57,411 nucleotides of DNA from Candidatus Poseidoniales archaeon. GTDB lineage: Archaea > Thermoplasmatota > Poseidoniia > Poseidoniales > Poseidoniaceae. Within the stretch, counting starts at the first letter, position 1. The number at the start of each line of letters is the position of its first letter. The position numbers and the translations under genes were made by a program. Positions 1 through 57,411 of the stretch are shown here, piece by piece. The notes beneath the pieces are model-generated. The model was not told the DNA's origin, did not search any database, and saw nothing but the letters and a program-made list of their open reading frames with translations. The stretch lies in assembly GCA_003602485.1 (NCBI GenBank), contig QQSD01000011.1, positions 1-57,411 of the forward strand, in the 5' to 3' direction.

Positions 1-21
1 CAAATCCGGGCGGGCCCACCA
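1..21 (+). tRNA. 3' end of a tRNA, truncated by the window start
   Basis: The first bases read as the end of a T-loop (CAAAT), the 3' T-stem strand CCGGG, a 3' acceptor strand CGGGCCC, discriminator A and an encoded CCA at 19-21. A run of seven T follows at once, as expected for an archaeal tRNA gene end. The acceptor implies a 5' end of about GGGCCCG, which suits archaeal tRNA-Ile or tRNA-Pro. The anticodon lies outside the window, so the identity is open. Confidence 0.72.
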
Positions 22-28
22 TTTTTTT
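22..28 (+). terminator. T-run terminator after the tRNA
   Basis: Seven consecutive T start directly after the encoded CCA. Archaeal RNA polymerase terminates at oligo-T without needing a hairpin, so this probably ends the tRNA transcript before the downstream surface-protein gene. Confidence 0.55.
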
Positions 29-96
29 CTTCTGTGTGGACACTTTCTGCGACGCGAGGCCTTTGGTTTGATATGGCCTTACCTTAACGCACGGTC

Positions 97-3000
97 ATGC
101 GAACACGTAACGCCCTCGCTCTGACGGCTCTTCTTTTGATGATGTCACTGTCTCCAGTCATCTCAGCCGCTGACAGCACGGTCACCGTCAACACAACGTG
201 GTCGGGCAGCATGACCCTGACGGGAAACGTGACGGTGGCACAGGGTGCAACCTTGACCGTAGCCTCAGGTACAAGTATTGATGCTGGCGAATACGGTATT
301 CTTGTTGAGGGGCATTTGGACGCCGACGAAGCCGTGTTTTTCTCTTCTGTCCCACCTCTTACACAAGGCTCCCACGGGCAAGGTCTGTGGCCTGGGATTG
401 AAATCGCAGCGTCAGGTTCTGCTGAACTCAACAACGTCACCATCGCCAATGCTTCTGCAGCGCTCCTCGTTCGTGGAACTTTGGAAGGTTTTGACCTGAC
501 TTTCAACGACGCCTACAGAGGCTTGAGCCTTCTTGGCGGCCAGGCGGCAATCGACGGTGTTGACGCTCACCGGATGGATTACGAAGCCTTCTACATCGAT
601 GGCGGCAGCCTCTCCCTCAACGACGCAGTTGCAGTTGAAGTTGCAGTTGGTATGGACGTTAACGGAGACGTCAATGCCTCACAGGTCACGATTCACGAAG
701 CAGGTGTAGGAATCAGGACCTCCGGAGGACACCTCAATGCTACTGGAATAGGAATCGTCAATGCGAGTGTTGGATTTGCCACAAAGGCAGGTGCAACGAC
801 GACGGTTTCAAGCGTGTACGCAACAGGAGTCTCCCTCGCCGTGGACGCAAGTGATACCGACGGACTTGCCATCACAGATGCCGTAATGGAAGGCGAGCGG
901 ATGCTTGTAGCCCAAGGGGCGACTTCAATTGCGATGGATGACGTATCCTTTACTGCAGACGGTCTTGAATTACGTTATGTTCTCGATGCAAGGTGCAATG
1001 GTTTGTGCTCGTTCAATCAGGTCACGATCAGCGACGCGAAGAAGGGTGTAGCATGGTCTGGCACCGGCACCTTTGATGTGACCAACAGTAGTTTCCATGG
1101 TGACATGAGGGCCATGGAAGCGTCTGGTGACGGGCACCTCATGCTTGAAGACGTCACGCTCACATCCCCAATGACCGCCCTTGCCGTCCAAACCCCCACG
1201 AGCATGCTTTCCGACGTTCACATCGCCCTCACATCATCAGAAGGTGTTGGCATTGACGTCCTGAGTGGGGAACACGATTGGGGGACCATCACCATTGAGA
1301 AACCATTCCTATCCGGCGATACATCTTCTCTTGGCATACGTGCTTGGTACAGCAGCATCGAAGCCGAACGACTGACGGTGCGAAATCTTTCAACAGGCCT
1401 TCATCTTGAAGACACGTATGCTCATGTTTCCACTGCCGAATTGAACATTGGACATGCATCAGGTTTGCACCTCATCGATTCATCCTATGTAGGTACGACC
1501 TTGACGACGGTTGCGCAAGATGAAGGCGTCTTGATGGAAGGTCCATCGTCCATCCAGCTTCACGATTGGACCGCTCAACTTCATGATACGCCCCTCATGA
1601 TGGCGACAGGAAGCGAAGGCGTGATTCGTTCGTTCTCTCCAGTCAACACGGCAACCACCTCTTCAGACGCTCTCGGTGATGGCGTTCTGTACTACGGAAG
1701 TACGGGCAATCCTTCAATTTCAGTTTCTACAGCCTACGAGTTACTCGAAACACCTGTGACCTTTACCGACTTACAAGGCAACCCTGTTGAAGCCGACATA
1801 GAAGTCCACGGCTTTGCTTTGGCGAGCAACAGTAACGGGGCTATCACCCTTCCACTGGTCAGCACAGGTTCAGTTGTTGATGCGACCCTTGACGGCGCCG
1901 GTGTTCGCGTGACACTCTACGGCGGCCAAACAGGGCAGTCCGTTCAAGTTCCGGTGATTCCACAAGGGGATTGGACTCTCACTTCTGGTCAAGATGTTGT
2001 CTTAGGCCCTCGCCCTGACGGACAAGCACACCAACTCAACGGTGACCTTGTAGTCAGTAATAACGCAAAACTCACGCTTCAGGAGACCACCCTGGTCGTC
2101 GGACAAGTCAACGATGTCACACTACAGGGGAGTGCAGAACTTATCGGCCACGATGCCACACTCCAAGCAACCGTGATTCAAGCCAGCGGCAGCAGCATGC
2201 TCCAAGGTACAGACGCTTCCGCATTATCCATTCACGGTGACGTTGAATGGGCGTGCATCTCGAAACGAACGGTCAACTCCCTGATGGTTTCTGGAAATCT
2301 CACGGTTCAACCGAGTTGTGAAATCGATTTCTATGGCGGGCAAGTTACCGGACTCATCGATGCCCGTACGGGTGCTGTATTCACCGCTTATTCAGCCCTT
2401 GATGTCACGGTGCTCGACAAAGGAACGCCGGTTGAAGGAGCATTGATTTCAATTGACGGGGCCGTCTCGTTCACTGATGTAGATGGCGAGGTTTCAACTT
2501 CAGGCGTTGCTCGAACTGTCACCGACAGCGGAGAAACATGGGCGGGGGTCAAAACAGTGACACTTCAGCGAAACTCCTTCTCCGACTTCGTCACATGGGA
2601 TTCCAACCAAAGCCTCTCGCACACCTTCATGGCCTCAACGGTACCTTCAGGCACAATCACAGACTGGTTGGTGCTTGAACGCCAGTGGAGTCCCTACACA
2701 CTCGACCAATCCCTCACACTCTCATCTTCTGCGACGATGACCATCCAAGACGGTGTATCATTGCGGATCGCTGAAGGGTCAACCATGACCATTAACGGAG
2801 TACTTGATGCAGGATCATCTATTCTTTCCTCAACCGGTTCAGGCGCTCGCTGGGGTGGCTTGGTCCTCGGCACTTCTGCAGCAGCCTCGATTGAACTCAC
2901 GGGCACCGACCTCGTTGAAGCCACGCCTGCCATGACCGTTTCAGGTATCGGTGAAGTTCGTGCGGATGACGTGACCTTCGCTCGCTCTGGGGCTGATGCT

Positions 3001-4761
3001 CTGCTCTATGTTCAATCTGGGAGCAGTGCAGATGTGCTGCTGCGCAATTCGCACTTCCAAGACAGCGGAGATGGGTGTGTCAAACTCTTCCCTTCAAGCG
3101 GCACAGTTACCATGACAAATGTGACCTTTACGTCATGCTACGGCAGTGCGGTGTGGGCTCAACAAGTGCCACTGGCCCTCTCTGAGTTGATGATTGGGGA
3201 AGCAACGCCTCAAGGCCTTTCTCTTACCGGTGTTACAGGCTTTGTAGAGGACGTTGATGCATTATCTTTCGAGGGCGACCAGAGCATTATTTCACTCAAT
3301 TCAATCGATGGTAATTTCATCCTTTCCAACGTGAAAGGTACCGTCACGGGGACCAGCGGAATTCAGGGCGATGCCAACCGTGAATTGGCCATTGACAACG
3401 TCCTCCTTTACGGGGCTCCGGCCCTTGACATTGATGATTCAGCGGGCTTGCTAAGCCACCTCGAACTCATTGGTAACAATTCAGGAACTGCATTTGTTTC
3501 TCATCACGGGCGCTCAATGGATAGCCTTGTTGTTGAACACCTCAATCTGTCAGGATACAGTGTCGGCCTCGGGTTACACCTCGACGAAGGCGAAATCAGT
3601 GCCCCCTTTGTTCTTCGTGATGCGATGATGACGGCTTCCACTACCATCTCAACCGAAGGCTACCCTGTTCGTCTTGAGCAAACAACATTGCTCGGAACTC
3701 TTGAAATGTATGGGGCAGAGGTTTCAGCAATTGACGGTAACGTCGGAACTGTCGATACCACAGAAGGCGCTACCTTCACCGCCTATCGGACCTTTGTTCT
3801 CGACGCTCGTCAAAGTGGTCAGCCCGTAGAGGCGAGTTTCAATCTCGACTTTGGCTCATCAATGATGAACAACATGCAGCTAACCGGTACGACAGTGGAC
3901 GTTGAACTCCCCTATCGTACGGTGACTGATTCGGGCGAGACCATGGTGACTTCAGTGTCCATTACAGCCTCCAAGGCCGGCTCTCCCGCAACTACATTGA
4001 CACTCACTTCGCCTGCCTCTGCAGACCCACTCGTCGTGTTCAACATCGCAGTGAATCAAGCACCAACGGTTGATCTCTTGGAGCCCTATGCGGGTCAACG
4101 AGTGATGGAATCCGAATCTATTCGGGCTACTGCTACGGCCAGTGACGACCTGGACGACGCCTTAGCGTTGACCTATTCTTGGAAGGTATATGACGCCCAA
4201 GGCAATGCAGTTCTGCAAAGTGGAAATGAGATGGTCTACAACATTACAGATTTGGCTGCGGGCTACTATGTAGTTGAGGTGAAAGCAACAGATTCGTACG
4301 GTGCCAGCAGCACTGCATCAAGGGATTTTGAATACACCCAACTTGATACCGACGGAGATTGGTCCTCTACCTGTTCAAGTGATACATGGTTTGACGCAAC
4401 TACTGGAAAATCTTGTGGACCAAACGTCTACGACGAAGACGATGACAACGATGGATTCAGTGACAGCAAAGACGCCTTCCCTCTCGACCCCTGCGCTCAA
4501 GTTGATACCGACGGCGACACGCAGCCCGATGTTCTCAACTGTCCCGAAGGATACACCAGTTGGTTGACCGAAGACATGGATGATGACGGTGATGGAACAC
4601 CGGATGCATTGGAAGGTACAACAAGTACGGATTCAGACACCAATCTGAACGCACTCCTTCTCGTTGTGACGCTCCTCGTCGTCGTTGTCTTGCTCTTCTT
4701 CGTTCGTCTCCGCCGAGGTGGTCCTGGCGATTTGACTGGACTTGACCAAACACATCTGTGA
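97..4761 (+). CDS. Giant secreted membrane-anchored protein, beta-helix-like with TSP3-type repeats
   Basis: A 1554-aa surface protein of unknown specific role. Residues 1-24 are a signal peptide ending near ISAADS. Most of the chain is rich in short beta-strand patterns (VTVAQGATLTV type) typical of right-handed parallel beta-helix or adhesin stalks. Two related modules, about residues 755-825 and 1221-1292, share GA-x-FTAY and end in RTVTDSGET. An Ig/cadherin-like stretch spans about 1325-1410, followed by acidic DxDxDG calcium-binding thrombospondin-type-3-like repeats, a transmembrane helix near 1532-1548 and a short basic tail. The body should face outside, held by the C-terminal helix. 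A weak TATA-like GATATGG about 25 bases before the ATG would allow a leaderless transcript. Substrate or partner cannot be read from the sequence. Confidence 0.85.
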   Translation: MRTRNALALTALLLMMSLSPVISAADSTVTVNTTWSGSMTLTGNVTVAQGATLTVASGTSIDAGEYGILVEGHLDADEAVFFSSVPPLTQGSHGQGLWPGIEIAASGSAELNNVTIANASAALLVRGTLEGFDLTFNDAYRGLSLLGGQAAIDGVDAHRMDYEAFYIDGGSLSLNDAVAVEVAVGMDVNGDVNASQVTIHEAGVGIRTSGGHLNATGIGIVNASVGFATKAGATTTVSSVYATGVSLAVDASDTDGLAITDAVMEGERMLVAQGATSIAMDDVSFTADGLELRYVLDARCNGLCSFNQVTISDAKKGVAWSGTGTFDVTNSSFHGDMRAMEASGDGHLMLEDVTLTSPMTALAVQTPTSMLSDVHIALTSSEGVGIDVLSGEHDWGTITIEKPFLSGDTSSLGIRAWYSSIEAERLTVRNLSTGLHLEDTYAHVSTAELNIGHASGLHLIDSSYVGTTLTTVAQDEGVLMEGPSSIQLHDWTAQLHDTPLMMATGSEGVIRSFSPVNTATTSSDALGDGVLYYGSTGNPSISVSTAYELLETPVTFTDLQGNPVEADIEVHGFALASNSNGAITLPLVSTGSVVDATLDGAGVRVTLYGGQTGQSVQVPVIPQGDWTLTSGQDVVLGPRPDGQAHQLNGDLVVSNNAKLTLQETTLVVGQVNDVTLQGSAELIGHDATLQATVIQASGSSMLQGTDASALSIHGDVEWACISKRTVNSLMVSGNLTVQPSCEIDFYGGQVTGLIDARTGAVFTAYSALDVTVLDKGTPVEGALISIDGAVSFTDVDGEVSTSGVARTVTDSGETWAGVKTVTLQRNSFSDFVTWDSNQSLSHTFMASTVPSGTITDWLVLERQWSPYTLDQSLTLSSSATMTIQDGVSLRIAEGSTMTINGVLDAGSSILSSTGSGARWGGLVLGTSAAASIELTGTDLVEATPAMTVSGIGEVRADDVTFARSGADALLYVQSGSSADVLLRNSHFQDSGDGCVKLFPSSGTVTMTNVTFTSCYGSAVWAQQVPLALSELMIGEATPQGLSLTGVTGFVEDVDALSFEGDQSIISLNSIDGNFILSNVKGTVTGTSGIQGDANRELAIDNVLLYGAPALDIDDSAGLLSHLELIGNNSGTAFVSHHGRSMDSLVVEHLNLSGYSVGLGLHLDEGEISAPFVLRDAMMTASTTISTEGYPVRLEQTTLLGTLEMYGAEVSAIDGNVGTVDTTEGATFTAYRTFVLDARQSGQPVEASFNLDFGSSMMNNMQLTGTTVDVELPYRTVTDSGETMVTSVSITASKAGSPATTLTLTSPASADPLVVFNIAVNQAPTVDLLEPYAGQRVMESESIRATATASDDLDDALALTYSWKVYDAQGNAVLQSGNEMVYNITDLAAGYYVVEVKATDSYGASSTASRDFEYTQLDTDGDWSSTCSSDTWFDATTGKSCGPNVYDEDDDNDGFSDSKDAFPLDPCAQVDTDGDTQPDVLNCPEGYTSWLTEDMDDDGDGTPDALEGTTSTDSDTNLNALLLVVTLLVVVVLLFFVRLRRGGPGDLTGLDQTHL

Positions 4762-4772
4762 GTGGATGAACC

Positions 4773-5327
4773 ATGGAGACCTACCTTCCAAGCGCAGAGG
4801 CCGTGGCGGTTGCAGCCGTGACAATCTTGGCTCTCATCGTGCTCTGGGATGCGTTTTGGTTAACACGCCAGCGCAGTGATGTACCCGAGTTAGGTAACCT
4901 TCCAGCGGGAGGCTTCGCTTGGGAAAGTGAGGGCGTTCATGAGCTCGTTCGGCAATGGGGAAACCTCGGTTCCATGGCAGCGATGATGGTGTTGCCTTGG
5001 GGGTTGCTCGAGGTCAGCGACACTCCGATGATCTACGCCATCATTTGGGATATCCTCCTTGCGCTTCATCTGATTTCTCTCGTGATTCCAAAGCGCTACG
5101 CCATCACCTCAACCCATCTTTTTGCTGATGGTCAGCGCTATGCTTGGGAACGTCTACGCTTGGCAAAACGCCAACCAAAGCGACGTATCATGCTGCTTCG
5201 AAATGGGTGGGGGCCTTTCGGGCCACTACCATTGGGAGGCGATGCAGTATCTCTCAAGACAGCACGTGCCTATATCCAAGCCATGGAACAAGCGCGACGC
5301 CTTCCAAATTCAATGGAAAGTGAATGA
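4773..5327 (+). CDS. Small membrane protein, 3 TM plus cytoplasmic PH-like tail
   Basis: 184 aa, family not recognised. Hydrophobic helices lie near residues 9-30, 66-82 and 88-108. They are followed by a basic soluble tail with the pattern YAITSTHLFADGQ and then a Trp/Arg-rich strand set, which resembles a small PH-like domain of membrane proteins (inference from pattern only). It starts 11 bases after the stop of the giant surface protein, so the two are probably cotranscribed. Possible roles are assembly or anchoring of that protein, but nothing in the sequence proves this. Confidence 0.7.
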   Translation: METYLPSAEAVAVAAVTILALIVLWDAFWLTRQRSDVPELGNLPAGGFAWESEGVHELVRQWGNLGSMAAMMVLPWGLLEVSDTPMIYAIIWDILLALHLISLVIPKRYAITSTHLFADGQRYAWERLRLAKRQPKRRIMLLRNGWGPFGPLPLGGDAVSLKTARAYIQAMEQARRLPNSMESE

Positions 5328-5364
5328 TGCGTAGCCTCATGAGGCACCGCTTCTAGGGTGACTC

Positions 5365-5793
5365 ATGGAATGGACACGAAGCGGAGATGATATCTTTCTA
5401 CGATTGGACCCGGGCGAAGAGATTCATGCATCCTTGCAAGGCCTGGCAGATGAACTTGGCTTTGATGCTGCAGCCATCACCAGTGGAATTGGCAGAACTC
5501 GACAAAGTACGTACGGATACATGGACGACGACCACAAATACCACCGCGTGACCCTCGAAGGAGGCAGTGAATTGGTGACACTTCAGGGCAATCTTGCGCG
5601 TCGAGAATCTGGTGAGGCCTTTACCCACCTCCATGCCACGTTTTCCGATGATGACCTCAAGCCCCATGCAGGCCACATGTTCACTGCAACCGTTCACGTG
5701 GTAGCAGAGATTCACTTGCGTGTGCTAACCCACGCCATCATGACGCGCTGTCCGCTCGAGAACAGCGAATTTGTGGCTCTGAAATTTGATTGA
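5365..5793 (+). CDS. PPC (DUF296) domain protein
   Basis: 142 aa, the length of a stand-alone PPC/DUF296 domain. It has the family layout: an N-terminal strand with LDPGEEI, then ITSGIGR, and the metal-binding-like histidine cluster HLHATFSDDDLKPHAGHM around residues 89-106. In plants this domain is fused to AT-hooks. In bacteria and archaea it stands alone, forms trimers and has no settled function. No AT-hook is visible. A GGGTGA Shine-Dalgarno-like sequence lies just before the ATG. It sits 48 bases before ligA on the same strand. Confidence 0.85.
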   Translation: MEWTRSGDDIFLRLDPGEEIHASLQGLADELGFDAAAITSGIGRTRQSTYGYMDDDHKYHRVTLEGGSELVTLQGNLARRESGEAFTHLHATFSDDDLKPHAGHMFTATVHVVAEIHLRVLTHAIMTRCPLENSEFVALKFD

Positions 5794-8031
<2,238 letters not shown>

Positions 8032-8065
8032 CCAAGAAGACCTTCTTGCAGCAGAGAGGTTCGTT

Positions 8066-8869
8066 TCAACCGTAGAGCATAGCATTGGATGATGGACCGC
8101 CCTTCTGCGATTCGCCTGCAGCTTCCATCAGAGCCTTGAGTTGTTCTTCCAGCATCTCAGCCTCAGCAATGAGCGGTTCCTGAGGGAGGTCCATGCTGGG
8201 CAACAAAGCATTCAGACGTTCAATCAGGGCAGCGGCTGCACGAGCGTCAGGGAAGCGAGGGTCGGCTTCGACCATGATCGACATCGTACCGATGCCACGG
8301 CGCATAGCCTCACTCAGTATTCCTCCGTTCATTCCACGGATAACACCCTGTTGAAGGAGAGGGATGTCCATCTCTTTGAGCATCTCACGGACTGCTTCAT
8401 TGCAGCCGATTCCTACCACATCAATGGCTTCAGTGTCTTCGTATTCCACAACCGGGTCGACACCATCCATGCCACTCTTCATACCAGCCTTGGGGAACGC
8501 GTCAACAACGATTCCAGCGAGAACTTTGTGTTCCTTTGACCACTCGAAGAGGGCCCATACGATCTTGTGAACCAGTGTTTCAGGGACCACCATTTCACTC
8601 ATGAGCAGGATGACTTGATCACATCCATCAATCGCACACTGAGGCTTTCCTGCATAGGCTCGGATGGGTGGGAGAGGAACACCCTCCTGAATGAGAGCGA
8701 GAGCGGGGAGACGGTCATCGACCAAACCTCCCACAAACTCAAGTTCCAGATGGTCAATGAGGTAGTGGGCCACAATACTTGAGACCATACCAACGCTCGG
8801 GAAGCACGTGATCACCATTGTATTTTCATGCTCAATGGTCGCATTGATACGTAGGCTTGGGGCATCCAT
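8066..8869 (-). CDS. PAC2 family protein (proteasome assembly chaperone-like), paralogue 1
   Basis: 267 aa. The PAC2 pattern runs from FPSVGMVSSIVAHYLI through PALALI, VPLPPIRAYAG and LLQQGVIRGMNGG to the family's DPRFPDARAAA ending. PAC2 proteins include eukaryotic proteasome assembly chaperones and archaeal PbaA-like proteins; here the role is inferred. I start at the ATG giving MDAPSLRINATIE. A longer frame to 8938 would run into the divergent nuclease gene. A paralogue with the same landmarks lies at 21715-22473. The acidic, Glu-rich C-terminal helix region may mediate contacts. It converges on ligA and diverges from the nuclease gene at 8956, with 86 bases between start codons. Confidence 0.88.
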   Translation of the reverse strand: MDAPSLRINATIEHENTMVITCFPSVGMVSSIVAHYLIDHLELEFVGGLVDDRLPALALIQEGVPLPPIRAYAGKPQCAIDGCDQVILLMSEMVVPETLVHKIVWALFEWSKEHKVLAGIVVDAFPKAGMKSGMDGVDPVVEYEDTEAIDVVGIGCNEAVREMLKEMDIPLLQQGVIRGMNGGILSEAMRRGIGTMSIMVEADPRFPDARAAAALIERLNALLPSMDLPQEPLIAEAEMLEEQLKALMEAAGESQKGGPSSNAMLYG

Positions 8870-8955
8870 GTCCTTACGTGGAGTCCGCCATCCTTCAACA
8901 CTTTCCCTCTCCGCTCCATCAAAGCCTTCATGATACAAGGCGTAAAGCGAAGTTC

Positions 8956-10137
8956 ATGGAGGGCGAAAAAAAGACGGAAACACGCCCGCATCAACTCTCT
9001 CCCTCGGCTTGGAACAGGTACGAAACCTGCCCCAGAATGTATTGGTTGAGCCGGCAACGTCTCCCGCGCAAAGCTGGAATGGCTGCGTCACTGGGAACGG
9101 CCGTCCATGCCTCGATTGAGGATTTACTGAACATGAGTCTTGACGGGCGCGTCGACGACGAAGCCGGCTGGCTCCCTCTCGCTGCTGAAGGCTTTCTGAA
9201 AGACCGCTGGGAAGAAGAAAAAGGCGTCTTTATGGAAACACCACGTCGGCCCGACTGGAAAGAGAACAAATGGAATGAAGCCAAAAAGCAACAAAAAGGC
9301 GGAATCATCCTCTTACTTGACCACATCAACGCAAGAGAATTGCCCCATGAACGCATTACCGTGGCACTGTGGAAGCACCTTCAATCGCTTGCTATTGCGG
9401 TTGAGGGCGAACTTGTAACAAGTGATGCTCGCCTCATGGGACGACTCGACCTCTTGTTCGCCGAACTTGATGAAAGCGGCGCCATGAAAGGATGGTTGGT
9501 AGCGGATTTGAAAACGGGAAACGCTCCAACAAAAGTGCTGAAGACGGAAGTCAACCGCCAACTCCGAATGTATCGCGATATCTTACTTGCAAACAATCCC
9601 GATGCACCTCCAGTACGGACCGAGGGATGGTATACCAAAACTGTCTCAAAATGGGCCGCTGAAGGAGAAAGTGTTCTCGAAGCAGCCTATGCTGCATGGG
9701 AAGCAACGCAACCAACCACCATGCCCATGGAGGCTCAACCTGGGCCCGAAACCTGCGGTGGGTTCTGTGACTGGAAGGCATGGTGCCCTCACTGGTGGAC
9801 TTGGCGGCAATCTTCCGGCACCCTTCACCAGAGTGATTTCAGTGACGCAGTTGTCTTGCTGCACCGCTTTGATGAAACCAGCGGAGCAGCCGTTCTTGAA
9901 TTGTGTGAACCGCTCGATGAAAGCGGACGAGCCATCCCAACTGGACATCAAATCACAGCACAATTTGACGGTCGGGGCAAGGAAGCGCTGCAGGATCTCA
10001 CAGCCAGTGGCCATCAAGGTGCAATTTTCCTCGGGTCTGTGATGACCAGCAGAAGGAATTGGAGAGTCGGACCGTGGTGTGATGTCCTACCGTGGACGCC
10101 TCTCCCCGACGGCATTCCATATGAGCGGATTTCATGA
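8956..10137 (+). CDS. Cas4/RecB-type PD-(D/E)XK nuclease with Fe-S cysteines
   Basis: 393 aa. The N-terminus has SPSAWNRYETCPRMYWL with C25. The nuclease core includes GTAVHASIE, GRLDLLF and the catalytic D184-L-K186 motif followed by TG. Three more cysteines at C267, C271 and C277 complete a four-Cys set like the 4Fe-4S cluster of Cas4 and AddB nuclease domains. A further domain of about 110 residues follows the cluster and is not recognised. There is no helicase domain and no CRISPR array or cas gene nearby, so a repair or end-processing role is more likely than CRISPR adaptation. The ATG of MEGEKK is preferred over the upstream GTG-type start because it leaves room for a divergent promoter. 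Its 3' end overlaps the convergent exonuclease gene by 6 bases. Confidence 0.85.
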   Translation: MEGEKKTETRPHQLSPSAWNRYETCPRMYWLSRQRLPRKAGMAASLGTAVHASIEDLLNMSLDGRVDDEAGWLPLAAEGFLKDRWEEEKGVFMETPRRPDWKENKWNEAKKQQKGGIILLLDHINARELPHERITVALWKHLQSLAIAVEGELVTSDARLMGRLDLLFAELDESGAMKGWLVADLKTGNAPTKVLKTEVNRQLRMYRDILLANNPDAPPVRTEGWYTKTVSKWAAEGESVLEAAYAAWEATQPTTMPMEAQPGPETCGGFCDWKAWCPHWWTWRQSSGTLHQSDFSDAVVLLHRFDETSGAAVLELCEPLDESGRAIPTGHQITAQFDGRGKEALQDLTASGHQGAIFLGSVMTSRRNWRVGPWCDVLPWTPLPDGIPYERIS

Positions 10138-10950
10138 GGCAAGATGTTCGCGAATGACATCTTTGGTCGCTTCACATTCAATTCCACTGGGCGAGAGCAA
10201 CCAACCGACATAACTTGGTTCAGAAGATTGAATCTCGTTGATGGAACGGCCCCTGTGTCGTCCAAAAGTGACGATAAGTTGGCCCTCGTCACGGCGGATT
10301 TTCCCCAATGAATCCACGGGCTCCAAATCATTCAACCCTCGGCCAAGTTCCGAAGCATCCTTTGCCCCATCTCCGTGGACGATCCAGCGTTCCAATTCAG
10401 GTATTGATTTGCGAAATGAAGCGGCATTCTCAACTGAGAGTCTCCAAAATAACAACATGGTTGCGGCCGCGTCAGCAGCCGCAGTATGTGCGGCCTCCAA
10501 ACGGATGCCGTGCCTGTGGCATAGGGAACCGAGATTGTGAGGGCGCGGTATCTTCAACCGACGCACGAGTTCAAGCGTGTCCATGATCGCTTTTGGTTGG
10601 GGGGCCAACCGCCCAATACGAAGAAATTCATTTTTCAACATGGCGTAATCGAATTTTCGAACGTTGTGGCCCACAAGAATAGCGCCGTCAATCAATTCGG
10701 CAAGTTCGTCTGCCACGGCAGAAAAGGTCGCTTTCCCCCTTACATCGTCGTTGTAGAGCCCGTGTACTTTACTCGCGTCGTAAGGAATTGGCACCTGCGG
10801 GTTGACGATACGTTCGAGATTGACAGATGTGCCGTCTTCAAGGGTGCCAATCAGCGCAAACTGGACGATTCGGTCACGTTGAGTTGATACCCCAGTCGTC
10901 TCGAGGTCGAAGGCCAGCACTTTTTCTCCCTCGAAAAGGTCACTGCCCAT
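10132..10950 (-). CDS. DnaQ-like DEDDh 3'-5' exonuclease with ExoX-type C-terminal domain
   Basis: 272 aa. Exonuclease motif I is FDLETTG (D15, E17), motif II lies in VGHNVRKFDYAML, and motif III is HTAAADA, giving the DEDDh set. The C-terminal part (about 219-245) has FGRHRGRSINEI followed by PSYVGWLL, the small domain found at the end of ExoX-type exonucleases and in some stand-alone proteins. The expected activity is trimming of DNA 3' ends; a role in proofreading or repair is inference. The ATG at 10950 gives MGSDLF shortly before the first catalytic strand, and the longer frame to 10992 adds an unlikely leader. It converges on the Fe-S nuclease gene with a 6-base overlap, so the two are not in one operon. 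Confidence 0.88.
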   Translation of the reverse strand: MGSDLFEGEKVLAFDLETTGVSTQRDRIVQFALIGTLEDGTSVNLERIVNPQVPIPYDASKVHGLYNDDVRGKATFSAVADELAELIDGAILVGHNVRKFDYAMLKNEFLRIGRLAPQPKAIMDTLELVRRLKIPRPHNLGSLCHRHGIRLEAAHTAAADAAATMLLFWRLSVENAASFRKSIPELERWIVHGDGAKDASELGRGLNDLEPVDSLGKIRRDEGQLIVTFGRHRGRSINEIQSSEPSYVGWLLSPSGIECEATKDVIREHLAS

Positions 10951-11017
10951 GAGGAAAGAACGGAGGGCACACTCTTTCAACATCACTCTCAAACACGATG
11001 ACTCTCTGTGGGTAACT

Positions 11018-11371
11018 ATGGGGATTCGGGATTGGTTGAAAAAGAAGGATGTATCTTCTGTTCCGACTCCAGAAGATGTTCCAAGCGATGTGCCTGATGA
11101 AGGGGCCGCTTTCGCTGAGTTACAAGAACGGCGTAGGCTTGAAGCCAGTTCGCTTTTCGATGAAGACGAGGTCGTACTTGAGGTTGAAGAATTGCAATCA
11201 GCACCCTATGATGCCAGCGATGCAGGTGTCGACGACCTCCATGATTCGAGCGAGGAAAGTTTCACTCATGCCGATGAAATTGAGATAGAAGACGTCGCCC
11301 TCCTTGACGACCCCTATGTGGATGCCCGAATTGAGGGAGACGTGCCCGAGCCGGTTGAATTTGTGGACTGA
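11018..11371 (+). CDS. Small acidic hypothetical protein
   Basis: 117 aa, family not recognised. It begins MGIRDWLKKKD, a short amphipathic basic segment, and the rest is strongly acidic and low in complexity (Asp/Glu/Val rich, VVLEVEELQ). No enzyme motif or membrane helix is visible. I start at the ATG at 11018 because the upstream extension overlaps the divergent exonuclease start. It could be an intrinsically disordered adaptor, but the sequence does not show a partner. Confidence 0.6.
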   Translation: MGIRDWLKKKDVSSVPTPEDVPSDVPDEGAAFAELQERRRLEASSLFDEDEVVLEVEELQSAPYDASDAGVDDLHDSSEESFTHADEIEIEDVALLDDPYVDARIEGDVPEPVEFVD

Positions 11372-11436
11372 AAAACACGGCTTTTGTATCATCGTGTGAA
11401 CCGAACCATTAGAAAGGGATAGGTCGGGGAAGATCT

Positions 11437-12624
11437 ATGGTGCGGATGAAAGGAAAATGGAAATTTTCCGTTTTTGTTGGCCACCTTCTTCTCCTGTCGA
11501 CCTTGGCTGGATGTACGGGCGTCCTTGACTCAACCGTCAATCCACGAGCCACACTTGAGGCCTATCCAACGCTTATCCAAGAGGGTGAAATGGTTACGCT
11601 CGATGCCCGAGAATCATCCCCAATTGAAGGCCTTATCACCAATTATGCGTGGGATTTCGGAGACGGAACGACTGCTGAAACTATCGTAGGCTTCACTTCC
11701 CATACTTATTTCGCCTACGGGCAATACACCGTTCGCCTTACCGTCACCAACGACCAAGGAGGAACTGACGATGCCTCTGCATCGATTGTAGTCAACGGCG
11801 CTCCGTCGATTAATATCAGCATGCCAACATCGGTCAGAGCTGGCGACGCTGCGCTCCTTGACGCCTCCAATTCCTACGACCCAGAAGGGGACATCTTGAC
11901 CTTCGCATGGGACCTGAACATCATTGAAGACAGCGACGGAGATGGCGACCCGCTGAATGACGCAGACGCCACCAGCGCAGAAGTCTTCGTTGATACATCG
12001 GCTTCTGGCATCATTAACGGCATGCTCAGAGTCGACGACGCAGCGGGCGCCTTCGCCCTCGAACCCTTCGAACTCAACGTCACGACCCGCACTTACAAGG
12101 TGACGTGGGTAACTGAAACACTTGACCTCACATGGGATGAATATCTCAACCAGGGTGAAACTTGGTCAGGCAACATGACGCCAGGCGACAGCGGGCGGAT
12201 CATAGCTCTGCATGCATTGCTGGAACTCGACCAGGACGTGGCTCCACCACATGACAACTTTACCTTAGCACTCAACATTGTAGATGATGGGTTCAAGATG
12301 GCAGTAGATACTGAAGCAGGCAATTACACAACCAACGAACCCGCCCAAGGTGAACTAAGTGTAGAGGACATGAACTCTCCAGGAGAAGACGGCCTGTACA
12401 CATCCGATTCACCCGAAGCCCTCCTTGCTCTCCTCTTGCAACGCTCAGCTGGGGAACGAGGACAAGGTCTCTGGATTTGGTCGGTGGTTGCGCAGCAGTC
12501 AGACCCCGATCCCATCATAGGAGACTTTGATCCCGACCCGGGTAACGATTGGATGTTGACCGTTGAAGTCATCATCATGCGACCTTCGTTGACCGAGGTT
12601 GCAATGGGCGATGGCAGCGCTTGA
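11437..12624 (+). CDS. PKD-domain lipoprotein
   Basis: 395 aa. The N-terminus is a hydrophobic signal ending in the lipobox LAGC with the lipid-accepting cysteine at C26. Two PKD-like beta-sandwiches follow. The first (about 33-115) carries the diagnostic WDFGDG and HTYFAYGQYTVRLTV, and the second (about 118-210) carries DASNSYDPEGD and an acidic SDGDGDPLND loop that may bind calcium. The C-terminal half is beta-rich and unassigned. The protein should be lipid-anchored on the outer face of the membrane. PKD domains usually mediate protein or sugar contacts at the surface. Confidence 0.85.
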   Translation: MVRMKGKWKFSVFVGHLLLLSTLAGCTGVLDSTVNPRATLEAYPTLIQEGEMVTLDARESSPIEGLITNYAWDFGDGTTAETIVGFTSHTYFAYGQYTVRLTVTNDQGGTDDASASIVVNGAPSINISMPTSVRAGDAALLDASNSYDPEGDILTFAWDLNIIEDSDGDGDPLNDADATSAEVFVDTSASGIINGMLRVDDAAGAFALEPFELNVTTRTYKVTWVTETLDLTWDEYLNQGETWSGNMTPGDSGRIIALHALLELDQDVAPPHDNFTLALNIVDDGFKMAVDTEAGNYTTNEPAQGELSVEDMNSPGEDGLYTSDSPEALLALLLQRSAGERGQGLWIWSVVAQQSDPDPIIGDFDPDPGNDWMLTVEVIIMRPSLTEVAMGDGSA

Positions 12625-12671
12625 AAGAGAAAGGTGTATGAAGCGGAGCCGGTTGGATAGGAGCGATTACG

Positions 12672-13025
12672 ATGGTTGACACGGTTGAAATCAGTCGCAT
12701 CACGCTACGAGATACCCTTTCTATTGACCTCTCAGTATGGATGCACCATCCAGACGATTGGGATTTCCGCCCCCAACTACACTACGCAAACAATACGCTC
12801 ACTATCAATTGTGGAAATGAAGGAAGAGCCCTCGCCACCATTGACCTTGACGACGAACAGGACGAAATCCTCCACCGGGACCGTGTTGCTGAACTTCGAG
12901 TGAAGTTCCAAGTTCACGGTATGCACGGACGACTCAAAGACATCCACCCAATCGTTGCAGATGGAAAAGCCAAGAAACTCGCAACGGCCAACTGGAAGAC
13001 AACACAACCCGTTGTCTTTGAGTAA
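12672..13025 (+). CDS. Hypothetical protein, 117 aa
   Basis: Family not recognised. It is soluble with alternating strands, includes HHPDDWDFRPQLHY and ends WKTTQPVVFE. No signal peptide or membrane helix is visible. A GGAG Shine-Dalgarno sequence lies about 8 bases before the ATG, which supports translation. It stands 47 bases after the PKD lipoprotein gene on the same strand. Confidence 0.6.
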   Translation: MVDTVEISRITLRDTLSIDLSVWMHHPDDWDFRPQLHYANNTLTINCGNEGRALATIDLDDEQDEILHRDRVAELRVKFQVHGMHGRLKDIHPIVADGKAKKLATANWKTTQPVVFE

Positions 13026-13059
13026 AGCCCCAGCGAATCATTGATAATGGTTCACTGAG

Positions 13060-13065
13060 TTTTTT
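13060..13065 (+). terminator. Possible T-run terminator
   Basis: Six T in the 46-base gap after the 117-aa hypothetical gene and directly before the next ATG. This is a plausible archaeal terminator. The run is short and may instead belong to the next gene's leader. Confidence 0.25.
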
Positions 13066-13071
13066 CCTCTT

Positions 13072-13344
13072 ATGCCTCACCGAGAAGGAAAAGGGAGCCA
13101 AAAACGAGCGAGATTTGAACGACTGTGCCATGAGGTGCGTTGTTTTGTCTCCGCCAACCCCGGTTGTTCAGCACAAGCCATTGTTGCTAATTTGAACCAC
13201 GATCAAAAACTTCGAAATCACGGACTTACTCCTCGCAAAGTCGGCTTCTTCATCACCCGGCATCTCAAGGAATCCCTCACCTGGTGGCAGGACCACCGTG
13301 CAGGCCGTCGTGTATACGGCCCCACAGAGGAGAATACACGTTGA
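13072..13344 (+). CDS. Small basic winged-helix-like protein
   Basis: 90 aa and strongly basic. The order helix (RFERLCHEVRCFVSANP), helix (SAQAIVANL), recognition-like helix (TPRKVGFFITRHL) and a terminal hairpin with RRVYGP resembles a compact winged helix. DNA or RNA binding is therefore inferred. No family name is certain. It lies 61 bases before the HAD phosphatase gene on the same strand. Confidence 0.55.
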   Translation: MPHREGKGSQKRARFERLCHEVRCFVSANPGCSAQAIVANLNHDQKLRNHGLTPRKVGFFITRHLKESLTWWQDHRAGRRVYGPTEENTR

Positions 13345-13405
13345 AACAATCTTCTTGCTAAGTTTCAAGCGGTTTGCTCATGTAGGTTGCGTATTAGCGG
13401 TACAC

Positions 13406-14068
13406 ATGGAGGGAAAGGTTGCGGCCTACTTCGATTTGGATGGTACCTTGCTCAACGCCTCCAGTGAAAAGACCCTCACCGCTTATCTGGCCCGACGTCG
13501 GCCTTGGAGAATTCCCTGGGGAGCCTTGGTGTGGACGACGGGCTTTCTGACCAATCTTCTACGAGGGCGCGCTCTTTACGACGCTGCTCGAAATCGTGGG
13601 CATCTTTCTCTCGCCTCTTGGAACACATTGGAACACTATTCCAATCACCTTGCAGAACACAAATTGAAACAAAGCATCTCATCATCTGCTTGGGAGCGCT
13701 TGGAGTGGCACCGATCTCAAGGTCATCGTCTTGTTCTCGTAACGGCGACGGTCGCACCCATGGCAGAGGCCATGGCGGAAGTACTGGGCATGGATGCAGT
13801 GTACGGTTGTGGACCGAACGTCCGTTCGGGAGTGCTTTCGGGCTCTGAACGGGGGTGGAGCGTCCCTCGCCGTAAAGGGAAAGTTCCGGTCGTACAATCT
13901 GATGCAGAAGAAAACGGTCATGACCTTTCACAGTGTTATGGTTATGGAAACACTCTTGCCGACTCTTGGTTTATGGAACTCTGTGGCCATCCCATCGCCA
14001 TCAATCCCGAAGGACCACTCTTGCGTCACGCAACCAAACACGGTTGGGAACATCACGATTGGATTTGA
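13406..14068 (+). CDS. HAD-superfamily phosphatase (HAD-IB, SerB-like)
   Basis: 220 aa. Motif I is FDLDGTLLN with nucleophile D10 and acid D12. Motif II is the TAT in RLVLVTAT, and a basic RRKGK segment supplies the lysine of motif III. Motif IV reads GYGNTLADSWFM, where the usual GDxxxD has Asn in place of the first Asp. A helical cap lies between motifs I and II, as in the IB subclass with phosphoserine phosphatases. The substrate cannot be deduced. The ATG at 13406 is chosen because it places motif I eight residues from the start, as usual in the family. Confidence 0.85.
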   Translation: MEGKVAAYFDLDGTLLNASSEKTLTAYLARRRPWRIPWGALVWTTGFLTNLLRGRALYDAARNRGHLSLASWNTLEHYSNHLAEHKLKQSISSSAWERLEWHRSQGHRLVLVTATVAPMAEAMAEVLGMDAVYGCGPNVRSGVLSGSERGWSVPRRKGKVPVVQSDAEENGHDLSQCYGYGNTLADSWFMELCGHPIAINPEGPLLRHATKHGWEHHDWI

Positions 14069-14072
14069 ATTG

Positions 14073-14078
14073 TTTAAG
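14073..14078 (+). promoter_or_regulatory. TATA-like element for a probable leaderless gene
   Basis: TTTAAG is centred about 26 bases before the ATG at 14102, the archaeal TATA-to-start distance. No Shine-Dalgarno sequence precedes that ATG. Together these suggest a leaderless transcript. Confidence 0.4.
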
Positions 14079-14101
14079 ACTACTTAAGCGACAATATCCT
14101 C

Positions 14102-15100
14102 ATGGTGGATTGGGGAGGACTCTTTGAGTTTGATGATGATGGCGACGATGGTGCGAACCAATCAGTTCCTTTGGATGAACAACAACAACGCCGGGAGAAC
14201 ATGCTCGAGACCATGCTTATGATGTCAGAGGCTTCGAAACGTGCTGCTCACTGGGTTGAAGAAATCATTAGTAATAACGAAGGCCGCATGAAGCTGGACA
14301 AAGAGGGGCGTCTTCTCATCACAGGTCAATTAGCCTATTACCGCGTCAACATCAACGCCTTCCTTTCAAAGTTCAACAATCCTTTTGATTACAATTCCTT
14401 TGATTCCGTTGAGGTACATCCGAAATCCGGCCTGGTCGAATCTCCTAAGACTGCCTGTGTTCAAATCAGAACATCAGGAAGCATGCCAGCGTATGATTTC
14501 CTCGGAGGTTATATCCTCGGTCTTATGAACGATAGCGCCTCTTGGTTGGAAGAAAGCATGCATCCGTTGCGTCGAACCCTGTTTGACATCTATGGATTGT
14601 CACGTTCTCCTCTGACAGAGAGCCTGTCCAGCCACTACGCCCAAGCGATTAACGGAGTGTTCAATTGGCAGGATGACACCTTCACTTTCAACGGAACAAA
14701 TGGATGGAAATGGCGAATTAATTTTTCAAATCCTCTTGGTCAAGGTTACGAAATTTTGTATCAAAAACCAAGGCAAACCTGGTGGAATTCAATGTTTTCA
14801 GACCATGTCAAAGAGACAACAGGCCACCACACTATGTCAGGATTTTTCGGACTTGTTGAACATCTCAGCGAAGCACCAAAATTGTTGAAAACAGCTTCCG
14901 AATGGGAAACTGACCCCATTTTCATTCGAAAAGTTGCATCTGTCTATCCCGCACTCGCTAAGGTGTTGATTCATCGGATTGAAGATGAAAACTACAGTGC
15001 TGACCAAATCTACAGCTTTTACGACGAGCCCATTGAATCAGATGAGGCCGAGCGTGTGAGCATACTTGACGATATCATACGTCAAACAGTCTGGGCTTGA
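14102..15100 (+). CDS. Hypothetical protein, 332 aa
   Basis: Family not recognised. An acidic start (FEFDDDGDDG) and a Gln-rich segment lead into a mixed alpha/beta body with no signal peptide or membrane helix. Aromatic patches such as NGWKWRINF and RQTWWNSMF stand out. The C-terminus is helical and acidic. It is predicted to be cytoplasmic. The neighbours (HAD phosphatase before, tRNA-Arg on the other strand after) give no clear functional hint. Confidence 0.65.
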   Translation: MVDWGGLFEFDDDGDDGANQSVPLDEQQQRRENMLETMLMMSEASKRAAHWVEEIISNNEGRMKLDKEGRLLITGQLAYYRVNINAFLSKFNNPFDYNSFDSVEVHPKSGLVESPKTACVQIRTSGSMPAYDFLGGYILGLMNDSASWLEESMHPLRRTLFDIYGLSRSPLTESLSSHYAQAINGVFNWQDDTFTFNGTNGWKWRINFSNPLGQGYEILYQKPRQTWWNSMFSDHVKETTGHHTMSGFFGLVEHLSEAPKLLKTASEWETDPIFIRKVASVYPALAKVLIHRIEDENYSADQIYSFYDEPIESDEAERVSILDDIIRQTVWA

Positions 15101-15110
15101 AGCGAAGGAA

Positions 15111-15187
15111 TGGCGGCCCCACCGCGATTCGAACACGGGTTCGAGGCTCCGCAAGCCTCTGTGATATCCAAGCTACACTATAGGGCC
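15111..15187 (-). tRNA. tRNA-Arg (anticodon GCG), CCA encoded
   Basis: Read on the minus strand it folds as a full cloverleaf. The acceptor is GGCCCTA/TGGGGCC with one G-U pair and discriminator G73. The D arm is GTGT/TCAC with an A14-G15...G18-G19 loop and a U13-U22 mismatch. The anticodon stem is a perfect GAGGC/GCCTC with loop TTGCGGA. The variable loop has 4 bases, and the T arm is CCGTG/CGCGG with loop TTCGAAT. Anticodon GCG reads CGC and CGU arginine codons. The A at position 20 and C35 agree with arginine identity. CCA is encoded at 15111-15113. Confidence 0.92.
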
Positions 15188-15210
15188 GTTTCGCTCCAAC
15201 GGCCACCCCA

Positions 15211-15217
15211 ATATAAG
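15211..15217 (-). promoter_or_regulatory. TATA box of tRNA-Arg
   Basis: CTTATAT on the minus strand lies 24-30 bases upstream of the mature tRNA 5' end at 15187, the canonical archaeal TATA distance. A GC-rich GCG precedes it as a possible BRE. Confidence 0.65.
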
Positions 15218-15281
15218 CGCGAGGGTGACCTTGCCCGTGCACCTTACAAGGGTTCATGGGCGGCCAGTAACAGCCAATACC

Positions 15282-15701
15282 ATGGCAGTCACCTTGCAAC
15301 GCTCGGTTGAATTTTCAATGATGGACATGGCCAAGGTGGCATACTATCCGAGCATATACGATTTAGCCCACCGTTTTTTTGAATCCGCATGGGAAGAAAT
15401 GTGCGGTGTGAGTTACGTAACGATGATCACGGAACGCAGCCTCGGTTTCCCTGTCGTCAAGATCTCCTCGGAATTTCATGCTCCTCTTCGTTATGGCGAT
15501 GTCATTACCGCTCATCTTTCCATAACTCACCTCGGCACGGCCTCCTTAGGCTGGTCCTACCGGTTTGAAAATCAAGAAGGCAGCGTCGTCTGGACGTCCC
15601 AACAAACCACGGTTTGCGTAAACATGGAGACGATGAAAAAGCAAGCGATTCCCGAAGATTTACGTAAGGGGCTGAGCGAGCATTCTCAAGGAAGTGAGTG
15701 A
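15282..15701 (+). CDS. Acyl-CoA thioesterase, 4HBT/YbgC-like hotdog fold
   Basis: 139 aa, the usual single hotdog-domain length. It opens with a strand and the family motif FSMMDMAKVAYYPSIYDL, where the Asp is the expected catalytic residue of the 4-hydroxybenzoyl-CoA thioesterase type. The long central helix (HRFFESAWEEM) and following strands (SSEFHAPLRYGDVI) match. It should hydrolyse an acyl-CoA thioester; the acyl group is unknown. The ATG at 15282 gives MAVTLQRSVEF, the natural domain start. An upstream in-frame ATG at 15225 would overlap the tRNA promoter on the other strand. Confidence 0.85.
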   Translation: MAVTLQRSVEFSMMDMAKVAYYPSIYDLAHRFFESAWEEMCGVSYVTMITERSLGFPVVKISSEFHAPLRYGDVITAHLSITHLGTASLGWSYRFENQEGSVVWTSQQTTVCVNMETMKKQAIPEDLRKGLSEHSQGSE

Positions 15702-15703
15702 AC

Positions 15704-16279
15704 ATGGAAACCCAACCAACAATTAGCGTCCGACCCGACAGGAAAGGGCCAAAAAACATCGCGATTCTTCTCTTTATCAGTGCATTTTTGGTTGCAGGAA
15801 TGGGGTACCAAGACTGGCAACTGCACCATGAGGGACTCAATGATGCCCAAATCGAAGTTTTTCTAACGACTCCAAATAGCCAGGAAGGAGAGCCAACATC
15901 GGTAGAAGATTATCGGAACTTTGAATCCTCAGTGCAAGAGGATAGCGGATACTTGATTCGAGCCGTTGCTTTGCTTTCAACGGCCACTTGTCTGCTCATT
16001 GGCTCTGTTCTTCTCCACCGCCTCCAGCGACGCGGGGCGATCCTCTGTGTTATCGGTGCGACGACTGGATTTTTAGGGGGAGTTGCCGGTAGCATCGTAA
16101 TCAATCAAAACGCTCAGGAATATCTCGGAGAAGCAATGAAATTGACCTATGAGATATGGGTCTATCTTTGCGGTTCAATTATGGGCCTTTGCCTTGCAGT
16201 GGCTGCACTGCCACTGTTGAATGCTCGTGCACGCATGGCTTTGACGCCCAACGTTCAACTTGATGAATCCGAAGAATGA
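15704..16279 (+). CDS. Four-TM membrane protein
   Basis: 191 aa, family not recognised. Helices lie near residues 18-36, 84-104, 112-131 and 148-168. A soluble acidic loop of about 45 residues sits between the first two. The ATG at 15704 follows AAGGAAGTGAG at good Shine-Dalgarno spacing. A GTG at 15698 that overlaps the upstream stop is an alternative. It is translationally coupled to the thioesterase gene. The 3' end overlaps the convergent pentapeptide-repeat gene by 25 bases. Confidence 0.7.
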   Translation: METQPTISVRPDRKGPKNIAILLFISAFLVAGMGYQDWQLHHEGLNDAQIEVFLTTPNSQEGEPTSVEDYRNFESSVQEDSGYLIRAVALLSTATCLLIGSVLLHRLQRRGAILCVIGATTGFLGGVAGSIVINQNAQEYLGEAMKLTYEIWVYLCGSIMGLCLAVAALPLLNARARMALTPNVQLDESEE

Positions 16280-16722
16280 GTTGTTGGCCGGGGCCATTTC
16301 TTACCCAATGCTTTGCGCAGGTCATCATCCATGGTTGCGTTCCACCAGTCACTGCCTTGCCAAATCGCATACTTGCCGCGTATCCCACGAAGGTCCGCTC
16401 CTGAGAATTGACAATTCTTGAAATTTGAAAGGTTCAAGCGGGCCTTTCGTAAGTCTGCTCCTCGAAAGTCAGAACCATCGAATGCAGACTTCATCAAATC
16501 TGCTTCGACCATAGAGGCACGACGAAAATCACATGCTGTGAAATCTCCCTCCGTAAGGTCGGCCTGGTCGAAGATGGTTCTTCGGAAGTTTGAGCCGGTG
16601 TGCCGGCCTTTCCTCAGAATTGCTTTTTTGTGATTCTGAAATGAATAATCAATCACAGTGGCTTGTTCTGCGGTGGAATCATCATCACGAGGGTCGCCTT
16701 GCCCTCCCCCAGACATCACCAT
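16255..16722 (-). CDS. Pentapeptide-repeat protein
   Basis: 155 aa. From about residue 45 to 115 the chain follows the A(D/N)LXX five-residue repeat (SNFRR TIFDQ ADLTE GDFTA CDFRR and onward to GADLRG), which folds as a right-handed quadrilateral beta-helix. The C-terminus (KYAIWQGSDWWNATMDDDL) is a non-repeat cap. Known pentapeptide proteins include DNA mimics that protect gyrase, but most have no known role. The ATG at 16722 is chosen because GAGGTG lies six bases before it; this site overlaps the stop of the upstream gene. It is probably in one operon with the winged-helix-like gene at 16733-17221. Confidence 0.85.
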   Translation of the reverse strand: MVMSGGGQGDPRDDDSTAEQATVIDYSFQNHKKAILRKGRHTGSNFRRTIFDQADLTEGDFTACDFRRASMVEADLMKSAFDGSDFRGADLRKARLNLSNFKNCQFSGADLRGIRGKYAIWQGSDWWNATMDDDLRKALGKKWPRPTTHSSDSSS

Positions 16723-16732
16723 TTCTTGCACC

Positions 16733-17221
16733 TCAAGCGCGAGAGCGCTTGTCGAGGTGTGCTTGGCCTTCGGGTGTAAGGGTTGCGAAGCGATTCTTAT
16801 CCTCCTTGCCCGACGGGACTACGAGAAAACTCCGCTCTTTGAGTCGGTTCAAGTAGAGTGATAGGTTTCCAGGAGGGTCAATGCCAGCATCGGAAAAGAG
16901 TTGGTTGACAACTCGGGGAGGGCTGTCTGCCACACCCTCTACGTCACGAAGGTAATGGATCGCACCAAGAACTTGGTCCGGCTTTCGTGTAAGTGCGCAG
17001 TTCTCTAGGAGAGCTCGGAAGGCAGACCCACGGTCGGGAAGGCCAGCCTCTCGGGCGGCTGTAACTGCCGCTTCAAGTGCTTGTTCGCGCGCATCACGGA
17101 TGCGTTCGAGCAGAGCCGTCCAGGTGTGTTCCATTTTGGTGTGAGCAATTTGTTCGTCGATTTGGATGGCAGCGCCTTCCAAATCTATTTCGATGTCTCC
17201 AGCTTGTACACTTAGTCGCAA
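16733..17221 (-). CDS. Winged-helix-like hypothetical protein
   Basis: 162 aa. The N-terminal part has short strands (LSVQAGDIEIDLEG). A helical middle follows, then a C-terminal segment (LSLYLNRLKERSFLVVPSG to RFATLTPEGQAHL) that closely resembles the recognition helix and wing of archaeal transcription factors. The start is TTG at 17221, forced by an in-frame TAA two codons upstream and supported by GAGGG at Shine-Dalgarno distance. It is probably cotranscribed with the pentapeptide gene, whose Shine-Dalgarno sequence overlaps its stop codon. DNA binding is an inference. Confidence 0.65.
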   Translation of the reverse strand: MRLSVQAGDIEIDLEGAAIQIDEQIAHTKMEHTWTALLERIRDAREQALEAAVTAAREAGLPDRGSAFRALLENCALTRKPDQVLGAIHYLRDVEGVADSPPRVVNQLFSDAGIDPPGNLSLYLNRLKERSFLVVPSGKEDKNRFATLTPEGQAHLDKRSRA

Positions 17222-17274
17222 TTCTTACGCCCTCATTCGCAATGTTTCATCAATCATTCATAACCTTATGTTGG

Positions 17275-17293
17275 AAAAAATGATACATTTTTT
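17275..17293. promoter_or_regulatory. Perfect AT-rich inverted repeat in a divergent intergenic region
   Basis: AAAAAATG and CATTTTTT are perfect inverted arms separated by ATA. The element lies between the divergently transcribed winged-helix gene and the 1431-aa surface protein gene. Its size and position suit an operator for a dimeric regulator. Confidence 0.45.
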
Positions 17294-17362
17294 ACCGATT
17301 TGGAGGGTTCAACGAGGCGAAACCGCCATAACGGGTGGGATAGAGCGAAGAGATGAGGCCTC

Positions 17363-20300
17363 ATGATGGAACGTCGCCATGTCTTCGGACTTTTCTTTGT
17401 CTTTCTTCTGATAGGCCCTGCTTGGTCTGGCGTTTTGGCATCTCCTAACAGCACGCCTATCGCCACCTTTTCGACGGGTTCCGCTGAAGAAACGATGACG
17501 ATTACAAACGGTCAACATTCCACCATTGGTTTTGATTTGGAACGGAATACGACCATCACCTCGTCCAGCTTTTTCATCAAGCCGGACAGTTCGGGCAATT
17601 CTCCAGGCGCCCTTTCATTGGACATTGACCAGGACGGCCTTCCAGAATGGTCCTTCAATCAAACAGGTTATGGGAATTTTGGGCTGCAAAACGTATTCAC
17701 CACCGGCCAGACCAGCGCTACACAATTTATTGCACCTAATCAAGCTAATTCGAGCGTGCTGAACTCTCCAGATTTCTACCTTCCATACGGTGCAACATTG
17801 ACCGACGCAAGCCTTGACATCAATTTTTCACCGACTCTTACGGGTGGGTTTTTCCCACTGGGCTTCATTGATGCCACGGACAAGGGGGATTTCAACAACG
17901 ATTCCAATGATGATTTCGTATTTTTGTCTACTTCGAACACGAACACTCAAGGCAATGGAACAGCCTTCAATGTAGTCAGTTATGATTCTCAAATTGGTCT
18001 TCATTTCACCGGATGGAACCCAACATGCACGAACGCAACAGATGTCTTCACAGGGGACATCAACGGGGATAATTATGACGACATCATCACGTATGCGTCC
18101 GTTGATGATGAGTTGTGCATCCACTTCCATAATTCAACGTCGATGACCTTTGACCCCTCCGTAAACGTCACGCATTCAAGTGATATCGTTGCATTGGACT
18201 TTTTGGACTTGAACGGTAATGGTATTGACAACCTCGTCGCAATCCGTAGCGGTGGTAAAGTGAGCGTTGACCAATTCAGCAACAAGACAAATGCCTTCGC
18301 AAACCTTGACACGATCACTGTGGTTCAACAAGGTGGGACAACTGCAGTAACGCTGACGCATTTCTTTGCCGAGTATTTCGCAGGTACGTTCAATTCTCCA
18401 AGCCTCATGGTCGTCGACCAGACAAACGATGGCGTCCAAATCAATTGGAATACCGCCAACGGCGGATCTCTTGTTCGTCAAACCACCAATGCCATCTCAG
18501 GTATTTTGCCTCAAGCCGTCGTAGGCGATTTTGATGGCGATGGCGATTTGGATATCGTCAGCCCAACTGCTACCGGACACCGCTCCATCGAAAATGGACC
18601 AACTGGATGGAACAGTGACACTCATAACCGTATTTTGGACTTTACAAATGCAACTATTTTGGACCATGATTACGACATGAATCCTTCTCTCCTCTTGCCT
18701 TACGTGGGCCAAAGCGACGGGAATACCGCTACCATTGAAGGCAACCTCACCGCCCATCAATTTGAATCTGGCTGGCAATATGACAATCGAATTGATACCT
18801 ACAATTCAGAACTTCTCGTTCCCTGGAGCGGGCCACGTGCGATCTTTTCAGGTGACATGGACGGAGACGGTATCGTTGAGCAAATCGTCCATGCAGGTGA
18901 AGGAAGCAATCTCGGCGTATTCATCTCAGCCTGGCACGAAATCGCTTATGACGTTGACCAAAACGGAATTCCAGACATTGAATCGAAAGGCTACTCAGGT
19001 AACGGTACAAATGGCCTGAGTATGCTCGGTATTGAAGACCCCTTCGGGAATTTAACTGCGGAATTAAACACGCTCTCAATGGGCCGTAATTACTCAACTG
19101 ACGACTATGGAATACAGATGTCGGAGATCAATTTCACCATGACCTCTCTGACGGAGGGTAACTTCGTATATTCGAATTTAAGGATGAACTACTTCACTGA
19201 ATTCCTCGTCGACACCAATCCTCACCTTTCTGGCAACCTTACCAACGTCCTCAATCAACAAATGATTCCTGGCACCGGCACATTCCTCGTTCCTCTCTTG
19301 TTTAATTCAACTCAAAACGGAACCTTTGTTTTGGCCAACCCCTCACTCCTCACCACGCCTGGAGCGCCAAATTTAGCCCTTCCACCAACGCCACAACTTC
19401 GGTTGGTTGACCTCCAACCTGACCGAATTGGCATCGAATGGCAAAACATGAGTGATTTCGGGGATGACCTGTTAAATTTCTTGGTATACAAGACCAATCA
19501 AACTGAATCAGTGGATTTGCAAAATGAGTACACTTCGTCCATGACGAACCAGACGGTTGACATTGAGGTCAGCCCGGGTGATATGCTCACCTATTGGGTT
19601 CGTAGCGTCCACGCCTTTGGCGTAACGAGCAACCTATCGGCGCCCATGAACGTGACCGTGCCCTATCCGCTTCCACCGTCGTATATCCCCAACGTTACGG
19701 CCACGGACCGGGCAAATGACGACGGAGGTATTCTTGACGTTCAATGGGATGCTGGCGACGATTCAATTGAACAGCATCGTGTATATGTCAGCGAGGTCAA
19801 CATGACATCAATCACTGGCATGACGCCAACCCTCGTGACCAACGACTCCACCTTCCATGCCGTTGTTTCAACGGATGGTTCCGGGCAGGCCCTTGAGAAT
19901 GGCGTCGCATACTATGTTGCGGTCGTTGGTGAAGACGGCTTCGGGAATTATTCGGAGACTGTCACGTCCATCGGACCGGTATACGCGCGAAACGATACTG
20001 CATTACCAACTTCAATCGATGTGGACTACACAGATTTCTCAAACGGAGCGATTTCTGATACGATTCTCCTGAGCACTCAAAGCGGCTTGGACGCCATTGC
20101 TCATCTCCACCACGGTGGAGTAGGTCTTGCGGACAAAACCCTCACCCTCCATATCCTCGGAGGCACTCAGAGCTTTGAGGTCGATGCCGTTACGAACAGT
20201 ACGGGACACGCCGTCTTTATCATCGATAAATTGGCAAACCTCGGGCCGGTTGAAGCCTTTGGTCCGATGTCATTGGAGATCACATACGACGGTGATGAAG

Positions 20301-21658
20301 GTGATGAAATGACCCAGCCTTTGGCGGCTGCAGAACAACGCGATGACGCCTTTGGCACGGCTGAAACCATTCTTACTCCAGACACCTTGATTCCTCTCGC
20401 CAACGACAGCACCTTCCAAACAATTGTAGCTGTTGACGCACGCTCGAGTCTTCAGCAAAGCCTGCTCGCCAACATGCAAATCAGTTGGATAGCGGTTGAC
20501 GCAGATGGAACAGAAGTGGGCAACGGCACCTCCGAGGTGCGAGGGAACTCTCTCGAAATTTCAGGCACGGGTGCTTACGATGGCGTGCTTCACATGTACC
20601 TCGACCAAACCAATCCAGAATTCTATACTACCAATATGATGGTCAGTGTTCCCTTTGAAGCATCCGTGGTCATCGTTGAAAATGAAACCAATGAAACCAA
20701 TGAAACCAACAGTCCTACCTTCCCTGAAACGATTCTCCCTGGAACAGTTGATTGTGGAACTGCAACCTACGCTTGGGAAAACGGCACTTTAGATGAAACG
20801 ATCACCTGTACGGTCTCCAACCCCAATCCGTTCGATGTCTTGCTTGGATTCTCTTGGAAGGTGATTCCGACAACGCCTCCTCCGTTCACCTTTGAGGAAA
20901 CTTCCCTGACCGGTGATGGGCCGAGCGTCACGATTTCAGCGAATGGTTCAATCCAACTTGAATTCACACCGGTCCGAAATGGCCCATCTGACGGATTGTT
21001 CCCGGGCATCCAAGGTGTCGGCTATGCCTTCTTTTTCACATGTGTAGGAGACGGAACCGCCCTGTGTGATTCCTTGACGCTTTCCACGGTAAGCACAGAA
21101 GGTGAACTTCAGTGGACACTTGGCGAGATGCCGGTGGTTGATGACACGTCTAAGGATGTCTCAGAAGACGATACGTCAAGTGCAATGACGCCCGTTTTGG
21201 TTGGCATTGGTGTTGTCATCTTCATCGCAGTAGCTGTCGGCGGCGTGATTTTCATGCGTCAGCGGAATGATAATTTCTTTGAGGACGACGAGGAGGATGA
21301 TTACTACGAAGAAGCCATGACTACTCCAGACTCACGCCCAGAAGAGCGCCTTAACCTGAACGCCTCACGCTCCCTCGACGAGTTGAAGGGTGAAGGAAAA
21401 GAACTCCACGAAGAGGCTCCCGAAGGGGTCGCTTCCTCACCAGTTTTGGGGAGCAGCGCTGATGCCTTCCAGTTCGGTGCGACTGCAGAAGACGCCATGC
21501 CAGAAACGGTTGAAGACGAAGAAGAGTGGTCGGAAGAAACTGAGGAAGAAAGCGGTATTTCTGTCGATGAACAAGGCACTGAATGGTGGGAAGATGAAGA
21601 AGGCGTCTGGTGGTATCGCGAAGAAGGCTGGGAAGACTGGGCTGTTTGGGAAGAATAA
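17363..21658 (+). CDS. Giant FG-GAP/Fn3 surface protein with single TM and Trp-rich acidic tail
   Basis: 1431 aa. Residues 1-26 are a signal peptide. FG-GAP/VCBS-type calcium-binding repeats follow (GDFNNDSNDD, GDINGDNYDD, GDFDGDGDLD, GDMDGDGIVE), suggesting a beta-propeller between about 165 and 530. Fn3-like domains occur near 680-870 (IGIEWQNMSDFGDDLLNFLVY is cut from one). Later beta-sandwiches, a NETN linker near 1110 and a final beta domain precede a TM helix at about 1274-1298. The remaining 130 or so residues are cytoplasmic, very acidic, and end in Trp/Glu-rich sequence. The ectodomain is probably adhesive or ligand-binding. GATGAGG at 5 bases supports the ATG at 17363. Confidence 0.85.
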   Translation: MMERRHVFGLFFVFLLIGPAWSGVLASPNSTPIATFSTGSAEETMTITNGQHSTIGFDLERNTTITSSSFFIKPDSSGNSPGALSLDIDQDGLPEWSFNQTGYGNFGLQNVFTTGQTSATQFIAPNQANSSVLNSPDFYLPYGATLTDASLDINFSPTLTGGFFPLGFIDATDKGDFNNDSNDDFVFLSTSNTNTQGNGTAFNVVSYDSQIGLHFTGWNPTCTNATDVFTGDINGDNYDDIITYASVDDELCIHFHNSTSMTFDPSVNVTHSSDIVALDFLDLNGNGIDNLVAIRSGGKVSVDQFSNKTNAFANLDTITVVQQGGTTAVTLTHFFAEYFAGTFNSPSLMVVDQTNDGVQINWNTANGGSLVRQTTNAISGILPQAVVGDFDGDGDLDIVSPTATGHRSIENGPTGWNSDTHNRILDFTNATILDHDYDMNPSLLLPYVGQSDGNTATIEGNLTAHQFESGWQYDNRIDTYNSELLVPWSGPRAIFSGDMDGDGIVEQIVHAGEGSNLGVFISAWHEIAYDVDQNGIPDIESKGYSGNGTNGLSMLGIEDPFGNLTAELNTLSMGRNYSTDDYGIQMSEINFTMTSLTEGNFVYSNLRMNYFTEFLVDTNPHLSGNLTNVLNQQMIPGTGTFLVPLLFNSTQNGTFVLANPSLLTTPGAPNLALPPTPQLRLVDLQPDRIGIEWQNMSDFGDDLLNFLVYKTNQTESVDLQNEYTSSMTNQTVDIEVSPGDMLTYWVRSVHAFGVTSNLSAPMNVTVPYPLPPSYIPNVTATDRANDDGGILDVQWDAGDDSIEQHRVYVSEVNMTSITGMTPTLVTNDSTFHAVVSTDGSGQALENGVAYYVAVVGEDGFGNYSETVTSIGPVYARNDTALPTSIDVDYTDFSNGAISDTILLSTQSGLDAIAHLHHGGVGLADKTLTLHILGGTQSFEVDAVTNSTGHAVFIIDKLANLGPVEAFGPMSLEITYDGDEGDEMTQPLAAAEQRDDAFGTAETILTPDTLIPLANDSTFQTIVAVDARSSLQQSLLANMQISWIAVDADGTEVGNGTSEVRGNSLEISGTGAYDGVLHMYLDQTNPEFYTTNMMVSVPFEASVVIVENETNETNETNSPTFPETILPGTVDCGTATYAWENGTLDETITCTVSNPNPFDVLLGFSWKVIPTTPPPFTFEETSLTGDGPSVTISANGSIQLEFTPVRNGPSDGLFPGIQGVGYAFFFTCVGDGTALCDSLTLSTVSTEGELQWTLGEMPVVDDTSKDVSEDDTSSAMTPVLVGIGVVIFIAVAVGGVIFMRQRNDNFFEDDEEDDYYEEAMTTPDSRPEERLNLNASRSLDELKGEGKELHEEAPEGVASSPVLGSSADAFQFGATAEDAMPETVEDEEEWSEETEEESGISVDEQGTEWWEDEEGVWWYREEGWEDWAVWEE
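20681..20707 (+). repeat. Three tandem 9-base repeats
   Basis: AATGAAACC is repeated three times in frame inside the surface-protein gene and encodes an Asn-Glu-Thr linker with N-glycosylation sequons. The copies are identical at the DNA level. Confidence 0.85.
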
Positions 21659-21714
21659 TTCTTCCGTGAGCCTTTTCATTGGCGATGCATTGGAGCAGAA
21701 TTGGAGGCAATGAC

Positions 21715-22473
21715 ATGGACGCTAATCTTCAGTCCTACGCTCTTGTCTTGCACAAAGACGCCGACCCTACGACCGGCGGAGTTGCCATCTGTGGTTTCAC
21801 CACTGCCGGAATGGTGGGGGTCATCGCAACCTCTCACATCATCAAAGAACTCAAAATGAACCAATTGGGAACGGTCATGAATGCCGCTTTCCCAGCAGTC
21901 GCCCTGATTCATAACGAAGTCCCAAAACACCCCGTCCGTGTGTACCAGGGCGATGGCATTGGCGTCTTTACATCCGAAATTCAATTCGGTACAGAGACCG
22001 ATATTCCCTTTGCAACGACCGTATTGGATTGGTTCACGAAGGGCGGATTTGACCACCTCATCATCATTGACGGGCTGGTTCGCCCCGAGAAGGAATTGAG
22101 CAACGGAGAATTGTTTGGTGTGGGGTCAACTCCTGCTGCTCGAGCACGCCTCAAAGGCTTGGATATCGAGCCGATTCAACAGGGGATTGTGGCGGGCATC
22201 ACTGGTTTTTTGCTGGGCGAAGGCGACCGTCTTGGTATCGATATAACCGCTCTCCTTTCAGAAGCCAACCCGATGTATCCCGACGCCCGTGCTGCGGCAC
22301 TGGCCGTGGAAGCCATCAGTGACATCACGGGTATCGAAATCCCCCTCAGCGAATTATTAGAAAACGCTCGTGAGATTGAAGACAATGTTCGCAATATCAT
22401 CGAGAATGCTTCACAGATGCTGCCACCACCCGGGAGTGAGGACGTTACCGATATCGACCCGTCCTTCGGCTGA
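21715..22473 (+). CDS. PAC2 family protein, paralogue 2
   Basis: 252 aa. It carries the same landmarks as the protein at 8066-8869: GMVGVIATSHII, PAVALI, VPKHPVRVYQG, IQQGIVAGITGFLLGEG and NPMYPDARAAA. A proteasome-assembly-chaperone-like or ligand-binding role is inferred from the family. I use the ATG at 21715 because GGAGG stands seven to eight bases upstream and the product then begins just before the first strand. It starts 56 bases after the 1431-aa surface-protein gene. The C-terminal helix (LLENAREIEDNVRNIIENA) is likely a coiled-coil contact. Confidence 0.87.
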   Translation: MDANLQSYALVLHKDADPTTGGVAICGFTTAGMVGVIATSHIIKELKMNQLGTVMNAAFPAVALIHNEVPKHPVRVYQGDGIGVFTSEIQFGTETDIPFATTVLDWFTKGGFDHLIIIDGLVRPEKELSNGELFGVGSTPAARARLKGLDIEPIQQGIVAGITGFLLGEGDRLGIDITALLSEANPMYPDARAAALAVEAISDITGIEIPLSELLENAREIEDNVRNIIENASQMLPPPGSEDVTDIDPSFG

Positions 22474-22507
22474 GTTCGTACACCGAACTGCCAGCGATGC
22501 CTTCGGT

Positions 22508-23857
22508 TTAGCCGGGCTGAACAAGGGACCTCATGCAATCGAGAACGGTTTCCATTGGCGCATCCGTGACGAAAAACGGGTCGATATCAGGAATTCGTGC
22601 AGCACAATATCCCGTTTCCTGAATGGCAGAAAAGAGAGCCTCCATTTTTGGAGCATGGGGCACTCCAGCCATGTTCGGTACATCATCGATGTGCAAAAGA
22701 AGATGATCACGACTCATCAAATCTGCAGCCGAGGCGATGTGACGAACGCTGCGGCGTATCTCTCGCTGGGCATATTCTTGGTCGTCTTGGTCCCATTCAA
22801 GTCCCAATTGGGCCGCCTCAGCAAGTTCTTGCTCAGTAGGGGAACACAACTCGAGGGCGCGTTCCTCTGTCATCCTTCCAGCGATGTCGTTGTTCCAGAG
22901 CGGACCGACCCACAGAGGGCCACTTCCTCGCTCGACTTCTTCTGGCGTTGGGTGCTGCACAAAGTGATATCTTCCTTCAGGCTCACGAATACGCCATCCC
23001 ATCCGTTCCATGACCTTTGAGGCACGTTCCTTGCTACGGACAACCTTCACGCTCACACGAACATGGTGGCCATCGAAAAGAGCCAGAACGGGCTCAATCA
23101 CTCGGTCATGGCGGGCTGCGGTCGTTGCAACCAAGCCGAGTAATACACGGACTGCATCATCATGTGCGTAGGTGTCCACGATTCCCTTTGCTCCGTACCT
23201 ACGTTGCTGAGAAGAGGCGCTTGAGCCCGTGAGAGCGGCAGTATCGGTTGCCGTGACCTCGAGAAAACCCACCCTGGCAAGGCCTTGAATGGCGGCATCG
23301 AGGAAATTAACTGGGGAGCCAAAGGGGTCGAGGTCTATCCACTGATACGCCGCTTCCATGAATGCGATACGAGCGTCGTTTTGCATCATGAAAATACCGT
23401 TCTTCATCTCACCCTGTGGAGGCCGTTCATAGCGGTCATCCTCAAGAGCATGGTCAACGCTGATACGAGGTGGAAAGTCTTCGTGTGACCGCTTGAGCCA
23501 ATTCAAGGCAAATTCATCCAAGTCATTGGCAGCAATGCGTAAGCGAGGTTGAACCGCCTCGGGAAGTTCATTGCGCCATCGACGAACGCGAACACCCGTG
23601 GCACACAAGGCATCCAGAGCACGAAGGTCGTGACCCGGTTTGACCAGCCAGTGATGTTCCAAAGCATCGGCCAATAACATGAGGGAACGAGTTCTTGCCG
23701 GGGCCATAGCAGGATTGAGAAAACCTGGACCCGTTCGTTTTGCAGGGCCTCGGGGCATGTGAGTGGGCCGTTGCTGGTCTTCACGAAGATGAACCAAGGT
23801 TTTGCCCTCAAGCCAAAGATGACCGGGGCGAATTGCTTCGTTTTGCCCCTCGGCCAT
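22508..23857 (-). CDS. trm1: tRNA (guanine-N2)-dimethyltransferase Trm1
   Basis: Makes N2,N2-dimethylguanosine at G26 of tRNAs using SAM. The 449-aa product has the Trm1 pattern: FLNPAMAPARTRSLMLL near the start, SAM-binding DALCATGVRVRRW, ANDLDEFALNWL, and the catalytic block IDLDPFGSPVNFLDAAI followed by LEVTATDTAALTGS and RRYGAKG. The C-terminal domain with GPLWVGPLWN and the DDVPNMAGVPHAPKM region follows. It is somewhat longer than typical archaeal Trm1 (about 380). It lies downstream of purM on the same strand with a 48-base gap. Confidence 0.95.
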   Translation of the reverse strand: MAEGQNEAIRPGHLWLEGKTLVHLREDQQRPTHMPRGPAKRTGPGFLNPAMAPARTRSLMLLADALEHHWLVKPGHDLRALDALCATGVRVRRWRNELPEAVQPRLRIAANDLDEFALNWLKRSHEDFPPRISVDHALEDDRYERPPQGEMKNGIFMMQNDARIAFMEAAYQWIDLDPFGSPVNFLDAAIQGLARVGFLEVTATDTAALTGSSASSQQRRYGAKGIVDTYAHDDAVRVLLGLVATTAARHDRVIEPVLALFDGHHVRVSVKVVRSKERASKVMERMGWRIREPEGRYHFVQHPTPEEVERGSGPLWVGPLWNNDIAGRMTEERALELCSPTEQELAEAAQLGLEWDQDDQEYAQREIRRSVRHIASAADLMSRDHLLLHIDDVPNMAGVPHAPKMEALFSAIQETGYCAARIPDIDPFFVTDAPMETVLDCMRSLVQPG

Positions 23858-23905
23858 ACATATGCGAGATAATTCTCCCTCAAGACCGCACCGATGTATA
23901 CGGCA

Positions 23906-25018
23906 TCAATAATGCGTGAATTCGACACCTTCAATGGCGTGGCTGACCCGGTGGCCATCGTTGGTGACTTCACCCACTACAGCGGTTCCTGGCAATCGTG
24001 TCTCGAGCCAAGTGAGGATGGCAGAGGCGTGCTCTTGAGCTACTGCGAGAATCATGCCTGTTCCCATGTTGAAGGTGCGGTACATTTCACGAGTTTCTAC
24101 GTTGCCTGCAGCTTGGAGCCATCCAAATTCTGGTAGGACAGGGAGCGGCGTATGGATGGACCAACCCAGCGAATCATGCAGGCGAAGTAGGTTTGACAAT
24201 CCTCCTCCGGTAATGTGACAAATACCGTGAATGTTCTCGATGGAAAAGGAAGCGTCTCCTCGAGCGGCATTGAGTAAATCCACAACGGGGTCGCAGTAAA
24301 TTCGTGTGGGGTTGAGTACGACTTCGCCGAGCGTTGCCTTCCCTTCAGTCCAACGGAGCAGGTCACGATGCGGATGCGTCGCATCAAAGGGTGCTTCATC
24401 CTCGTAACTCAGGCCTGCATGTTCCACGATACGTCGAACCAACGAATAGCCGTTGGAATGGATGCCAGATGCGGGCAATCCGATGAGGACGTCACCCGCT
24501 TGGAGATGTTCACCGGTGATGGCTTGCCCTTTTGGCAACCAACCAAGTGCGGTGCCCGAGAGGTCAAGTTCCGTGACAATACCGGGTAGCGAGGCCGTTT
24601 CTCCACCGGCCAAGGTAACCCGTGCTTGGCGGCAGGCTTCCGCCAATGAGGCTCCAAGAGCAGCGTGAATAGCGGGATCTGGTTTTGGAACGGCAACATA
24701 GTCCACGAATGCAATCGGTTCGGCTCCAACACAGAGAAGGTCATTGACGTTCATGGCCATGCAGTCAATACCAACTCCTCCCCATTGTTTGAGGGAGGTT
24801 GCAATTTGCAGTTTGCTGCCCACGCCATCAGTAGCCATGGCCAGTAGGTTGTCACCAAATTCGATGAGGCCGCCAAAACCTCCTGGCAAATCAACCGGTG
24901 CACCCGGGCTACCAGGTGCCCTTACGCTCTTGGATAATGCGCCGATGAGTGAGGCAACAGCCGAACCTTCGAGGTCGATGTCAACTCCTGCACTCGCATA
25001 GTCCATGGGCTCGTCCAT
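23906..25018 (-). CDS. purM: Phosphoribosylformylglycinamidine cyclo-ligase PurM
   Basis: Converts FGAM to AIR with ATP in purine synthesis. The 370-aa protein has the ATP-grasp-like PurM/SelD fold landmarks: MDYASAGVDIDLEG at the start, MATDGVGSKLQIA, GIDCMAMNVNDLLCVGAEP, LAGGETASLPG, ASGIHSNGYSLVRRI, HITGGGLSNLLR and FNMGTGMI. All are intact. The start could be residue 1 or M5. It lies between an esterase gene (upstream, 50 bases) and trm1 (downstream). No other pur gene is in view, so purine genes are dispersed. Confidence 0.96.
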   Translation of the reverse strand: MDEPMDYASAGVDIDLEGSAVASLIGALSKSVRAPGSPGAPVDLPGGFGGLIEFGDNLLAMATDGVGSKLQIATSLKQWGGVGIDCMAMNVNDLLCVGAEPIAFVDYVAVPKPDPAIHAALGASLAEACRQARVTLAGGETASLPGIVTELDLSGTALGWLPKGQAITGEHLQAGDVLIGLPASGIHSNGYSLVRRIVEHAGLSYEDEAPFDATHPHRDLLRWTEGKATLGEVVLNPTRIYCDPVVDLLNAARGDASFSIENIHGICHITGGGLSNLLRLHDSLGWSIHTPLPVLPEFGWLQAAGNVETREMYRTFNMGTGMILAVAQEHASAILTWLETRLPGTAVVGEVTNDGHRVSHAIEGVEFTHY

Positions 25019-25068
25019 AACTCGTCCACACGAAAGCGTCTCATGAAGAAACCGCTTGAATCACTTGC

Positions 25069-26097
25069 TCAATTTGAATGAAGTGCCGTTGCTAAAAGAG
25101 GAAGAGAAACATCGAGGCGATGGTCTATTCCGCTGTGAGTTCCCGTAAATTCCTCGTACTGATGAGGGATATTCAGTTCTTGCAGACGCTTCGCAAAACG
25201 ACGGGTCCCGTAGTGAATGTTGTACTGGTCAGCATTTCCACAATCGATGAAACAGAGGCTCAGCCCTTTGAGCGCCTGATGGTGCAGTTCAACCATGTTG
25301 AGCGGATCAAATGCGAGCCATCGAGACCAAGCGTCTTGGTCCACTTGACACGTTTCGAAATCGACGGGTAACCGTAGGCCAATATCGCTCTTCTCAACAG
25401 CATCACGGGGGTCATATGATGCCGCTAAAGCGCACATCATGAGGGCGTGGAAATCAGCACCTCTCATCGAGGGAGAAGCAGCGACGTGCCGGACATAAGC
25501 CTCACCTGATGCGTGTGGGGCGATGTGTGTGACCGTTTCACCCCATGTTCCACCGTACATCAAATCGAAACCGACGTCTCCAGAATGCGAAGCGATGGCT
25601 TGCCAGGCTTCGGGATGCAGCATGGCATTGACCATGGCGCCGTAGCCACCCGAGGATTTTCCGACCAGACCAAATTTTCCGTTGGTTGGATAGCGGTGCA
25701 TCAGTTCTCCCTTGAGGTCTTCAGCCAACCATGTTGACCACTGTCCGATAACGGGCGAGTCGACGTATTGATTTCCACCCAGCGAGGTGAAGGTGTCGGG
25801 CATGACGAGGATGACAGGCTTCATGGCAGAACTCGCCACCAAGCGTTCGTGCCGTTGAGGCAGCGTTTCTGCGAAGGCCTTCCAGCCTGCGCGTTGCGGG
25901 CCACTGCCGGTGAAGGGTGCGAGGTACACAACAACGGGTAATTTCTCACCGTTTTCCATCGCTTCAATCCCTTCAGGTGAAAGGTGAACGAGCACCTCGC
26001 GCTCTTCGGGGTCGTTCAGCCGATTGTTGAGTCGTGCAGAGGAAAAGCACCATCGGTCAATTCGGCCCCGAATGGGCGTGAAGGCGTGGGCAGGCAT
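25069..26097 (-). CDS. Putative esterase, alpha/beta hydrolase (esterase D-like)
   Basis: 342 aa. The alpha/beta-hydrolase core of the putative-esterase family is visible: VVVYLAPFTGSG, the nucleophile elbow VGKSSGGYGA with the serine in GKSSGG, an Asp in CFIDCGNADQ, and a C-terminal EFTGTHSGIDHRL with the likely catalytic histidine. It is cytoplasmic, without a signal peptide. Family members cleave carboxyl esters such as S-formylglutathione; the substrate here is unknown. The ATG at 26097 begins just before the first strand. A TTG at 26151 is possible. It diverges from mcm and precedes purM on the same strand. Confidence 0.8.
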   Translation of the reverse strand: MPAHAFTPIRGRIDRWCFSSARLNNRLNDPEEREVLVHLSPEGIEAMENGEKLPVVVYLAPFTGSGPQRAGWKAFAETLPQRHERLVASSAMKPVILVMPDTFTSLGGNQYVDSPVIGQWSTWLAEDLKGELMHRYPTNGKFGLVGKSSGGYGAMVNAMLHPEAWQAIASHSGDVGFDLMYGGTWGETVTHIAPHASGEAYVRHVAASPSMRGADFHALMMCALAASYDPRDAVEKSDIGLRLPVDFETCQVDQDAWSRWLAFDPLNMVELHHQALKGLSLCFIDCGNADQYNIHYGTRRFAKRLQELNIPHQYEEFTGTHSGIDHRLDVSLPLLATALHSN

Positions 26098-26284
26098 GGC
26101 AAGCCATGCACGATGTTCTTCAAGGCCTCTGCGGTCACGGCGATATTCCAATGGACACGTGTTGGGGCAGAAAATGAAGGCCTGTGAGGCATGGTTTTTC
26201 CAGTGGAAGCCGAGGGGTACACAAATCGCGTCTAAGTCATTAAGAACCGTTGCAGATATCGCTTAGTCTCCGGCGGTGAATACC

Positions 26285-28414
26285 ATGGCAGCGATTCAAG
26301 AATTTGACCTCCCAGCGCGATGGACTTCCCTGCTTCAAGACAAGTATTCTGAGGCCGTTCACAATCTCGCAAAAATGTGGCCGGATGACCGTTCACTCGA
26401 TGTTTCATACCGTGAGGTGGAGGGTTATGACCACGAATTCGCTCAAGATATCCTTACCAACCCGGAACACCATTTCCTCGCAGCAAACCAAGCTCTTCGC
26501 CAATTTTTGCTCGATGCAGGTGAAGGAAATATCATGCCCTTTGTTCGAATTGTCCATCTGCCCAGTGACCAAGTGAGGACAGTATCCCAACTCCGTGCAG
26601 ACGACATTGGGATGCTCATTGCCATCGATGCGGTGACTACCAAAATCTCTGGAGTCCGCCCTCGTCTCTACACCGCTGTCTTCGAATGCGTTGCGTGCGG
26701 TCATTCGATGGAACTCAATCAGCCCAACGAGCAAGAACTCATTGAACCTCTCGAATGTTCCCAAATTGACGGAGGCTGTGGCCGACCAAAACGCCAGACT
26801 CGTTTTTTGCTCCAGCAACAAGCCTCTTTCCTCATCAATTCACAATTCATTGAACTTCAGGAACTTCCAGAGCAAATGAAAGGCGGTATTCAGCCGGAAC
26901 GTATCATTTGCATCGGGGAACAAGATCTCGCAGGCCGGCTTAACCCCGGAGACCGCGTGAAAGCCAACGGTGTTCTTTTCATTCGTTCCCAGCGCAAGGG
27001 TGGAAAAGATACTCCAGTCTTTGACATCTTTTTGCGAATTCATTCCCTTGAACGACAAAACATTCCTCTTGAAGAAATCAGTATTTCAGAAGAAGAAGAA
27101 AATGAAATCAAAGAGATTGCCCGTGATCCCGAGGTTTACGATGTTCTGACCAACAGCATTGCACCTTCGATTTTCGGCATGGAACGAATCAAGGAATCCC
27201 TGATGTTGCAGTTATTCGGTGGCGAAGCACAAGTTAACGAAGACGGCACCCGCAATCGTGGCGATATCCACATCTTGTTGATGGGTGACCCCGGGGTGGC
27301 AAAATCCCAACTTTTGCATTACATGTCGACCATTTCACCCCGTGGCCGATTTGCCTCAGGGCAATCCGCTTCTGCTGCGGGATTGACTGCTGCAGCGGTG
27401 CAAGACGCTGCCGCTGACGGTCGATGGACGCTTGAAGCAGGTGCACTTGTACTGGCCGACCTTGGCCTTGCTGCCATTGACGAATTCGACAAAATGAATA
27501 CCGCAGACCGCTCCAGCATGCACGAAGCCATGGAACAACAGAGCATCTCCATATCAAAAGCGGGCATCAACGCAAGCCTTCGGACGCGTTGTGCTGTCTT
27601 AGCAGCAGCCAACCCGACCAGCGGTCGCTTTGAGCCAGTTAGCGACGTGCCGTTCACCTCGCAAATCAATTTGGCACCCCCTCTGATTTCACGTTTTGAT
27701 ATCATTTGGTTGATGACCGACACTCCCGATGAATTGAGCGACGAGAAAATTGCCAAACACATCATCCAAAATCGGTCCAAAGGCAAGAGTGAACTACTTG
27801 TGAGCGACGGTACTATTCCTCACCCATCTCGAGATGCAGCATCGAAGAAAACAGCTGTCAAGGTCAACGGCAAGTATGAGATTTTACCTCGGGAAGTACT
27901 GCGTAAATACGTGGCTTTCTCGAAGCGAAATTTCCACCCTAAACTGAACGATGAAGCCAGGGCTCACATCGTGGCATATTACGTCAAAACCCGAAAGCAG
28001 GGCGGTGATTCTTCGGACAGCGTAGCGATTACCGCACGTTCACTTGAGGCGCTGTCACGATTGGCCGAAGCAAGTGCTCGAATTCGCCTTGACGACATTG
28101 CTAACGTTGAGGATGCTCAGCGAGCCGTCCGATTAACGGAGACATGGCGTCATGAATTAATGGGCGAAAATTTCGACTTGACGACGATTGAATCAGGGAA
28201 GAAAGGAAAAGTTCGCAATCAAGAAAAAGTCATCATTGACATCGTTTCGGTACAGCAAAACCAATCGGGCACGAGCGCTCAACTCCTTGACGTCTTGACC
28301 GAGGCAGAACGCCAAGACATTCCACGTGGTAAAGCCGAGGATATCATCGATAAATTATGCCGTGATGGACGAATGATGCGACCTTCTGGATACGATACCT
28401 TACAGGTTGTTTGA
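26285..28414 (+). CDS. mcm: Replicative helicase MCM
   Basis: Hexameric 3'-5' helicase that unwinds DNA at replication forks. 709 aa. The N-terminal domain has a zinc motif with C135, C138, C158 and C165. The AAA+ core has Walker A GDPGVAKS (K340), Walker B AIDEFDKM (D399, E400), sensor-1 AAANP, and the arginine finger in LISRFD. A C-terminal winged helix ends the chain (IDKLCRDGRMMRPSG). No intein is present. GGCGGTGA six bases before the ATG supports the 26285 start; a GTG at 26276 is an alternative. It starts the long plus-strand block with gatE 48 bases downstream. Confidence 0.97.
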   Translation: MAAIQEFDLPARWTSLLQDKYSEAVHNLAKMWPDDRSLDVSYREVEGYDHEFAQDILTNPEHHFLAANQALRQFLLDAGEGNIMPFVRIVHLPSDQVRTVSQLRADDIGMLIAIDAVTTKISGVRPRLYTAVFECVACGHSMELNQPNEQELIEPLECSQIDGGCGRPKRQTRFLLQQQASFLINSQFIELQELPEQMKGGIQPERIICIGEQDLAGRLNPGDRVKANGVLFIRSQRKGGKDTPVFDIFLRIHSLERQNIPLEEISISEEEENEIKEIARDPEVYDVLTNSIAPSIFGMERIKESLMLQLFGGEAQVNEDGTRNRGDIHILLMGDPGVAKSQLLHYMSTISPRGRFASGQSASAAGLTAAAVQDAAADGRWTLEAGALVLADLGLAAIDEFDKMNTADRSSMHEAMEQQSISISKAGINASLRTRCAVLAAANPTSGRFEPVSDVPFTSQINLAPPLISRFDIIWLMTDTPDELSDEKIAKHIIQNRSKGKSELLVSDGTIPHPSRDAASKKTAVKVNGKYEILPREVLRKYVAFSKRNFHPKLNDEARAHIVAYYVKTRKQGGDSSDSVAITARSLEALSRLAEASARIRLDDIANVEDAQRAVRLTETWRHELMGENFDLTTIESGKKGKVRNQEKVIIDIVSVQQNQSGTSAQLLDVLTEAERQDIPRGKAEDIIDKLCRDGRMMRPSGYDTLQVV

Positions 28415-28462
28415 AGCGTCCTCAAGGGTTTGGCTCATGAAGGGTGAGCACCTCGCAGGAGC

Positions 28463-30481
28463 ATGGCCGGTGAACCGCAAGGCGACATCACTCGGCCTGG
28501 AGAATTGAACCCTGAAGCGCTCGGCTTCATGTGCGGGATAGAGGTCCACCAACAACTTGCAACGGGGAAATTACATTCTCGTCAAACGGGCGAACTCTAC
28601 GACGTGACCATCGATACGATCCCCGATGAATGGCCTCGGTACAATCGAAAATTACGAGCGGCTCGTGGGGAAGGCGGAACTATCGACGTCGCTGCACGCT
28701 TTGAATCAAAGCGAAACCGTTCTTTTGTTTATGTTCAAACGCCCAATTCAGGCCTCATAGAATTGGACGAGCAACCTCCATTGGCCTTGGACCAATCTGC
28801 CTTTGATATCTCCTTGACCGTCGCTGCCTTGCTTTCTGCACAACCTGTCTCAACCGTCCAAACCATGCGAAAGACGGTCGTTGACGGTTCGAACACCAGT
28901 GGTTTTCAGAGGACATCACTCATTGCAACTGCCGGAATACTCCATACCGATGGAGGGCCGGTTGGAATGGACGTGCTCTGTCTTGAAGAGGACAGTGCAC
29001 GAAAACTTGACACTGTCGATGTTGAGGGTGGGCAACAAGTGATTTACAACCTCGACCGTCTTGGTCTACCGCTCATCGAAATAGCAACTGCGCCCGACAT
29101 TACATCTCCAGACCACGCAAAGGTGACGGCAATCGCTCTTGGCCGTGTGCTGAGACAAACACGAAGGGTACGACGCGGCTTGGGAAGCATTCGTCAGGAC
29201 CTCAATGTCTCTATTGGGGCTGGTGACCGTGTGGAGATCAAAGGGTGTCAGGATTTGGCATGGATTCCTCGAATTATCAGCTTAGAAATGGCTCGACAAC
29301 TGCACTTTTACCGTCTCTCAAACGAGTTGAGGAGTTTCCTCGATTTACCACCACTGCCCACGCATCGCTCCGACGATGATGAGGCCACTGAAGCGTCGGT
29401 TCGTGCGCGTGTTGCTTCTCATTTACCTCTTTCAATTCATGACCTAACGGCCGCCTTCTCTTCGTGCGAATCATCCATGGTGCAACAGAGCCTTTCCTCT
29501 GGAGCCCTCATGCTGGGTTTGCCACTGCCTGGAATGGCTGGCCGTATAGGCGTCAAAACACTTGACGTGGACGGTGCTCAACTTCCGCGACTCGGACGAG
29601 AATTAGCAGGAGCTGCAAAACTTGCAGGCGTCAAAGGCATCTTCCACTCTGACGAATTACCAGCCTACGGAATTGGCCCAGCAGAAGTCAAAGCCGTCCG
29701 AAAGGATTTGAAATTAGGCGATGAAGACGCCTTTGTTCTGTGTTGTGCCCCGTCTTGGCAAGCGCATCTTGCGCTTGAAGCAGTTCTTGCACGTGCCCAC
29801 CTCGCTTGGCACCGAATACCACAAGAGGTACGAAATGTGGTGATTAAGAAAGGCGCTCCCGACGACGGAACCACCTCTCCCATGCGCCCACTCCCAGGTC
29901 GTTCTCGTATGTATCCGGAAACGGACGTACCGCCTCAGATGCTCAATAATAGCCACTGGAAGAATATTTGCGCCAACCTCCCCATGTCAGACGAAGCACG
30001 AGCCAACCGACTCAGTGATTATTCGATTTCAGAGGATCAAGCCTCTCAGATGTTGGCACGAGAACTGGATGACATTTTCGTTGAGCATGCCAACAAGATT
30101 CCCCCTAAAGCGTGGGCTTCCTTGCTGCTCGCACACGATGATGTTGAACCGCTCTTCCTTGTGAAGGCAATTGCGATGAAGGAAGAAGGTACGCTTTCAA
30201 GGGAGCATATCGAAACTGTTCTCGATGCCTATCACAAGGGTGTAGTCGATACGTCTTCTTTGGCGGAATACTGCCAAAGCCACGAACTTGCACCGGCCGA
30301 TGTTGGCGGATTAGCTGAAATTATCGAAGGCATCATCGCACAACGTCTTGACTTCGTCAAAGAGCGAGGCATGGGTGCCATGGGGCCTCTCATGGGCGTG
30401 GTCATGCAAGAAGCAGGTGGGGCGGACGGAAAAGAAGTCAGTGCATTGTTACGCGCCGCCATTCAGTCCGTGATGGAGTGA
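28463..30481 (+). CDS. gatE: Glutamyl-tRNA(Gln) amidotransferase subunit E (GatE)
   Basis: With GatD, converts Glu-tRNA(Gln) to Gln-tRNA(Gln) in archaea. 672 aa, slightly longer than usual (about 630). It has the GatB/E amidotransferase core (CGIEVHQQLATGKLHSR, then QTPNSGLIELDE, TSGFQRTSLIA, and YNLDRLGLPLIEIATAPDI), an inserted AspRS-like GAD domain around residues 270-410 (LPRLGRELAGAAK), a linker with GRSRMYPETDVPP, and the C-terminal YqeY-like helical tail (LLRAAIQSVME). Presence of GatE, which is archaea-specific, is a strong domain marker. GatD is not in the window. The next gene starts five bases after its stop. Confidence 0.97.
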   Translation: MAGEPQGDITRPGELNPEALGFMCGIEVHQQLATGKLHSRQTGELYDVTIDTIPDEWPRYNRKLRAARGEGGTIDVAARFESKRNRSFVYVQTPNSGLIELDEQPPLALDQSAFDISLTVAALLSAQPVSTVQTMRKTVVDGSNTSGFQRTSLIATAGILHTDGGPVGMDVLCLEEDSARKLDTVDVEGGQQVIYNLDRLGLPLIEIATAPDITSPDHAKVTAIALGRVLRQTRRVRRGLGSIRQDLNVSIGAGDRVEIKGCQDLAWIPRIISLEMARQLHFYRLSNELRSFLDLPPLPTHRSDDDEATEASVRARVASHLPLSIHDLTAAFSSCESSMVQQSLSSGALMLGLPLPGMAGRIGVKTLDVDGAQLPRLGRELAGAAKLAGVKGIFHSDELPAYGIGPAEVKAVRKDLKLGDEDAFVLCCAPSWQAHLALEAVLARAHLAWHRIPQEVRNVVIKKGAPDDGTTSPMRPLPGRSRMYPETDVPPQMLNNSHWKNICANLPMSDEARANRLSDYSISEDQASQMLARELDDIFVEHANKIPPKAWASLLLAHDDVEPLFLVKAIAMKEEGTLSREHIETVLDAYHKGVVDTSSLAEYCQSHELAPADVGGLAEIIEGIIAQRLDFVKERGMGAMGPLMGVVMQEAGGADGKEVSALLRAAIQSVME

Positions 30482-30485
30482 GTCC

Positions 30486-32144
30486 ATGCGGTTTGTGAGC
30501 ACCTTCCTCATTGCGACCACGCTTCTCCTCTTGCTTCCACTTCATACGGCTGCTGAAGAGTGGTCAATGGACTGGCAAGTTGACCTGGGAGATGGCTACA
30601 TCACGACCTCGCCCGTGATGTTCAACGAACATCTCTTTGTTCGAACGTCTGGGTTTTGGACTGGGGAAGAGCGACCTCAAGTATTCTCGTTGACCACTCA
30701 AGGAATTGAACGATGGAATCGAACCAGCCCGACAACGATTCAGCACGACCTCTCTCCACTGCAACCTGTTTCAAGCGGACAGGGCGAATGTGGGAACTGG
30801 CCGGACCTCTTGTTGATTGGTTGGGCAGATGGCGTGATTGAAGCGGTTCACCCGTCCAACGGTTCACTTGCATGGTCAGCAACTTCTTCGGTCAACGGAT
30901 GGGGCATCACTGGAGCCATGGCTCTGGACGGAGACCATGTAATCGTCCCGACAAGGAACGGAATGCAACGCCATTGCCTCTCCGATGGAACATTGGACTT
31001 CTCTACGAACCTTTCCTTGGGTTGGAGGAATGGAGTTCTTGCTACCCCAGATGGTTACTGGCAGGGCGACGAGCAGGGCCGCTTGTGGATGGTGAATCGA
31101 AACGGAAGTCTCGGACCTTCCGTTGATTTTGGTGGCTCCATACGTCACGCCCCTCTAGCGGTTCCAACTGGCTTACTCCTACATGTTCAATATCCGATGG
31201 AAAGCAAGATCATGCACCTTGAAACCAACACCCTGGCCACCACCACCCTCCTCATTTCCGGGCCGTCTCCCGCCATACCGATTCAGCAAGGAAATCTGTC
31301 AGTATTTGGAGACAGCAAGAGCATCACAAGCGTACGTTGTGAAGCGTCATGCATCATCAACGACCAAATTGCGAGTACGATGAATGGAGAATTCGGTTGG
31401 TCACCATCATCTCAAATCTACGCCCCCATCAATACTCCAGAAGGTGGATGGCTTGTCATACAGGTCAATTCGCAGGGCAGTTTTGTGTCCAACTCAACAT
31501 TCACTACCGAGCATGATGGCTACGGCACGGCAGCTCCAGCCTTCGGAGCATCATCTCTGTTCCTCGGTAACGACGCGGGGTGGCTCATGGCTCATACGAC
31601 CTCATCTTCAACAGAGGATGCACCAGACTATGATTGGACTCCGTTGCTGGGTGCTATGCTCATTATCATCTTCTCTACAGTGCTCGCAGTCCTCACTCGC
31701 TCAAATGGGAGTGAGTGGGGCCTTCGACTGTTTGCCATCATGGTACTTTCGTTGTCGCTTCTCTTGCTACCTGATGTATCTCAGCAATGGTCCGAACGAC
31801 TGCCTGCGGTCAACGAGCCAACAGCTCAAGGGTCATGGGATTCCTCATGGCCGGAATCATGGCTTGGAACACAAGTCGTGGTAGTTGACTTTGGAGAAGA
31901 AAACAAGGTCACGCTTGGAGGCTTCTTAGGTCACGACACCGTTGAATCGTTAACCCAAGCCGCTTTGGAAGAGGCTGGGCTCCTTGCGGAAATCGAGCAA
32001 ACAGACCTCGGCCCCTATCTGATCTCCATTGACGGGCAAAGCGGTGGAGGCTGGGAATATTTTGTTGATGGGGAACGGGGCGTCCTGGCGATTGATTCTG
32101 CGGGCGTCGAGTCAACCACAATACTCCATTGGCGCATGGTCTGA
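30486..32144 (+). CDS. Secreted PQQ-like propeller with two TM helices and C-terminal DUF4430 (transcobalamin-like) domain
   Basis: 552 aa. A signal peptide (about 1-23) is followed by a WD/PQQ-like propeller (DGVIEAVHPSNGSLAWS, WQGDEQGRLWMVN, ending FLGNDAGWLMAH). Two TM helices lie at about 382-403 and 409-427. The C-terminal domain at about 460-552 ends WEYFVDGERGVLAIDSAG then a strand with HWRM, the pattern of DUF4430, which is homologous to the beta domain of intrinsic factor and transcobalamin. This topology puts both the propeller and DUF4430 outside the cell. GGAGTGA at 4 bases, five bases after gatE, marks the start. The neighbour is an ECF-type S component, so binding of a corrinoid or similar ligand for import is inferred. 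Confidence 0.78.
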   Translation: MRFVSTFLIATTLLLLLPLHTAAEEWSMDWQVDLGDGYITTSPVMFNEHLFVRTSGFWTGEERPQVFSLTTQGIERWNRTSPTTIQHDLSPLQPVSSGQGECGNWPDLLLIGWADGVIEAVHPSNGSLAWSATSSVNGWGITGAMALDGDHVIVPTRNGMQRHCLSDGTLDFSTNLSLGWRNGVLATPDGYWQGDEQGRLWMVNRNGSLGPSVDFGGSIRHAPLAVPTGLLLHVQYPMESKIMHLETNTLATTTLLISGPSPAIPIQQGNLSVFGDSKSITSVRCEASCIINDQIASTMNGEFGWSPSSQIYAPINTPEGGWLVIQVNSQGSFVSNSTFTTEHDGYGTAAPAFGASSLFLGNDAGWLMAHTTSSSTEDAPDYDWTPLLGAMLIIIFSTVLAVLTRSNGSEWGLRLFAIMVLSLSLLLLPDVSQQWSERLPAVNEPTAQGSWDSSWPESWLGTQVVVVDFGEENKVTLGGFLGHDTVESLTQAALEEAGLLAEIEQTDLGPYLISIDGQSGGGWEYFVDGERGVLAIDSAGVESTTILHWRMV

Positions 32145-32185
32145 GGTAGGGAATCCTCAAGGAGGCCGCCCTCCTCGGCTCGTTT

Positions 32186-32845
32186 ATGTTCCAAGCATTC
32201 GGTGTCCACGGCCCCGAATTGACTCCTGTCGCCGATTTGGTAATCGACGTCGCCTTGGTGGTCTTGGCCTTCGGCTTTTTGATCACTGCTCCCCGCTCTA
32301 CTCGCTATGATGCGGCTCTCCTCGGTACGATGGTGGTTGCTGTAACCGCCCTTCGAGTATTCATGCAACCATTGCCCAACGTCCAACCCGTCACGGTAGC
32401 CGCCCTTTTGGTTGGGGCCCAACTTGGGGCGCGCAGGGGCGTTGCCTTTGCCATCTTGGTCACCCTTCTTTCCAACATGCTCATCGGAGACGGCTGGTGG
32501 ACTCTGTTCCAAGCAGCAGGCTGGAGTTTAGTGGCCGTTTTGGGCTCACGACTTTCACTCATCAAGAACGGTGATTTCAACCACGGACAACTCTATCTTG
32601 CCGCCATTGGTTCTGCATTCCTGTTTGGATTCATTGCATCGCTCTCGATTCTCACGCCAGCGATGAGTTGGACTGATTTTGTCATCTACCTCGCACATGG
32701 AATCCCCTTTGACACGCTGCACGCACTGGGTAATCTTGCCTTCGCCGTTTGGTTTGGCCCCTTCGTGTACCGTCATCTCGGCGGTTTGGAATCGTCCAAT
32801 ACGTTCGAAGAATCGGTTGTGGAGCACCATGTCATCAACGGATAA
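32186..32845 (+). CDS. ECF transporter S-component-like membrane protein
   Basis: 219 aa with about six hydrophobic helices (VIDVALVVLAFGFLI; DAALLGTMVVAVTALRVF; VTVAALLVGAQLGARRG; FAILVTLLSNMLIG; LYLAAIGSAFLFGFIA; FDTLHALGNLAFAVWFGPF). The loop LLVGAQLGARRGVAFA and the conserved-looking GDGWWTLFQ match the compact S components that confer substrate specificity on energy-coupling factor vitamin transporters. The ECF ATPase and T subunits are not in the window. It follows the DUF4430 protein by 41 bases, and that pairing suggests vitamin (possibly cobalamin) uptake. The family assignment is by pattern and is moderately sure. Confidence 0.68.
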   Translation: MFQAFGVHGPELTPVADLVIDVALVVLAFGFLITAPRSTRYDAALLGTMVVAVTALRVFMQPLPNVQPVTVAALLVGAQLGARRGVAFAILVTLLSNMLIGDGWWTLFQAAGWSLVAVLGSRLSLIKNGDFNHGQLYLAAIGSAFLFGFIASLSILTPAMSWTDFVIYLAHGIPFDTLHALGNLAFAVWFGPFVYRHLGGLESSNTFEESVVEHHVING

Positions 32846-33191
32846 TGCTCCTACCATGGCGCTCATCGTTCGAGAAGACCTCAACCTCTCTCCGGGCAAA
32901 ACTGCGGCTCAATGCGCTCACGCTGCTGTAGAAATCACTCTTGTTGCACGCCGACAGTCCAAACGCCTCTACCAGGCGTGGCGAGAAAACGGTGGGCGTA
33001 AAATCGTCCTCAATGCAGAAAACATGGTGGCCCTCGACGACATCGTTGCTGATATCTCTCACGGAGTCATTTGGCACTTGGTCAAAGATGCAGGGCACAC
33101 TGAAGTCGCTCCCGGCACGGTGACTGTGTTGGGATTGCTGGGGCCGCGCCGAACCGTTGATCGTCTCGTGGGACATCTTGAGACACTCTGA
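32829..33191 (+). CDS. pth2: Peptidyl-tRNA hydrolase Pth2, copy 1
   Basis: Releases tRNA from stalled peptidyl-tRNA. About 120 aa. The Pth2 motifs are LIVREDLNLSPGKTAAQCAH with the conserved Lys, VLNAENMVALDDI, and KDAGHTEVAPGTVTVLGLLGP with the catalytic Asp. The ATG at 32829 has GGAG four bases before it and overlaps the S-component stop by 17 bases. An ATG at 32856 would give the shorter classic N-terminus. A second, divergent copy follows directly. It differs at loop positions (SPGK instead of MGKGK), so it may be specialised. Confidence 0.92.
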   Translation: MSSTDNAPTMALIVREDLNLSPGKTAAQCAHAAVEITLVARRQSKRLYQAWRENGGRKIVLNAENMVALDDIVADISHGVIWHLVKDAGHTEVAPGTVTVLGLLGPRRTVDRLVGHLETL

Positions 33192-33269
33192 GGGATGATT
33201 GTGGGGCTACGTTCTTTTCTTCATCGACTCACAGCCCCACGGCCTTCGTTCAGTTTCTCTGGAACATCG

Positions 33270-33617
33270 GTGAAATTAGTTTGTGTTGTGAATCAAGGAT
33301 TGAAGATGGGGAAGGGCAAACTTGCTGCTCAAGTCGGCCATGCTTCGGTTGAAGCTTTCCTCAAAACGGGGGTAAGTCATCCACAACACGTTGAGGCTTG
33401 GCTGGCACAGGGACAGAAAAAAATCTGCGTAAAAGTTCCAGACGATGCTGCCATGAATGAACTCCAAAAACAAGCCTCGCAGCGTTCAATCCCCTCTCTT
33501 ATCGTTCGTGATGCTGGCCATACACAAATTCCCAGGGGGTCCCAAACAGTTCTTGCATTGGGACCCTATGATGAAGAGGCTCTTGACCTCCTCACTGGGG
33601 ATTTGAAACTTCTTTGA
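33270..33617 (+). CDS. pth2: Peptidyl-tRNA hydrolase Pth2, copy 2
   Basis: 115 aa, the standard Pth2 length, with LVCVVNQGLKMGKGKLAAQ, CVKVPDDAAMNEL and RDAGHTQIPRGSQTVLALGP. The residues expected for catalysis (Lys in GKGKLAAQ, Asp in RDAG) are present. I use the GTG at 33270 because it yields MKLVCVVNQ, the normal start of archaeal Pth2. The in-frame ATG at 33195 would add 25 basic and aromatic residues with no family match. This copy looks closer to canonical archaeal Pth2 than copy 1. Confidence 0.9.
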   Translation: MKLVCVVNQGLKMGKGKLAAQVGHASVEAFLKTGVSHPQHVEAWLAQGQKKICVKVPDDAAMNELQKQASQRSIPSLIVRDAGHTQIPRGSQTVLALGPYDEEALDLLTGDLKLL

Positions 33618-33657
33618 AGAACATGGACTTGATGAAGGAGGGCGTTGAGCCAGCCTC

Positions 33658-34701
33658 ATGCGCGAACACCCATCGTCCCGCATTGACTTTCGTTCGGATA
33701 CGGTCACGCAGCCAACCAAAGCCATGCGTGAAGCCATGATGAACGCCCCTGTGGGCGACGACGTACTGGGTGACGATATGACCGTCATTGAACTGCAGGA
33801 ACGGGTCGCAGCAATGTTTGGAAAAGAAGCCGGTTTGTTCATCGCTTCTGGTACCATGTCAAATGCCATTGCTCTCAAGACACATACGGTCCCGGGCGAT
33901 GAAATTGTATGCGATAAAACCGCACATATCTACCGCTACGAAGGAGGCGGCTACGCTGCACTTTGTGGCGCCTCCATTGCTCTTGTGGATGGTGAAAAGA
34001 GTCTCATGACTCCCGAGCAGGTCAAGGCCTTAATTCGTAAGGCGGATGGTTCAGGAAGCCACTATCCTAACGGGAGCCTGGTATGTGTAGAAAACACCTC
34101 GAACTTGGGTGGAGGGGCCTGTTATGATGTGGCAACTCTCGATGCGATTGCAGAAGTTGCGAAATCAATGGACTGTAAGACTCATGTTGATGGGGCGCGA
34201 ATTTTCAATGCAGCAATCGCAACGGGCGTGGACGTTGCCCGCATGTGTCAAGCCTACGATTCAGTTTCGATTTGTTTTTCCAAAAGCCTTGGAGCACCCA
34301 TTGGTTCAGTTCTCGTGGGTTCAAATGAATTCATTGCCCAAGCTCATCGATGGCGCAAGATGTTCGGTGGAGGCTGGCGACAAGCTGGTATTCTTGCCGC
34401 TGCATGCCTATATGCGCTCGACCATCACGTAGAGCGTCTCGAGGAAGACCATGAGCGCGCCCGATATATTGCGACTGAACTCAACGCGTTGGATGCCTTC
34501 TCAGTGGATTTGGACACGGTCCAAACTAACATGGTCTACGTTGAATGCAAGCAGCCCGCATCAGAGGTTGCTGAGATTCTCGCTTCTTCGGGAATTGACG
34601 TCTTCGATATCTCTCCCACACATATTCGAATCGTCATTCACCTGCATATTACCGATGAGGATGTCCAAAGCCTCCTTGAGGTATGTGCTTCACAGTTTTG
34701 A
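33658..34701 (+). CDS. ltaE: Low-specificity L-threonine aldolase
   Basis: PLP enzyme cleaving threonine or allo-threonine to glycine and acetaldehyde. 347 aa, a normal length. The motifs are IDFRSDTVTQPTKAMREAM at the start, GDDVLGDD, FIASGTMSNAIAL, ENTSNLGGG, THVDGARIFNAA with the PLP-contacting Asp, and CFSKSLGAPIGSVLVG with the Schiff-base K209. GGGWRQAGILAAAC follows as in the family. It lies after the pth2 pair on the same strand. It may supply glycine or degrade threonine; regulation is not visible. Confidence 0.93.
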   Translation: MREHPSSRIDFRSDTVTQPTKAMREAMMNAPVGDDVLGDDMTVIELQERVAAMFGKEAGLFIASGTMSNAIALKTHTVPGDEIVCDKTAHIYRYEGGGYAALCGASIALVDGEKSLMTPEQVKALIRKADGSGSHYPNGSLVCVENTSNLGGGACYDVATLDAIAEVAKSMDCKTHVDGARIFNAAIATGVDVARMCQAYDSVSICFSKSLGAPIGSVLVGSNEFIAQAHRWRKMFGGGWRQAGILAAACLYALDHHVERLEEDHERARYIATELNALDAFSVDLDTVQTNMVYVECKQPASEVAEILASSGIDVFDISPTHIRIVIHLHITDEDVQSLLEVCASQF

Positions 34702-34736
34702 AGGAACTTCAAATAGGCTCAGCGGTTATATTTCCT

Positions 34737-37103
34737 ATGAGTAGGTCTTCTGAACCCACTGCATGCACCCACAATTTGGCTTCTTCTGAAGAACATCTCG
34801 TTTGCGATTGGTGTCAATCAATTCTCGATTACAGTCCGACAACAGGGTGGTTTGTGCCTCTTATCCCTAGAGAACACGAATATGCAATTTCACTCTTCGG
34901 CGGCCCAACGGTGACTTCACGGCGACGATGGAAATCTCTCTCGGACAACATGCTTGAAACGAAGCATGTTGAATGGGCCCGGCTTTCTGAACATCAAGAC
35001 CCTGTGGCCCATATGCCGTGCAGTGAAGAAGAATTGACGACGTTGGGCGAGACCTATGCTCGCGGAGACCAATTGAGTACATCCCAAGAGCACATACTCT
35101 CGGACGGCATTATTTTTCACGATGGCTCAAAGCTAAAGTATCTCGATCAAACATTGTTTTTGAATGGCGTGGCCCTGTCTAAAATGAAACTCACATCGAT
35201 CCTCCCCATACTCTGTGACCCAGAAGTTCGGAGGGGGTGGGATTTGCCCTCCCTCATCCTTGGTTTGTCTTCGTGTTCACCCCTCAATAATACGGATAAT
35301 TATCAATATCGCTTTGGCCCTCAAGAGACGTTGGCAACACCATACAGACCCCTTGCAGGAATGTTGGATTGGCTCTCGAAACGTGTACGTGTAGACCGGT
35401 CTTTGGTGGAGAAAAAGCACGCCTACCGCGGATACCTTTCCTGGGCTCACGACATCAATCAACGTATCGTTACGGCTCAGCGACGGAGACTGTATGGAGC
35501 ATTCTGCGATGCATTGATGAACCACCCCCAAGGATTGTTTGAGACCTATCAGCGTCCGTGGATGGAAGAATGGCAAGATCTCAAAGAAGCTGAACAAGTT
35601 CCCGAAGTCTTGAATTGGGCATTGAAGACGGACGGGAAATACATCGGTTTGCGCGTTCGAACAAAAGTTGGAAGAACTCGCATCATCAAGGTGCCTCCTC
35701 ACCCAATGCATTGGGCCTATCTGATTTCACTTGCTCTTTCTCCAGTCAACTCCAAGGCAGGCAAACTCCTTCTTGGCCTCCAGCACAATTGGTCCGTCCC
35801 CTACTTGGCCAAGGAAGAACCGAGTAGACCTTTGGTAAAGTCATTGGAATTTTGCCATCAAATCGTTAACGGCCTTCCGGGACATATCCATCTTCAACAT
35901 GCTACCATGCTTGCAGTAGGGAAACTCGGGCACCTCTACCAGGTCAAGGTGGGAGAGGGTCAGCACGGTGCGCCCTACTCGATCGAACATATTCATCGTC
36001 TTGACCGCCAGCGTCATACATCAATTTGCATCCACAGTGGGAATCAAAACACCAAGGTCCCACTCGGTGACGTGATGGGTGGCGTGTTACTTTCGATGGT
36101 GAACGATACGACTGCAAGCGAGAAGATTCCGAGTTTGTGCGAAATAATCTCTGAACATCCGCCTTTTGGATTTCCAGACGCTACGCCGCCACATCATTGG
36201 GTTGAGGCGCTTGACCAACAAGCATTGAATCATCTGAAACACATCGCTCATCACAATCGACCTGTTTGGTTTCGAAACGAAGACCGTGAGTATTTTGACA
36301 TGCAGGGTGATGAAGAAATCCCTCGAAACGCCCGGGGCGTGGGTTTTCACGGGCTCATCAATCGCAATTTTGGGGCTGGAAGGCGACGAGGACTGACCGT
36401 TGAATCGGGCTGGGTTGAGCGGTTTACACATTCCCTTGACATTCATGGGTCCTTTCCTTACAATGATGTTGTTGAAGCATGGCGGGAAACGGTACGCCCC
36501 TACAACCGTGATACAACCCAGGTACGACGGAATCACCCCGGTCGTTTGTACGAGCGACGTCTCCAACGTCACCTTCACCGAATGATGCCTCATCGCCGCC
36601 AAGGTGACGTACATGAGGCTGGGAACATCCGCGATGGTGAGCGACGCTGGGGGCAGGTGTACGCTCGTGTCTGGGAAGTTCTTATCCGCCAGCCAATTGG
36701 TTCCACGATTCGCGTCCCAACCGCTCGAGGAGGAGCTCTTTCCTTCGAACACGCAGGCCTGCTAGTCACGATTCGTGACGGACGCGAGCGGCGCTTTGTC
36801 AATCGGATTGCAAGGGTTTTGGGATACATTCGCAGCGAAGAACATGAAGGGCATGTCACTCACATACGGCGTGACCACCCTCGGCCCGATGCTCGTTTAC
36901 AATTGAGCACGTGGCTGAATGAATTGCAAAAGCAACAAGGTGTCCGAAATGCTCCGCCTCGATGGTGGGATTACATCAACATCATTGCGGCTCCAGCAGA
37001 ATTAGGGCAGCTGAATTGGCAGCTCCACGTTGATTTGACCGACCTTCGGCAGGTGGAGGAAAGCGGTCTCGGAAATCTCTTGATCAATGTTTACGACGGC
37101 TGA
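34737..37103 (+). CDS. 788-aa orphan protein with N-terminal zinc-knuckle-like motif
   Basis: Family not recognised. The N-terminus has a Cys/His set (C-T-H, then CDWC about 13 residues later) that could bind zinc. The rest is a large soluble protein without signal peptide or TM helix, rich in His, Arg and Trp, especially from about 520 to 700 (NHPGRLYERRLQRHLHRM). The centre has alpha/beta stretches such as YIGLRVRTKVGRTRIIKV. No Walker, nuclease or polymerase motif was found by eye. The ATG at 34737 precedes the Cys motif by a few residues; an upstream start overlaps the aldolase gene. Strong positive charge in the C-terminal part is compatible with nucleic-acid binding. The stop overlaps the convergent thioredoxin-like gene by 20 bases. 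Confidence 0.75.
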   Translation: MSRSSEPTACTHNLASSEEHLVCDWCQSILDYSPTTGWFVPLIPREHEYAISLFGGPTVTSRRRWKSLSDNMLETKHVEWARLSEHQDPVAHMPCSEEELTTLGETYARGDQLSTSQEHILSDGIIFHDGSKLKYLDQTLFLNGVALSKMKLTSILPILCDPEVRRGWDLPSLILGLSSCSPLNNTDNYQYRFGPQETLATPYRPLAGMLDWLSKRVRVDRSLVEKKHAYRGYLSWAHDINQRIVTAQRRRLYGAFCDALMNHPQGLFETYQRPWMEEWQDLKEAEQVPEVLNWALKTDGKYIGLRVRTKVGRTRIIKVPPHPMHWAYLISLALSPVNSKAGKLLLGLQHNWSVPYLAKEEPSRPLVKSLEFCHQIVNGLPGHIHLQHATMLAVGKLGHLYQVKVGEGQHGAPYSIEHIHRLDRQRHTSICIHSGNQNTKVPLGDVMGGVLLSMVNDTTASEKIPSLCEIISEHPPFGFPDATPPHHWVEALDQQALNHLKHIAHHNRPVWFRNEDREYFDMQGDEEIPRNARGVGFHGLINRNFGAGRRRGLTVESGWVERFTHSLDIHGSFPYNDVVEAWRETVRPYNRDTTQVRRNHPGRLYERRLQRHLHRMMPHRRQGDVHEAGNIRDGERRWGQVYARVWEVLIRQPIGSTIRVPTARGGALSFEHAGLLVTIRDGRERRFVNRIARVLGYIRSEEHEGHVTHIRRDHPRPDARLQLSTWLNELQKQQGVRNAPPRWWDYINIIAAPAELGQLNWQLHVDLTDLRQVEESGLGNLLINVYDG

Positions 37104-37983
37104 TTACAGCCATCATGATGGCAGCGGTTGTTGCCACAAAGGAAAGTGAAGGAGTATCTTCACCTTCATTGGGCTCAATAACTTCCTCTTCATCCTCCAC
37201 AATCGGGATGACTTGGTAGATGAGATGCACCTCAAGGTCGTTACCATCAAAAGGCTCAGGCAATCCTATGAGTGCAGTGCCCTGTCGTTCCTCTCCAAGA
37301 AATACAATATCTCTCAAGATGTGCGGATAGGTTCCAAGTCCATTGGTGCCCTCCTCAAAATCCGCTCCTGCTTCGACAACCCAAGCAGTGACCTCGAGGG
37401 TCGCATTTTCTAAATGGGAATCATCGATAGTGAGCGCCCACGTTACAGTTCCGCTTTGCGTCCCATTGGGGGTCCATGAGAACGACGTTGAACCATCTCC
37501 AAGGCCGAGGCTTTGGTTTGCCATGTTGAAGAATTCCACGTAGAGAGAAGCCTCATCGGTGACGCTCCCCTCTTTCATCATGGTTCCATTAAACACGACG
37601 CCGGGGGGTTGTTGTCCGTTGGTGATTGACGTTGCTCCATACCTATTTTTCCATCGGTAATCCAGATACTCTTGACCGAATGGGTCTTGGCTTTCGCCCA
37701 CGGCTCGATGAATGTGATATTGCTGGAGGGCGCCTTCTGCTTGGACATCATCAAGGCCGTGTTCAACGTCCACACAATTCTCGCACCAGGTGGCAGTGTA
37801 TACTTCCACTACCGCTGGTAAGTCAGTGAGGTTTGTTACACTGGCGCTGGTGTTGTTAGCATGAGCCCATTGTCCTCCAAAGATCATTCCGTGTTCAACA
37901 GGAGCAGGTGGCAACGCAGAGTGGACGGGGAGGGATATGACAAGAAGCGATGCTACTGCAAGGAGACTGATGAGTCGTCGCAT
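37084..37983 (-). CDS. Secreted thioredoxin-like protein with C-terminal anchor
   Basis: 299 aa. A signal peptide (about 1-22) leads to a thioredoxin-like strand and active site ATWCENC (C67, C70), then an Ig-like beta domain (GTVTWALTIDD, LEVTAWVVEAG). The C-terminus has an acidic linker, EDTPSLSFVATTAAIMM and a RRKH end: a short hydrophobic helix plus basic tail that resembles archaeosortase-type sorting signals. It should act as an extracytoplasmic disulfide or redox protein held at the surface. It lies upstream of no clear cytochrome-maturation genes. It is convergent with the orphan gene and follows tfb on the same strand. Confidence 0.82.
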   Translation of the reverse strand: MRRLISLLAVASLLVISLPVHSALPPAPVEHGMIFGGQWAHANNTSASVTNLTDLPAVVEVYTATWCENCVDVEHGLDDVQAEGALQQYHIHRAVGESQDPFGQEYLDYRWKNRYGATSITNGQQPPGVVFNGTMMKEGSVTDEASLYVEFFNMANQSLGLGDGSTSFSWTPNGTQSGTVTWALTIDDSHLENATLEVTAWVVEAGADFEEGTNGLGTYPHILRDIVFLGEERQGTALIGLPEPFDGNDLEVHLIYQVIPIVEDEEEVIEPNEGEDTPSLSFVATTAAIMMAVISRRKH

Positions 37984-38024
37984 GGTTTACGGGAACGGGT
38001 GGCGGATTAAGAAACCCGCTATAC

Positions 38025-39173
38025 CTAGTCCTCAGCACCTTCTTCAGCTGCTTCATCAGAAGCGTCTTCGTCAACACTGCTCTCTTTCTTGAAGAGGATG
38101 GAAGCCTTGTCGAACTCGCCGCGCTCAACCAAGTCCTTGATGACCTGAAGGCGGCTTTTGACACCAGCGCCTGAGAGGGAGACCGCACGAGCGATGCAGG
38201 CGAGGTTCTGGTGAGCGAGGCCAATGGAGTCCAAGGCTGCATACATGACACAGGCGGCAACCATGTTAACGGGAACATTCCCGGTAACAGCGGCAGGAGA
38301 AGGCTCTCCAATCTCGGTTAGCATGTTCCAGAAAATGTCCAGTACGCGGTCCAACTTTTCCTCTGTCAAGCGAGGGGAGAGGGCCTTGACCAGGTTGTCG
38401 ACGGCCATGTCGAGCTGGTCAGCCCGCAAAGCAGCACGGTGGAGCACGGCAGGAGGTGCGGACCAGCCTTGGCGGACTCTAGCTTTGTAGTGCTTTGAGA
38501 TGGTGGACTTAGCGTTCTTAAATTGCGCCTCAGTGATGCCGTATTGCTCCATCAAACGCTGGCGGTTGATTGGAGCAGTGCGGAACCATTCGTGAGCAAG
38601 GACTCCAATGGCAAGGGCCATGATGAGCAAATTGTGACGGTCGGAATCTCCCTTGATGCCTGCGGGCTTGCGAGTGATTGAGGTCTTCGGACACTTCAAC
38701 AAATCTTTCTCGCCCGGTGTGAGGGTACGTCGCTTTGACTCCTGGAGCGGTGTCAGCTTGCGAGCAGTGGCAATGGCCAACAACAAGGCCGCCTTAGCAA
38801 CGTCCTCGGAGAACATTTCCTTGATGGTGGCTACGAGTTGGCGGAACATTGGGTCGCTCTCGCGTTGTGAGTTGCGGTCAGCCCAAGCTCTGCGACGAGC
38901 AATCCTTCGCTGCTCGGGTGTGAGGCGATTTCCGTGTGCGTCGTACTTGTCGTAGGGGTTCAAGCGGGTGCTGGACTTTGAATCCCCTGCCTGAGCAAGT
39001 GGGTCCACGGTCTCATGGGTTCGTCCGTCACCGAGGGCAGAGTTGCTGTTGGTCTGCGCATCATCCATCGGGATGTCAGAAACGAGGCCGCATGAGCAAA
39101 CCCGTTCACCTCGAACGTTGTCGATCTCAAAGTCTGTACCGCCGCATTCATCACATTTGTTTTCCTTTTCCAT
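38025..39173 (-). CDS. tfb: Transcription initiation factor TFB, divergent
   Basis: Recruits RNA polymerase to TATA-TBP complexes. 382 aa against about 300-330 for typical TFB. The N-terminal zinc ribbon has C7, C10, C26 and C28, so the second knuckle is C-x-C instead of the usual C-x2-C. A long linker of about 75 residues with PLAQAGDSKSSTRLNPYDK follows, then two cyclin-like repeats (MALAIGVLAHEWFR; VNMVAACVMYAALDSIG) and a highly acidic tail (about 25 residues). GGAGG seven bases before the ATG and a TATA box 40 bases upstream support the start. The divergent features suggest a specialised TFB, possibly one of several. Confidence 0.9.
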   Translation of the reverse strand: MEKENKCDECGGTDFEIDNVRGERVCSCGLVSDIPMDDAQTNSNSALGDGRTHETVDPLAQAGDSKSSTRLNPYDKYDAHGNRLTPEQRRIARRRAWADRNSQRESDPMFRQLVATIKEMFSEDVAKAALLLAIATARKLTPLQESKRRTLTPGEKDLLKCPKTSITRKPAGIKGDSDRHNLLIMALAIGVLAHEWFRTAPINRQRLMEQYGITEAQFKNAKSTISKHYKARVRQGWSAPPAVLHRAALRADQLDMAVDNLVKALSPRLTEEKLDRVLDIFWNMLTEIGEPSPAAVTGNVPVNMVAACVMYAALDSIGLAHQNLACIARAVSLSGAGVKSRLQVIKDLVERGEFDKASILFKKESSVDEDASDEAAEEGAED

Positions 39174-39212
39174 ATTTTTTCCTCCAATCGCTCAAGTCAT
39201 GTCGCTCGACTC

Positions 39213-39221
39213 CTTATAAAG
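39213..39221 (-). promoter_or_regulatory. TATA box of the tfb gene
   Basis: CTTTATAAG on the minus strand sits about 26 bases before a predicted start site near 39191, giving an 18-base leader with GGAGG at 39181-39185. It is a strong match to the archaeal TATA consensus. Confidence 0.7.
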
Positions 39222-39304
39222 AATTCAAGTCCACTCAGGTGGGCCTAAATTCCTCGGCTTCGGTGCTGTTCATTAACTTGACATATTCTTATTGTAACAT
39301 CACA

Positions 39305-39313
39305 TATTTAAAT
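39305..39313 (+). promoter_or_regulatory. Candidate TATA box for the AddB-like gene
   Basis: TATTTAAAT in the AT-rich divergent region. A start site near 39335 would leave a leader of up to 140 bases to the ATG at 39474. The element at 39428-39436 is a competing candidate. Confidence 0.35.
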
Positions 39314-39473
39314 GTAACGGTTAAAAGCCCGTCGAACAACTGGCAGATTACCGTTCTTGTATTCCAAAAACGACCATATTCCTCTTTGCGTGTGGCGGCT
39401 ATTGAACTTTTCTATGCGTCAAACTAAAAAAATATCTTATGTTCTTGTTTCGGCCTTCTATGGTTGCCATTTC

Positions 39474-42400
39474 ATGAGAAACCATCCGCATCTTCAAGAA
39501 GTGTCGCCACCCCTCCCTTCAATGGGTGATTCTCTGGCGTCAAGTACGGTTACACAAGAATATGTGCCAGCCGGTCGCGGACTCCCATCATGGTTGATTG
39601 CGGCTTACTCGGAAGGTCCAGCCCCCAACTTTCTCCTGCTTCATCCCAACGAACTTCATCGTCGTCATCTTCTCGACCAACTCCAGCGCTCCGGTTACCA
39701 TGTTTCGCCTCAGCACCATATGACGCTCAATCAATTGATTCGGACGCTTCACACCGACCTCCGCCTTCCCGTACTCCTCGACAACGATACAAGTTCCTCA
39801 ATGGCTCTTCATTCCATGTGTCTGAAAGCGGCAGAGTCCTATGACTTTCCCCTTCTTCACACCCCAGGCGCAACAACCTGGAGCTTCAACAAATCCCAAC
39901 GCCTACACCGCCTCTTCTCAGAAGTGATGCATCTCAGAAAACCGTTCAACTGGGATGGAAACCCGGGACTTGAAACATATCGAGATCTCCTACGGGAGTT
40001 CGAACAACAAGCGGGAGGCAGTCATCCAACCATGGTTCCTCGACACGTACTCAATGAACTCCAATCTACTGACGAAGTTCCGTTCCACGTGCGACATCTT
40101 GATGGCATTATCATACTCGACCAGGCACCTGATTTCACAGAAATTGAACAAGACATTCTTCTGTCCCTATCACGGTTTTGTCCAATGCATCAGCTCCTCA
40201 ATCCGGGGTCATTCCGACTCGGCCATCACGGTGCCTATTTGATAGACCAAGATCCAGTTGCTCAGGATACTTTGCCTGGCTGGGTCCCTCAGCATGACCT
40301 CTGGAATGGGTCAGGCCAGATATGGAGCACCGAGATTTCGGAAGAACATCAAACCCAACTTACGCGTCTTCCAGTGGACCAGCGTCACCAAATCATCCCT
40401 GCTACAATGGCCTTGTTAGCCCATTACCTTGAGGGCAACGAGGGCCGTGTATTGATCGTAGATGGGGCCGTACAAGAACGAGAATTAGCATGGTCAAGTG
40501 GACTTGCAGGACTCGGCCTCGCATGGCGTCGCTCGTCCTCAACCCTTGACCGTCAGCCTGCTCACCATGCACTCCTACAGGCCGCACAATTGCCTCAAGG
40601 AATGAGTGCGTGGTCCATTGAAGCTCTTCGTTCAACCTTTGCGTCCACAACCTTACCGTTCAATCCAGACATGTACATTGACCTCTTGCACCCTTCGCGG
40701 GAATCATGGCGGCCACGGCCACATCTCGACATTCTCGAAAGCATGGCAGAACGCTTCCACGTATTGGGAGGCCCCGGGGCTTTAGCTCGTTGGCTGGGTG
40801 TTCTTTCCCAAGCCCGCCCATCCCTCACTGAACGCCGCCCTGAAGAAAAACGTCAGGCACTTGAAGAGACGCAGTGGTGGCTTGCTTGCACGATGAAAGT
40901 ATGGAAACCTCTACTGATGGAGGAAGACCAACACCTCCTACGTTACGACATTGAAGGTTGTAGTACGGGAGAAGTCCTCCCTACTCCGTCTTCACCTTCA
41001 TCGGGGATGGCGTGGTTGACACAGGTCATTCGTTCACTTGATTTCGAGTCCCTTCACCAACGTAGAGCCCCACACGACAGTGGACTGGGCACCGTACAAA
41101 TATTGGTCGATGCTCTCAACGATGTTCGTCAGTCAATGCTACGTCTTGGAGCGACGTTCCCAGACGACGGTAAGGCCTTTGTTGACTTGATTGAATTTGT
41201 GGGAGAAAGTACGCGAATACAACACAGCGAATCCTCAACACCACTCATCGATGTCATTACGCCAGAGGAAGCGCTTGGCTGTGAGGCAGACCTCATTGTG
41301 CTGGCTGGGCTGGATGTTGATTCGTGGCCCATGAAAAGTCCCGTCGTCCCGTGGCTTGATGCAAAAGCACTTCTTGAACTAGGTATCTTTCAGACCGATG
41401 GCCCCATCCGTAAAGGTCGCCATCATCTTCGCCATCTGCTCAACGCAGCACCTCATATCGTCGTGTTTGATTCAAGTCCTGAAGAAGGCGGTGGTCCAAG
41501 CGCCCCCCTTGCAGAGTGGTTGAGCGATGTACGCCGCACCAAAGAATGGGACGCAATGAGGAGCCCCCCATCTTTCCTTCCCCCATCTACCTACGAGGGC
41601 AGCGAAGCAGCGCAGCCCTGGAGATGGGTTGTCAGAGAACGCGGCCATGGAAGTTGGCTCTCTCCTCAACAATACAGCTTTGAACACCAGGCTCAGAGTC
41701 CACGCCTTGTTCGACATGGCCATCAAGGTCGAGACAGGCGTCAACAATTGGGTCTTGACCTCACCAATGACCAACCTGTTGAGGCCAGCCCAATCAATGC
41801 AGACGTCATCCTTCAATCCTTCGAACCAAGCATACAGGCAGACCGTCAACGACGTCAACCGCAAGCGCGTCACTTAGGCGCAGGGGGCGTCTTTGGTTGG
41901 GACCAACGGCAATATCTCCTGAGTACAGAGGCCGTTATTCTACGGCCAACAAAGGCTTCGCTGAAAGCGGGTGGAAGTTCTTCGCCAGTATGGCCACATC
42001 TTGGTTTCAAGGACGAAAAGAAACTCTCCCCTTCCGTGGACCCTCGTCCACTGCCAGTCTATGTCTCTGAAGGTTTGGGCCTCGTTGAGCGATTCGGACA
42101 TATCGAACATGAAATCACTCGTAAAACATGGTCTCCAAGCCGTCTTGAGGCTTGGCTCAAATGTCCTCGGCAAGCGTGGGCGAAACAGGTTCTCAAGGCA
42201 GATGACGAGGCCGGCGAAAGTTCGGAAGACGTCAATCTTCGTATTCGCGGGGAAGTTGTCCATCAAGCAGAAGCAGCCTTGCTCGAAGGCCACGGGATTG
42301 AGGTCACCAAAGAATCACTCCACAACATTCAGCCGCTTCACTTGGGGCCAATGGGTGTTGATGATGCCGGATGGCAAACCATCCTTCAGTTCCTTCAAAA

Positions 42401-43265
42401 TGACGTTCTTTGGCTTGGCCGCCACAATGCAGTTTCAGTTCACCGTACCAGGGATTTGGTTGATGCGAGTCCAGAAGATTGGAGGGCCTATCTCGAGGGA
42501 GAAGTTAGTTTGCCAGCCAGCGGACGTCTCGCTCGGATGCTTCACGCAGACCTTTCACTACGTCAAGCCGCCCCTATCGCTTCAGAATGGGCGACGGTGA
42601 AGGGCCGAGAAAAATCAGTCACCATCGCGCTTGATGAAGAGGATACTGATACAAAGTTCCAACTCTTTGGTTTTGCAGATAGAGTCGACGTGTTCCTCCC
42701 GTCTACTTCACAACGAAAGAAACTTGAGGAATCAGGTGTTTTGGGAGAAGCGTCCTTTGATACCCCCTATCCTCTCGATGGCACACCTCGTACTGCTCAG
42801 CGTTTGGTGATCATCCGTGACCTCAAAACCGTCCACGGTCCAAAGCCAAAGAGCGGAGGTCTTCGGCATGCTCGCAGCCTCTTTGAAGACCTTCAACTGG
42901 CCCTCTACGCAAGGGCATGGGAGGTTCTTCATCCCAACGACCGGGTGATTGGAGTGGGGGCCAGTGAAATTGGAGAAAACACTGTCCACTATGTTGAACT
43001 TGACAGCGACCTCATACCTCTGCGTGAGGAAATGGAAATCGGAGAAATTACAGATTATTTCCCACTTCAATTCCCAGCGCTCAGTGACGAACATGTTCAT
43101 CGGACTCCATTCCGTACATGGCTCCATGAACGTTTAATCGTAGCACAACGGGCTGTTGTTACAGCAGCCTCTGGGCAAGTGAATCCTACTCCGGGCCAAC
43201 ATTGTGATTACTGTTCACTCTCACATTCCTGTGCAGTATCGACCTATTCTGGAGGTGGGTTTTGA
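39474..43265 (+). CDS. AddB-like protein: inactive helicase fold plus C-terminal Fe-S PD-(D/E)XK nuclease
   Basis: 1263 aa. The N-terminal Walker A position reads FLLLHPNELHRRHLL with no GKT, and the Walker B-like site is IIILDQAPDFTE, so ATP hydrolysis is unlikely. Later landmarks of the RecB/AddB helicase fold remain (EADLIVLAGLDVDSWP). The C-terminal nuclease has SPSRLEAWLKCPRQAW (C897), IRGEVVHQAEAAL, GFADRVDVF and the catalytic RDLKT, and ends with C1244, C1247 and C1253, a four-Cys Fe-S set as in AddB. It pairs with the AddA-like gene, whose ATG overlaps its TGA. The ATG at 39474 is chosen; 39522 and upstream TTG/ATG starts are alternatives. A joint role in double-strand-break resection is inferred. 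Confidence 0.8.
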   Translation: MRNHPHLQEVSPPLPSMGDSLASSTVTQEYVPAGRGLPSWLIAAYSEGPAPNFLLLHPNELHRRHLLDQLQRSGYHVSPQHHMTLNQLIRTLHTDLRLPVLLDNDTSSSMALHSMCLKAAESYDFPLLHTPGATTWSFNKSQRLHRLFSEVMHLRKPFNWDGNPGLETYRDLLREFEQQAGGSHPTMVPRHVLNELQSTDEVPFHVRHLDGIIILDQAPDFTEIEQDILLSLSRFCPMHQLLNPGSFRLGHHGAYLIDQDPVAQDTLPGWVPQHDLWNGSGQIWSTEISEEHQTQLTRLPVDQRHQIIPATMALLAHYLEGNEGRVLIVDGAVQERELAWSSGLAGLGLAWRRSSSTLDRQPAHHALLQAAQLPQGMSAWSIEALRSTFASTTLPFNPDMYIDLLHPSRESWRPRPHLDILESMAERFHVLGGPGALARWLGVLSQARPSLTERRPEEKRQALEETQWWLACTMKVWKPLLMEEDQHLLRYDIEGCSTGEVLPTPSSPSSGMAWLTQVIRSLDFESLHQRRAPHDSGLGTVQILVDALNDVRQSMLRLGATFPDDGKAFVDLIEFVGESTRIQHSESSTPLIDVITPEEALGCEADLIVLAGLDVDSWPMKSPVVPWLDAKALLELGIFQTDGPIRKGRHHLRHLLNAAPHIVVFDSSPEEGGGPSAPLAEWLSDVRRTKEWDAMRSPPSFLPPSTYEGSEAAQPWRWVVRERGHGSWLSPQQYSFEHQAQSPRLVRHGHQGRDRRQQLGLDLTNDQPVEASPINADVILQSFEPSIQADRQRRQPQARHLGAGGVFGWDQRQYLLSTEAVILRPTKASLKAGGSSSPVWPHLGFKDEKKLSPSVDPRPLPVYVSEGLGLVERFGHIEHEITRKTWSPSRLEAWLKCPRQAWAKQVLKADDEAGESSEDVNLRIRGEVVHQAEAALLEGHGIEVTKESLHNIQPLHLGPMGVDDAGWQTILQFLQNDVLWLGRHNAVSVHRTRDLVDASPEDWRAYLEGEVSLPASGRLARMLHADLSLRQAAPIASEWATVKGREKSVTIALDEEDTDTKFQLFGFADRVDVFLPSTSQRKKLEESGVLGEASFDTPYPLDGTPRTAQRLVIIRDLKTVHGPKPKSGGLRHARSLFEDLQLALYARAWEVLHPNDRVIGVGASEIGENTVHYVELDSDLIPLREEMEIGEITDYFPLQFPALSDEHVHRTPFRTWLHERLIVAQRAVVTAASGQVNPTPGQHCDYCSLSHSCAVSTYSGGGF

Positions 43266-46200
43266 TGGTTGAATTCAACAGGAGTCAGCGCCTTGGTTTG
43301 GACCTCGACCGGCACATTGCGTTGGATGCAGGCGCGGGTACTGGCAAAACAACGGTGATGGCCGAGCGTTATGTTCAGCATCTTATCGCATCTGAACAAC
43401 GGGCAACCCACATGACTCCACCGGGACCTCGTGTCCCACTCAGCGGGCATGGTGCCCTGCGATCCCCCAAGAAAGAGCGAACCGAACTTGAGGACTGGAA
43501 AGGATTGTTGCCCTCTGAAGTTGTGGCAATCACCTTCACGAGAAAAGCCGCCGCCGAACTCAAGGCACGAATCCGAGAGCGACTGGCTCAAAGCCGGGCC
43601 CAACCTCTCGCATTCGGCGATGATGATGGCATCTATGATCCACGTTTGCGCCACGATTCCGATGTTGAAATGCTCCTTTCAGGTTTGGATGAAGCACCCA
43701 TTTCAACCATCGATGCCTTCCTTAATCGGCTCGTTCAGCCCTATATTGACCTCGTAGCCCTCTATCCTTCACATCAACAAATATCAGAAGAACGAGCTCC
43801 GTTGATGTTGAATGACACCTTGAATGCAGTGTGGAGAATTCGAACTGTTTCCGATGCACACGAAGCCGGCGTTCTTCATCATCACGAGGAATTTCTCCTC
43901 GCTCGGAATCGACTCGTCACGCGCCTTGGTGGACAAGCCCAAGCGGAAACGGTGCTCGGCGGCTTGATGGACCGGTCGCTCTTTGTCGAACAATCTCACC
44001 GTGCCATGATACAGCGAGCTGAAGATTTGGGCCTCGACTGGGCTGGTCGAGGCCCGGCTCCAGCTTCCATCTTGTTGGACATGATTGCAGAACCGGTAGC
44101 AGATGAGCTGCCCGACTTTGTTGCCACCCTCGCTCAAGGGATTTCGCAGTGGACCGGAGAATTCCTGCCCTACGCTGCCTCATGCCTTCATCCCGCCGAA
44201 GCAGATACTGAACTGACTCGCTTCAACCACCTGGTCCGAACGCTCAGTGAACCTCTTCCGGACAACCCGGGAGAACAATTGGTGTGGGTTTGGAAGGTAC
44301 TTCTTGGCCTTGCAACCTCGTCTGGATTAACAAAAGGAAACCCGACCTTTTTCCCGAGTAACATCCTGCCAAAAGGCGACAAATGGCCTCCAGGAATCAC
44401 CTCAAAAACCAATGCAGTGGGCCTTTCAAAAGATGATAAAGACGACTTGTATCTGCGTTCGTCAAACCGTATTCAAGACATCAAGAGGCATCTTGAAACC
44501 TCAACTGGCAAACTGATTTCCTTGCTTGCAAGGTCTGCCTTTTTACTCAATCCCGGAAATGGATTTGATGGAATGCCTCTTGATTGCCCCTTGCGCTTGG
44601 ACCCGCTCCAAGAACCAATTCCAGTTGAGCCTGGAGAACGAAACACCTACATTTCACCCTCACTTCAAATGGAAGTCCTTAGCGATCTCATTGTTCTTCA
44701 TCAAGGGTGCAATCAAATTCTTGCTCGTCGAAAGTCCGTCGATGGGTTGCATGATTTCGATGACCTCCAGCGCTTTGCAGCAGATTTGCTACTGGCTCGT
44801 TGTCCGGATGTGTGCCGGCACCTCTATCCCCCAAATGTCATCGATGTGTTGGATGGGCTTGGAGACGAACCATGGAGCGATTCCCACATTTCAAGGGCTC
44901 TTACACTGTTGAACGACCGCCCGCAACTTCAGGAAGATTTGCATCGCCGAGTCCAAATTCTGTCGGAATTACGTCGCCAATTCAGAGCCTTTATCATCGA
45001 CGAATACCAAGATACGAACCCCTCCCATTATCGGCTTCTTGCTCGTTTGTGGGGTCGTCGTGCACATCGTGCTGACGACCCGGCACGACCCAGTGGTTTG
45101 TGGGACCCTACGGTCTGTATTGTCGGTGACATGAAGCAGAGCATCTACCGATTCCGACAGGCCGAGGTATCGGTGATGCGTCGCGCAGTAGCGACCATAC
45201 GTTTGTGCAACAGCATTGAATCCAACGATTCCAGATTGGACCATCTACGTCAGGCAGGATGCGGACGTGATCCACGTCCCGTTGGCGCAGGAGGAGAAAC
45301 GGGGTCCTTTTCCAACGAGCACACCGGGGAAGAATCTGCCCCTCACACCTTCGTTTCCTTTGATGAGGAAGATGTCGGTGGTCAACCCGCTATCACGGGC
45401 GATCGCCTCCTTCGTCGTCACGAAGGTCACATTGATTTGACCTCAAACCATCGCACTCGTCATGATTTGATGAACAGCATGAACGACATGTTCGATGAAG
45501 TCTTTGACACCCGCTATCACGCGCTCCCCGGTGATTGGCATGCTGAGGCTCAGCGACTCCGACCTGCTCGAGACCTTGATGATCCGGGTGTGCTCGAATG
45601 GCTCTTGCCGATTCAAGGACAACTCCAAGACGTTTCCATGGACCTCGATGTTCCTCTCAACACCTTCGAGGATCCGAACGCCAAAGGCTTCCAGCTTGAA
45701 CATGAACTTCTTGCTGACCGCATCCAAGCCCTTCTCAACAAAACTCCAACTCAAGTATGGTCCACGACCGACGCAGCGTGGATGTCGATTGAGGAAACTG
45801 GCCCAGATGTCCGTCCCGAGGACATCATGATTCTCATCAATTCACGTACGCATCTGCCTGATATGGTTGAGCGACTTCGCGCTCGGAGCATTCCCGTCAT
45901 GGCCGACCGCCAAGGCCTCTTACTCATGCAACCCGTGGTCCAACCACTGATGTCTTTGTTGGCGCTCATGGCCAATCCATGTTTGCGAAAAGCGGGCATC
46001 GAGTTTGCTCGCTCTGCCGTGGTTGGTATGAGTGAAAGTAGGGTGCATACCGCCTTTTCATCGCTCGAAGACGGAGCGTCGGTTTGGCCCTGTTTGATTG
46101 AGAACGCCCCAACCTCTGCAGTTGCAGCACTTCTCGAACGACTTCATCAACGTACATCCTGGGGCGCGATATACGATGTATTCGATGATGTTCTTGACCA

Positions 46201-48187
46201 CTCAGACCTCTTTGTGGTCTATTGCGACGACGCTCAACGTCAACATGCAGAAGCATGGCTGGGAATGATTCAATCCATCGGAACTGAAGTCGGCCATGAT
46301 GCATCAGCACTGTACCGCAGAATGGGCGAATTGCGAACGCTTGGTCGCCAAGGTCCACAAGCCATCACGCGGCCCGGACAAGCTGCGGTTCAGATCATGA
46401 CCATTCACGGAGCCAAGGGCTTACAGGCTCCCGTCGTCCTGGTCACCGGTTTATTCTCAGCAGGTATGGCAGACGCGTCCATCTCAGTTCAAGATAACGT
46501 CCTCGTCACGCCCCAAGTCATTGCCGGACGTCTGCAACCCTACGTCGCCAAAGAACGCCCTGAGGACGGACTTTGGGCCTTTGCCAGTCAAATGAACAAG
46601 GCTCAAGATAAGGCGGAATTGCGACGGAAATTCTACGTGGCGCTCACTCGGGTCAAAGACCGCCTTATCATCACGGGCTCACCAGGAGATCGCTCAACGT
46701 TCGACCAGGAGTCAGGAACACTCTCGGTAAAACTCAAGCCAGACCCGCGAACGATGGGGCGTATGTTTGTTGAAGGCTTGCGACGCGCAGCATGGTGCGC
46801 CAATGACGATGATTCTCCTTGGCTCTTAGCCGGTGACGCTGAGAAGGACGACCTTCCTTTGTTTGAACCAAGCAAAGAGGAAATTGCTCTAAACCCTGCC
46901 CAACTCTTTGTTTCCAGCCCACTGGGAGAAGAGGGTGTCCAAGGAATCAGAATTTACCATCACCCATCCTGCTTTGGGATGCAAGAAATCGTTTCTCCGC
47001 AACAACGTGCACGTCACCTGCAAGAACGACTGGGCGAACTTGTTGAAGTTGAGACCTCCTTGCCTCAAACCATCGTTCGCGACCGAGCAATCAAGGGCGC
47101 TGCACATCATTTGGATGCCACCCACGCCTGCCCTCGAAAATACTGGCTCGAGCACGTCAAAGGTTGGGTAAGTGAACCCTTTAGGTTCCCGAATACCAAA
47201 GCGGCAGAAGTCAAAACTCCTTCATGGCCAAAGGCAACAGAATTTGGATTGATGATGCACAGGGTTGTAGAAATCGGTCTTCGAAACCCATTGAACCTCA
47301 TCGCTCATCACGCACCGCTTGGCCGGGAATGGCATCACGAGAGCGAAGATGAAGTCCTTGCATCTTCAACCACAATAGCCAGAGTGATGAATGAATTTGG
47401 TTATGGAGAAACTCAAACCGAAGGGACTCCAGAAGCAAAATGGCGTGACCGCCTCATGCACATCGCCGATTTGATTGACAAAGGCGTCTTAGGCCAGTGG
47501 GTCAAAGGTGAACATTTGCACCACTACAGCGTTGAAGCAGTCCGTACAGAATTACCATTCTTCCATCGCCATGAAATCGACACGTCGAGCATGCCCGTTT
47601 CTGTATTTTCTCCACAAGGTCACACTGAGCAGGCGCTGGTGCGACAGGTCAACATGGATTTCAGTGGCCGTGCAGACCTGGTGTTGGCCCTTGCAGACGA
47701 AGAAGGCAGAGGTGCTCTTCAAGTGGTTGACCTGAAAACCCAAGGGTGCCTCCAACCCTTCAATGAAGAGGACCCTACGAGGGGTCACGGCTTGCAGGGC
47801 ACTCCACCAACCACCACCTCTCTCGAACCAATCGGTCCCTATGAACGAGCTATTCTTGATGAACATCGATTGCAATTAACTCTGTATTCCATGGCACTTG
47901 AAGCGATTGAGCAACGGAAGCCCGAAGAACACCGACGCATGATTCTACCTCCTGCAATTCTCATCGGTGCTAACGGCCGCATGGTGCAGTTAACGACTGA
48001 GGAATTCGAAACCTCTCGGACGCAATTGCTCGAACACCTGTTCTGGCGAAGTACGCTTCATCTTCGCCCTGAAACCGAGGAACCACCTAGGCTCTCTGCT
48101 GGTTCGGCCATATGCGAGCAATGCCCATTTTATCGTGGAGATGTGCGACGCTGTGGGCCCGAAGGCGAACCTCTTGGACTGCAGTAA
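43265..48187 (+). CDS. AddA-like UvrD-family helicase with C-terminal Fe-S nuclease
   Basis: 1640 aa, longer than typical AddA (about 1230). SF1A helicase motifs are intact: Walker A LDAGAGTGKTT (K28), motif Ia AITFTRKAAAELKARIRERL, motif II FIIDEYQDTN (D579, E580), motif III VGDMKQSIYRFRQAE, motif V IMTIHGAKGLQAPVVLVTG and motif VI KFYVALTRVKDRLIITG. The C-terminal RecB-type nuclease has FGLMMHRVVE, GRADLVLA and D1489-L-K1491, plus cysteines C1289, C1617, C1620 and C1630 that could bind an Fe-S cluster. The ATG at 43265 overlaps the AddB-like stop (TGATG), so translation is coupled. The pair should act as an ATP-driven helicase-nuclease on DNA ends. Confidence 0.88.
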   Translation: MVEFNRSQRLGLDLDRHIALDAGAGTGKTTVMAERYVQHLIASEQRATHMTPPGPRVPLSGHGALRSPKKERTELEDWKGLLPSEVVAITFTRKAAAELKARIRERLAQSRAQPLAFGDDDGIYDPRLRHDSDVEMLLSGLDEAPISTIDAFLNRLVQPYIDLVALYPSHQQISEERAPLMLNDTLNAVWRIRTVSDAHEAGVLHHHEEFLLARNRLVTRLGGQAQAETVLGGLMDRSLFVEQSHRAMIQRAEDLGLDWAGRGPAPASILLDMIAEPVADELPDFVATLAQGISQWTGEFLPYAASCLHPAEADTELTRFNHLVRTLSEPLPDNPGEQLVWVWKVLLGLATSSGLTKGNPTFFPSNILPKGDKWPPGITSKTNAVGLSKDDKDDLYLRSSNRIQDIKRHLETSTGKLISLLARSAFLLNPGNGFDGMPLDCPLRLDPLQEPIPVEPGERNTYISPSLQMEVLSDLIVLHQGCNQILARRKSVDGLHDFDDLQRFAADLLLARCPDVCRHLYPPNVIDVLDGLGDEPWSDSHISRALTLLNDRPQLQEDLHRRVQILSELRRQFRAFIIDEYQDTNPSHYRLLARLWGRRAHRADDPARPSGLWDPTVCIVGDMKQSIYRFRQAEVSVMRRAVATIRLCNSIESNDSRLDHLRQAGCGRDPRPVGAGGETGSFSNEHTGEESAPHTFVSFDEEDVGGQPAITGDRLLRRHEGHIDLTSNHRTRHDLMNSMNDMFDEVFDTRYHALPGDWHAEAQRLRPARDLDDPGVLEWLLPIQGQLQDVSMDLDVPLNTFEDPNAKGFQLEHELLADRIQALLNKTPTQVWSTTDAAWMSIEETGPDVRPEDIMILINSRTHLPDMVERLRARSIPVMADRQGLLLMQPVVQPLMSLLALMANPCLRKAGIEFARSAVVGMSESRVHTAFSSLEDGASVWPCLIENAPTSAVAALLERLHQRTSWGAIYDVFDDVLDHSDLFVVYCDDAQRQHAEAWLGMIQSIGTEVGHDASALYRRMGELRTLGRQGPQAITRPGQAAVQIMTIHGAKGLQAPVVLVTGLFSAGMADASISVQDNVLVTPQVIAGRLQPYVAKERPEDGLWAFASQMNKAQDKAELRRKFYVALTRVKDRLIITGSPGDRSTFDQESGTLSVKLKPDPRTMGRMFVEGLRRAAWCANDDDSPWLLAGDAEKDDLPLFEPSKEEIALNPAQLFVSSPLGEEGVQGIRIYHHPSCFGMQEIVSPQQRARHLQERLGELVEVETSLPQTIVRDRAIKGAAHHLDATHACPRKYWLEHVKGWVSEPFRFPNTKAAEVKTPSWPKATEFGLMMHRVVEIGLRNPLNLIAHHAPLGREWHHESEDEVLASSTTIARVMNEFGYGETQTEGTPEAKWRDRLMHIADLIDKGVLGQWVKGEHLHHYSVEAVRTELPFFHRHEIDTSSMPVSVFSPQGHTEQALVRQVNMDFSGRADLVLALADEEGRGALQVVDLKTQGCLQPFNEEDPTRGHGLQGTPPTTTSLEPIGPYERAILDEHRLQLTLYSMALEAIEQRKPEEHRRMILPPAILIGANGRMVQLTTEEFETSRTQLLEHLFWRSTLHLRPETEEPPRLSAGSAICEQCPFYRGDVRRCGPEGEPLGLQ

Positions 48188-48188
48188 C

Positions 48189-48806
48189 TCAAAGTTTTGA
48201 CGCTGTAATAATCAGCGTACCAGCCCACCCTTCCTTGGCGCCGGTTTGGGTTGTTATTACGTCTGTAAAACCAGCATCGGTCATACCCTTACGCCACTGG
48301 TCGATGGAAAGCGTTGTCATGTGAACGTTGAGCGAATCGGGCCAGTCGTGGCTTGATGGATTTTCGAGGTAGTGGTCCACACCGATGACAATTGAGCCTC
48401 CAGAGTTGAGCCAGTCAGCATGCAGTGTTTTGAGAAAACTCAGTGGGTCGTGAAGATAGTACAAACATTCCATGCTGTGAAGCAGGTCTACCGCTTTTTC
48501 TGGTTTCCATTCAGGCAGCATCGCTTCGGTATAGTCTCCGTCAGGATGGGCTGCTTTCGCCTTCTCAATCATGGCGGTCGCCCCGTCAACGCCGGATGCT
48601 CCCCTGCAAAGGGAATGGGCCAGTAACTTCCGAACAACCCAACCATTCCCACATCCGATATCGATAGCGGTGAAGGGCTCTTGACGGTGAGCAAGCACAC
48701 GTTCGAGCATCACATCAACGCTGGGCCCGTGCCCACGTTCCATACCCTCGTCTCTTCCAGCCTCTGCCCATTCGCTGAACACATCCGTCGCCTTTCTCTG
48801 ACTCAT
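48189..48806 (-). CDS. Class I SAM-dependent methyltransferase
   Basis: 205 aa. Motif I is AIDIGCGNGWVVRKL, the post-I acidic loop is ASGVDGATAMIEKAK, and LLHSMECLYYL marks motif III or IV of the Rossmann core. The C-terminal strands end GTLIITASKL. The substrate is not deducible. The start at ATG 48806 gives MSQRKATDVF; a GTG at 48815 is a close alternative. It converges on the AddA-like gene with only one base between stop codons, and diverges from the prolyl aminopeptidase gene. Confidence 0.83.
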   Translation of the reverse strand: MSQRKATDVFSEWAEAGRDEGMERGHGPSVDVMLERVLAHRQEPFTAIDIGCGNGWVVRKLLAHSLCRGASGVDGATAMIEKAKAAHPDGDYTEAMLPEWKPEKAVDLLHSMECLYYLHDPLSFLKTLHADWLNSGGSIVIGVDHYLENPSSHDWPDSLNVHMTTLSIDQWRKGMTDAGFTDVITTQTGAKEGWAGTLIITASKL

Positions 48807-48883
48807 ACCCCTCACGCCTCATCGGTCGTCCATGAAGATGTCCATGGCGAAAAGAAGATGCTCGCCCTCGATATGGAGCCAAC

Positions 48884-49846
48884 ATGCTGGACACGACAAC
48901 GAGCCTCGAAGACGTTCTTTACCCTCCGATTGAAGCACATGAAAAAGGTCGTCTAAGCGTCACGGAACTCCATACAATCGCTTGGGAGCGAAGTGGGAAT
49001 CCAGATGGCATACCCGTTATTGTGATTCACGGAGGGCCGGGCGGTGGAGGTCAGCCCTCCTATCGCCAATACTTCGACCCCGCTGCCTTTGACATCATAC
49101 AATTCGATCAACGAGGATGCGGCCAATCAACTCCACACGCAGAACTTGAAGACAACACGACGCAGGCTTTGGTTAGCGATATTGAACAACTCAGAGAGCA
49201 TTTGGGCGTTGAATCGTGGCATGTTTTCGGTGGTTCATGGGGTTCAACCCTCTCGCTCATCTATGCTCAACACCATCCCGAGCGAGCCATCAGTTTGGTT
49301 CTTCGGGGCATATTCATGTGCCGTAAAAGCGAGCTGCGCTGGTTCTATCAGGACGGTGCCAGCCATATCTTCCCAGATGCATTTGAACCCTATCGAGACC
49401 ACATCCCAAAAGCCGAGCAAGACGATCTGATCACGGCCTATTATTCGCGGTTGACCAGCGAGGATGCCCAAGTTCGCCGTGCTGCAGCAAAAGAGTGGAC
49501 TCGCTGGGAAATGGCGACAAGTCGTCTGTTTCCGGACCCTGAATATCTTGAGAAAGCCGAAGACCTTGATTTTGCAGTTGCTTTCGCTCGAATTGAATGC
49601 CATTACTTTATCAATGCCATCTTTGTCGAGGAAGCCCACATTCTCAAGCACGTAGACTTGATTCAACACATTCCTACCGTGATTGTGCAGGGGCGTTACG
49701 ACGTGGTTTGTCCACCTCGCAGTGCGTGGGAATTGCACAAAGCACTCCCACAAAGCCAATTGATAATGGTCAGCGACGCTGGCCACTCCATGGGGGAAGT
49801 CAGCATTGCTCGGGAATTGGTCAACGCTACGAATGCCCTTCGTTAG
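48884..49846 (+). CDS. pip: Prolyl aminopeptidase (proline iminopeptidase)
   Basis: Removes N-terminal proline from peptides. 320 aa, the normal length. The oxyanion motif is VIHGGPGGGGQPSYRQYFDP, with FDQRGCGQSTPH next. The nucleophile elbow is FGGSWGSTL, and the C-terminal VSDAGHSM carries the catalytic histidine. LRGIFMCRKSELRWFYQDGA is the cap signature of the family. GGAG five bases before the ATG supports the start. It is cytoplasmic, consistent with peptide recycling in an organism that makes large secreted proteins or imports peptides. Confidence 0.93.
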   Translation: MLDTTTSLEDVLYPPIEAHEKGRLSVTELHTIAWERSGNPDGIPVIVIHGGPGGGGQPSYRQYFDPAAFDIIQFDQRGCGQSTPHAELEDNTTQALVSDIEQLREHLGVESWHVFGGSWGSTLSLIYAQHHPERAISLVLRGIFMCRKSELRWFYQDGASHIFPDAFEPYRDHIPKAEQDDLITAYYSRLTSEDAQVRRAAAKEWTRWEMATSRLFPDPEYLEKAEDLDFAVAFARIECHYFINAIFVEEAHILKHVDLIQHIPTVIVQGRYDVVCPPRSAWELHKALPQSQLIMVSDAGHSMGEVSIARELVNATNALR

Positions 49847-49952
49847 GAATGAAGACCTCACGTTGTGAGTACAAAACGTGCTCTTTCAAGCGTCGGCTTG
49901 ATAGGTAGGAGAGAACTGGCCGTATGTGGAGGCTTGACCTCCCGGTGAGAAT

Positions 49953-50714
49953 ATGACGGAAGGAACCATCACGCCTGAGGTCCGCATCAAGGAATTGGAA
50001 GAAGGACTTGCCACTGAGACCGACCGTTTGCAAAAACTGTTCGCTGCCTATGAATCTCAGGAAAAGGAACTTGTTGACTCTCGAGCCGAAATTGAAGTTC
50101 TTGAGAAAGAAATCATTGACCGAGAGATCGAAAAAGAATCACTCGAATCCATCATTGCTGAGAAGGACGTCCGTGTTCGAGAACTGGAGATGAGGGCTAC
50201 AAAAGCATCAAAGCGCGTGGAGCACCTTGAGCCAGAATTGGACAAGATGGAAGAAAAGTACTCCCGTGAAAAGGACCGCTTGGGCAAAGTCTTCGGTATC
50301 GCAGAAGAATTGGATAACGATTTGCGCCTTGCCGTTACCGAAATGAAAGCTCGTGACGATTGGTATGTCGGTCACATGCAAATCTTTGAAGATTTGAACA
50401 AGGCCATCAAAGAGCGCTACGAGATGATCGAGCGTGCTGTCGAATCCGAGCGCAAGTCTCAACACATGTCTCGTGCCTTTACCGAACGTGTTGAAGAAAT
50501 GGTCCAGGCGCGTAGTGAGGAGATGAGTGAAGCAGAGGCTGAAGCAGCAGAGGCCCAAGAGGCCACCGCTGCTGTTGAAGTCGTTGAGGAAGCTCCTGAA
50601 GAAACACCGGCAGAAGAGCCAGAAGCAGCAGAGGCCGAAGAAGAATCTGAAGCTGCTTCCGAAGAACCCCCTGCAGACTGGGGCGATGGCGAAGACCCTT
50701 GGTCCTCTAACTAG
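49953..50714 (+). CDS. Coiled-coil protein with acidic tail
   Basis: 253 aa, family not recognised. From about residue 8 to 125 there is a continuous heptad pattern (RIKELEEGLATETDRLQKLF onward) that predicts a long coiled coil. After a short alpha segment containing VGHMQIFEDLNKAIKERY, the last 75 residues are Glu/Ala-rich and low in complexity and end DWGDGEDPWSSN. No membrane helix is present. It sits 8 bases before the archaetidylserine-decarboxylase-like gene, so they may be cotranscribed. A structural or scaffold role is possible. Confidence 0.7.
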   Translation: MTEGTITPEVRIKELEEGLATETDRLQKLFAAYESQEKELVDSRAEIEVLEKEIIDREIEKESLESIIAEKDVRVRELEMRATKASKRVEHLEPELDKMEEKYSREKDRLGKVFGIAEELDNDLRLAVTEMKARDDWYVGHMQIFEDLNKAIKERYEMIERAVESERKSQHMSRAFTERVEEMVQARSEEMSEAEAEAAEAQEATAAVEVVEEAPEETPAEEPEAAEAEEESEAASEEPPADWGDGEDPWSSN

Positions 50715-50722
50715 GTGAGATG

Positions 50723-51580
50723 ATGGCTGGTTTGGCCCCCGGAGGCCACGGCCCAGTATTGATGATGAGTATGATGGGCGTGAGCGCCCTCATCATTGGC
50801 ACCATCATCGACCCCGTCGCTGGCCTCATTCCGATGTTTGGCATCTTGTGCTTGATGGCAGCAGCATTCATGGTAAATTTTTGGCGTGACCCGGACCGTC
50901 CAATACCGCGAACTGAAGGCATCCTCGTATCACCAGCAGACGGGAACGCGATGTTTTTGCGACGGGAACGAGCCATTGGCAGACGGCCAACTCGGGACGA
51001 AGTTCAGGGAGGGGAAACCGAACATGATGCCCTTTCCGGTGACTGGTATCCCCGTCCTCTTGAAAACCCTCTCAGTTTTGCGACCGAACAGCAGTTTGAA
51101 CCCGTTAAACCGGGTGAAGAGGGGCCAGAAGACGTTTGGCGCCTTGCTATTTTCATGTCCCCTCTTGACGTGCACGTGAATCGGGCTCCCGATGCAGGTG
51201 TCTTGGAGCGTATCGAACATAGGACAGGCAAAGGCCTGCGTCGTGGACCTTTTCGTGCTGCGTTCAAAAAAGAGAGCCAATACAACGAACGAGTTCGTTC
51301 AGTCTACCTCCTCGATAACGGTGTCCGTATCGAAATGACACAGATTTCCGGAGCATTGGCTCGTACGGTATTACCCTACGTGGGTCAAGACGCTCAGGTA
51401 CGACGTGGGCAACGCATCGGCATGATCCGTCTTGGGTCACGAGTTGATCTGCGTGTTCCAGCGCATCTTTACTCGTCATCGATTCTTACTGCTGAAAACG
51501 GTGATGTGGCCCATCCGAAGGGGATGCATCTTCAAGCAGGACGGAGTGTCGTGTTTACATTAGCGGGGGAACATGAATGA
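50723..51580 (+). CDS. Phosphatidylserine/archaetidylserine decarboxylase-like proenzyme
   Basis: About 285 aa. Two N-terminal hydrophobic segments anchor the protein. The core has LVSPADGNAMFL, FMSPLDVHVNRAPDAG, ALARTVLPYVGQDAQVRRGQ and the autocleavage-type LGSRVDLRVP motif where S239 would become the pyruvoyl group. This is the short archaeal/PSD-like form. An insertion of about 45 residues (RRPTRDEVQGGETEHDAL onward) lies between SPADG and the DVHVNR strand and is unusual. It should make archaetidylethanolamine from archaetidylserine. The stop overlaps the next ATG (ATGA). The ATG at 50723 has AGGTGAG at better spacing than 50720. Confidence 0.85.
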   Translation: MAGLAPGGHGPVLMMSMMGVSALIIGTIIDPVAGLIPMFGILCLMAAAFMVNFWRDPDRPIPRTEGILVSPADGNAMFLRRERAIGRRPTRDEVQGGETEHDALSGDWYPRPLENPLSFATEQQFEPVKPGEEGPEDVWRLAIFMSPLDVHVNRAPDAGVLERIEHRTGKGLRRGPFRAAFKKESQYNERVRSVYLLDNGVRIEMTQISGALARTVLPYVGQDAQVRRGQRIGMIRLGSRVDLRVPAHLYSSSILTAENGDVAHPKGMHLQAGRSVVFTLAGEHE

Positions 51581-52650
51581 GTCGATGGAAGCGCGTCGTG
51601 CCTGCAGTACTTGTTCTCCTATTGGCGAGCATGCCTCTGGTTTACTACCAACTCGGAAACTTGGTTTACACACAGGCAGCTGCCAGCAGCCCGGATTGTT
51701 CCGGCCATGCCGCACGAAACTCGCCTGATAATTTCAGCGTGGAGTTGTGGCACGAAGACGTCAGCGTTGTGACGCATGAGAAAAACGACACGCTATCCTC
51801 TCAATTGGAACCGTTATGGTTTGACTCTTGGGAGAATGCCACCATCGACGTTCCTGACGAACCCATCACGCTGGCGGCATGGGTCATGGAGCACAACGCC
51901 AGCGACCCATGGGTGATTGTAGTTCACGGAATTAGGTCGTGCAAAGCCAACCATGAGGCCTTAATCCCCGCTGCTTGGCTCCACCAAGCCGGGTTCAATG
52001 TCATCCTGTTCGACATGCGAGACCACGGAAACAGTACCGTAGAAGACGGTCTTGTGTCCGCAGGACAACGGGAGCATCGGGACGTGTTAGCAGTTTGGCA
52101 ATGGTTGCAGGACACCAAAGGGGCTGAACCTGAACATATCGGGGCCGTCGGCATCTCAATGGGGGCTGGCGCTGTTACCATCGCTTTTGAGCAAGAGCCA
52201 GCGCTCCAATCGGTGTTTTTGGAGTCCCCGTACTCCTCGATGGGCAATGTCATTGAAGAGGAATTGGTTTTCGCTGGTTTCCCAGTGTTCCTCAAGGACG
52301 CCGCCCTCTTTGCCGGCAAGGTCTCTTCAGGCGACAATTTGGTGAAGTACGAACCGATTGAAGCCATGAATGTGGTGGGAAATCGCTCGGTATTCGTGAC
52401 ACATTCTCTTGAAGATGTCCGCATCAATACCTACCACGGAAAATCCATGTGTGAAGCAGCTCAAGCAAGTGTGGATGCCAACGGTACAGTTGATTGCTGG
52501 TTCGCCTCGTCGGCTATTTCTCACAACGATGGCGACCGTGAAGGGGTCCTCTCTCACATTACGCTGATGCTGACCCAACCCGACACGTACAGGGACAAAC
52601 TTGTTGACTTCTTCAACAACAGCATTGGCCAACCCAATGCGGTGGTTTGA
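51577..52650 (+). CDS. Membrane-anchored alpha/beta hydrolase
   Basis: 357 aa. An N-terminal hydrophobic segment (RVVPAVLVLLLASMPLVYY) acts as a signal anchor. The hydrolase core has VIVVHGIRSCKANHEAL, FDMRDHGNST, nucleophile elbow GISMGAGAV, a late acid in SLEDVR and a histidine in AISHNDGDRE. This resembles secreted BAAT/DLH-type hydrolases. It is extracytoplasmic by topology; the substrate is unknown. The ATG overlaps the decarboxylase stop as ATGA, so translation is coupled and a joint role in membrane lipid or envelope turnover is possible. Confidence 0.78.
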   Translation: MSRWKRVVPAVLVLLLASMPLVYYQLGNLVYTQAAASSPDCSGHAARNSPDNFSVELWHEDVSVVTHEKNDTLSSQLEPLWFDSWENATIDVPDEPITLAAWVMEHNASDPWVIVVHGIRSCKANHEALIPAAWLHQAGFNVILFDMRDHGNSTVEDGLVSAGQREHRDVLAVWQWLQDTKGAEPEHIGAVGISMGAGAVTIAFEQEPALQSVFLESPYSSMGNVIEEELVFAGFPVFLKDAALFAGKVSSGDNLVKYEPIEAMNVVGNRSVFVTHSLEDVRINTYHGKSMCEAAQASVDANGTVDCWFASSAISHNDGDREGVLSHITLMLTQPDTYRDKLVDFFNNSIGQPNAVV

Positions 52651-52685
52651 AACCAAGGACGCGAACCCAAGACTGAGGCGAACCC

Positions 52686-53852
52686 ATGTCACAACCCAGC
52701 GGTCTTCGGATGATTGGTGAGGGCGGGAAGGGATTGCGCATTCACGATTTGGTCAAAGCCCCTGCCAACACACCTTGGGCAAAAGCCAAACAACAATCTT
52801 GGGATGCAAGTGAGCCAGCAACGGTGTATGTAACGCCAGAAGTCTTAGCAGACGGTACAACTTGTTCAGCTGTTACCGTGATTCTACGAACCAAAGGGTG
52901 CCACTGGTGGTGGTCCTCAGGCTGTACCTTTTGCGGCTACTTCAACGATACCCGTGACGACGTCACCAGCGAAGATCTCCACGCTCAGTGGGAAGCAGCG
53001 AAAGTGAAATTTGACCAGTTCGCACAGCAAGACATGGTCAAGGTATACACCTCGGGAAGTTTACTCGAAGACCGAGAAATTCCCGTTGACTTCCAAGAGA
53101 CTGTCCTTCGTGATTGTGCTGAACTCGGCAAAGAATTGATTGTAGAAAGCCGCTGTGAACAGCTGACAGAAGAGAAATTAGCATGGGCCACCAGCATCAA
53201 CCCATCGTTTACTGTAGCCATTGGTCTCGAAGCCTACGATGACGAGGTTCTTCGTTTCCATGTCAACAAGGGTTTTACTACTTCATCATGGGACCGAGCA
53301 GTGACGAATCTTGAAACCTTCAACCTAAGAGTGAAAACCTATCTCATGTTCAAACCACCCTTCATGAGCGAAGCCGATGCACTGGACCACAGTGTCAAAT
53401 GGATAGAGGCAGTAGCGCATCGGAGCGATGAAATTTCTGTCAACCCGATGAATATTCAGCGTGGAACGGTGATCGACCGTTTGCATCGCCACAACGAATA
53501 CCGGCCTCCCTGGCTCTGGTCTCTGGTTGAAATGATTCGTCGGGCTCATCCAAGCCTCCACCCGGACGGTGGCTCAAATTCACAAGGAGAGGCGGTAAGT
53601 CGCCTCATCGTTCACCCGACCGCAGGAGGGAAGGTGAGAGGCTCTCACAACTGTGGCTCTTGCGACGGTGAAGTAGTCGCAGCGATTGAGCGATACGCGG
53701 TCTCGGGAGATTTGATGGAATTCGAAGGCCTCACATGTTCATGCCAAACGGTTTGGGCCAACGAGTTGACCCTTGAGCGTCAACTCCCCCTCCCTCTCGG
53801 CCTCTCAAAACCTCGACGCGGGCGAGTCCTTGAACGGCTTCGCTCCCCGTGA
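52686..53852 (+). CDS. raSEA: Archaeosine biosynthesis radical SAM protein RaSEA
   Basis: Radical SAM enzyme that acts with ArcS in making archaeosine at tRNA position 15. 388 aa, typical for the family. The cluster cysteines follow the family spacing C72-x7-C80-x2-C83 in KGCHWWWSSGCTFCGYFND, and IGLEAYDDEVLRFHVNKGFT and FKPPFMSEADAL are family blocks. A C-terminal Cys-rich part (SHNCGSCDGE, TCSC) is retained. GAGGCG five bases before the ATG supports the start. ArcTGT and ArcS are not in view. It marks an archaeal tRNA modification pathway. Confidence 0.9.
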   Translation: MSQPSGLRMIGEGGKGLRIHDLVKAPANTPWAKAKQQSWDASEPATVYVTPEVLADGTTCSAVTVILRTKGCHWWWSSGCTFCGYFNDTRDDVTSEDLHAQWEAAKVKFDQFAQQDMVKVYTSGSLLEDREIPVDFQETVLRDCAELGKELIVESRCEQLTEEKLAWATSINPSFTVAIGLEAYDDEVLRFHVNKGFTTSSWDRAVTNLETFNLRVKTYLMFKPPFMSEADALDHSVKWIEAVAHRSDEISVNPMNIQRGTVIDRLHRHNEYRPPWLWSLVEMIRRAHPSLHPDGGSNSQGEAVSRLIVHPTAGGKVRGSHNCGSCDGEVVAAIERYAVSGDLMEFEGLTCSCQTVWANELTLERQLPLPLGLSKPRRGRVLERLRSP

Positions 53853-53892
53853 TGAAGAGGGGCGAAGGCCTCCATATTCGTCAATTCATGTG

Positions 53893-53909
53893 GTGAATGT
53901 TTATCACCG
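53893..53909. promoter_or_regulatory. Inverted repeat overlapping a TATA-like box
   Basis: GGTGA and TCACC are inverted arms around ATGTTTA, whose TTTAT core (from 53901) is a TATA candidate at the expected distance from a start site near 53927. Binding of a regulator here would block TBP. It precedes the 2-TM and oxidase-like genes. Confidence 0.4.
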
Positions 53910-53929
53910 CCCGTCAAGTCGGATGTTTT

Positions 53930-53945
53930 GACCCCTATGGGGTCA
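53930..53945. promoter_or_regulatory. Perfect 6-bp inverted repeat TGACCC-CTAT-GGGTCA
   Basis: The arms are perfect complements around a 4-base loop. The element begins about at the predicted transcript start of the 53962 gene and lies just before its GAGGTG Shine-Dalgarno sequence. It could be an operator or a short mRNA hairpin affecting translation. Confidence 0.4.
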
Positions 53946-53961
53946 TATTGAGGTGCCCTGC

Positions 53962-54234
53962 GTGACAAATTCCACAGCCTTGCCAGATACAACCGTCGGA
54001 ACAGGAGAACCTACTGCCAGTAGAATCGTTCTCACGCTCCTCTTTGTTGGCCTTCTTGGCCTTTATTCCCTCTTCTCAAATGTCTTTGGCTGGGATAACC
54101 TTCCATTGCTTGGCGAAGTGGTTCCGCTCATCGGAAACCTTGGTGGCAGTGGAATCTGGTACTACCTCATCGGATTCTTGGTCGGTATCGGTGCGATTGT
54201 AGCAACAGTGGTGGGCGAGGTTCTCGCAGAATAA
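53962..54234 (+). CDS. Small two-TM membrane protein
   Basis: 90 aa. Helices lie at about 21-41 and 65-87, with LPLLGEVVPLIGNLGGSG between them. No family is recognised. The GTG at 53962 is chosen because GAGGTG stands at exactly six bases; a GTG at 53953 overlaps that site and is unlikely. It is 14 bases before the oxidase-like EF-hand gene, so the products are probably partners, with the small protein possibly an accessory subunit. Confidence 0.72.
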   Translation: MTNSTALPDTTVGTGEPTASRIVLTLLFVGLLGLYSLFSNVFGWDNLPLLGEVVPLIGNLGGSGIWYYLIGFLVGIGAIVATVVGEVLAE

Positions 54235-54248
54235 GGGAGGTGTCATGA

Positions 54249-56234
54249 ATGGAAACGATTTTCTTGTCCGGTGGCTTTCTTCTCTTCGCCCTCTTCTTTA
54301 TGTCTCAATCTCTCGCTAAAGGTGTGGGTACCGTCGGTGGAGCTCTCACGCAAATTGGCTTGTTCATCCTACGGAAAAACCCTCCAGGTCTTGTCGATAT
54401 TTTTAACGACAAGAGTGGAAGCGGCTCCCGCACTTGGATGAACTTCGGTATGCTTTGGCTCGTTTTCGCCGGGTTGCTCGGCTTCTTGGGAGGCTGGCAC
54501 AATTACGACCCGTCTGCTTTGGATTCGCTCGCAAGCATCGGATGGTCCTATGATGATGGATCTTCACTGCGAGATGTGACACTCACCTTGCTTAATTTCG
54601 CTCTACTTTACGGCCTCGTCGGGGCAGGTATGGTTGCAGTCTCTCGCAACGGCAACGGTCGTCTGGCCAGTGAAGCAAATGCTTCCCTCATGGCTCTGGT
54701 TCTTTCCTCGCTTATCTTACTGCGTTATCTCTTGCCTTTCATCTTCGGCTTCTTGGACATTGATACCGAAACTGGGGTTGTTGCAACCATGCTCTACAGC
54801 TTCGAGACATTGGCAGTAGGTTTGGTACTCGTTCCCGTCCTCATCAACATCCTCATCACTGCTGCAAGTCGCGGTGAAGAAGAACTTCAAACCAGTTCTT
54901 GGTTCCTCATTATGGGTGTTACCGCTAACATCCTCGCCATGATTTACATGTTCTTTGGAGAACTCGCTGGAGCCACTCAAACAGTTTGGCTCGCAGAACG
55001 CGTCGCACACGGGTGGGTTCCACTCGCTCTTATCTTTGCAGTTGGATATCACGTCGTCCCAATGGCATCCAAGCAACCCATTTGGTCAGCCTCCATGCGA
55101 ACGGCCAGTATGTTCCTTTTGTTCATCACGATTCCCCCCTTCTTCATGACCGATGCATCAGGAAGCAATTTCTTGACAAACGTTGGTGCTATCTTGCTTA
55201 CGCTGGGTGTTTTGCCAATTTTTGCAGCCTCAATCAACATCATCATGACGGCCAGTTCAGGCCTCAGTTCAACGGTCAAGAACCCCGGAGCAGTTGCTGC
55301 TTTGTTGGCGTTCACCATGCTACCTTTCTTTGCCATTGGAGGTTACTTCACCGCCATGGATACCTACGTAGGAACCGGTGATTTGGGCGCTATGGCTCAC
55401 TCTGTTGACATGGGAATGTTGTTCACAGTTGGCGGCCTCATGGTCTTAGCAGGCGTCTTCTCAAACTATCCACTCGCCATTGGAAAACCACTTGCTACTC
55501 GCTCTACGGCCAACTTGGCCACATGGATGGTTCTTGTCGGCGGTGTTACCTCGACCATTACGTTCGTTGCTGGGGACTTTACGACCAATGCCGTAGCATC
55601 ATCAGGCGTTGAAGACGTCGTCGCCAACAGTGGCGGATTTTTCCTAACAGGGTCAGGTCTCTTCTACCTCATGGGCATCGGCACCATTCTCGCTACTCTC
55701 GTGACCATCCGCACGGGAATTTCAGCAACCGGACGCAGCCTCGAACCAACCGCAGCCTCCGACGTCGCCAAATACACGCTCGTTGCAGGTTCTTCGACCA
55801 CCATTCGTTCCCTCATTGGACGTGGTGTTGGCGTGGATACTGAACTCCTCATCAGTCACGCAGAGGAGAAAGAAGGCGGGTCTACCATCATCGGTGTCAC
55901 CGCTGAACTTCACAACGATGAAGTCAAAGAATTTCCACCATCGGCATCCTCTGCCTTGGTTGAATTTGTACAATATCTGGCCGATTCAAACCAATCCGTG
56001 TTTGATGTATTCCGTTCCATCGACCTGGATGATTCAGGCAAGATTGACAGCAAGGAACTGCTTGCTGCTCTTGAAGCATCGGACATCAGCGAACTCAACT
56101 CCATTGAATCGGCTGAACTTGTCGAACTCATGGACTTGGACGGTGACGGTGAACTCAACCTTCCAGAACTTGACATTGCTATCGCTCAAATCAAGCGAGA
56201 TCACGACATTGTATCCTCCTCAGAAGAGGAGTAA
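54249..56234 (+). CDS. Heme-copper-oxidase subunit I-like membrane protein with C-terminal EF hands
   Basis: 661 aa. Roughly a dozen hydrophobic helices precede a soluble tail. The segment RVAHGWVPLALIFAVGYH then VVPMASKQPIW resembles helices VI-VII of CcoN/NorB-type oxidase subunit I. Histidines seen at comparable sites are H84, H254, H268 and H384. The His pair expected on helix VII and two of the three helix-X histidines are absent, so the copper-heme site is probably lost. The tail has two canonical EF-hand loops, DLDDSGKIDSKE and DLDGDGELNLPE, which should bind calcium in the cytoplasm. GGAGGTG at 54236-54241 supports the start. A calcium-sensing or regulatory membrane role is inferred. 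Confidence 0.6.
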   Translation: METIFLSGGFLLFALFFMSQSLAKGVGTVGGALTQIGLFILRKNPPGLVDIFNDKSGSGSRTWMNFGMLWLVFAGLLGFLGGWHNYDPSALDSLASIGWSYDDGSSLRDVTLTLLNFALLYGLVGAGMVAVSRNGNGRLASEANASLMALVLSSLILLRYLLPFIFGFLDIDTETGVVATMLYSFETLAVGLVLVPVLINILITAASRGEEELQTSSWFLIMGVTANILAMIYMFFGELAGATQTVWLAERVAHGWVPLALIFAVGYHVVPMASKQPIWSASMRTASMFLLFITIPPFFMTDASGSNFLTNVGAILLTLGVLPIFAASINIIMTASSGLSSTVKNPGAVAALLAFTMLPFFAIGGYFTAMDTYVGTGDLGAMAHSVDMGMLFTVGGLMVLAGVFSNYPLAIGKPLATRSTANLATWMVLVGGVTSTITFVAGDFTTNAVASSGVEDVVANSGGFFLTGSGLFYLMGIGTILATLVTIRTGISATGRSLEPTAASDVAKYTLVAGSSTTIRSLIGRGVGVDTELLISHAEEKEGGSTIIGVTAELHNDEVKEFPPSASSALVEFVQYLADSNQSVFDVFRSIDLDDSGKIDSKELLAALEASDISELNSIESAELVELMDLDGDGELNLPELDIAIAQIKRDHDIVSSSEEE

Positions 56235-56251
56235 TCTGAGCATCGGAAGTG

Positions 56252-57411
56252 ATGCTGGTGCGCATTGGTCTGGTCGGCAAACCCAATGTGGGGAAATCAA
56301 CCTTCTTTAGCGCAGCAACGCTCGCTCACGTTGATATTGCAAACTATCCATTCTGTACCATTGACCCGAATGTGGGTGTTGCTTTTGTTGAAGCACGACT
56401 CCCTTGCCCGTGCAAAGACTTACGAGAGAAATTGGAAACCGAAGGACGGATTGAAAGCGTTGCAGAAGACGATGTTCGTCAAGGAAGCCTGTGCGAACCA
56501 CGTACTGGCACCTGCATCGGACATCGCCGCTCTGTCCCAATCGCTCTCGTCGATGTCGCTGGACTTGTTCCTGGGGCCAGTGAGGGCCGAGGGCGTGGCA
56601 ACGCCTTCCTCGCAGACCTTGCCAATAGCGATGTTCTCATTCAGGTTCTTGACGCGGCAGGTACCACCGATATTGAAGGACAATTTATGGGAACTGAAGT
56701 GACTCTTGAGCAAGCACAAGAGGCAATGCGAGCAGAGATTGAATTTCTTCAACATGAACTTGATGCCTGGATTGGAGGCTTACTCGAAGATGGATGGAGT
56801 CGTGGTGTACGGCGAGTCCAAGCCGAGGGCGAGAAAGGTCTGATTTCATTTATTCAAGAGCGTTTGAGTGGACTTGGTGCAACCTTGAACATGGTCAATC
56901 AGGCTATGCTGGAATTCAATGGAGAAGTTGAGAATACCCAGCAACCTTGGGAGTGGGACACCACCGTGCTTCATCGTCTTGGCCAAATACTCCGTGGGCA
57001 TCTCTTCCCAATCGCCTACGCTGCCAATAAATTTGACATTGCTCCTGAGGGCGTACTCAATGGGTTCACCCAACACAACATGGTTGGTTGCATGGCAGAT
57101 GTTGAGTTGGCTCTCCGCCGTGCTGAAGCAGCAGGGCTCATCGATTACCGACCGGGAGCCTCGTCCTTTTCCCTAGCCACCGACACCTCGTTGAATGATG
57201 CTCAACGCAAAGCACTCAACCACATGGGTAATCGCTTGGAAGCGCATGACGGTACGGGGCTTGCTCGTTTGCTTGACCGTGTTCTCTTTGACCATCTCGA
57301 ACGTATTGTTGTATATCCGGTACAGGATGAAACCCACTGGGTTGATGGAGACGGTCGCGTTCTCCCAGATGCTTTTGTTGTGCCCGCTGAACTCCAAGCC
57401 AAAGCCCTTGC
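56252..57411 (+). CDS. ychF: YchF/OLA1-type GTPase, archaeal, 3' end beyond the window
   Basis: Obg-related NTPase that associates with ribosomes. About 386 codons are in view and the frame is still open at the window end. G1 is LVGKPNVGKSTFF, G3 is VDVAGLVPGASEGRGRGNAF, G4 is YAANKFDI, and the archaeal TGS-domain approach has YPVQDETHWVDGDGRVLPDA. A coiled-coil insert between G3 and G4 (about 145-230) is present as in the family. The start could be ATG 56252 or GTG 56258; GGAAGTGA fits the latter spacing. Complete length cannot be given. Confidence 0.9.
   Translation, partial: MLVRIGLVGKPNVGKSTFFSAATLAHVDIANYPFCTIDPNVGVAFVEARLPCPCKDLREKLETEGRIESVAEDDVRQGSLCEPRTGTCIGHRRSVPIALVDVAGLVPGASEGRGRGNAFLADLANSDVLIQVLDAAGTTDIEGQFMGTEVTLEQAQEAMRAEIEFLQHELDAWIGGLLEDGWSRGVRRVQAEGEKGLISFIQERLSGLGATLNMVNQAMLEFNGEVENTQQPWEWDTTVLHRLGQILRGHLFPIAYAANKFDIAPEGVLNGFTQHNMVGCMADVELALRRAEAAGLIDYRPGASSFSLATDTSLNDAQRKALNHMGNRLEAHDGTGLARLLDRVLFDHLERIVVYPVQDETHWVDGDGRVLPDAFVVPAELQAKAL

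Follow-up and report, generated by a model that had tools for sequence, protein, structure and literature searches.

A putative corrinoid capture-and-uptake gene pair in Poseidoniales: a propeller-DUF4430 surface protein beside a CbrT-like S component

Two adjacent genes of a Candidatus Poseidoniales archaeon probably form a unit for the capture and uptake of corrinoids (vitamin B12) in a B12-auxotrophic marine organism, and the S component of this unit most likely works without a motor. The genes lie in the window, by which we mean the whole stretch of 57,411 nucleotides that was analysed (contig QQSD01000011.1), and encode a 552-aa surface protein and a 219-aa CbrT-like S component, with a gap of 41 bases between them (Table 1). 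Both open reading frames were recovered on the forward strand exactly where the original prediction of this unit had located them, and neither the profile searches nor the conservation survey called for by that prediction contradicted it. The assignment draws on computed domains, fold comparison, homology, the pairing of the genes, the presence of B12-dependent enzymes and an adenosyltransferase, and the absence of CbiC and EcfT matches in searches of the window genome.

Marine Group II archaea are abundant in the ocean, and the pair represents a concrete, testable set of genes for their B12 uptake, the transporter genes for which seem to be unnamed in the literature. If the assignment and the loss of the motor both hold, most Poseidoniales would practise receptor-assisted, ATP-independent vitamin uptake. 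In addition, the order offers a natural comparison of the same S component with an ECF motor (genus g10) and without one, which bears on how solitary S components move their substrate. CbrT itself is already known, as is the prediction of transcobalamin-like B12 scavenging in prokaryotes, which is contained in the available text of Burroughs et al. 2007 (PMC1796856). Four points are apparently new to the literature: the recognition of the pair in Marine Group II, the apparent lack of EcfT in most Poseidoniales, the single EcfT-EcfA-EcfA' protein of g10, and the joining of propeller and DUF4430 seen in the window.

Table 1. Features of the gene pair, in coordinates of the window
Feature	Coordinates	Strand	Description or basis
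552-aa surface protein	30486..32144	+	signal peptide, propeller, two TM helices, DUF4430/transcobalamin-beta-like domain
Probable signal peptide, residues 1-22	30486..30551	+	sequence; model helix 2-16
BamB/PQQ-type beta-propeller, residues 25-372	30558..31601	+	PQQ_2 profile, BamB fold match
Two-helix membrane hairpin, residues 385-407 and 409-438	31638..31799	+	predicted model
DUF4430 domain, residues 460-552, transcobalamin beta-domain fold	31863..32141	+	PF14478 profile, model, fold match
219-aa CbrT-like S component (Pfam DUF6580)	32186..32845	+	profile, PDB sequence match
His8	32207..32209	+	kept in EcfT-less Poseidoniales CbrTs read; unseen in EcfT-bearing archaeal ones
PNVQPVT motif, residues 64-70; N65 and P68 invariant archaeal/Lactobacillales	32375..32395	+	alignment A1
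N97..G103.W105...Q109 motif, all four residues invariant	32474..32512	+	alignment A1
D176..H179..G182 N183 motif, all four residues invariant	32711..32734	+	alignment A1

Propeller and membrane hairpin of the 552-aa protein

An N-terminal PQQ-like propeller, linked by two transmembrane helices to the C-terminal domain, had been predicted, and both features were borne out. The propeller is of the BamB type by profile as well as by fold: the PQQ_2 profile matches the window protein at E 5e-4, which is below the cut-off, and scores 68 bits in an orthologue from another genus (L091), and the best fold matches of the predicted model include BamB. A propeller of the BtuG type was absent among the 50 best fold matches. 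The two helices are adjacent in the model and are joined by a short basic loop, TRSNGSEWGLR. Because this turn between the helices is short and basic, both ends of the protein should be outside, so that the hairpin, as judged from sequence, would leave the propeller and the DUF4430 domain on the exterior of the cell. The propeller may act as a stalk, as a dock, or as a second ligand contact like the toroid of transcobalamin.

A transcobalamin-like DUF4430 domain

The suggested DUF4430/transcobalamin identity of residues 460-552 is supported by family profiles and by the fold. In the window sequence alone the evidence is just suggestive, since its matches to DUF4430 (E 0.014 for the whole protein and 0.0016 for residues 460-552) are both below the Pfam cut-off. 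However, when the window domain and its homologues are taken together, PF14478 recognises 56 of the 61 C-terminal domains with E<=0.01 (the best at 2.8e-10), and orthologues identified by gene order in the sister family reach as much as 48.5 bits (cut-off, 23.8). When the profile of the DUF4430 alignment was compared with PDB sequences, only insignificant matches were returned, with transcobalamin in third place at E 1.3, so fold comparison was used for this domain. The model (pLDDT 88.8) displays a helix (H47-58) followed by two strands (E62-67 and E70-76), that is, a beta-grasp with a hairpin insert. Transcobalamin, haptocorrin, intrinsic factor and the Ruminococcus gnavus protein 3u7z account for all of its 19 best PDB fold matches, after which there is a clear drop, from E 2.1e-3 for the 19th match to 0.055 for the 20th. 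The TM-score against 5no0 is up to 0.66 by query and 0.70 by target.

The domain thus resembles the beta domain of transcobalamin, intrinsic factor and haptocorrin, members of the SLBB superfamily, including the two strands straight after the helix; Burroughs et al. 2007 (PMC1796856) ascribe a hairpin insert at this position to the transcobalamin clade. The transcobalamin beta domain has been crystallised by itself with cyanocobalamin (PMC5599065). In contrast to the transcobalamin proteins, where this domain is partnered by an alpha/alpha toroid, the window protein has no toroid and carries the propeller and the membrane hairpin instead. The same survey, as far as its available text goes, predicts that bacterial transcobalamin-like domains scavenge B12 together with CbiO/CbiQ and includes one Clostridium fusion with a propeller, but it describes there neither Marine Group II archaea nor the loss of CbiQ.

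The CbrT-like S component

The 219-aa protein matches Pfam DUF6580 with 38 bits (cut-off, 27), and its sole match among PDB sequences is CbrT (6FNP chain A, E 5.8e-18, residues 45-194). A search with profile A2 brought the match to 6FNP CbrT to E 4.6e-31 and again recovered no other S component from the PDB. The predicted S component is thereby upheld, but its six helices are not: hydropathy suggests seven membrane segments, with an extra N-terminal helix preceding the six-helix CbrT core. Alignment A1 shows eleven residues that never differ between the archaeal and the Lactobacillales CbrT sequences. A CbrT alignment of 27 rows contained no stretch conserved enough for scanning, and a 10-row alignment served instead. 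Among named genomes, the closest relatives of the protein, at 91% identity, belong to Candidatus Poseidonia of Marine Group II.

ECF-CbrT of Lactobacillus delbrueckii, the S component of which is homologous to the 219-aa protein, has been shown to bind and import cobalamin and cobinamide (PMC5997447). Unlike in that system, no EcfT was detected in the window genome, the DUF4430 domain is part of a propeller fusion with a transmembrane hairpin as its anchor, and the S component has the additional N-terminal segment with the conserved His8. This histidine is found in 97 of 98 aligned Poseidoniales CbrTs (the remaining one has a gap at this position) and both g10 CbrTs have Gln, a pattern that amounts to a single correlated change on the tree and is not independent evidence.

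Pfam PF20221 (DUF6580, 'unknown') covers the CbrT-like S components of Marine Group II and their relatives with 38 to 66 bits and is probably a family of cobalamin S components. In one genome, the CbrT gene is interrupted (L189:4710-5652, G009:C93), with residues 1-101 and 132-205 matching and some 300 extra bases between them.

Conservation of the gene pair

We detected CbrT in 56 of the 59 genomes that comprise the window's and its relatives, in all 15 genera, and the gene pair across both families of Poseidoniales. Among 80 related contigs from named Poseidoniales genomes, 79 have the DUF4430 partner directly upstream of CbrT, the partner being clipped by the contig end in some of them, and a single contig (L167) is the exception. 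The two genes are therefore conserved as neighbours, as would be expected of the unit originally proposed, and the association extends to Lactobacillales. There, plasmids of L. plantarum, L. intestinalis and E. raffinosus have DUF4430 directly upstream of cbrT. L. reuteri shows the same arrangement with a cbrT that is fragmented and lacks annotation, and in E. faecalis and Lactococcus the two genes fall inside the same few kilobases. These clusters usually also hold the genes for AdoCbl-dependent ribonucleotide reductase (nrdJ) and adenosyltransferase. The published cluster of L. delbrueckii has the order nrdJ-cbrS-cbrT-pduO; given the location of DUF4430 by or near cbrT on the Lactobacillales plasmids, its cbrS, by cluster position, probably encodes a DUF4430 protein.

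Most members of the sister family have only a short gene of 150-220 aa in the space from GatE to CbrT; it represents DUF4430 without a propeller, either as a lipoprotein or with a transmembrane anchor. As the propeller is mostly gone in this family and DUF4430 stays by CbrT, the constant partner is the DUF4430 part. This arrangement bears on the idea that the 552-aa protein is a BamB-like scaffold for envelope assembly or adhesion that came to lie beside a transporter gene by chance. Such a reading could appeal to the BamB match of the propeller and to the flanking genes (MCM and GatE upstream, two PTH2 genes and a beta-eliminating PLP lyase downstream), which are housekeeping genes unrelated to B12. 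We nevertheless regard it as highly improbable, both because the sister family retains DUF4430 next to CbrT and because a separate propeller gene adjoins DUF4430 in the ECF-CbrT operon of other Thermoplasmatota. A search of the window for regulatory RNAs yielded no cobalamin riboswitch and only a single tRNA.

The ECF motor: present, fused or apparently missing

In many Thermoplasmatota outside Poseidoniales, CbrT is encoded together with its motor. In 13 of 20 loci from CbrT-bearing genomes outside the order, the gene order is DUF4430 (or a propeller gene), EcfT, fused EcfA-EcfA' and CbrT; several of the remaining seven loci are clipped by contig ends. A separate propeller gene often precedes DUF4430 in these operons, which suggests that the propeller belongs to the system. 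Six loci have a separate protein of 545-665 aa beside DUF4430 or replacing it; those of L197, L198 and L202 are PQQ_2 propellers, and those of L199, L204 and L205 are similar by size and start only. In the window's class outside Poseidoniales, CbrT was found in one of eight genomes (G131), with a DUF4430 gene downstream.

In genus g10, a single 653-aa EcfT-EcfA-EcfA' fusion is encoded between the DUF4430 gene and CbrT (L082:4175-6136, L090:3222-5183, G054, G297, G321 and G396). The only PDB matches of its first part, albeit weak ones (E ~0.09), are to EcfT, and this part aligns with other EcfTs; the remainder consists of two ABC ATPase domains. Across the remaining Poseidoniales, DUF4430 is joined directly to CbrT, as though the middle had been excised; members of the window's family carry the propeller as a fusion in front of DUF4430, matching the gene order elsewhere.

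A search with PF02361, the EcfT model of Pfam, gave no match, but this model also misses the EcfT of g10, so we discounted its negative result and built a profile from 15 Thermoplasmatota EcfT sequences (A5). This profile matched 26 of 30 CbrT-bearing Thermoplasmatota genomes outside the window's class. It detected the EcfT of g10 with E values of 1e-53 to 1e-59, and EcfTs at a greater distance in other genomes down to ~1e-7. Absence here means that a genome is not among the matches listed, and counts were made by hand from the match tables. Two matching sequences, both from the same Thermoplasmatota family, contain one in-frame TGA each (G251:C51:12368-13042 and G359:C22:4218-4895). Among 119 CbrT-bearing Poseidoniales genomes, a credible EcfT was present only in g10 (six of six sampled); the other 113 yielded just two weak fragments, at E 1.5e-4 (with internal stops) and E 3.6e-4. 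EcfT was found neither in the window genome (~80% complete), by PF02361 or A5, nor by A5 in the single-contig genome G073, which has CbrT. Generic ABC ATPases occur in all genomes and are the only ones in the window genome. In the latter, at ~80% completeness, an S component was found but not the EcfT and EcfA/EcfA' of a complete ECF transporter, which is the situation of solitary S components. Of the 'ECF-type' label originally given to the protein, the S component holds and the motor is apparently missing, no credible EcfT having been found in these genomes.

It is conceivable that the same proteins import the same ligand at the expense of ATP, the S component being served by a diverged EcfT missed by the profiles or by a motor borrowed from another ABC transporter. 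The motor fusion retained by g10 in the same locus, the ubiquity of generic ABC ATPases and the escape of the g10 EcfT from the Pfam model all speak for this option, and a strongly diverged EcfT could escape A5 as well. Still, a profile sensitive enough for both g10 and more distant EcfTs recovered none that is credible in other Poseidoniales, including G073, and we consider an ATP-driven S component unlikely. With the EcfT-bearing operon present elsewhere and EcfT credible only in g10 within the order, the window pair is probably a motor-less uptake unit.

In the CbrT tree, the EcfT-less Poseidoniales form one clade (support 100/98) with g10 alongside. Given the long branches of this tree and the taxonomic position of g10 in family f2, the absence of EcfT may reflect one loss, several losses or transfer.

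Requirement for B12 and alternative importers

Of 59 genomes, 55 (the window's among them) contain B12-binding domains, in ORFs whose sizes fit the mutase small subunit and MetH, and 57 contain an adenosyltransferase. In contrast, CbiC, a marker of corrinoid ring synthesis and the sole synthesis gene searched, was found in none of the 59. These archaea need vitamin B12 but apparently cannot make it, in line with what the original prediction would require. The available text of PMC9296465 likewise describes Marine Group II as B12-auxotrophic; for the B12 transport proteins of this group, which it does not name there, it refers to a genome paper of 2012. The FecCD/BtuC permease of the BtuFCD importer had no match in the window genome. 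Strong FecCD permeases are patchily distributed and confined to a minority of Poseidoniales, with 8 of the 59 genomes having one (among them L061-L066).

The pair might instead import another ligand, such as a different vitamin or a tetrapyrrole. The specificity of S components may change within one fold, and 6FNP is empty, so that, in the available text of PMC5997447, no ligand-bound structure defines the cobalamin-binding residues of CbrT. Moreover, since the archaea with SLBB proteins often produce B12 themselves, Burroughs et al. 2007 considered, in the available part of their survey, that these proteins might serve to collect a different metabolite (PMC1796856). The archaea studied here, however, lack CbiC and possess B12 enzymes, CbrT is the only S component recovered from the PDB, and DUF4430 has the transcobalamin fold. 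A ligand other than a corrinoid therefore has only a slight chance of being the true substrate.

Proposed mechanism and comparison with known systems

For corrinoid uptake by the pair, we infer the ligand, its hand-over, motor-free transport and the role of the propeller, as follows. The 552-aa protein would be held in the membrane by its hairpin, with the propeller and the DUF4430 domain exposed outside. The DUF4430 domain, beside the S component, would bind corrinoid at the presumably low supply of seawater and hand it to the neighbouring CbrT-type protein, which would carry it across the membrane, most likely alone, like BtuM and solitary BioY. Intracellular adenosylation and binding to enzymes would then retain the vitamin inside. 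Chances appear about even that most Poseidoniales stripped an ancestral ECF-CbrT of its ATP motor, leaving a solitary S component that receives its substrate from a tethered transcobalamin-like domain, with the new N-terminal helix and His8 possibly making up for some of what was lost.

Escherichia coli has no ECF module, and BtuM supports its uptake of B12 (PMC6072759). BtuM and solitary BioY are S-component-type proteins of ECF-less organisms that are reported to transport without a module (PMC6072759), and no ECF module was found in the window genome either. Unlike them, the window protein belongs to the CbrT family and has a paired capture protein; no evidence for cysteine ligation of the BtuM type was seen in it. 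In Bacteroides, the propeller protein BtuG captures B12 at the cell surface on behalf of a transporter, according to the available texts of PMC6143338 and PMC10404256. The window propeller, in contrast, is BamB-like, and the domain with a B12-binding protein fold is the separate DUF4430 part.

Genes downstream of the pair

An 806-aa ORF without a Pfam match at E<=0.001 is located at 34683-37103 of the window. The PTH2 genes are arranged in tandem (32856-33191 and 33195-33617), and the first of them starts a few bases after the stop codon of the S component gene.

Follow-up and report, generated by a model that had tools for sequence, protein, structure and literature searches.

The window analyzed here, a stretch of 57,411 nucleotides, comes from a genome of Ca. 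Poseidonia (Marine Group IIa) whose nearest named relatives are Poseidonia MAGs. On its plus strand, a complete open reading frame with an ATG start, confirmed in coordinates (54249-56234) and length (661 aa), is a real gene for a membrane protein that lacks metal ligands, carries an EF-hand tail, and almost certainly derives from CcoN, subunit I of the cbb3-type (C-family) oxidases; it is referred to below as pseudo-CcoN. Its parts, all on the same strand, are an additional N-terminal transmembrane helix predicted in the AlphaFold model (residues 3-24; 54255-54320), a predicted 12-TM heme-copper-oxidase fold without metal ligands (residues 58-491; 54420-55721), a conserved, putatively cytosolic motif TTIRxLxGxGxGxDT (residues about 508-536; 55770-55856), and an EF-hand pair module (residues 568-651; 55950-56201) with loops DLDDSGKIDSKE (residues 592-603; 56022-56057) and DLDGDGELNLPE (residues 629-640; 56133-56168). 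Within the oxidase-like fold, R251 (54999-55001) is the aligned counterpart of H207, the CuB ligand of CcoN helix VI. The TTIRxL motif, which follows the last helix in the sequence, is kept throughout Poseidoniales, and a search of the window's own genome found no second copy of this region.

Directly upstream, on the plus strand at 53953-54234, lies a gene for a small protein with two TM segments (about 90 aa; start codon uncertain), and the pair is flanked by plus-strand genes for the archaeosine biosynthesis radical SAM protein RaSEA (52686-53852) and a YchF-related GTPase that runs off the window (56249-57409). Among sampled loci with sufficient flanking sequence, nearly all show this order (RaSEA, two-TM protein, pseudo-CcoN, YchF-like GTPase). 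The two-TM protein had no match in Pfam but has a kept motif around EPxxSR and GxIW(Y/F)(Y/F); because its adjacency to pseudo-CcoN is maintained through such divergence, the two proteins are suggested to form one complex, with the small protein as the proposed partner subunit. RaSEA, from whose conserved synteny no functional link is drawn, and the YchF-like GTPase look like ordinary conserved neighbors. No CcoO or CcoP gene was found among the neighbors of pseudo-CcoN, and membership in a cbb3 complex is not indicated. Poseidoniales respire with a separate A-type oxidase: a distinct COX1 is encoded in an 820-aa frame of the window's genome, which we take to be A-type from its strong COX1 score and its length, and COX1 is also found in most of the order.

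When searched alone against Pfam, NCBIfam, and PDB, the window protein returned EF-hands only, with no COX1 in Pfam. The first-pass annotation, made from the sequence of this locus, had nevertheless remarked on a likeness to subunit I of CcoN or NorB, and profile and fold matches uphold that remark, with CcoN being the closer of the two. A profile of the membrane part from 49 members, run with hmmsearch against all PDB chains, matched CcoN chains alone at E-values of 5.5e-13 to 2e-9, followed by NorB, the nitric oxide reductase of the same fold superfamily (4xyd, 3o0r), at a weaker 0.025. In hhalign, the family aligned with a CcoN profile built from eight plasmid-borne CcoN-type homologues at an E-value of 1.5e-18 over 411 columns, covering window residues 61-495, in which structural P, G, and W residues are kept; the CcoN residues retained are all structural, namely P88, R133, P271, P277, G375, W426, G431, and G478 (window numbering). 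The HMM search against COX1 that had been proposed at the outset gave no match for the window protein but did match some divergent members, with a best E-value of 1.2e-13 in Pfam COX1. The resemblance to CcoN is therefore real but missed by single-sequence HMMs. A tblastn search of plasmids with a divergent member yielded bacterial cbb3-type subunits I only.

Structure prediction, named beforehand as a point on which the idea could fail, returned the oxidase fold in both AlphaFold models, one for each family of the order (pLDDT of 80.4 for the window protein and 81.8 for a sister-family member). For both, the best solved match in Foldseek was CcoN (E-values of 4.9e-9 and 7.2e-11; TM of 0.74-0.79 on the target), with NorB (ranks 8-9 for the window protein) and other oxidases after it, and the 12-TM fold predicted here is the one seen in CcoN (PDB 3mk7, 9g6b, and 8smr). 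Pseudo-CcoN thus shows both the profile similarity to subunit I and the predicted 12-TM subunit I fold of the heme-copper oxidase superfamily. An hhalign comparison with A-type oxidases gave a probability of 0.7%, which is weak evidence given that the alignment included some wrongly chosen ORFs; assignment to the C-family is based instead on the PDB search with the membrane profile and on both structure matches. The identity of pseudo-CcoN as a CcoN descendant is near certain. It differs from CcoN in the added N-terminal helix, in the TTIRxL motif after the last helix, in the EF-hand tail found in one family, and in its metal sites.

In CcoN, the low-spin heme is bound by H60 (helix II) and H349 (helix X), heme b3 by H347 (helix X), and CuB by H207 (helix VI) and H257/H258 (helix VII), with Tyr251 cross-linked to H207 (Pseudomonas stutzeri numbering). 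None of the six histidines, nor the cross-linked tyrosine, has a conserved equivalent across Poseidoniales. The H60 column holds V, A, G, and other residues in the family (V110 in the window protein), and the H207 column is mostly R, H, or K (R251 in the window protein). Histidine occurs at window column 251 in only 12/49 members, perhaps as a remnant of the CuB ligand; H254 of the window protein, close to R251, is not conserved. The H257/H258 columns contain F, L, M, G, and similar residues (also given as P/F/G and similar), those of H347/H349 contain D, V, L, M, S, and similar residues or a gap, and CcoN Tyr251 falls in a gap of the family alignment. HMMER and hhalign disagree on the register of helices VII and X, yet a conserved histidine appears in neither. 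No His or Cys column reaches at least 60% conservation in the membrane part. Residues 1-495 of the window protein lack cysteine, and their four histidines (84, 254, 268, and 384) all lie outside the CcoN ligand columns. The first-pass annotation had already reported the loss of the helix VII pair and of two out of three histidines in helix X; those losses stand, but its count was too low, and a search for a full ligand set after alignment found none. The family thus lacks the low-spin heme histidine pair of helices II and X, the high-spin heme ligand of helix X (H347), and the three CuB histidines with their cross-linked tyrosine that mark a heme-copper oxidase enzyme. Having lost its sites for heme b, heme b3, and CuB, pseudo-CcoN would be expected to perform neither electron transfer nor O2 reduction by known chemistry. 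The earlier proposal of a non-catalytic oxidase relative is accordingly supported by the oxidase fold in the models together with the ligand loss seen after alignment.

A whole-genome search matched pseudo-CcoN in 277 of 293 Poseidoniales genomes (a count that takes in a few matches that are fragments or EF-hand only), in 35/35 high-quality genomes, and in 22/22 genera. The two families of the order share one protein, as indicated by a profile-profile E-value of 1e-113 over 541 columns. Beyond Poseidoniales, a phylum-wide profile search found nothing convincing; its sole match, in a genome from another order of the class (G360), was lost once the membrane part was used alone and is, for that reason, probably an EF-hand match. 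Order-wide presence, with none convincing outside, indicates an origin of the gene in the Poseidoniales stem, or its fixation along that stem. The protein is under strong purifying selection: compared with the two closest relatives, its membrane part has a dN/dS of 0.032-0.034 and its EF module one of 0.05-0.06. Conservation is unevenly placed: mean column entropy is 1.93 in the inner helix halves vs. 2.33 in the outer halves (Mann-Whitney p of 2.7e-7, which is optimistic given that columns are not independent), suggesting that the selected part is the cytosolic side, along with TTIRxLxGxGxGxDT. The redox center of oxidases lies in the outer half of the membrane. Loops assigned to the cytosol bear positive charges, and this positive-inside pattern would place the tail in the cytosol.

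Both loops in the tail are canonical, as had been claimed at first reading: each is a 12-residue loop with ligands at positions 1, 3, 5, and 12, and the window protein matches Pfam EF-hand_1 (E 1.4e-7) and EF-hand_7 (E 5.2e-7), both above cut-off. The question of whether the fusion is conserved in relatives has a divided answer. The two loops are kept across sampled Poseidoniaceae, with the first non-canonical in some divergent genera, but the sister family has no EF-hands and partly carries a SAP-like end instead. Ligand loss is order-wide whereas EF-hands mark one family only, so these were two separate events, and since the sister family does without EF-hands, the basic function does not depend on calcium. 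In Poseidoniaceae, the canonical and conserved loops point to a calcium response of pseudo-CcoN. Two further tail variants were observed: genus g6 (loci L068 and L080) has two EF-hand pairs, hence four loops, and several genera (loci L075, L073, L074, L066, L067, L070-L072, L078, L064, and L069) have a SAP-like C-terminal domain, an odd tail for a membrane protein.

Related EF-hand modules occur in other proteins. The second match of the tail in the window's genome is an 858-aa NuoL of complex I (Proton_antipo_M, E 2e-61; L002 541-3114; G000:C59:43320-45884), in which His-rich linkers flank an inserted EF-hand pair. Genus g1 has such a NuoL (three genomes read), as does one genome of the sister family (G030), and NuoL is uninterrupted in most other genera. 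In genus g2, subunit I of the A-type ATP synthase (L163 2980-5385, L164 3463-5829, and L166 2216-4756) carries an EF-hand pair and His-rich linkers as an insertion immediately ahead of the first TM segment; two of these proteins were scanned and matched V_ATPase_I (E 8e-33 and 2e-30), and the third was assigned by eye. The EF module of this subunit I is up to 75% identical to that of pseudo-CcoN in the same genus, and the two group in a rough tree, which fits one module having been copied between proton-handling membrane proteins. By eye, C-terminal EF-hands were also noted on an apparent APC-type permease in the window's genome (L145 1-1710; one pair), as were EF-hands in a family of zinc-ribbon, acidic, membrane-anchored proteins of Poseidoniaceae (L146, L201, L203, and L206). 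Since kindred pairs occur in the permease, the zinc-ribbon proteins, and other proteins as well, the module need not mean bioenergetics.

The explanation preferred here, at about an even chance, is that pseudo-CcoN is a non-redox, CcoN-derived scaffold with a regulatory or accessory role in the energy membrane, responsive to calcium in one family. The 12-helix CcoN fold would have been kept while both heme sites (b and b3) and the CuB site were lost, and the protein, most likely complexed with the two-TM protein encoded next to it, would act in the energy-converting membrane as a subunit with an accessory or regulatory role, docking via its conserved cytosolic face on partners such as the A-type oxidase, complex I, or ATP synthase. 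Taken alone, this docking mechanism is tentative, its chances being put somewhat below even. In Poseidoniaceae, which gained the putatively cytosolic EF-hand pair, calcium binding would alter docking or activity. A link to respiratory complexes is suggested by the kindred EF modules and by ancestry: close relatives of the tail in complex I and ATP synthase suggest a regulatory, not catalytic, respiratory part, and the related modules in NuoL and subunit I favor the idea that proton-handling complexes share a calcium input. Counted against the preferred explanation are the non-respiratory nature of RaSEA and the YchF-like GTPase, the genes that flank the pair, the spread of such EF-hands to the permease and zinc-ribbon proteins, and the lack of EF-hands in the sister family. 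A broader version, in which calcium-responsive control of proton-handling complexes in Poseidoniaceae would operate through an EF module copied into pseudo-CcoN, NuoL, and subunit I, with pseudo-CcoN as the regulatory hub, is considered unlikely.

A rather unlikely alternative is that evolution turned the oxidase fold into a transporter or an ion (proton) channel, gated by the tail and needing no respiratory partner. Conserved polar residues in the inner membrane half (N200, T204, S280, N330, and T334), the proton paths of the ancestral oxidase, and the EF-hand pair on the apparent permease of the same genome all accord with such reuse, but the neighborhood offers no hint of it or of any substrate, and the K-channel tyrosine of CcoN, Y251, has no counterpart. 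Less probable still is a subunit I mimic that helps to assemble or stabilize the A-type cytochrome oxidase or that serves membrane protein biogenesis: this would suit the oxidase ancestry and the joint occurrence with A-type COX1 across the order, yet pseudo-CcoN is absent from other Thermoplasmatota that have COX1, and its gene does not adjoin oxidase genes. Retention of heme through non-histidine residues, with a redox role preserved, is very improbable. The only conserved ligand-capable residues in the membrane part are K43 (outside the core), M121 (72% by weight), and Y473/Y509, and although Y473 is invariant, there is no conserved His or Cys, the heme positions lack a pair of conserved ligand-capable residues, and the helix VII positions are P/F/G and similar. 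A decaying pseudogene or an assembly artefact, for which ligand loss is the sole argument, is scarcely credible for a gene that is intact in hundreds of genomes from 22 genera with a dN/dS of about 0.03.

The nearest published remarks found concern a halobacterial family and calcium-binding proteins of Marine Group II, both in one report (PMC9258230). The hypothetical family fam02696 is described there as distantly homologous to heme-copper oxidase subunit I, with genes that adjoin oxidase or NorB genes in Halobacteria, and the available text gives no account of its ligands; compared by description only, it resembles pseudo-CcoN in being an archaeal, distant subunit I homologue. The same report lists calcium-binding-domain families specific to the subgroups Poseidoniaceae and Thalassarchaeaceae, and its available text mentions no fusion of these to an oxidase-like, NuoL, or ATP synthase protein. 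A literature search limited to non-subscription papers found no ligand-less oxidase family and no EF-hands in NuoL.

Metal sites define the heme-copper oxidases, and here a family that is under selection and spans an order keeps the fold without any of them, suggesting that the scaffold is usable beyond redox chemistry. Pseudo-CcoN, for which no function is annotated, belongs to marine archaea that are very abundant in the plankton. Through the related EF-hand modules of complex I and ATP synthase, calcium and archaeal bioenergetics would be linked in a concrete and testable way.
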